24,029 nt of DNA from a virus: positions 1 to 24,029 of the IMG/VR virus record IMGVR_UViG_3300017726_000081. One strand, written 5' to 3'. Below are positions 1 through 24,029 of this stretch, piece after piece. A program made the translations under genes and the position numbers. The notes under the pieces are model-generated. The model was not told the DNA's origin. It saw only the letters and a list, made by a program, of their open reading frames with translations, and did not search any database. The first letter of the stretch is position 1, and the number at the start of each line of letters is the position of its first letter.

Positions 1-144
1 TGGTTCAGGTTCCCAACCCGTATCAGCAAATACAGCTGCATCAGGTTTTACACCAAACTCTCCAGCATCTGCCATCAAGGCCATTGTAGAGCTCTGTACG
101 CCCGCTCCAAGGCTAAGAATTCTAAGTTTAGGCTCTTTTTCCAT
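1..144 (-). CDS. PAPS reductase-family protein (N-terminal part, runs off the window)
   Basis: This is the first 48 codons of a minus-strand gene that continues beyond position 1. The translation begins MEKEPKLRILSLGAGVQSST and goes on through MALMADAGEFG to VFADTGWEPEP. The SLGAGVQSS segment (residues 11-19) is the PP-loop of the phosphoadenosine phosphosulfate reductase / adenine nucleotide alpha-hydrolase fold, and ADTGWEP is the strand-2 segment usual in phage members. Family members activate substrates with ATP or handle PAPS/sulfur chemistry; the phage versions are mostly uncharacterised, so sulfate reduction should not be assumed. Its ATG lies inside the end of the upstream 69-aa gene (17-base overlap), which fits one operon with the methyltransferase. 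The family call is fairly sure and the function unknown. Confidence 0.75.
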   Translation of the reverse strand, partial: MEKEPKLRILSLGAGVQSSTMALMADAGEFGVKPDAAVFADTGWEPEP

Positions 145-337
145 AACGTCTCCTTCCAAATAAAGTTCTCCAGCACCAGCTTCTACCAATACTTATTACT
201 GTAAATATAACAGCTATATGAAAACTCTCCCATACTGTTGGATACATACCAAAATACGGAAAAATCCAAAGCTGTATTAATGTTGATAAAATTAGCCCGC
301 TACCAACGTCTATACAAGTTTCAAATAAGTTTCTCAT
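128..337 (-). CDS. Small DUF7220-like membrane protein
   Basis: This 69-aa protein has two hydrophobic stretches (about residues 10-28 and 36-52) separated by a Phe/Pro/Tyr-rich turn (FPYFGMYPT), then an Arg-rich tail (GRSWCWRTLFGRRR). The order 'TQ-like segment, FPxFG, second hydrophobic helix, FTxxSIxRS, RxLFxRR' matches what I recall of the short DUF7220 family found next to phage nucleic-acid genes; that match is from memory. Its start ATG overlaps the stop of the methyltransferase as ATGA (334-337), so translation is probably coupled. It is likely an inner-membrane protein with the basic tail in the cytoplasm. Its role is unknown. Confidence 0.7.
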   Translation of the reverse strand: MRNLFETCIDVGSGLILSTLIQLWIFPYFGMYPTVWESFHIAVIFTVISIGRSWCWRTLFGRRRYGKRA

Positions 338-1335
338 TGTAAAGCTTTCATTATTGATCTTCCGACTTCTTCTGCAATTTTCGGGACGATAGCATTGCCC
401 AATCCTCTAAGTCTGTGTGCCCTGCCGGGTACCCCATTAGCCACTCTACCCACATCGGGTTCAGAGAGCCAGTCTGTTTCCCGCAATGTCCAGCTACGAC
501 TTCCTCCAAATTTGATTTGTTTCTGTTTGCTAGTTTCTCCCTGTTCTTCTCTGTTATATTTGGAAAAACTTTGTTTGCTCTCGGAGTCGGCCACATTAGA
601 TCTGGATGCGCTACTTGATCGTTGATACTGATTGGTAATTTCTTTTCTAGTTTCATCTTCATTCTTTTCTCTGATGCTGGACCTCTCATGCAATTCGCGT
701 CTGGAGTTCTCCATAGTCTCATCGTCTCTGGATCTACTTGTTCTCTCAGGTTCGAGGGTCGTGTTCTTCCTTTTCTCTGTCCTGTCATCAATTTTATTGT
801 TCCCTCTTTTGATCTTGGAGGTAAGTGATCCATTGTGTTTGGAGTAGCCCACAATCCAGACTCGCTCTCTTTTGTGCGGGGCACCGACGCCTGCAGCTGG
901 AATAATAAACGTTTGGATTTCGAAGCCTTCACTTTCCAAGTCAGCGCATACTGTTTCGAATACCATGCCGTCTTGGATGTTAATAATACCTCTGACATTT
1001 TCTGCAATAATGAAGGTGGGTTGGACTTCTTTAATGACTCTAAACATTTCTGGCCAGAGATATCGATCGTCATTAGTTCCTTTTTGTTTTCCTGCAACAC
1101 TGTACGGCTGGCAGGGAAAACCACCTGTGAGTATATCAATTCTTCCATGTGTTTTTTTAATTTCTTTCCCTTCACACTTTTTAATGTCATTATATATCTT
1201 AACCCCTTTCCAATGTTTTTGCAGCAACATTCGACAATACAATTCTTTTTCACAGAATGCTATTGTTTTAAAACCTGCTTTTTCAAGACCAAGACTAAAT
1301 CCTCCAATACCACTAAATAAATCAAGATGGTTCAT
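334..1335 (-). CDS. DNA (cytosine-5) methyltransferase
   Basis: This 333-aa protein carries the C5-MTase motifs in order: motif I DLFSGIGG (residues 5-12), motif IV GGFPCQPYS with catalytic Cys75 (71-79), motif VI ENV (112-114), motif VIII KRERVW (155-160), and motif IX/X RLRGLGNAIVP (308-318). It should transfer a methyl group from S-adenosylmethionine to cytosine C5, probably protecting phage DNA. Residues about 165-285, where the target-recognition domain normally lies, are very hydrophilic and rich in Arg, Ser, Glu and Lys, while the +1 frame over the same DNA looks protein-like (see 351-1253). Its start lies inside the lipoprotein gene (14-base overlap) and its stop overlaps the next start as ATGA. 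No linked endonuclease is seen, so it is probably an orphan enzyme. Target site unknown. Confidence 0.95.
   Translation of the reverse strand: MNHLDLFSGIGGFSLGLEKAGFKTIAFCEKELYCRMLLQKHWKGVKIYNDIKKCEGKEIKKTHGRIDILTGGFPCQPYSVAGKQKGTNDDRYLWPEMFRVIKEVQPTFIIAENVRGIINIQDGMVFETVCADLESEGFEIQTFIIPAAGVGAPHKRERVWIVGYSKHNGSLTSKIKRGNNKIDDRTEKRKNTTLEPERTSRSRDDETMENSRRELHERSSIREKNEDETRKEITNQYQRSSSASRSNVADSESKQSFSKYNREEQGETSKQKQIKFGGSRSWTLRETDWLSEPDVGRVANGVPGRAHRLRGLGNAIVPKIAEEVGRSIMKALQ
351..1253 (-). CDS. Overprinted second reading frame inside the methyltransferase gene
   Basis: A 300-codon open frame lies entirely inside the C5-methyltransferase gene, one base out of register on the same strand. Its translation is not random-looking. 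It has LTWKVKASKSKRLLFQL (residues 104-120) followed by PRT, then three spaced W-x-T-P boxes (WATP 135-138, WRTP 181-184, WPTP 221-224), then SLNPMWVEWLMGYPAGHTDLE near the end. From memory, the same pattern occurs in phage proteins linked to cytosine methyltransferases; I could not check this by search. It may be made by internal initiation or by a +1 shift from the methyltransferase frame. No strong ribosome-binding site decides the start; the family-like part begins near residue 62, so the true start may lie downstream of 1253. A possible role is target recognition for the methyltransferase. Moderate confidence that it is translated. Confidence 0.45.
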   Translation of the reverse strand: MKKNCIVECCCKNIGKGLRYIMTLKSVKGKKLKKHMEELIYSQVVFPASRTVLQENKKELMTIDISGQKCLESLKKSNPPSLLQKMSEVLLTSKTAWYSKQYALTWKVKASKSKRLLFQLQASVPRTKESESGLWATPNTMDHLPPRSKEGTIKLMTGQRKGRTRPSNLREQVDPETMRLWRTPDANCMRGPASEKRMKMKLEKKLPISINDQVAHPDLMWPTPRANKVFPNITEKNREKLANRNKSNLEEVVAGHCGKQTGSLNPMWVEWLMGYPAGHTDLEDWAMLSSRKLQKKSEDQ

Positions 1336-1447
1336 ATTGACCTTTTAAAATTTGATTTAATATGGTTGTGTAAGGATTAAAGTTGTAGTCTTTTGCACAC
1401 CCAGACAAACCTATCAATACAACAATTAGGACAATAATATTTTTCAT
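1322..1447 (-). CDS. Tiny lipoprotein (41 aa)
   Basis: The reading frame encodes 41 aa starting MKNIIVLIVVLIGLSGCAKD. A two-Lys-free short basic start, a hydrophobic core (IIVLIVVLIGL) and the lipobox LSGC with Cys17 indicate a signal-peptidase-II lipoprotein whose mature form would be only about 25 aa. The start overlaps the stop of the upstream oxygenase as ATGA (1444-1447) and the stop lies 14 bases inside the methyltransferase, so it sits well in the operon. Function unknown. Small phage lipoproteins can be outer-membrane spanin subunits or exclusion proteins, but no partner spanin was seen beside it, so this is not assigned. Confidence 0.7.
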   Translation of the reverse strand: MKNIIVLIVVLIGLSGCAKDYNFNPYTTILNQILKGQYEPS

Positions 1448-2052
1448 CTAATATTAAATTCTTTTGATTCGGTTTTATTTAACTTAAAAAAAGAAGGTAT
1501 AAAATTTATTGCTAAAGATTTTCTAGTATATTTATTATTATTTAATTTAACTTGGTGTTTTAAATAAGATGGGAAATATATTGCATAGTCGTTTTCCATA
1601 CTAAATACATCACTCGAAGCATTCATATAATTATATTTTGATGGTTTGATTTGTATCATGTGATTCTTTTCATGTTCAAAACCAATTTTAGATATGCCTT
1701 CATTTTTAAAATAGTAAACACAACTATATAAACAATTTGCGTGGTTATGTATGGAAGATAACATATTTTGTTCTGTCTTTGTAAACCAAGATGTAGATAT
1801 TTTACAATTTATTTTATCATAATTTAAAACATCATTTTTTAAAACATTTAATTTTTTTAAAAATTTATCTTGTATTTTTTTATATTTATCTAAAACATTA
1901 ATATCCAAAGAAATTTTCGTAAAACAATTACTATTCTGTGTTGTTTTCCATTTTTGTTTATTGTATAAATCTAACATAAAATTTTCATCAATATCCATTT
2001 TAATTTTCATAACAGTATCAGGAAATAAAGTATGTATAGTAGGTTTAATCAT
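1444..2052 (-). CDS. 2OG-Fe(II) oxygenase-like protein
   Basis: This 202-aa protein fits the phage 2OG-Fe(II) oxygenase family close to Pfam 2OG-FeII_Oxy_5. The iron-binding region is IHNHANCLYSCVYYF (H102 and H104), corresponding to the usual 'HxH...SGVYY'. The second half has YAIYFPSYLKHQVKL with distal H166, then R177 in YTRKSLAINF, the expected 2-oxoglutarate-binding Arg. Such enzymes use Fe(II), O2 and 2-oxoglutarate to hydroxylate a substrate; the target here is unknown. A weak AGGA lies a few bases before the ATG. It is 8 bases after the helicase stop and overlaps the lipoprotein start as ATGA. It is one of six complete members in the window. Confidence 0.8.
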   Translation of the reverse strand: MIKPTIHTLFPDTVMKIKMDIDENFMLDLYNKQKWKTTQNSNCFTKISLDINVLDKYKKIQDKFLKKLNVLKNDVLNYDKINCKISTSWFTKTEQNMLSSIHNHANCLYSCVYYFKNEGISKIGFEHEKNHMIQIKPSKYNYMNASSDVFSMENDYAIYFPSYLKHQVKLNNNKYTRKSLAINFIPSFFKLNKTESKEFNIR

Positions 2053-2060
2053 TAAATATC

Positions 2061-3704
2061 CTATTTGTTCTTTTGTACATAAACTAAATAATCTTCTCCA
2101 ATTGGGTAATGATATTTATAATCTGTGCTTAGTAAATGTAAAGTATCTCTTGCTCTTGTTACACCTGTATACCAAACTTTTTTTTCATTTGATTTCTCAT
2201 CCTTATCCTTATGACGATAACTTGATGGCCAGTTGGCTTTTGAATAAAGCAATACATGATTTGCTTCATCTCCTTTTACAGAATGAATTGTATCTATAAT
2301 AACATTTGGTGGTTGGTCTAACTTAGATTGTTTGTATCTTTTTAATAATCGTAAAAAATATATAATCTGTCTTGGTTTAAAGTTACGTCTAAGTATCCAC
2401 CACCATGCTTTCTTTTGTGCTTCATCGGGTAGATCTAAGCCACACCATTCTTTTAATGCAGTAAAATTATAGCGCTTATAATCTGGTTCTCTAGACCAAA
2501 ACTTACTTGTTCTATAATCTGAATCAGTAACTTCTCTTATGTATTTAAACATAGCTTCAGCTTCTTTTTTCATTATTTCTTTACCGTTAGAAATAGCTGT
2601 CCATGATTTTATAGCTATCCATTGATTCTGATCAAATGACTTCTGTCCTTTGTTATCAGCAAAATATATACCTGCATCCTTAGCTAGAGCTTTGAGTTCG
2701 TTTACAGTTGTATGTATTCTACCAAGAAGAAACCATTTACCCTTTTCTTTTTCAAATGGTATTTCTTTAAAACTTAAATATCTTTTTACCAAACCTTCTT
2801 TAACTAAAGGTTCAAATGCTTTATCAACACTATCTAAAATACCTTTACGAATTATCTGTGAGAACTGGTGTATCGCTTGTCCAAACCTTCTTGTCTTACG
2901 CAACACAACTTTTCTTCCAGGAAAATATTTTGTAAAATATCGTGTATCTGCGCCATTCCATTGATAAATCGCCTGATCATCATCACCTGCTAAATAAATT
3001 CTTTTTACTTTGTCAGACATTTTATAAATCAAAGACCATTGCAGCGGGGTAAAATCCTGTGCCTCGTCAAGAATTAAAACGTCAAGTTCTGGAAATTCTA
3101 CTTCGTGTAAAGCTCTTTCAATCATATCTGTAAAATCTAAAAAAGATCTTTCTCCTCCCGAAGTTTTATAATGCTCGTATGTGCTTATCTTTCTAGTGTA
3201 AACATCTAGACTATCTTTCTTTTGTGATTCTCTTTTGTAAACTAAGATAGGATCCTCTAATAAGTTTCTAGATTTATCGTATATACCTAATGACCAGTCA
3301 GAATAAGTAAAGTTATCTTGTGATAACCTGTTGTCTGATCTTTTTACAAAATTATTTGTAAGGGCGTAATCAATCATACAATCTTTTGTATCAAATATTT
3401 CTTCTTCAAAATATCTTCTACAATAAGAATGTAGTGTTCTAAATCTTGAGAATGATTTATTGTCTAAGTGTGGAAAGGCATCTAATGCTCTAAGTTTAGC
3501 GGTATCAACAGCTTTGTTTGTAAATGATATGAAAGCTATTTTTTCTGGATCTACACCTTTTTTTAAATATCTTTTGACAACCTTTTCAATTAATGTCCAA
3601 GTCTTTCCTGTACCCGGTGGGCCAAAGATCTTAATCGTTTTTCGGTAGATCTGTTTTTGTTTCAGGAGTCCTAAATTTGTTGTGGTACTCATCATCCATC
3701 TCAT
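2061..3704 (-). CDS. Superfamily 1 (UvrD/Rep-like) DNA helicase
   Basis: This 547-aa helicase shows Walker A GPPGTGKT (residues 28-35), motif Ia SFTNKAVDT (60-68), Walker B LDEAQD (212-217), motif III GDDDQAIYQWNGAD (240-253), a late HSVKGDEA motif (about residues 475-482) and a final TGVTRARDTLHLL motif VI. These are the marks of UvrD/PcrA/Rep-type ATP-driven DNA translocases. It probably unwinds DNA in replication or recombination alongside the primase directly upstream. Methionines at residues 1, 4 and 5 are all possible starts. Because Walker A lies so near the N-terminus, the gene must overlap the primase end by at least about 60 bases whichever is used. Short for UvrD, typical of compact phage versions. 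Confidence 0.92.
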   Translation of the reverse strand: MRWMMSTTTNLGLLKQKQIYRKTIKIFGPPGTGKTWTLIEKVVKRYLKKGVDPEKIAFISFTNKAVDTAKLRALDAFPHLDNKSFSRFRTLHSYCRRYFEEEIFDTKDCMIDYALTNNFVKRSDNRLSQDNFTYSDWSLGIYDKSRNLLEDPILVYKRESQKKDSLDVYTRKISTYEHYKTSGGERSFLDFTDMIERALHEVEFPELDVLILDEAQDFTPLQWSLIYKMSDKVKRIYLAGDDDQAIYQWNGADTRYFTKYFPGRKVVLRKTRRFGQAIHQFSQIIRKGILDSVDKAFEPLVKEGLVKRYLSFKEIPFEKEKGKWFLLGRIHTTVNELKALAKDAGIYFADNKGQKSFDQNQWIAIKSWTAISNGKEIMKKEAEAMFKYIREVTDSDYRTSKFWSREPDYKRYNFTALKEWCGLDLPDEAQKKAWWWILRRNFKPRQIIYFLRLLKRYKQSKLDQPPNVIIDTIHSVKGDEANHVLLYSKANWPSSYRHKDKDEKSNEKKVWYTGVTRARDTLHLLSTDYKYHYPIGEDYLVYVQKNK

Positions 3705-5223
3705 TAAGTTCGTTAGTTTGTTGTTTTGGTTTTATTTTTTGGTGGTTAACAAACTCAGGCATTGTCACATACCATACATTTCGTTCACCTTCAAAGAAAT
3801 CATGTTTTTGACAATCAAGAAGGCGAACAGCTTGGTTAACATTCTTAAATGGTGTCTTTCGTTTTTCTAAAAAATCATGCAGCGTATTACGTTTAAAGTA
3901 ACATATATTATCTTTACTATCTAAAACAGTATAACCATCCTTAAGTTTAGTGAAGTCATCTTGTTCAATAGTGCTTTCAAAAAATATTTTAAGTGTATTG
4001 TATTTTTCTTCCTCTTTGGTATCCTCATATTTAAATGCGGTATTCTCTGTGGCAGATTCTAATAAATGTTTCATTAACAGCTCAAATGGACTTGGTCCTT
4101 TTTTTGGTCGTGGTAATGTCAACCAAAATATTCTGTATTTAGCTAAACAAACTCTCCAAGATTTTTCATCTTTGGTATCTTCAGGTTTAAATGTAATATG
4201 TCTATCTCTAAAATCACATTCATATATAATACCTTTTGAATCCTCAGTATAAATTAAGTTATTAAATTCATTTTTAATATCTGGTGCCTGAACTCCAATA
4301 CCTAACTTTCTAAGTTTACAAGTTTCTTTATCACATATTGAAGCTACAAAATTATGTTTTGGTGGACAAAAATATTCATAACCTTTTGTGTGCACAGATT
4401 GTGCGGTGCCATCGCTTTCATTTCTTTTTAATGGTCCTTTTGGATGTGATCCAAATATTGTTTTTTGTCTTTCCCAAGCTATATCTTTTAGTTGTCTTAC
4501 TGTAAGGTTTCCCTCTGCTTTTTTCATTTCAGTAACACAAACATTAAATAACATATTGTTTCTATCACCTGTCCAGCCTTCTTGTATTACTTTTTGCACA
4601 CAAGGTGGGTAGTCTCTCCAATCTGTTTCTGCATTATATTCTGTAACTTTATATTTGTAGAACTCTTCTGGTTTTAATGTTTTCTTTTTTGCTAATTCTA
4701 AAAAACCACCTAACATCAAAGGTGTATTTGTATCGTCAAATGCATACTCAACTGCTGCATTTGCATTAAAGTATGGCATGCCAACACCCTTATTTAATGG
4801 GAATACTTCTTTTGATAAAAAGTACTCTTTGTTAATCTCTTCTAGTTTATCTTTTACTTTTTGTTTGTCAGCCCAATCGCTGAAGAAAATAAATAAATGT
4901 AATCCACCTGACTTTGATTTTACAGGTACAAGTGGTAGTTCAAAATCTCTTATGATGTCCACATATTTTTTTGATGTGTATTCTTTGTAATTTGCTGGAT
5001 CAATATCAATACAAGACCATTTTAATTTATCGCCATTCTCTGGTCGTATACCTATTTGTTGTTTACCCTCAACATGTCCCTTCCACAATTTTTCTGTGAC
5101 TGGTTCGTGTTCCGTGGAGTATGAAGCTTTTCTCTTACCCCTCTCATCCATCTCTCCCGTCAGAGAGATGGACAAGTATTGGGAAGAGTCTCCTTCAAAT
5201 AATTGAAGTAGCTCTTTTTGCAT
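3631..5223 (-). CDS. Archaeo-eukaryotic-type DNA primase (PrimPol-like)
   Basis: This 530-aa protein has an N-terminal primase core resembling the AEP/TOTE-type family: the acidic pair CIDIDP (D73, D75), then SKSGGLHLFIFF (S103 to H109, the SxH element) and a GMPYFN segment near residue 157. A likely zinc-binding element, FCPPKHNFVASICDKETC (Cys/His/Cys/Cys, around residues 285-303), follows. The C-terminal half (about 330-500) looks helical, as expected of a primase accessory or helicase-loading domain. It should make primers for phage replication. The start ATG overlaps the stop of the upstream gene as TAATG, and its last 74 bases overlap the SF1 helicase. The third catalytic acid could not be placed with certainty. 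A polymerase-primase (PrimPol) activity is possible. Confidence 0.8.
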   Translation of the reverse strand: MQKELLQLFEGDSSQYLSISLTGEMDERGKRKASYSTEHEPVTEKLWKGHVEGKQQIGIRPENGDKLKWSCIDIDPANYKEYTSKKYVDIIRDFELPLVPVKSKSGGLHLFIFFSDWADKQKVKDKLEEINKEYFLSKEVFPLNKGVGMPYFNANAAVEYAFDDTNTPLMLGGFLELAKKKTLKPEEFYKYKVTEYNAETDWRDYPPCVQKVIQEGWTGDRNNMLFNVCVTEMKKAEGNLTVRQLKDIAWERQKTIFGSHPKGPLKRNESDGTAQSVHTKGYEYFCPPKHNFVASICDKETCKLRKLGIGVQAPDIKNEFNNLIYTEDSKGIIYECDFRDRHITFKPEDTKDEKSWRVCLAKYRIFWLTLPRPKKGPSPFELLMKHLLESATENTAFKYEDTKEEEKYNTLKIFFESTIEQDDFTKLKDGYTVLDSKDNICYFKRNTLHDFLEKRKTPFKNVNQAVRLLDCQKHDFFEGERNVWYVTMPEFVNHQKIKPKQQTNELNEMDDEYHNKFRTPETKTDLPKND

Positions 5224-6053
5224 TAGAATGGTGTACTTTGATCCGTAACCTGCTTAGCATCAGCAGACCCTTCTTTACCAAAATCAACCTTACCAAAGAT
5301 ATCGCTTTTCTTTGCGGTTTCATAAAACGCTCTTGTCGACTCTAATGTATTCGACAATTTGGGATCGTCTAGATATCTATCGAATTCGATGACCCAACCG
5401 TACCAAGAGTTTTGTGAGTTACTTTCTTTAGTGGTCTTAAGTCTATAGGCAGTTGCCCAAGACGGTGGAGTAAAGAAACCTTTCTTACCTTTCATTCTAC
5501 GACTCTGCATCATAGAATTCCAAGTCTTACTTTTTTTCTTTTGAGTTGATTTCATAGAAATCAATGCAGTTTCAACAGGGTTGTAATCTGCATCTAAGAT
5601 ATAGACAAAATGGTTACCTGTATCTTCTACATAGTTACCATTCTCTAGTCTGTCTTTACCATCATCACCTCTATTTGTCGTAGACATGATTGCTGGATCC
5701 ATATGAATACCAACTGGTCTTCCAGGGCTATCGCCTCTATCTTTCCACTCATTGAAAGTGTTTATATATAAACATGGCACAACAAATAATCCTTCTTTTC
5801 CTTTAAAAAGATTTCCAGATGTTTCGTTGTATATGTCACCTTGTTTAGCAGTTTCAATATACTTGCCATCTGATTCGTCAAGTACAGGTGAATTGCTATA
5901 AAGGATTTTTAAGATAGGGAGTTTAGTATCCCTTGCAGTTACGAACTCTTGTCCTTGTCCTGCTAACTCTTCCAAATTAAATTGCGTTGGAACACCCGCT
6001 TCTTTTTTTACAGCTACATTATTTGCATTAGCTGCGTTCTTTGCTTGTTGCAT
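5223..6053 (-). CDS. Putative single-stranded DNA-binding protein
   Basis: This 276-aa protein is a conserved-type phage protein with LPILKILYSNSPVLDE (residues about 44-59), GDIYNETSG, a beta-rich FVVPCLYINTFNEW stretch and FFTPPSWATAYRL later on. I recall similar proteins beside phage primases and exonucleases, often labelled hypothetical or ssDNA-binding. The call rests mainly on this likeness and on position between the primase and the coiled-coil gene. There is no strongly acidic C-terminal tail of the gp2.5 type; the protein ends TDQSTPF. A good ribosome-binding site AAGGAG lies 4 bases before the ATG (6058-6063). The stop overlaps the primase ATG as TAATG. It could instead be an annealing protein or another replication factor. 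Confidence 0.5.
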   Translation of the reverse strand: MQQAKNAANANNVAVKKEAGVPTQFNLEELAGQGQEFVTARDTKLPILKILYSNSPVLDESDGKYIETAKQGDIYNETSGNLFKGKEGLFVVPCLYINTFNEWKDRGDSPGRPVGIHMDPAIMSTTNRGDDGKDRLENGNYVEDTGNHFVYILDADYNPVETALISMKSTQKKKSKTWNSMMQSRRMKGKKGFFTPPSWATAYRLKTTKESNSQNSWYGWVIEFDRYLDDPKLSNTLESTRAFYETAKKSDIFGKVDFGKEGSADAKQVTDQSTPF

Positions 6054-6054
6054 G

Positions 6055-6600
6055 TTACTCCTTCGTTGTTATCTTCGTTCGTGTTGCTACATAAACACCG
6101 AATAAATCGGCAGGTACGTCTTTCCCTTTTTCTATTTGCTCTCTTACGAAAGCTTTAAGAGTCATCGGTTCTACCTTTTCGGCTTGTTTTACATTATGCC
6201 CTTTATTTCTTAAATCGTCAACCAACGATTTTGCTTCGTTGTCTTGATTCCTACCGAAAGTTAAAGTGACATTGTTTTTGATTAGATCTCCGGCATTATT
6301 TTCACGGAGCCAACCAAAAGCTTCCTCGGTTCTGGATGAAGGTATTCTTGCACCATAGTATGGTTTTATCTCAACAGATGAACCATCAGTTAGTTTAAGT
6401 AAACTTACACCAGTCTTTTGCATTACATTTGGAATGTCAGATTCGGAAAGCTTCAACTCTTCTTCTTTTTTCTTTTTTAATTTATCTTCAAGCGTTGCTA
6501 CTTCCTTCTGAACGTCCAATAGCTTATTACAAAGTTCGGCGATCTCTTGAGATGCGCCTGTATCGATTGTTATATTTTTCGATAATGCTTCTAAGTCCAT
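6055..6600 (-). CDS. Conserved phage protein of the replication module
   Basis: This 181-aa protein starts MDLEALSKNI. I chose the ATG at 6600 rather than one 16 codons upstream because a strong ribosome-binding site AAGGAGG lies at 6606-6612, five bases before it. Residues about 15-55 form a charged coiled coil (LLDVQKEVATLEDKLKKKKEEEL). The middle has GVSLLKLTDGSSVEIKPYYGA, and the C-terminus has LKAFVREQIEKGKDVPADLFGVYVATRTKI, a pattern seen in small phage proteins encoded beside ssDNA-binding proteins (recalled, not searched). It is the first gene of the minus-strand replication operon and is read from the divergent control region at 6601-6673. Function unknown. Confidence 0.75.
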   Translation of the reverse strand: MDLEALSKNITIDTGASQEIAELCNKLLDVQKEVATLEDKLKKKKEEELKLSESDIPNVMQKTGVSLLKLTDGSSVEIKPYYGARIPSSRTEEAFGWLRENNAGDLIKNNVTLTFGRNQDNEAKSLVDDLRNKGHNVKQAEKVEPMTLKAFVREQIEKGKDVPADLFGVYVATRTKITTKE

Positions 6601-6673
6601 AACGACCTCCTTACGAGGGCATGTAAATGAATAGTTTGACATAGTCAAGAAAAAAATATATTGATGGGATTAA
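6601..6673. promoter_or_regulatory. Divergent promoter region with palindromic TTGAC element
   Basis: The 73 bases between the minus-strand replication operon and the plus-strand SNF2 cassette contain a 13-base perfect palindrome with a 3-base centre, TTGACATAGTCAA (6636-6648). Its left arm gives a plus-strand -35 box TTGACA (6636-6641), followed 15 bases later by TATATT (6657-6662), 11 bases before the SNF2 ATG. Its right arm gives a minus-strand -35 box TTGACT (6648-6643); a weak TACATG lies 17 bases downstream of it (6625-6620). A dimeric repressor or activator binding here could switch both operons. The minus-strand -10 is poor, so that promoter is less sure. Confidence 0.55.
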
Positions 6674-8086
6674 ATGAAATTCAACTATAAGACTAACCCT
6701 TTTCAACACCAAAGAGATGCGTTGATTGCAGGTGCTAAGCATAGAGATTATGCATATTTTATGGAAATGGGTACAGGTAAAACCAAAGTAGCAATTGATA
6801 ATGCAAGTTATTTCTATAATAATTCTTGGATAGATTGGGTAATAGTTATTGCACCAAATTCAGTATATCGTAATTGGATTAAGGAAATACAAACACATAG
6901 TCATCAATCAGTAATACATGTCCACAAAGATAAAGAAGTTTATGGAATGGAAAGACACCCTGAAAGATGTTTGAAATGGTTTTTGATTAATGTTGAAGCT
7001 TTATCACATAAATCTGGAGTAGATTTACTTAAAGGTATGTTATCAAGAAAAGATGTTAATCATCTGATGATTCTAGATGAATCCACCACAATAAAAAACC
7101 GATCAGCGAAAAGAACACGAAACATTTGTAAATTAGGGAAACTAGCAAACTACCGAAGAATCCTAACAGGATCACCAATAACAAAATCTCCATTGGATCT
7201 TTATACACAATGTGAATTCTTAAGTCCACAACTTTTAGGATTTGATTCGTATTTTACATTTAGAGCTAGATATGCTGTAATGCAACAAATCGAAATGGGT
7301 GGTAAACAAATGCTCTTTCCTAAATATTATACAAACCTTGAAGAACTTACAGACAAACTTAAGCACTTTTCATTTAGAGTGCAAAAAAAAGATTGTTTAG
7401 ATTTACCTGATAAACTCTACACGATTAGAAGAATTAATCTTACAGTTAAACAAGCAGAGGTTTACAATAAATTAAAAAGATTTGCATATGCGGTAATTAA
7501 CAATGATGAAATAAGTTTTCAAAATAAGCTTACAGAAATATTAAGACTACACCAGGTAGCAAATGGATTTGTTAATTCTGATGATGGTTCCGTACAGGTG
7601 TTTGACGATTGTCCAAAAATAAAAGAGTTGATGACTATATTGGAAGAGTCCGATGGCAAGTTTATAATATGGGCGAATTATGTACAAAATATAAAAAGTA
7701 TTATTAACAAGTTGAAGGAGAAGTACGGTGCTGACTCTGTGGTTTCGATTTTTGGAGAAGTTTCAACTAAAGATAGGCAAGAAGCTGTCTCCCGTTTTCA
7801 AGATGATAATAGCTGCCGTTTTTTTGTTGGTAATCCTTCCACTGGTGGTTATGGTCTTACCCTTACATCTGCTTCTTACGTGGTGTATTTCAGTAATTCG
7901 TATAACTTGGAAGTTCGTGAACAGAGTGAAGACAGAGCTCACAGAATCGGCCAAGACAAAAATGTAACATATATTGATTTGATTGCTGAAAACACAATTG
8001 ATGAATTTATAGTTGGAGCCTTAGATAAAAAAATGAAACTTTCAGCACAAACTCTAGGTGAAGAGGTAAAAAAATGGATAAAATAA
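6674..8086 (+). CDS. SNF2-family DEAD/DEAH-box helicase
   Basis: This 470-aa superfamily 2 ATPase has an N-terminal Q-like region (NPFQHQRDAL), Walker A MEMGTGKT (residues 30-37), the DEST Walker B variant (135-138), LTGSPIT (164-170), and in the second RecA domain GGYGLTLTSA plus QSEDRAHRIGQ (417-427), the classic SNF2 motif VI. Such proteins translocate on double-stranded DNA and remodel protein-DNA complexes. Phage versions are usually placed with replication or recombination. It is the first gene of the only plus-strand cassette here and is read from the divergent region upstream. Its last 13 bases overlap the next gene. Confidence 0.93.
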   Translation: MKFNYKTNPFQHQRDALIAGAKHRDYAYFMEMGTGKTKVAIDNASYFYNNSWIDWVIVIAPNSVYRNWIKEIQTHSHQSVIHVHKDKEVYGMERHPERCLKWFLINVEALSHKSGVDLLKGMLSRKDVNHLMILDESTTIKNRSAKRTRNICKLGKLANYRRILTGSPITKSPLDLYTQCEFLSPQLLGFDSYFTFRARYAVMQQIEMGGKQMLFPKYYTNLEELTDKLKHFSFRVQKKDCLDLPDKLYTIRRINLTVKQAEVYNKLKRFAYAVINNDEISFQNKLTEILRLHQVANGFVNSDDGSVQVFDDCPKIKELMTILEESDGKFIIWANYVQNIKSIINKLKEKYGADSVVSIFGEVSTKDRQEAVSRFQDDNSCRFFVGNPSTGGYGLTLTSASYVVYFSNSYNLEVREQSEDRAHRIGQDKNVTYIDLIAENTIDEFIVGALDKKMKLSAQTLGEEVKKWIK

Positions 8087-8598
8087 AATACTTTATTGAA
8101 CCAGCTTTTAAAATAGATTTTTTTAAAATTGAATGCATAAATTTTGAAAATAAAAAAGAACATATAGAAAAAATTTTAGATCAATATCCTGAAATGCCTT
8201 ATGATAATTTTTATAGTAATCGAAACAAAGCAAGTATAATTTGGGAGTTGCAAGAAATATTTGCCGATGAATTTCAACTAATTAGAACTAAGTTTAATTC
8301 AAAAGTAAATATTAAAAGAGCCTGGTCAGTCACTTACGACAAAGGCCATTACCATATTCCTCATAACCATGGATCTAAAGGCTATGCAGGAATAATTTAT
8401 TTACAACAAAAAAAAGATTCTCCAAAAACAACTTACATACAACCTTGGAATAATGAAAAAGATGAAAGTGTTTTATATACTCCAGAAGTTAAGCAAGGAG
8501 ATATAATGATAGTGCCACAGTTTTTAATGCATTATACCGAACCAAGTAAAACTTATTTAAAAAAAAGAATTATTTCTTTTGATTTTAATTTAGATTAG
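8074..8598 (+). CDS. 2OG-Fe(II) oxygenase-like protein
   Basis: This 174-aa protein shows the oxygenase pattern: GHYHIPHNHGSKGYAGIIYLQ with H97 and H99 as likely iron ligands, then GDIMIVPQFLMHYTEP with distal H153, and R165 in KKRIISFDF for 2-oxoglutarate. The 'HxH...GxxYL...H...R' order agrees with the phage 2OG oxygenase families. The substrate is unknown. It starts 13 bases inside the SNF2 gene (ATGGATAAAATAA joins start and stop), so the two are translationally coupled. Its 3' end overlaps the convergent exonuclease gene by 14 bases, leaving no room for a separate terminator. Confidence 0.8.
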   Translation: MDKIKYFIEPAFKIDFFKIECINFENKKEHIEKILDQYPEMPYDNFYSNRNKASIIWELQEIFADEFQLIRTKFNSKVNIKRAWSVTYDKGHYHIPHNHGSKGYAGIIYLQQKKDSPKTTYIQPWNNEKDESVLYTPEVKQGDIMIVPQFLMHYTEPSKTYLKKRIISFDFNLD

Positions 8599-9301
8599 AA
8601 TAGTATTGTTCTACTTTCTTAAACCATTTATCCTCATATTCAGACAATTTTGATTGATCCATTTTAAAACCTTGGAATAATAAATCTTTTGTACATATAG
8701 CTATAAACCCTTGCAAGATCTCGCCATGTTGCTTCTTATGTGCTAAACTATATGCTGCAATTTGATAATAATAATCTTCTATATACTCTTCCCTTTTAGG
8801 TTTATTTGATTGTTTAAAATCAATTATTGTAGGCTTATCATTAAAGATACCCACTAAATCCGTAGATCCTGCCCACCTATCTTCATATGCTAAGTTTACC
8901 TCACTCCCATATATAGTCTTTAATGGGCCTAAGCCGTCCTCTATAAGCCTATGAGCCATTAATCTAGGCTGGACACCCTGTTTTGATAAATTGAAGTATC
9001 CTACACCATTAATGTAGTTTTCTAATACATAGTGCATTTCTGTACCTCTTGTAGCCGCCTGGTTCATGATTCGTTGAGCTTCTTGATGGCCAACTCTTTC
9101 TCTCCAAGCATCTAATCCTGCTTTCTTTTCTGGGCTTTGAGTTGCTGAAAGTATTGTTGTAACAGACGGAACTTTTTTTTCTCCTACTTTGTAGGTTCGT
9201 GGTCCGTTATCATCGTCTCGAAAGTAATTACTATATGAATACTTATTATCCCACTTGTAATCTGTAATAGTAAATTTGTTATCTTCTCGGATTATTTTCA
9301 T
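8585..9301 (-). CDS. PD-(D/E)XK exonuclease (RecB-like)
   Basis: This 238-aa nuclease has the RecB-type signature: RGTEMH (residues 85-90), YGSEVNL with E134, GSTDLVG with D148, IIDFKQSNK with D161 and K163, and the helical YYYQIAAY (178-185) carrying the QxxxY motif. These residues bind divalent metal and cut DNA. Phage members usually act as 5'-3' exonucleases making single-strand ends for recombination or degrading host DNA. The ATG at 9301 follows the small membrane protein stop by 12 bases, with no strong ribosome-binding site. It converges with the plus-strand oxygenase and overlaps it by 14 bases. It probably works with the ssDNA-binding and helicase genes nearby. Confidence 0.9.
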   Translation of the reverse strand: MKIIREDNKFTITDYKWDNKYSYSNYFRDDDNGPRTYKVGEKKVPSVTTILSATQSPEKKAGLDAWRERVGHQEAQRIMNQAATRGTEMHYVLENYINGVGYFNLSKQGVQPRLMAHRLIEDGLGPLKTIYGSEVNLAYEDRWAGSTDLVGIFNDKPTIIDFKQSNKPKREEYIEDYYYQIAAYSLAHKKQHGEILQGFIAICTKDLLFQGFKMDQSKLSEYEDKWFKKVEQYYSNLN

Positions 9302-9313
9302 CCGAAATCTATA

Positions 9314-9490
9314 CTACATATGATTTGAAAGTACAGCTAAAAGAATTGCACCTAAACCACCTATTATAAATTTTTCCATTCTTGCAATTCGTGCTTCCAT
9401 TCTGTCTATTCTATCAAACGTTTGTCTTTGCATCAATCTGCAAATTTTCTCGTGGTTTTCAATTTTTTCTAATGCTGATTTTTTTGCCAT
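9314..9490 (-). CDS. Small XhlA-like membrane protein (58 aa)
   Basis: The frame encodes 58 aa beginning MAKKSALEKIENHEKICRLM. Residues 5-40 form a charged amphipathic or coiled-coil helix (RIDRMEARIARMEK), followed by one membrane segment, FIIGGLGAILLAVL (41-54), and a short tail. This 'helix then single TM' layout resembles haemolysin XhlA and related phage holin-associated proteins. That family call is by layout only. The start overlaps the stop of the 1016-aa protein gene as TAATG, strong support for a real gene. It may help lysis or sit in the virion or host membrane. Confidence 0.65.
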   Translation of the reverse strand: MAKKSALEKIENHEKICRLMQRQTFDRIDRMEARIARMEKFIIGGLGAILLAVLSNHM

Positions 9491-12400
9491 TATTGTTGTC
9501 CTCTTCCTGCTATTGCTGCACCTAATGGATCATTAGGGAATAAACTCTGAAATTGTTGTTGGTTTACTGGTTGTATAGGTGATACAGGTTGTGTGTTTTG
9601 TAAGTATTTGGGATCTACTAAACCTTGGTAATCAGGAGCATCAGGCATAGTCTGAACAGGTTGATAATTTACTATAGCATCAGCTTGTTGTCCTCCTTTA
9701 TCAGAACCCTTTAAAAAATTTACTCCAGCTATATCTTCAGCTTGTGAGCTTTTATCTATTACATTCAGCTCAGGGAAAAGGTCTTTTCTTAATCTAGGGT
9801 CAATAGCTTTTGTACTAAATCCTAACTCAGGTATTTTAATATTTTTGTTTAAAAGATACTCTGTAACTTCTTCGAAATTAATTTTATCTGGATCTACATC
9901 AGGAAAATCTTTATCTTCTTCAGCCATCCAATTAAATAATTTGAACATTGATTTTGGCATATTAGTAGGATTAATAGTTTTACCTAACTTGTTAAATCTT
10001 TCCATGTCTGAATAAACATCTAACATTAGTTTTAATGCTTTTGGACTTGATAAAAGATAACCACCCATACCTAAAACAGCAGCAAAAGGTAAAGCAGTTA
10101 AAATATTACCACCTCCAGCTACAAACGCTCCTGTTGCACCCGCAGCACCACCTTGAAGAATTAATCTTCTCATAATGAACTGTTGTGAGTCAGATATTAA
10201 TTTACCATACTCTGAATCTAAAATATCAATAAATTTTCTTAAATCATTAGCCGCAACTTTACCTGTTTCACCACCACCAAACATCTCAGTCCACTTAGCC
10301 ATTGAAGCTTCTTTACTAGCTTCTCCTGTATAACCCATTGCTTTTCTAAATGCTTTAATATCAAATTCACCAGCTTCTCCTGCTTTTACTCTTAAATCAT
10401 TTGCGTTTACTTCACCGATTTTATATCTTTGTGCAATCACAGGATCTACTCTTGTAACTTGCTCTAATTGTCTAGTGCCCGCTGCATCAAATATCTCTTC
10501 CCAACCTTTGTATTGTATTGCACCAAGTCTTTCAGCATCTCCTAATCTATCAGCAATTGTTTTACCTGGTAACTCTGGTTGTTTCTTAAAAGATTTTAAA
10601 AAAGCATCCCAAATATATCTTGATCTAGCTCTATTAAATAATTCAATACCCTCTTTAAAATTAGGATTATTTACACCAAACAATTTTCTTAACTCTTTAA
10701 TACCATCAGCTGAGCCATATGCAAATTCATTGTGAACAACTTTATTCCACATTTGGTCACCTGTTACTTTTACAGGTAAATTATTCAAAGCACCTTTCAC
10801 AGAAAAAATATTTGCTGAACTATTTACAATCTTTTGAGCAGTAGGTGTGTTAAATGCTTTTACGATTGTACTAAAATATCTGTTAGCTACCTCCAATTGA
10901 GTACCAAAGTCATTCATTTTTTTTACTGTACCGTTTAAAAATTCATCAGCTGCTTCTTTCCCTGTTGAGTTTAATAAGTCATCATATTGTTGTTTAAAGT
11001 TAGGGCTTGATAAATAACCTTGTATATTATCTGGATTAGCAACTTTGTTAAAATCTTCTCTGAAAGCTGTCCTTAAATCATATGCAATTTTTGAAGGATC
11101 TGTCCATTTAGAAGAGTAAACACTATTTGTTAATATTTTCATTAAGCCTTGATATTCTCTCGGTGTAATTTGAGAATCAATATCTTGTAGTTTATTAATT
11201 AAGATCATCAAATCATCATCAAACCCAGATCCTCTCATTTTAGTTGCAAGAAATTCTGCTGATACTTGACCATAAGCAGGTTCCTGTTTGCCTAAAATAT
11301 TTTTAGGTAATGTTTCTTGCATTCTTGTCATAAACTGTTTTGCAACTTTTGTTACAGATGCAGTTGGAATAAATCTTGGGTTGTTCATTCCATCAATAAT
11401 TGTATCTAGCATTTTAAATTGTCTACCGATTGTAGCTTGGTAATCTAAAAAGTTTTTCTGCATTGCTGGAAGCATTTGATACTGAAGCATTCCTACTTGT
11501 TCTAAAGGTGCTTTTGAAACCACTTCATCTAAAAAATTTTCAAATAATTCTTTTTCAACTTTTGTTCTTTGTCTCTTTGCAAAAATGTTAGCAAATGGAA
11601 ATACACCGAATACTTTTTCAAAACCTTGTACAATTTTACCCCCAAACTTTTCTGTTTGAGCAACTGTCGATGCACTTAATTCTATATTTCTTTTTGCTGC
11701 GGCTTCAGCTAATTCTTTAGATTCTTTACCTAAACCTAAAATACCTTTAGTACCCCTTAACGTAGCGCCAAGTATTGGAGCTAAGGATGAACCAGCTAAG
11801 TTAAAAAATAAAGCATTACGCATAGCTTCAACAGAATGAACTAAAACTTGTTGAGAATAAGGTAATTTTTTAATATCATTTTCAGATACATTTCCTAAAT
11901 CATTAAAAGCAGCAGTTTTAAAATCAGTTGCTAAGTTAGCAGCGTCATATAATAAAGATCCTGCACCTGCTCCAGCACTACCTGCTAATTGAGACTTAGC
12001 TTCAGTTAATAATAATTGTGAAGGAGCCTTTGATGCTGTTCTAAACCCATCAAAAAATCTAGCAAAAGGTCTAGCCACGTTTCCTAATAATTTAAATCTT
12101 CTTACATAAGGTAATTTGTTTAACATTTTTTCATATTTATCAAAGTTCATTGCCGAAGCTCTTAACTTATCAGCCCCATATGAAGCCGATGGATCTCTAG
12201 CAAATGCACTTACAATCTTATTCATGTCTTTTAGGTAAACTGCACCACTACCTGTTACATCTCCTACTAATTCTAGATCAGATCTTTCTACCCCTTCATC
12301 AGTAAAAGGTATCTTTCCTTTAGTTGCCGTCTTAAAAGGATCTGCTTTAAGTTCTTTTTCTTTGGCTATTAAAGTTGCACCTATATCTCTTTCTTTCGTA

Positions 12401-12540
12401 ACTTCTGCAACATTTTTATAACCTTTAAGTTTCCCTTGTTGAAAAGCTAAATCAACAGCAGCTACTTGTTGTTCATTAAGTGCGGACGGATCAAATGTTT
12501 TGTTATCTAACCTTGTTTGAAGTTCTTGTAGTGTAGCCAT
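9490..12540 (-). CDS. Large putative internal virion (DNA ejection) protein, 1016 aa
   Basis: The largest gene in the window encodes a 1016-aa protein, Ala/Lys-rich and mostly helical. Hydrophobic Gly/Ala segments lie near residues 187-205, 240-272 and about 796-832 (GGAAGATGAFVAGGG followed by LPFAAVLGMGGYLL), the last resembling a membrane-inserting hairpin. The C-terminal 90 residues are Pro/Gln-rich and probably flexible. No catalytic motif was recognised; no lytic transglycosylase signature was seen. Its position after the 710-aa gene (TAATG overlap) and in a run of virion genes suggests the large member of a podovirus ejection-protein set that forms a channel through the host envelope. 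That role is inferred from context, length and composition. Confidence 0.55.
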   Translation of the reverse strand: MATLQELQTRLDNKTFDPSALNEQQVAAVDLAFQQGKLKGYKNVAEVTKERDIGATLIAKEKELKADPFKTATKGKIPFTDEGVERSDLELVGDVTGSGAVYLKDMNKIVSAFARDPSASYGADKLRASAMNFDKYEKMLNKLPYVRRFKLLGNVARPFARFFDGFRTASKAPSQLLLTEAKSQLAGSAGAGAGSLLYDAANLATDFKTAAFNDLGNVSENDIKKLPYSQQVLVHSVEAMRNALFFNLAGSSLAPILGATLRGTKGILGLGKESKELAEAAAKRNIELSASTVAQTEKFGGKIVQGFEKVFGVFPFANIFAKRQRTKVEKELFENFLDEVVSKAPLEQVGMLQYQMLPAMQKNFLDYQATIGRQFKMLDTIIDGMNNPRFIPTASVTKVAKQFMTRMQETLPKNILGKQEPAYGQVSAEFLATKMRGSGFDDDLMILINKLQDIDSQITPREYQGLMKILTNSVYSSKWTDPSKIAYDLRTAFREDFNKVANPDNIQGYLSSPNFKQQYDDLLNSTGKEAADEFLNGTVKKMNDFGTQLEVANRYFSTIVKAFNTPTAQKIVNSSANIFSVKGALNNLPVKVTGDQMWNKVVHNEFAYGSADGIKELRKLFGVNNPNFKEGIELFNRARSRYIWDAFLKSFKKQPELPGKTIADRLGDAERLGAIQYKGWEEIFDAAGTRQLEQVTRVDPVIAQRYKIGEVNANDLRVKAGEAGEFDIKAFRKAMGYTGEASKEASMAKWTEMFGGGETGKVAANDLRKFIDILDSEYGKLISDSQQFIMRRLILQGGAAGATGAFVAGGGNILTALPFAAVLGMGGYLLSSPKALKLMLDVYSDMERFNKLGKTINPTNMPKSMFKLFNWMAEEDKDFPDVDPDKINFEEVTEYLLNKNIKIPELGFSTKAIDPRLRKDLFPELNVIDKSSQAEDIAGVNFLKGSDKGGQQADAIVNYQPVQTMPDAPDYQGLVDPKYLQNTQPVSPIQPVNQQQFQSLFPNDPLGAAIAGRGQQ

Positions 12541-14672
12541 TACTCAATGCTCGCAAGTTGGTTTTCTTGATCTTTCATGACATTATACATTAACAACTCT
12601 TGGTTTTTTTTAGCATTCATAGCTTGAACCAATGGAATATTTGTAAATGTTTCTATGTAATCTCTGTTACCCCCTGCGAAATTATAAGCTTTAGCAATTC
12701 CTCGGAATTGTTTTTCTAAGTTTTTTGCAAGGTTTCTGTAGGCCGATCTTACTTCATCTTCCCCAGTAGTTAAACCTAAAATTTGTGTTCTTTGAGCAGC
12801 GTCTTCAACGTCAGCTCTTGTAAGTCTATCCTCTGATTTGTTTGCATTCGCAAGTACATATTTCATTCTTGTTTCAATTAACCTTGCTTTAGTTAAGTTA
12901 TCTAACACACCATCTGTTCTTTTAGCATTTTTTAAAAGACCACCAATTTCATCTTCATACATTTTAGTAACTTCTGAGGTTTCTTTTCTTTGTTCTTCAG
13001 TTGCAGGAATAATATTACCTTGCTCATCTACGATATCTTCAGCAAAAGAATTTATAATTTTTCTATCTATTTTACTTTTATCTAAATTTAAATCTCCACC
13101 AAAAAAACCAAATATATCATTTGCAACAGATGAAATTTTTTCTAAACCTATTTGTGTTCTACCTGTTAAACCAAACGTACCGTCAGGCATTGAAAGAACT
13201 TCCTGTGCATAATCATAACCTTGAGAAATACTGTTTAATTGGTTTCTATATTTAGCCAATCTCGCAGGTTGTTTTTTAACTTCTGTGTATTTAGTGTATT
13301 TCATTGGTACTACTTGTGTTCCTGAACCATCGGGAGTTGGTACAAACATCACATCTACCCCTGTATCTTTTTCAATACCAATATCTATTACTTTTCCACC
13401 TAAAGGATCTTTTGGATCTTCTATCAAAACTGTTCTTCTAGTTTTATCTGCTTTCAAAATACCCGCACCTTTTTGTTTTTCTTTTGCCTTCATAAACGCA
13501 ACTGCTAAATTATTTCTTCTATCTTTTTCTTTACTAAATAATGCTAAAGCTGTATCAGCTACACCTGATCCCGCTTGGCCTGCAACATCTAAAAATCCTC
13601 TTACACCAGATTGAGCTGTTTTACCCGACATCAATCCGGTTGCAAATTTGAACAAAAGTAAATTACTTGTTTGATCGTTACCACCTGTTAACTCTGTAAT
13701 TCTGTCATAGAATCTATTAAATTCATCTGCTTCTGGGCTGTTAGCCATTTTGTTTTTAATTCTTTTACCTTTTTCAGCTTGGTCTTCTTGTCTTTCCGCA
13801 GCATCTTGTATTTCTTCTAAATCCATTCCTGTTGTTCCAGGTGCTTGTGGTTGTTGTGAATCATCAACTCTTTTTGCTCCTCCTGTTACTCTAGGGTCAA
13901 ATGTAAATGAATCTGCTATTTGATCAATCGTTGCTGTAGGCGTAGTACCTTGAGCTTCTTCGTTTTTGTAAGCTTCATCTAATTTTTGTTGTGCAATTTT
14001 TTTGTAATCAGGAGATCCAATAATAACTTGTTTGCCATCAATAATTGTTGGTTTACCCATGTTTATTTTGTCTGCTGTTACAATATCTAAAACATTTTTT
14101 ACAGTAAATTGAATTGGTTCACCTAATACTTTTTCTTCTGCAGGAGCTTTATCCCCTAAAACAATCCCTGTACCTATGCCTCCAAGACCTACAGCTGTAG
14201 TCCCTTTTGGTATTCTTTTTGTAAATTCTTTACCTGTTGCTTGCATTGCAGATGATGTTGCAGGAAATTTAGATTTTAAAGTTCTTTGTGCACCTGTTAA
14301 TCTTAAACCTCTTGAAGCTAATGGTGTACCTAATGCTAGTTGTCCAATACCAGATGCTATTTGTCCGATATCTCCCTCCTTAGCTCCTGTCATAACATCT
14401 CCGACACCTTCACCACCAAGTAATAAACCTGTACCAAGTTCAGTTGAGCCTGTAGCTCCTGGAAACTTTTTGGCTCCTCTTGCCATTAGTCCTTGCAATC
14501 CTGTACCTGAAGTCCCAGACCCCAATCCAGCACCTTGAGAACCAAGTGCTCTTTGATAACCCATAGGCACACCTTGAGCTGCTCTCGCTGCTCTTATTCC
14601 TTTAAGCGTACGATAGCCTGCTAATGCGCCTCGACCTAACATTCCTAAAACTCCTAAAGCTGGTAAAGGCAT
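12540..14672 (-). CDS. Putative internal virion protein, 710 aa
   Basis: This 710-aa protein has a Gly/Ala/Leu-rich N-terminal third (residues 1-175) with low-complexity segments such as AGLGSGTSGTGLQGLMARGA. A charged helix follows around residues 285-310 (DAAERQEDQAEKGKR), then a largely helical C-terminal half. No enzyme motif was recognised. A good ribosome-binding site AGGAGGG lies 8 bases before the ATG (14681-14687), inside the last codons of the upstream gene. Its stop overlaps the 1016-aa gene start as TAATG. Position and size fit the middle member of an ejection-protein trio (290, 710 and 1016 aa, by analogy with P22 gp7, gp20 and gp16). This is inference; no homology to the P22 proteins is claimed. 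Confidence 0.5.
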   Translation of the reverse strand: MPLPALGVLGMLGRGALAGYRTLKGIRAARAAQGVPMGYQRALGSQGAGLGSGTSGTGLQGLMARGAKKFPGATGSTELGTGLLLGGEGVGDVMTGAKEGDIGQIASGIGQLALGTPLASRGLRLTGAQRTLKSKFPATSSAMQATGKEFTKRIPKGTTAVGLGGIGTGIVLGDKAPAEEKVLGEPIQFTVKNVLDIVTADKINMGKPTIIDGKQVIIGSPDYKKIAQQKLDEAYKNEEAQGTTPTATIDQIADSFTFDPRVTGGAKRVDDSQQPQAPGTTGMDLEEIQDAAERQEDQAEKGKRIKNKMANSPEADEFNRFYDRITELTGGNDQTSNLLLFKFATGLMSGKTAQSGVRGFLDVAGQAGSGVADTALALFSKEKDRRNNLAVAFMKAKEKQKGAGILKADKTRRTVLIEDPKDPLGGKVIDIGIEKDTGVDVMFVPTPDGSGTQVVPMKYTKYTEVKKQPARLAKYRNQLNSISQGYDYAQEVLSMPDGTFGLTGRTQIGLEKISSVANDIFGFFGGDLNLDKSKIDRKIINSFAEDIVDEQGNIIPATEEQRKETSEVTKMYEDEIGGLLKNAKRTDGVLDNLTKARLIETRMKYVLANANKSEDRLTRADVEDAAQRTQILGLTTGEDEVRSAYRNLAKNLEKQFRGIAKAYNFAGGNRDYIETFTNIPLVQAMNAKKNQELLMYNVMKDQENQLASIE

Positions 14673-14675
14673 TAA

Positions 14676-15548
14676 TTAAACCCTCCTATTTGCCATATTG
14701 TAGGCAGCATAAGCACCAATACCAGTACCTGCTGCTTGAGCAAATGGATTAGTTCCTGGTGCCGTGGTTGCTGTTACGGCTGATTGTGATGTTGGTAAGT
14801 TAGTCATAATGCCTTTTAAAAATTCTAATCTTTGATAAGGTTCATATTCTCTTGCCATAGTTGTTGCTCTTTGTGCATCTAAAGCTTGTTGTCCTAATTG
14901 TCTTTGAACTCCACCTGCTTGTAATAAACTTGCAATGTCGGCTTGCTGCATTGCTTGTTGTTGACCACCCAAAGCACCAAATAATTGACCAGCTTGCATT
15001 TGTGCACCTGTTTGAAATTGTTGTTGTCCTTGAGCAGCACCTAAAGCTTGACCAAAACCTTGTGCCATTGATTGACCAATGTTTGCTTGAGTTGCTCTTT
15101 GTAATTCTGCTCTTTGAATACCTTCTCTTGCTCCACCAAAAGCACCTGCTCCTATCGCATTAGCAGATAATTGATTCTGTGCCATTTGACCTTGTCTTGC
15201 AATTTCGTCGGTTACATAATTTTGATAAGGATTTAAAAATTGACTTATGTTAGGTGCCGCCATCGCAGATTGTTGTCCACCTAAAACTGAACCAATTCCT
15301 GCGGTAGTTGTTGGTGCTCCAATACCTGTCGTTCCTGCTTGGGTAAATCCTGTTTGTTCTAAACCACTAGGTCCCGCAACTTGAAATGCAGGTATACCTA
15401 CAGGTGAAGATGCTAGTTTAGCGGCTTGATCGTAGAGTGCGAGTTTTCGGCTTTCTACTTCTGGTGCTTCCCTAGCTATTGATACTTGTGTTCCTGAAGT
15501 GGAGCCGCCTCCGCCGCCACCACCTCCGCCTCCGAAGATGAAACTCAT
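14676..15548 (-). CDS. Poly-Gly/Gln-rich virion protein (ejection-protein-like)
   Basis: This 290-aa protein begins MSFIF followed by ten glycines (residues 6-15). Residues about 100-240 are Gln/Ala/Gly-rich helices, including FLNPYQNYVTDEIARQGQM (104-122) and NAIGAGAFGGAREGIQRAE (130-148), a pattern I recall from marine phage structural proteins. The C-terminus ends in a Gly/Ala segment, GTGIGAYAAYNMANRRV. There is a ribosome-binding site AAGGAG (15559-15564) 10 bases before the ATG. It lies between the GNAT-like gene and the 710-aa gene, as the small member of the presumed ejection set. Function assigned only by context. Confidence 0.55.
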   Translation of the reverse strand: MSFIFGGGGGGGGGGSTSGTQVSIAREAPEVESRKLALYDQAAKLASSPVGIPAFQVAGPSGLEQTGFTQAGTTGIGAPTTTAGIGSVLGGQQSAMAAPNISQFLNPYQNYVTDEIARQGQMAQNQLSANAIGAGAFGGAREGIQRAELQRATQANIGQSMAQGFGQALGAAQGQQQFQTGAQMQAGQLFGALGGQQQAMQQADIASLLQAGGVQRQLGQQALDAQRATTMAREYEPYQRLEFLKGIMTNLPTSQSAVTATTAPGTNPFAQAAGTGIGAYAAYNMANRRV

Positions 15549-15549
15549 A

Positions 15550-16011
15550 TTATTTTAACTCCTTTGTATATAAATATCTTTTTACTTGCCATTCCTTTGT
15601 CCCTAAAAATTTTTTCCAACCCGGTCTTGCATGAACTGCTATCTTCTTGCAACCTTCCGATCTCGCTAAATCCTCTATTGTTTCTGCAGCCTCGTCTTGC
15701 CATAATTGTCTTTTTTCTCCTTTTAACAATATTACTTCACATTGTTTGTAGTTTGGTAAAACCATTATTCTAGTAACAAATACACCAAACACTTTGTATT
15801 TCTCACCATCATCAGAGCCAAACATTATAAATAATTGGTAAGCTCCTTGTTTAATTCCTTCTCGAAGATCTTTAATACTCATGGGATCACCATCATATTT
15901 TAAACCTTCTCGTAACATAAACTCTACAAGCGACCAGTACTCGTCTAGTTTTTTTGTTTCGATGTATAAAACACCGACTTCTTTTTTAATTTGCTTTTTT
16001 TCTGGACGCAT
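15550..16011 (-). CDS. GNAT-like phage protein
   Basis: This 153-aa protein has an acetyltransferase-like layout: beta strands with YQLFIMFG and YKVFGVFVTRIMVLP in the middle, a helix LWQDEAAETIEDLARSEGC, and the closing KKIAVHARPGWKKFLGTKEW. The 'LAxxxGCxxIxxxxRPGWxxxL' ending recurs in small proteins of podovirus structural modules that resemble the GNAT fold. The acetyl-CoA-binding loop (Q/RxxGxG/A) is not seen, so it may not be an active enzyme. It overlaps the upstream gene end by 26 bases and sits one base before the poly-Gly gene. Assignment is tentative. Confidence 0.5.
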   Translation of the reverse strand: MRPEKKQIKKEVGVLYIETKKLDEYWSLVEFMLREGLKYDGDPMSIKDLREGIKQGAYQLFIMFGSDDGEKYKVFGVFVTRIMVLPNYKQCEVILLKGEKRQLWQDEAAETIEDLARSEGCKKIAVHARPGWKKFLGTKEWQVKRYLYTKELK

Positions 16012-16921
16012 CTAACAAATCAAAAATTCTTTTAAACTTTGCCTGTTGGTCATAAAAAAATGCAGCTCCTTTTTTTCGCATGTCTTTATAACTTTTAGGG
16101 TTGCCACCTTCCATGATACCTGCACCTAATATAGCATCTGCTCTTGATACGAACTCGCCATCAGCTAATTGTGCTAGCATCGTGTCTTCGTCTTTATCTC
16201 CTGCACCTGCTCCGTCTTCAACGTACCCTGAAGCTCTTATATAGTTATTAGTATCTTGTTCATTGTGATCAATTTTAGATGGTAAATAATTTATACCACC
16301 TTCGTTAAACTTTTTAACTTCAGCAATACCGCCTTCGCTAAAAGTATATAGCGAATTATCTTTTTGATAAGAATAAGGTGATATACCCGCAGCCTCTCCT
16401 TCGTAATCGTATGTTTCTAAAATATTTGCTAATTGTTTATCTGCTTTTTCTTTTGCAGCTTTATAATCTTCAGGTCTTGTACCTTCAGGCATTTCTGTTG
16501 GTTCATCTTCACCTAATAAACTTGCTGCTCCTAAAGTTAAACCTAATTTTTCACCTGTGCCTAATCCTAAGAAACCTTTACCGCCTTCACCTGTAACAGA
16601 ATTTGCGCTTGTTCCAATTAATCCTTTAATTCCTTCCATCGCATTTCCTGGGATTGATGCCATCTGTTGACCAACAGAGAGTTCATTAGCTCCTAATTTT
16701 GCCATATCTGCTGCAGAAGGTTGTCCCAAATAATTTCCACTAGCAAACATACTTGGCATTGAACCTGCTTTACCAAAGGCTTGCATACCAGGTACTCCTG
16801 CCATACCGCCTAATTGTCCAATACCACCTGCGATAGCGGCATCTCTCAATGATCGTTTAGTTGATTTACCTCTTAGCTTTTGTATGCCAAAGGTTGCTAA
16901 TGCTATAGTAAATGGATCCAT
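15986..16921 (-). CDS. Virion-associated protein with LADGEF motif
   Basis: This 311-aa protein is Gly/Ala/Met-rich over residues 1-135, then carries an acidic, Pro-rich linker and SEGGIAEVKKFNEGGI repeats (about 195-210). The motif DTMLAQLADGEFVSRADAIL (247-266) then GAGIMEGG matches the 'xLxDGEFVxxAxAVxGAG' pattern I know from many phage virion proteins. Residues 280-311 are basic. Function is unknown, but the motif and the neighbouring genes place it in the virion or its assembly. It follows a promoter-like sequence at 16946-16974 and lacks a clear ribosome-binding site. It is the first gene of the internal protein block. Confidence 0.6.
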   Translation of the reverse strand: MDPFTIALATFGIQKLRGKSTKRSLRDAAIAGGIGQLGGMAGVPGMQAFGKAGSMPSMFASGNYLGQPSAADMAKLGANELSVGQQMASIPGNAMEGIKGLIGTSANSVTGEGGKGFLGLGTGEKLGLTLGAASLLGEDEPTEMPEGTRPEDYKAAKEKADKQLANILETYDYEGEAAGISPYSYQKDNSLYTFSEGGIAEVKKFNEGGINYLPSKIDHNEQDTNNYIRASGYVEDGAGAGDKDEDTMLAQLADGEFVSRADAILGAGIMEGGNPKSYKDMRKKGAAFFYDQQAKFKRIFDLLDASRKKAN

Positions 16922-16945
16922 AATATTTTAACTAGTTATTATGGT

Positions 16946-16974
16946 ATTTTATCTTATATATGACTATTCTTCAA
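16946..16974 (-). promoter_or_regulatory. Sigma70-like promoter before the virion block
   Basis: On the minus strand TTGAAG (16974-16969) is followed after exactly 17 bases by TAAAAT (16951-16946), about 24 bases before the ATG at 16921. The AT-rich background raises the chance of accidental matches, but this is one of the few intergenic gaps of any size (55 bases), which supports it. The -35 overlaps the last codons upstream by none or a few bases, as the glycosyltransferase ends at 16977. Confidence 0.45.
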
Positions 16975-16976
16975 CA

Positions 16977-17735
16977 TCAGTCGATTTTATAGAATTCGTC
17001 CTTAACTTTACCTGTATACTTATACTCTCCTATATGGCTTATTTCTTCGTCGCATAAAGCAAATATCTTACCATTAATAGCTCTCCAAAGTTGACAGAAA
17101 TAAAAGTCTTCTCCCATATAAGTTTTCTTAGATGGACTCCAATATGTGTCAAAAAAATTATAATAGTTTGGTCTATCTACAAGTTCACCATTCATTAAAG
17201 TTTTTTGTTTAATAACAAGCTCTTTGTAATGTTCTTTTAACTTTTTAAATACTGATCTTTTTATCATCATCATACCTGTAGGTCCTTTTATAACTTCAAT
17301 GTAGCCATCTACAGGTCTTATGTCTTTTGTATCTGGTAACTCAATTGGAAACAAATGTCCCATAGTATTAATGTCATCATCAGGTCTTGTTTCAAAATCT
17401 TGTCTAAACTTAGCATCTGTTTTTTGTTTAATGGGATATGGTATTAACGATACTTCATGTGGTGATTTAATTAATCTCATTACAGATCTTGTTGTAAATT
17501 CTACATCGGAATCAATAAATAACATATGTTCTGCATCAGAATTCATAAAAGCTGAAGCACATAAATTTCTACCTTGCGTAACAAGAGATGATTTCATCAA
17601 TTGAAAAGTTATTTTTATTTTATTTAAAATACATTCTTTTTGTAAATCTAAACAAGCTTTCATGTAATGTATTGATACATCAGAGTGTACAGGCGTACAT
17701 ATCATAATATGATTTTTATTTGTCTCTTCTGACAC
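16977..17735 (-). CDS. GT-A-like glycosyltransferase
   Basis: This 252-aa protein has a GT-A-type core: HIMICTPVHSDVSIHYMKAC at the N-terminus, VTQGRNLCASAFM (residues 52-64), then HMLFIDSDVEF with the metal-binding D75xD77, and later GEDFYFCQLWRA (208-219) and H234 as likely catalytic or metal residues. It probably transfers a sugar from a nucleotide-sugar donor. Its start overlaps the end of the GT-B gene by 20 bases. Lying between tail and virion genes, it may glycosylate virion proteins or change the host surface. The family call is good; the substrate is unknown. Confidence 0.8.
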   Translation of the reverse strand: MSEETNKNHIMICTPVHSDVSIHYMKACLDLQKECILNKIKITFQLMKSSLVTQGRNLCASAFMNSDAEHMLFIDSDVEFTTRSVMRLIKSPHEVSLIPYPIKQKTDAKFRQDFETRPDDDINTMGHLFPIELPDTKDIRPVDGYIEVIKGPTGMMMIKRSVFKKLKEHYKELVIKQKTLMNGELVDRPNYYNFFDTYWSPSKKTYMGEDFYFCQLWRAINGKIFALCDEEISHIGEYKYTGKVKDEFYKID

Positions 17736-18657
17736 TAATTGCTCCTTGTAAAAAATTCTGCCAATGTCTTCCTATATTTTTCCAATTATAAAATCTTTTA
17801 TAATATTCTTGTTGAAATTTGAGGCCGTTTTCTAAATTTACTTTTTCTAACATTTTTTTTGTTTGTAATATAGTGCCCGCTAATTGGGCTGTAAGTTTAG
17901 CTTTGTTTTGCGTAAATGGTATGTATATTGGAAACTCACAACATGTTTCAGGTAATGCACCTAAATCTGTTGTAATCAAAACTTGTCCTGCTGCTAAAGA
18001 CTCCATAGCAGAAATACAAAATGTTTCTTCCCAAATACTTGGAAAACAATTAACATCATAGTCTTTAAGTTTTCCTACTAAAGTTTTGTGGTCGCAATAA
18101 CCCATATAGTTAACATTTGGAAGTTCTTTTGCTTTTTCGTATAAGTCTTGATATTTATTATCGTTGGCTTCTTCGAATTGTTTACCATAAATAATTGTGC
18201 TTGAATAAACATCTAGTGTAATATCGGGATCTTTTATTGACTCCATAGCTGGAAGAACAATTTCTAATCCTCTCCAAGGTGTTGAAATATAACACATTCT
18301 CATTTTTGTTTTTGGTGTAAAATCTGTTTTAAGTTGTAGCTCATCGTAGTCTATTCCGTTTTTAATTACCGTGCACCTGTCTTCTGGTATTTTAAAAAAA
18401 TATCTATATTTTTCGTAACTCCAATGTGAGTTAAAAACATACCAATCATATTTTGAATGGTTGTCTTTGTTTTGAAACCAAGGAGCTAAATTAGGTTGAT
18501 CGTATGAATTTTTTAACCATAGAATATTAGATTTCATTGGATCTATTGGATCCTTTTCTGGTATTGAAGTAGTTATTTGTACAGAATTAAGAACACCTAG
18601 ATCAACGTGTTTCTTAAGATATGCTAATTGTATTTCTGTACCGCCTGCTGGTTGCAT
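17716..18657 (-). CDS. GT-B glycosyltransferase (group 1 / GT4-like)
   Basis: This 313-aa protein has a GT-B layout: GGTEIQLAYLKK near the start (residues 5-16), the linker VIKNGIDYDEL (97-107), MRMCYISTPWRGLEIVLPA (119-137), and the donor-binding EX7E region FPSIWEETFCISAMESLAAG (205-224). Thus E211 and E219 stand in the usual nucleotide-sugar site, followed by ITTDLGALPE. It is slightly shorter than most GT4 enzymes because the N-terminal domain begins directly at the GGT loop. Its start overlaps the upstream stop as TAATG and its end overlaps the GT-A gene. It probably acts with that enzyme on the same glycan. Confidence 0.88.
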   Translation of the reverse strand: MQPAGGTEIQLAYLKKHVDLGVLNSVQITTSIPEKDPIDPMKSNILWLKNSYDQPNLAPWFQNKDNHSKYDWYVFNSHWSYEKYRYFFKIPEDRCTVIKNGIDYDELQLKTDFTPKTKMRMCYISTPWRGLEIVLPAMESIKDPDITLDVYSSTIIYGKQFEEANDNKYQDLYEKAKELPNVNYMGYCDHKTLVGKLKDYDVNCFPSIWEETFCISAMESLAAGQVLITTDLGALPETCCEFPIYIPFTQNKAKLTAQLAGTILQTKKMLEKVNLENGLKFQQEYYKRFYNWKNIGRHWQNFLQGAISVRRDK

Positions 18658-18887
18658 TATGTTTTGGTTTTACCAAAAACTTGAAGAGATGCAACTGTTA
18701 TTTTTTGATTGATTTGTAGATCATCCTCAGTAGTATCAGTGTTGGAATCAGCAACATCAGAATCAAAATCAGTTTTGCTAGCATAAATTTTGCCTGTTCT
18801 TTTGTTTTTTACTTCTTCCTCTGCTTTTGCAGGAATTACTGGTATTTCTTTACCGTCTACAATAATTGTTTTTTGTTTTTCGCTCAT
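18657..18887 (-). CDS. Small conserved phage protein (76 aa)
   Basis: This 76-aa acidic protein has an N-terminal IIVDGKEIPVIPA segment, then RTGKIYASKTDFDSDVADSN, a TEDD stretch and a final beta-like QKITVASLQVFGKTKT. The 'TGKxYxSxxxxxxDVxDxxTxT' pattern occurs in short proteins next to tail genes in marine phages (recalled, not searched). It sits between two TAATG junctions. It is probably a minor structural or accessory protein. Function unknown. Confidence 0.6.
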   Translation of the reverse strand: MSEKQKTIIVDGKEIPVIPAKAEEEVKNKRTGKIYASKTDFDSDVADSNTDTTEDDLQINQKITVASLQVFGKTKT

Positions 18888-19015
18888 TAACGTCCTTGTC
18901 GGTTATATTTCTTATAACACCTTTTCTTACTTTTGTTAAGAGTCTTTGTGTGACGCCGAGGCCTTTTTCTAGGTTTTGGTCTCGGAGTGAAGTTTACAAA
19001 TTTTTGTTTAGCCAT
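18887..19015 (-). CDS. Tiny basic phage protein (42 aa)
   Basis: The frame encodes 42 aa, starting MAKQKFVNFTPRPKPRKRPR and ending in KCYK-like KRCYKKYNRQGR. Nearly half the residues are Arg or Lys, with Pro spacing (PRPKPRKRPRR). Its stop overlaps the next start as TAATG and its start lies 8 bases inside the upstream gene, so it fits the operon exactly. I recall similar 'PRxKPRxRPxRHxK...YRGQGR' mini-proteins in marine podoviruses. It may bind nucleic acid or be a minor virion part; no function is known. Confidence 0.65.
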   Translation of the reverse strand: MAKQKFVNFTPRPKPRKRPRRHTKTLNKSKKRCYKKYNRQGR

Positions 19016-19358
19016 TTTCCTGTGATCTATCTATTTGAGCGTAAGTTATAGCACCTTGTATTTTGTTACTTCCTGTAGCTGCTTGAACCGTTACTGCATC
19101 ACCAGCTTCTAAATTTAAACCTTGTGGTGTTGCGTTTACTTGTGTTTTAGCAGCAACATCGTCTCTAAAAAATTCATATTCAGCACTTGAATCAGAAGAA
19201 TCTACTAGATTCATATTAACTAAAATAGCTGATGCGCTATCATTATTAGCACAATAAATACTTTTTATTATTATTGTAGCATTCGTAGGACAAGTAAGTG
19301 CTGTAGTTTTACTTGTATCAGTTTGTTTGAATCCTTGATTTTTATATCTTATAGTCAT
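19008..19358 (-). CDS. Conserved phage virion-type protein (116 aa)
   Basis: This 116-aa protein is predicted beta-rich, with TTALTCPTNATIIIKSIYCAN (residues 18-38) and GLNLEAGDAVTVQAA near the C-terminus, a layout typical of small phage structural proteins with a jelly-roll or Ig-like sandwich. It starts at an ATGA junction with the 54-aa gene and its stop overlaps the 42-aa gene. It may be a decoration or tail-interface protein. No enzyme motif is visible. Confidence 0.6.
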   Translation of the reverse strand: MTIRYKNQGFKQTDTSKTTALTCPTNATIIIKSIYCANNDSASAILVNMNLVDSSDSSAEYEFFRDDVAAKTQVNATPQGLNLEAGDAVTVQAATGSNKIQGAITYAQIDRSQENG

Positions 19359-19519
19359 GATAAAAAGTAATTAAAAGTTTCTGCCTCATTTTGTTTTTCT
19401 CTTTGATAAGTTGTGTTCAATTGATTTTGTAATTGCTCTAATGCTAGATTGATTTGCCTAAAAGATTCTGAAGTATACTCTCTAGGCGGCTCAGGTAAAA
19501 ATACAGATACTTTAGCCAT
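19355..19519 (-). CDS. Small conserved phage protein (54 aa)
   Basis: The frame encodes 54 aa, beginning MAKVSVFLPEPPREYTSESF and followed by a helical RQINLALEQLQNQLNTTYQREK. The 'PEPPREYxSExFRQxxxxxE' pattern is common in short genes downstream of the stabilisation protein in marine phages (recalled). Its ATG overlaps the stop of the 640-aa gene as TAATG and its stop forms ATGA with the next gene. It is probably a small tail or coiled-coil assembly protein. Confidence 0.65.
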   Translation of the reverse strand: MAKVSVFLPEPPREYTSESFRQINLALEQLQNQLNTTYQREKQNEAETFNYFLS

Positions 19520-21441
19520 TAACGTCTACCATCAGGTTGTATATCAAATCTAAATTGTCCAAATCTCCAACTTTCGTTTAATCCATCGTTTTCAATTTTT
19601 ACTGCGGCTAATCTTGCTCTTGCTCTAGTGTCTACCTTATCTGTCGTTGAAGAAATTGTAAATGGCCCTAATGGAGAACCTGATTGTGTATTTGCTGGAT
19701 AATCTCTTAATTCTAAAGTTACTTTGGCATTTCCATTTATATATTTAAAATCAGGAATAAACCTTCTTACTTTAATAAAAAACTCACCGTCGCCTTGTGC
19801 ATCCAAATCAAAATCTCCAGATATAATAAAAGCAGGTATAATATTAGTTGTACCATTAGCTAGAACCTCATTAGTTCCTACCTCATGATTAAACACTTGC
19901 GAAGAGCCGTTAGAAACACCGTTTATAGTAGGTGAAGTTGGAGCTACATTATCTGCAAATTCTGTGGCTATTGGCTCACTAAATACTTTTGTATCGGTAT
20001 AAGAAGTTCTTGCTAAAGTGCTAGTATACCAAGTTCCTTCAGCATAATTATAAGCTACTAATCTATTAATTACATTTGAGTTTTTCGCTACATAGAACCA
20101 ATATATTTCAGAAAATAAACTGTTTTGTGAGGCATAAGTTAATTCACTACCAGACGCAAAGTTAAAACCAGGTGCTCCATCATTTGTTTGAAATACAAAA
20201 TCTTCAACAAGTGAAGGTAATACTTTCACAGTACCATCAAACATAAAAAAACCTCCTGAGTTGCCTATCCAATAAACTGCACCGTTTGCATAAACAATTG
20301 AATGTTGGCCGACACAACCACAGTTTGAACCTACTTGTCTAATACTAAATGTAAAAGGAGGTCCAACAAATTGTAAAAGGTAAGCTGAAGTATCTGTTAA
20401 AATAAGAATATAATCTTTTGCTTTAGCAGCACCTATTATTTTTGTACCACTATCTATTCTAAAAGATCCTGCAGTGTTAGTTGAGGTTGCAGTATAATCA
20501 GTCAAAGATTCTTGATCTGAAAATCTTATGAACATTTTATCTTGTGTTCCTGTTGTCCCGATGGTTGTTTCAGTACCTAATATTATTAAATGTCTGTCTC
20601 TTTCAGATACAATACTCATTATTGATTTTGTAGGAGCTCCAGATAATATAGTAGCTCTTGTAGTTATACCCGTGCCGTTTGGGTTTGGATCCCAAGAAAA
20701 AGTTGATCCATTTTTTATTGTTGCAATTAAAAGTTCTCCATAGTTATCTAAAGACCAGCTGGCTGGATCTAAAACTGCATTAGATGAAGATCTTGGTGTA
20801 TTCCATGTAGAGTTACCCCATAAGGATGTACCCCAACCATAACCAAAAGATTGAAGAAGTGGTCCTATTTTATAATAAGGTTTACTATCTAATGTACCGT
20901 TATTTGTTGTACCCGAACCAGATTCATTTGAAGCCATTTGAATTGTAAATGTAGTTGCAGTAGGAGCAAGTTGTACCTCGAATTTTATATTATCAAAATC
21001 TCCAGAGACATATCCTGTTTGTGCAGCATTAAAAGATCCAGCATTAGCAAAAGTTAAAAGATCTCCAGGTTCAAGTAGATGAGGAGATGTAGTAGTGATT
21101 GTTACAACATTAGATCCACTAGTAGTTGTTATGTTAGATCCTGTACGGACTAAAGATGTATCTAGAGGTGTTATGTCATAAAAATCATCACCGTTATAAA
21201 TATATAAAATTTTATTTGTACCTATTGCTAAAAATCTTCGACCATCTAAATCAGACCAACTATGTAGTTCTCTTGCTGCACCAACTAATTTAGAATCTTT
21301 TATTTCTTGCCAACCACCAATTTTTTCAGGCATTCCATATCTAAAACGCACAAAGTCACCGTCCACCCATTGATTTTCAGCACCGGTTGCAGTGATCTGT
21401 TTATTAAAACCAGGACTAAATTGTACTTTTGTTAAAGGCAT
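19519..21441 (-). CDS. P22 gp10-like stabilisation / tail accessory protein
   Basis: This 640-aa beta-rich protein begins MPLTKVQFSPGFNKQITATG, then WVDGDFVRFRYGMPEKIGGW (residues 26-45), and has repeated SDLDGRRFLAIGTNKILYIY-type strands. It closes with RARLAAVKIENDG and WRFGQFRFDIQPDGRR. This start and end are the signature I know for the 'phage stabilisation protein' family that resembles P22 gp10, which closes the portal and joins tail parts; P22 gp10 itself is shorter (472 aa). A cluster of small virion genes follows. It begins the virion operon at a 72-base intergenic region. No ribosome-binding site precedes the ATG; a TATAAT lies only 5 bases upstream (see 21447-21462). Confidence 0.8.
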   Translation of the reverse strand: MPLTKVQFSPGFNKQITATGAENQWVDGDFVRFRYGMPEKIGGWQEIKDSKLVGAARELHSWSDLDGRRFLAIGTNKILYIYNGDDFYDITPLDTSLVRTGSNITTTSGSNVVTITTTSPHLLEPGDLLTFANAGSFNAAQTGYVSGDFDNIKFEVQLAPTATTFTIQMASNESGSGTTNNGTLDSKPYYKIGPLLQSFGYGWGTSLWGNSTWNTPRSSSNAVLDPASWSLDNYGELLIATIKNGSTFSWDPNPNGTGITTRATILSGAPTKSIMSIVSERDRHLIILGTETTIGTTGTQDKMFIRFSDQESLTDYTATSTNTAGSFRIDSGTKIIGAAKAKDYILILTDTSAYLLQFVGPPFTFSIRQVGSNCGCVGQHSIVYANGAVYWIGNSGGFFMFDGTVKVLPSLVEDFVFQTNDGAPGFNFASGSELTYASQNSLFSEIYWFYVAKNSNVINRLVAYNYAEGTWYTSTLARTSYTDTKVFSEPIATEFADNVAPTSPTINGVSNGSSQVFNHEVGTNEVLANGTTNIIPAFIISGDFDLDAQGDGEFFIKVRRFIPDFKYINGNAKVTLELRDYPANTQSGSPLGPFTISSTTDKVDTRARARLAAVKIENDGLNESWRFGQFRFDIQPDGRR

Positions 21442-21446
21442 GGGGT

Positions 21447-21462
21447 ATTATAACATAGTCAA
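21447..21462 (-). promoter_or_regulatory. Promoter-like TATAAT and TTGACTATGT element
   Basis: On the minus strand TTGACTATGT (21462-21453) runs straight into TATAAT (21452-21447), which lies 5 bases before the ATG at 21441. The TTGACT is too close to the TATAAT to be its -35 box. The ten bases TTGACTATGT also form most of the palindrome at 6636-6648. A start site just after TATAAT would give a leaderless or nearly leaderless message. Functional role is inferred. Confidence 0.4.
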
Positions 21463-21478
21463 AATATCTTATAAAGGA

Positions 21479-21509
21479 TGCAGTAATGTGATGTGGTGGT
21501 ACTACTGCA
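21479..21509. repeat. Imperfect-loop inverted repeat TGCAGTA / TACTGCA
   Basis: Seven-base arms TGCAGTA (21479-21485) and TACTGCA (21503-21509) are separated by 17 bases, just past the stop of the oxygenase gene at 21514. On the minus strand there is no clear T-run after the hairpin, so a classical intrinsic terminator is doubtful. It could be an operator or a weak RNA hairpin between the oxygenase array and the stabilisation gene. Confidence 0.35.
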
Positions 21510-21513
21510 CCCA

Positions 21514-22143
21514 TTATAGGATATTATTTTTAAACCAATTAGGAAGACCTAAATGAGGACGCCTGTCAAACATATTATCTCTAGCTCCTGGGGTTTTACG
21601 ATTATTATAATGTAAAAAAACTTGAATACATTCCTTACCCTTAAATTTATTTCGCCAATGTTCAAGATCACAACCAGAGTAGACTAGCATATCTCCTTGT
21701 TTAAGATCTACTTTAATTCCTTTTTTACCTCTATCTCCTGAAGGCTCTAAATATATTGGCCAATCATCACCAGCAAGATTCATAGTTGTAGATATTTCAC
21801 AACTGAATCTATCTTTATGTCTTTTTAATTCATCACCTTTTTTATAAATTCTTGCATAAGTATAAGCAGGATATAGTTTTAATCCTGTTACTTTTTCCAT
21901 TTCTGGTTGGCATTTTAACATTAAAGTCTCCATAGCTATATTAGAATAATGACAATATGTATTTGGTATTTGTTCATTGTTTCCTTCATAATGTCCAATA
22001 ATAGTTTCAAAAGGTGAAAAATATCCCTGTGCTTTACAAGTATCATAAACTTGTTTTTGCATTAAAAAATAATTAGCAATAAAACTAGCTAAGTCTTTTG
22101 AAATGGCTTGACGAATAACTGTATATTTTTTATTTTTAAACAT
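21514..22143 (-). CDS. 2OG-Fe(II) oxygenase (EHWR type)
   Basis: This 209-aa protein has KRHKDRFSCEISTTMNL with H109 and D111 as iron ligands, then GDMLVYSGCDLEHWRNKF with distal H162, and a conserved QVFLHYN end (174-180). That 'YSG...LEHWR...QVFLHYN' C-terminus is a group I recall in marine viruses, distinct from the three upstream members. It should hydroxylate an unknown substrate using Fe(II), O2 and 2-oxoglutarate. The start overlaps the upstream gene end by 8 bases. It is the last gene of the oxygenase array and its stop is followed by the inverted repeat at 21479-21509. Confidence 0.85.
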   Translation of the reverse strand: MFKNKKYTVIRQAISKDLASFIANYFLMQKQVYDTCKAQGYFSPFETIIGHYEGNNEQIPNTYCHYSNIAMETLMLKCQPEMEKVTGLKLYPAYTYARIYKKGDELKRHKDRFSCEISTTMNLAGDDWPIYLEPSGDRGKKGIKVDLKQGDMLVYSGCDLEHWRNKFKGKECIQVFLHYNNRKTPGARDNMFDRRPHLGLPNWFKNNIL

Positions 22144-22768
22144 CCCTAGCCATTTCTTTTGGCACTGCTTGTATGTTCCAATGTATAAATCTAAATGGTT
22201 CTACTCCAAAATCTACTGCAAACTCGTGTTCTAAAAATCCTGGAAATATAATTAATGTACCTGGTTTAACTTTGTAACGAATAATTTCTGTTCCATTTCT
22301 TATACCTTTGATATCTGCTTTCATTTTTAATTTTGTACTTCTCGCACCAGTCCTTGGTTCGTGAAACACAGGGTAAGAAGTTTTTTCGCTTGCTTTTAAA
22401 AAATAAAAACCTGAAACATGTTGATTCCAATGTATATGCGCTGAGTGATGACCACCACCATTTTTAGCAAATTCTTGAACCCACATTTCACTTAATAAAG
22501 TTTGGTATAACGACATGTCATATCCTTGATGATCTAAGTATTCCCAAGACTTTTGTCCAACATAATTTTTAAAATCTAAAAAATCATTATCAGCTGCTAA
22601 AGATTCCGAGTGGTATGATATAGCAAAATCACCATATTTTTTTATATGGTCTTTACTTCTTTTTTTAGCTTCTTTAATATATTTGTTTGAAGCCTTGTTT
22701 AAAGATTTTACAAAATCTGGTTTTTGTTCAGACCAAACAGTTGTACCAAAATAATTACTTATATGCAT
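22136..22768 (-). CDS. 2OG-Fe(II) oxygenase-like protein
   Basis: This 210-aa protein begins MHISNYFGTTVW. Its iron-binding region is AHIHWNQHVSGFYFL (H111, H113), the '2OG-FeII_Oxy_5'-type HxH followed by SGxYYL. The distal half has GTLIIFPGFLEHEF with H181 and PFRFIHWNIQA with R193. Family and fold are well supported; the substrate is unknown. It is separated from the upstream gene by one base and overlaps the next by 8 bases, so it is within one message. Confidence 0.82.
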   Translation of the reverse strand: MHISNYFGTTVWSEQKPDFVKSLNKASNKYIKEAKKRSKDHIKKYGDFAISYHSESLAADNDFLDFKNYVGQKSWEYLDHQGYDMSLYQTLLSEMWVQEFAKNGGGHHSAHIHWNQHVSGFYFLKASEKTSYPVFHEPRTGARSTKLKMKADIKGIRNGTEIIRYKVKPGTLIIFPGFLEHEFAVDFGVEPFRFIHWNIQAVPKEMARDV

Positions 22769-22769
22769 T

Positions 22770-23399
22770 TTATTTAAATGGATATCCTAAATTCCACATT
22801 ACTAAAGAATATCTTACTCCTTGTGTTACTGGTTTAACTCTATGCCACACAAAACTAGGAAATACAATAATAGATCCTTTGGGTAATATCTCTTTACATT
22901 GTATTCTATGTTGTGATTCGTCTCTCATGTGTGGGTCATAATTTCTAAAATCAAATTCTAATTCACCGCCCTTATATTCTGAACCATCTGTTAGCTGACA
23001 GGTCATAGATAGTTTTCTAATCTTTCCATTTTGTGCTCCTTCTTTCTCGTAAGGTTTATCCCAACTATCACAATGCCAATCGTAATATTGATTTAATTTA
23101 TATTTTGTAAATTGAATTTGTTCAGAAATTTCCCAATCAAAGTTCCAACCTGCGTATTTATTTGCTTGACGTATAAAAGGATGAAGTTCTCTATAAATCC
23201 AAGTATCATCTAACCAAACTAAATCAGATTTTCTTTTTTTTTGCATATTTAATATTTCTTCTTTATTTAATTTCTTATCACCAAAACCACCTGTTCTAGC
23301 CATAGTTTCAGATTTTGATGAAGCGTATTTAATTATATCATCACATATTCTTGCAGGTATTGCAGATTTAAAATACCAATAATAATTACTTAAGTTCAT
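22770..23399 (-). CDS. 2OG-Fe(II) oxygenase (prolyl-4-hydroxylase-like)
   Basis: This 209-aa protein starts MNLSNYYWYF and has YYDWHCDSWDKP with H109 and D111, then RKLSMTCQLTDGSEYKGGEL (P4Hc strand pattern), GSIIVFPSFVWHRVKPVTQG with H186, and R196 in VRYSLVMWNLGYPFK. The full facial triad and the 2-oxoglutarate Arg are present, so it is probably active. Members include peptidyl-prolyl hydroxylases and phage proteins of unknown target. Its ending resembles that of the next upstream gene (HKVDPITKGTRKTL then GPAFK), pointing to paralogy. It overlaps that gene by 4 bases (ATGA). Confidence 0.88.
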   Translation of the reverse strand: MNLSNYYWYFKSAIPARICDDIIKYASSKSETMARTGGFGDKKLNKEEILNMQKKRKSDLVWLDDTWIYRELHPFIRQANKYAGWNFDWEISEQIQFTKYKLNQYYDWHCDSWDKPYEKEGAQNGKIRKLSMTCQLTDGSEYKGGELEFDFRNYDPHMRDESQHRIQCKEILPKGSIIVFPSFVWHRVKPVTQGVRYSLVMWNLGYPFK

Positions 23400-23947
23400 T
23401 TAAATGCAGGTCCTTTGCCAAAAAAAGTTAAAGTTTTTCTTGTGCCTTTTGTTATAGGATCTACTTTGTGTAAAATAAATGAGTTAAAAACTATCATAGA
23501 ACCTGGGTTACTTAATTCAGAAGCTAAAGTCACATTTTTAGAATTTAATAAATTAAACTCACCCCCAGAAAAAGGTTTTTCTGATATATTTATTAGAGCT
23601 GTTAACTTAATATCAGAAGCTTTAAAAGTTTCTCCATCTGTGTGCCATTCATATTCTTCATCTTTTTTATAAATATTATAATTAAATTCATCATCATCAT
23701 GAAAATCATATAAGTCATAACCATAACGATCTTGATTGACTAGAGTTATATTGTAAAGAATTTTATTTAATTTTTCTTTTAAAAATTTAATCTTAATAGG
23801 GTAAACTGTTGATGTTTTTTTAGACTCTCTAGCTTTTGCAAATGTTGGTTCTTTTTCTTTTTTGTGTTTATCTAGTAAAGAATTTATATTTTTTATTTCT
23901 TCTTTTGAAAGCACTTCATTCCAATAAAAATAATTAGACGTATTCAT
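23396..23947 (-). CDS. 2OG-Fe(II) oxygenase (prolyl-4-hydroxylase-like)
   Basis: This 183-aa protein starts MNTSNYFYWNEVLSKEEI. The iron site is EYEWHTDGETF (H102, D104), followed by KLTALINIS and PFSGGEFNLL, then GSMIVFNSFILHKVDPITKG with H160 and R170 in GTRKTLTFFG. All catalytic residues of the 2OG oxygenase family are present. The start was chosen because the same SNYF/Y beginning recurs in the two following genes. Its first 14 bases overlap the end of the frame entering from the window edge. Confidence 0.88.
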   Translation of the reverse strand: MNTSNYFYWNEVLSKEEIKNINSLLDKHKKEKEPTFAKARESKKTSTVYPIKIKFLKEKLNKILYNITLVNQDRYGYDLYDFHDDDEFNYNIYKKDEEYEWHTDGETFKASDIKLTALINISEKPFSGGEFNLLNSKNVTLASELSNPGSMIVFNSFILHKVDPITKGTRKTLTFFGKGPAFK

Positions 23948-24029
23948 AAGTTATTGTCAAAATATTGTTTAAACTTTCTTTTTGATTATTTTTAATTATA
24001 TATGTATTCGAAGATGGAAACATTATAAA
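23934..24029 (-). CDS. C-terminal end of an upstream gene (partial), possibly another 2OG-like protein
   Basis: A minus-strand frame is open from the window edge to a TAA at 23934-23936, giving 31 residues that begin FIMFPSSNTYIIKNNQKESL and end in ITYEYV. Its 14-base overlap with the next gene start is typical of this phage. The 'FIMFPSxxx(Y)xIKNN...LTITYEY' order resembles the last strands of the neighbouring oxygenases (for example YFPSYLKHQVKLNNN in 1444-2052), but the position of the iron-binding His is Tyr here. Identity is tentative because most of the gene lies outside the window. Confidence 0.4.
   Translation of the reverse strand, partial: FIMFPSSNTYIIKNNQKESLNNILTITYEYV

Follow-up and report, generated by a model that had tools for sequence, protein, structure and literature searches.

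A phage C5-cytosine methyltransferase very likely encoded in two pieces by overlapping frames of the same strand

Introduction

C5-methyltransferases are built from a large domain, comprising motifs I–VIII together with motif X, and a small domain that holds the recognition domain and motif IX; enzymes split between motif VIII and the recognition domain are able to reassemble (PMC3404938, PMC5944983). Two-chain enzymes have been described: M.EcoHK31I (YGGCCR) consists of a large polypeptide with motifs I–VIII and X and a small polypeptide with motif IX, whilst M.AquI (CYCGRG) carries motifs I–VIII on one chain and the distal parts on the other (PMC3404938).

The locus described here lies within a window of 24,029 nucleotides, the whole stretch of DNA that was analysed (virus record IMGVR_UViG_3300017726_000081, positions 1 to 24,029), where a C5-cytosine methyltransferase frame (‘alpha’) has a second frame in the +1 register (‘beta’) running through it on the same strand. 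In 1995, Lee et al. reportedly found that the gene for the large polypeptide of EcoHK31I also contains the coding sequence of the small one, read in another frame. The multispecific C5-methyltransferases of SPbeta-group phages are single chains whose main frame holds several exchangeable recognition cassettes of ~40 residues.

The architecture of our locus matches that of M.EcoHK31I, a likeness drawn from its description, in that alpha also holds motifs I–VIII and X and the small chain is nested in the other frame; it is best called a new, widespread variant of a principle that is not in itself new. The two systems differ in that the predicted recognition domain of M.EcoHK31I is on its large polypeptide (PMC3404938) whereas here it would be on the second frame—which we take as the carrier, in place of alpha, because the corresponding stretch of alpha is under no visible selection—and in that the system of the window belongs to a phage family with predicted exchangeable cassettes. 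M.AquI is resembled by a set of relatives (L188, L216, L220, L221, L317 and L319) rather than by the window itself, which has motif X on alpha and one gene inside the other instead of two side by side; equally, motifs IX and X are not found together on the small chain in the window, but are so found in L188, L216, L220 and L221. As in the SPbeta group, the modules of the window family (median 43 residues) are predicted to be exchangeable cassettes, the difference being that they occupy a second, overlapping frame.

In Paenibacillus larvae phage Bloom and Escherichia phage K1H, each of the two frames bears the annotation DNA methyltransferase; the annotations of phrog_1008 (the phage family to which beta belongs), of the P. 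larvae phages and of K1H state no split enzyme, recognition role or selection analysis. Overprinted phage methyltransferases were not found in the literature searched, weak evidence of novelty given that subscription papers were mostly outside its scope.

Results

The locus and its second frame

A sequence-only reading of the window had described a +1 frame, open for 300 codons, inside the methyltransferase gene, and we see that this frame is indeed there (Table 1), along with W-x-T-P boxes at the positions it had given (WATP at 840-851, WRTP at 702-713 and WPTP at 582-593) and a late box, LNPMWVEWLMGYP, at 426-464, overlying EPDVGRVANG of alpha at 433-462. The low-complexity stretch that it had pointed to in alpha is equally apparent: residues 167-286 are rich in S/R/E/K/T/N, and just 15% are hydrophobic as against 44% of residues 1-165.

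The methyltransferase is adjoined by a gene for a putative 2OG-Fe(II) oxygenase (1444-2052, minus strand; PF13759, E 5e-10). Two long antisense open reading frames also lie over the motif region of alpha, at 835-1320 (161 codons) and 872-1348 (158 codons) of the plus strand; these may be a product of sequence constraint.

Table 1. Features of the methyltransferase locus, in window coordinates
Feature	Position	Strand	Evidence
Alpha ORF, C5-cytosine methyltransferase frame, 333 aa: motifs I–VIII, shadow, motif X	334..1335	-	PF00145, E 3e-57
Alpha residues 1-165, large catalytic domain, motifs I–VIII	841..1335	-	phmmer, hhalign coverage
Alpha residues 167-286, shadow of beta, low complexity, predicted disordered	478..837	-	composition, model, invariant columns
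Alpha motif X core, RLRGLGNAIVP	382..414	-	L312, G313, N314 and P318 invariant in 90 alphas
Open +1 frame as first noted, 300 codons, GTG start, nested in alpha	351..1253	-	
Beta, likely coding part of the +1 frame, 279 aa, ATG 1190	351..1190	-	phrog_1008, E 2e-28
Weak Shine-Dalgarno-like AAAGGGG, 12 nt upstream of ATG 1190	1203..1209	-	sequence
AAGGA, 4 nt upstream of the alternative beta ATG at 1073	1078..1082	-	
Dual-coded zone 1: beta 40-113 (MTIDISG...LTWKVKASKSKRLLFQL...PRT) over alpha motifs IV–VIII	852..1073	-	
Beta, predicted recognition cassette 1 (WATPNTMDH...)	714..851	-	module type common to 76 modules
Beta, predicted recognition cassette 2 (WRTPDANC...)	594..713	-	module type common to 48 modules
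Beta, predicted recognition cassette 3 (WPTPRANK...)	471..593	-	module type common to 15 modules
Beta motif-IX-like segment SLNPMWVEWLMGYPAGH, dual-coded with alpha EPDVGRVANG	417..467	-	

The longest stop-free +1 run in the alpha gene extends to 302 codons. When the gene was resampled synonymously with the phage’s own codon usage (2000 trials) the run averaged 60 codons and reached at most 144; permuting the gene’s own synonymous codons (2000 trials) gave a mean of 110 and a maximum of 259, and in 11 other genes of the window the +1 runs span 31-48 codons.

Alpha is a catalytic large domain

Alpha matches PF00145 and carries motifs I, IV (PCQ), VI (ENV), VIII (R.R) and X (GN). A recognition region and motif IX of its own are absent, as judged by phmmer, hhalign, an alignment of 90 alphas and a structural model that is disordered at this point. 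The phmmer matches to HhaI and HaeIII cover residues 1-167 only, and hhalign to canonical phage and plasmid methyltransferases covers residues 1-165; the 90 alphas have no invariant column in the interval from 158 to 301 (W289 and E292 are the nearest to be almost invariant), followed after residue 301 by R305, R308 and then the L-GN-P of motif X.

In the AlphaFold2 model of alpha, pLDDT exceeds 90 over much of residues 1-165, drops to ~40 at 176-286 and climbs to as much as 97 in the motif X helices; the model aligns to M.HhaI from first to last residue (Z 21, 200 residues). As modelled, alpha is the large domain, in which a disordered loop replaces the small domain.

Selection on the two frames

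Selection was mapped with codon alignments of 34 loci, giving 342 pairs that share ancestry and whose rates are to be read as a pattern, not as independent tests. Working along alpha from its N-terminus, we see that codon position 3 is the most variable over residues 1-90, the pattern of an ordinary gene, and that change at this position is suppressed at residues 91-150; codon-position rates place both frames under selection at approximately residues 91-165 and 286-315. Residues 166-255 carry the pattern of the second frame, with alpha position 1 (beta position 3) the most variable and alpha position 3 (beta position 2) the least (0.450/0.127/0.051 at residues 181-195), and the alpha pattern is back at residues 316-330, where codon position 3 is again the most variable.

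Since position 3 of alpha is position 2 of beta, nearly every change that is silent in alpha alters beta, and suppression of synonymous change in alpha is thus direct evidence of selection on the beta protein. A depression at synonymous sites, the check suggested alongside the original description, is clear: alpha-frame synonymous change falls from 0.3-0.4 to 0.00-0.05 over much of residues 163-204. The suggestion that the two frames are constrained in turn needs amending; both are under selection but they do not alternate throughout, the layout instead being one of two dual-coded zones and one zone in which the second frame alone is selected. Between the dual-coded zones, the alpha reading is a mere open, predicted-disordered shadow.

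Separate clades repeat this pattern: beta position 3 is the most variable across the recognition region in 10 of 12 (GC 0.45-0.62), and the first dual-coded zone recurs in 12. Purifying selection on both frames within the overlap, the criterion for overprinting, is found in the position rates, in synonymous change and across the clades.

Conservation of the arrangement

A scan of viral contigs yielded 587 relatives, of which 80 were kept; two further scans, together with phage and plasmid records, brought the set to 234 loci, and 314 in all were assembled from viral contigs, phages, plasmids and bacterial genomes. In 311 of the 314 (231/234, plus 80/80 loci from bacterial genomes) a relative of beta is read in +1 with respect to the methyltransferase, as it is in the window, and the frame stays open in relatives down to ~30% identity, as real coding had been expected to require. 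Identity in beta is similar to or above that in alpha (90 versus 83% in L002; 52 versus 44% in L049). The same arrangement is present in gene 58 of phage N15, Escherichia phage K1H, Mycobacterium phage Nitzel, Microcystis phage Mel-JY01, Acinetobacter phage ABMM1 and others. Truncated or rearranged pieces excepted, beta was not found apart from the methyltransferase frame in any of the 314 loci; the exceptions are L207 (frame broken, the start of alpha fused to beta), L071 (at a contig edge), L190 (rearranged) and L222, a truncated remnant with recognition region, motif IX and motif X in one frame.

Several loci show peculiarities of their own. Beta extends ~390-510 nt beyond the alpha stop in L046, L050, L058, L059 and L080, giving a C-terminal extension of ~130-170 residues that has no Pfam match. 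In L036 (2995-4365, plus strand) a block is inserted between the recognition cassettes of beta, with the alpha frame still open; it contains a possible helix-turn-helix (HTH_28, a weak match at E 0.1). Motif X is in the alpha frame of L243, L294, L101, L137 and L213, separated from motifs I–VIII by a stop in the shadow, such that alpha as read is without motif X; this may reflect sequencing error or decay. In the deposited sequence of L084 (uncultured phage KT997847) the motif I start of alpha and the rest are in different frames, with a shift near 1900-2040 and beta intact. Lastly, L318 (Streptococcus phage Javan355; 1595-2101, plus strand) has a different long +1 frame (...SLSAILEENVPEEFFLSQ...; phrog_16143, annotated DNA methyltransferase), overlying a canonical single-chain C5-methyltransferase with its own recognition region, IX and X; it is possibly a second, unrelated overprinted family.

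Split relatives place beta between motifs VIII and X

In the intact relatives L188, L216, L220 and L221, motif VIII is followed by only a few more codons of alpha before its stop, whereupon a single beta frame runs through the recognition region and LNPDWVECLMGFxIGWTD to a motif X of the GNAVVP type; Gordonia phage Jumbo and Mycobacterium phage AbbysRanger are split in the same way. The betas of these two phages are clearly homologous to the beta family of the window (98.6%, E 5e-16) and have a motif X that aligns to the canonical one (E 0.014). Beta is likewise joined in frame to motif X in L317 and L319, and for that of L188 there is a match to phrog_363, a methyltransferase family, at its C-terminus. 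Because split relatives share the frame of motif X with beta, beta occupies the normal position of the recognition domain and motif IX; and because their alpha stops after motif VIII, the shadow of alpha is dispensable.

Cassettes and a motif-IX-like end in beta

Beta falls in a phage family, phrog_1008, annotated only as DNA methyltransferase. It has no match in Pfam or NCBIfam, nothing meaningful in the PDB by sequence, and no fold match in the PDB with a low-confidence model (pLDDT 66, pTM 0.37) in which residues 1-40 fall below a pLDDT of 50; the rows used for structure prediction came from viral contigs.

The C-terminus of beta, SLNPMWVEWLMGYP, is spaced like motif IX of HhaI, RKLTPRECARVMGYP, and hhalign of beta to canonical methyltransferases picks out exactly this segment, at an E of 0.45 that is not significant alone. 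Each beta has mostly 1-5 W-x-T-P boxes, with a median module spacing of 43 residues. When the modules are grouped by single-linkage clustering at 50% identity, type 0 has 135 occurrences, at all positions, and is a loose type as a consequence of the method; module types recur in differing orders, with type 1 (76 occurrences) having 7 different left and 15 different right neighbours. To judge from sequence, the W-x-T-P modules resemble exchangeable recognition cassettes, each of which would read a DNA sequence.

On these comparisons, target recognition by the second product, as had been proposed, is the best-supported reading, with beta at the canonical place of the recognition region and motif IX and its putative cassettes swapped between genomes. 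Beyond that proposal, the second frame has a motif-IX-like end that is absent from the main frame, which would make the enzyme a split one with a known precedent.

Where beta begins

The product had been taken to span 300 codons from a GTG at 1253; it is shorter than this, second-frame selection being visible only from about alpha codon 91, and a start at ATG 1190 (279 aa) or ATG 1073 (240 aa) is likelier, placing the beginning of beta some 21-60 codons further in. In most related loci an ATG stands at the place equivalent to 1190, ~31-40 codons before a conserved SG motif and often with AAGGAG or AGGAGG 9-12 nt upstream; synonymous change dips locally at alpha residues 37-54, coinciding with the Shine-Dalgarno and ATG of these relatives. 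An internal Shine-Dalgarno and ATG pair in the +1 frame is present in 92 of 185 loci as against 37.7 expected from synonymous resampling, the loci being related and the counts therefore not independent. Conservation of the start codon is not strict, and in the window the Shine-Dalgarno is weak or oddly spaced.

The AAGGA-ATG pair at 1073 was considered as a universal start and set aside, as several loci have no start codon there. With selection beginning near alpha codon 91 and residues 1-40 of beta poorly modelled, the choice between 1190 and 1073 is uncertain, and the residues before beta 40 are perhaps unimportant. In either case beta would be made from an internal start of its own.

Discussion

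Our data argue strongly for a single C5-cytosine methyltransferase that is encoded in two pieces by two overlapping frames of the same strand, the second of which very probably provides the DNA-recognising half of the enzyme. Alpha would supply AdoMet binding and catalysis (motifs I–VIII) as well as the motif X helices; the ~110 codons bridging these two parts are no more than beta read through in an open frame, with predicted disorder. Beta, beginning at an internal ATG, would form the small domain, made up of a segment for docking, the arrayed W-x-T-P cassettes for target recognition and the motif-IX-like segment. The two chains would then assemble as a heterodimer, alpha bound by beta and DNA recognised by beta, into a working enzyme that protects the phage DNA.

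Other explanations for the second frame can be weighed against this. Biased codon use does lengthen +1 frames, as the mean for permuted codons illustrates, and a long frame might in principle arise through chance or codon composition alone; the observed length, however, went unreached in 2000 trials under either model, and hundreds of loci from different phyla retain the frame together with the signature of second-frame selection, such that simulation and conservation already refute this explanation. It is improbable, though less starkly so, that beta is a real overprinted protein acting outside the enzyme—a regulator, an anti-defence protein or some other phage factor that arose inside the gene. 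The failure to match any Pfam family or fold is compatible with such a role, but beta, truncated pieces aside, accompanies a methyltransferase frame throughout the 314 loci, is fused in frame to motif X in the split relatives, and is paired with an alpha that has neither recognition domain nor motif IX.

Programmed frameshifting into a single enzyme, by a +1 shift after motif VIII and a return to alpha for motif X, would fit the order in the DNA, which is exactly I–VIII, recognition region, IX and X; split relatives would also need one shift only. In the window, however, two opposite shifts would be required; the alpha ends of the split relatives differ, with no common slippery sequence seen; and internal Shine-Dalgarno and ATG pairs are in excess. 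The ~75 codons leading up to the supposed shift are, moreover, dual-coded, and this is explained only if the two frames are translated separately. We consider frameshifting very improbable, and retain the two-chain enzyme as the preferred explanation.

A broader proposal, on which we are evenly divided, is that the locus represents a large and ancient family of phage methyltransferases that keeps its specificity array in a second frame: the cassettes would recombine freely, with the main frame serving as a passage to motif X, and the nested genes would yield rapidly changing, possibly multiple, specificities.

Hundreds of phages and bacteria preserve the arrangement, usually under the annotation of a single gene, and the overlap is maintained in phages and prophages of Bacillota, Pseudomonadota, Actinomycetota, Bacteroidota and Cyanobacteria. 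If our interpretation is true, a long same-strand overlap encodes two domains of one enzyme, the seemingly featureless variable region of many phage methyltransferases is explained, and prediction of specificity moves to the other frame. Cloning of the annotated frame may then carry beta unnoticed, and codon-optimised synthesis would destroy it. Given that close, non-overlapping relatives exist, the family would also offer a natural case in which to ask why genes stay overlapped.
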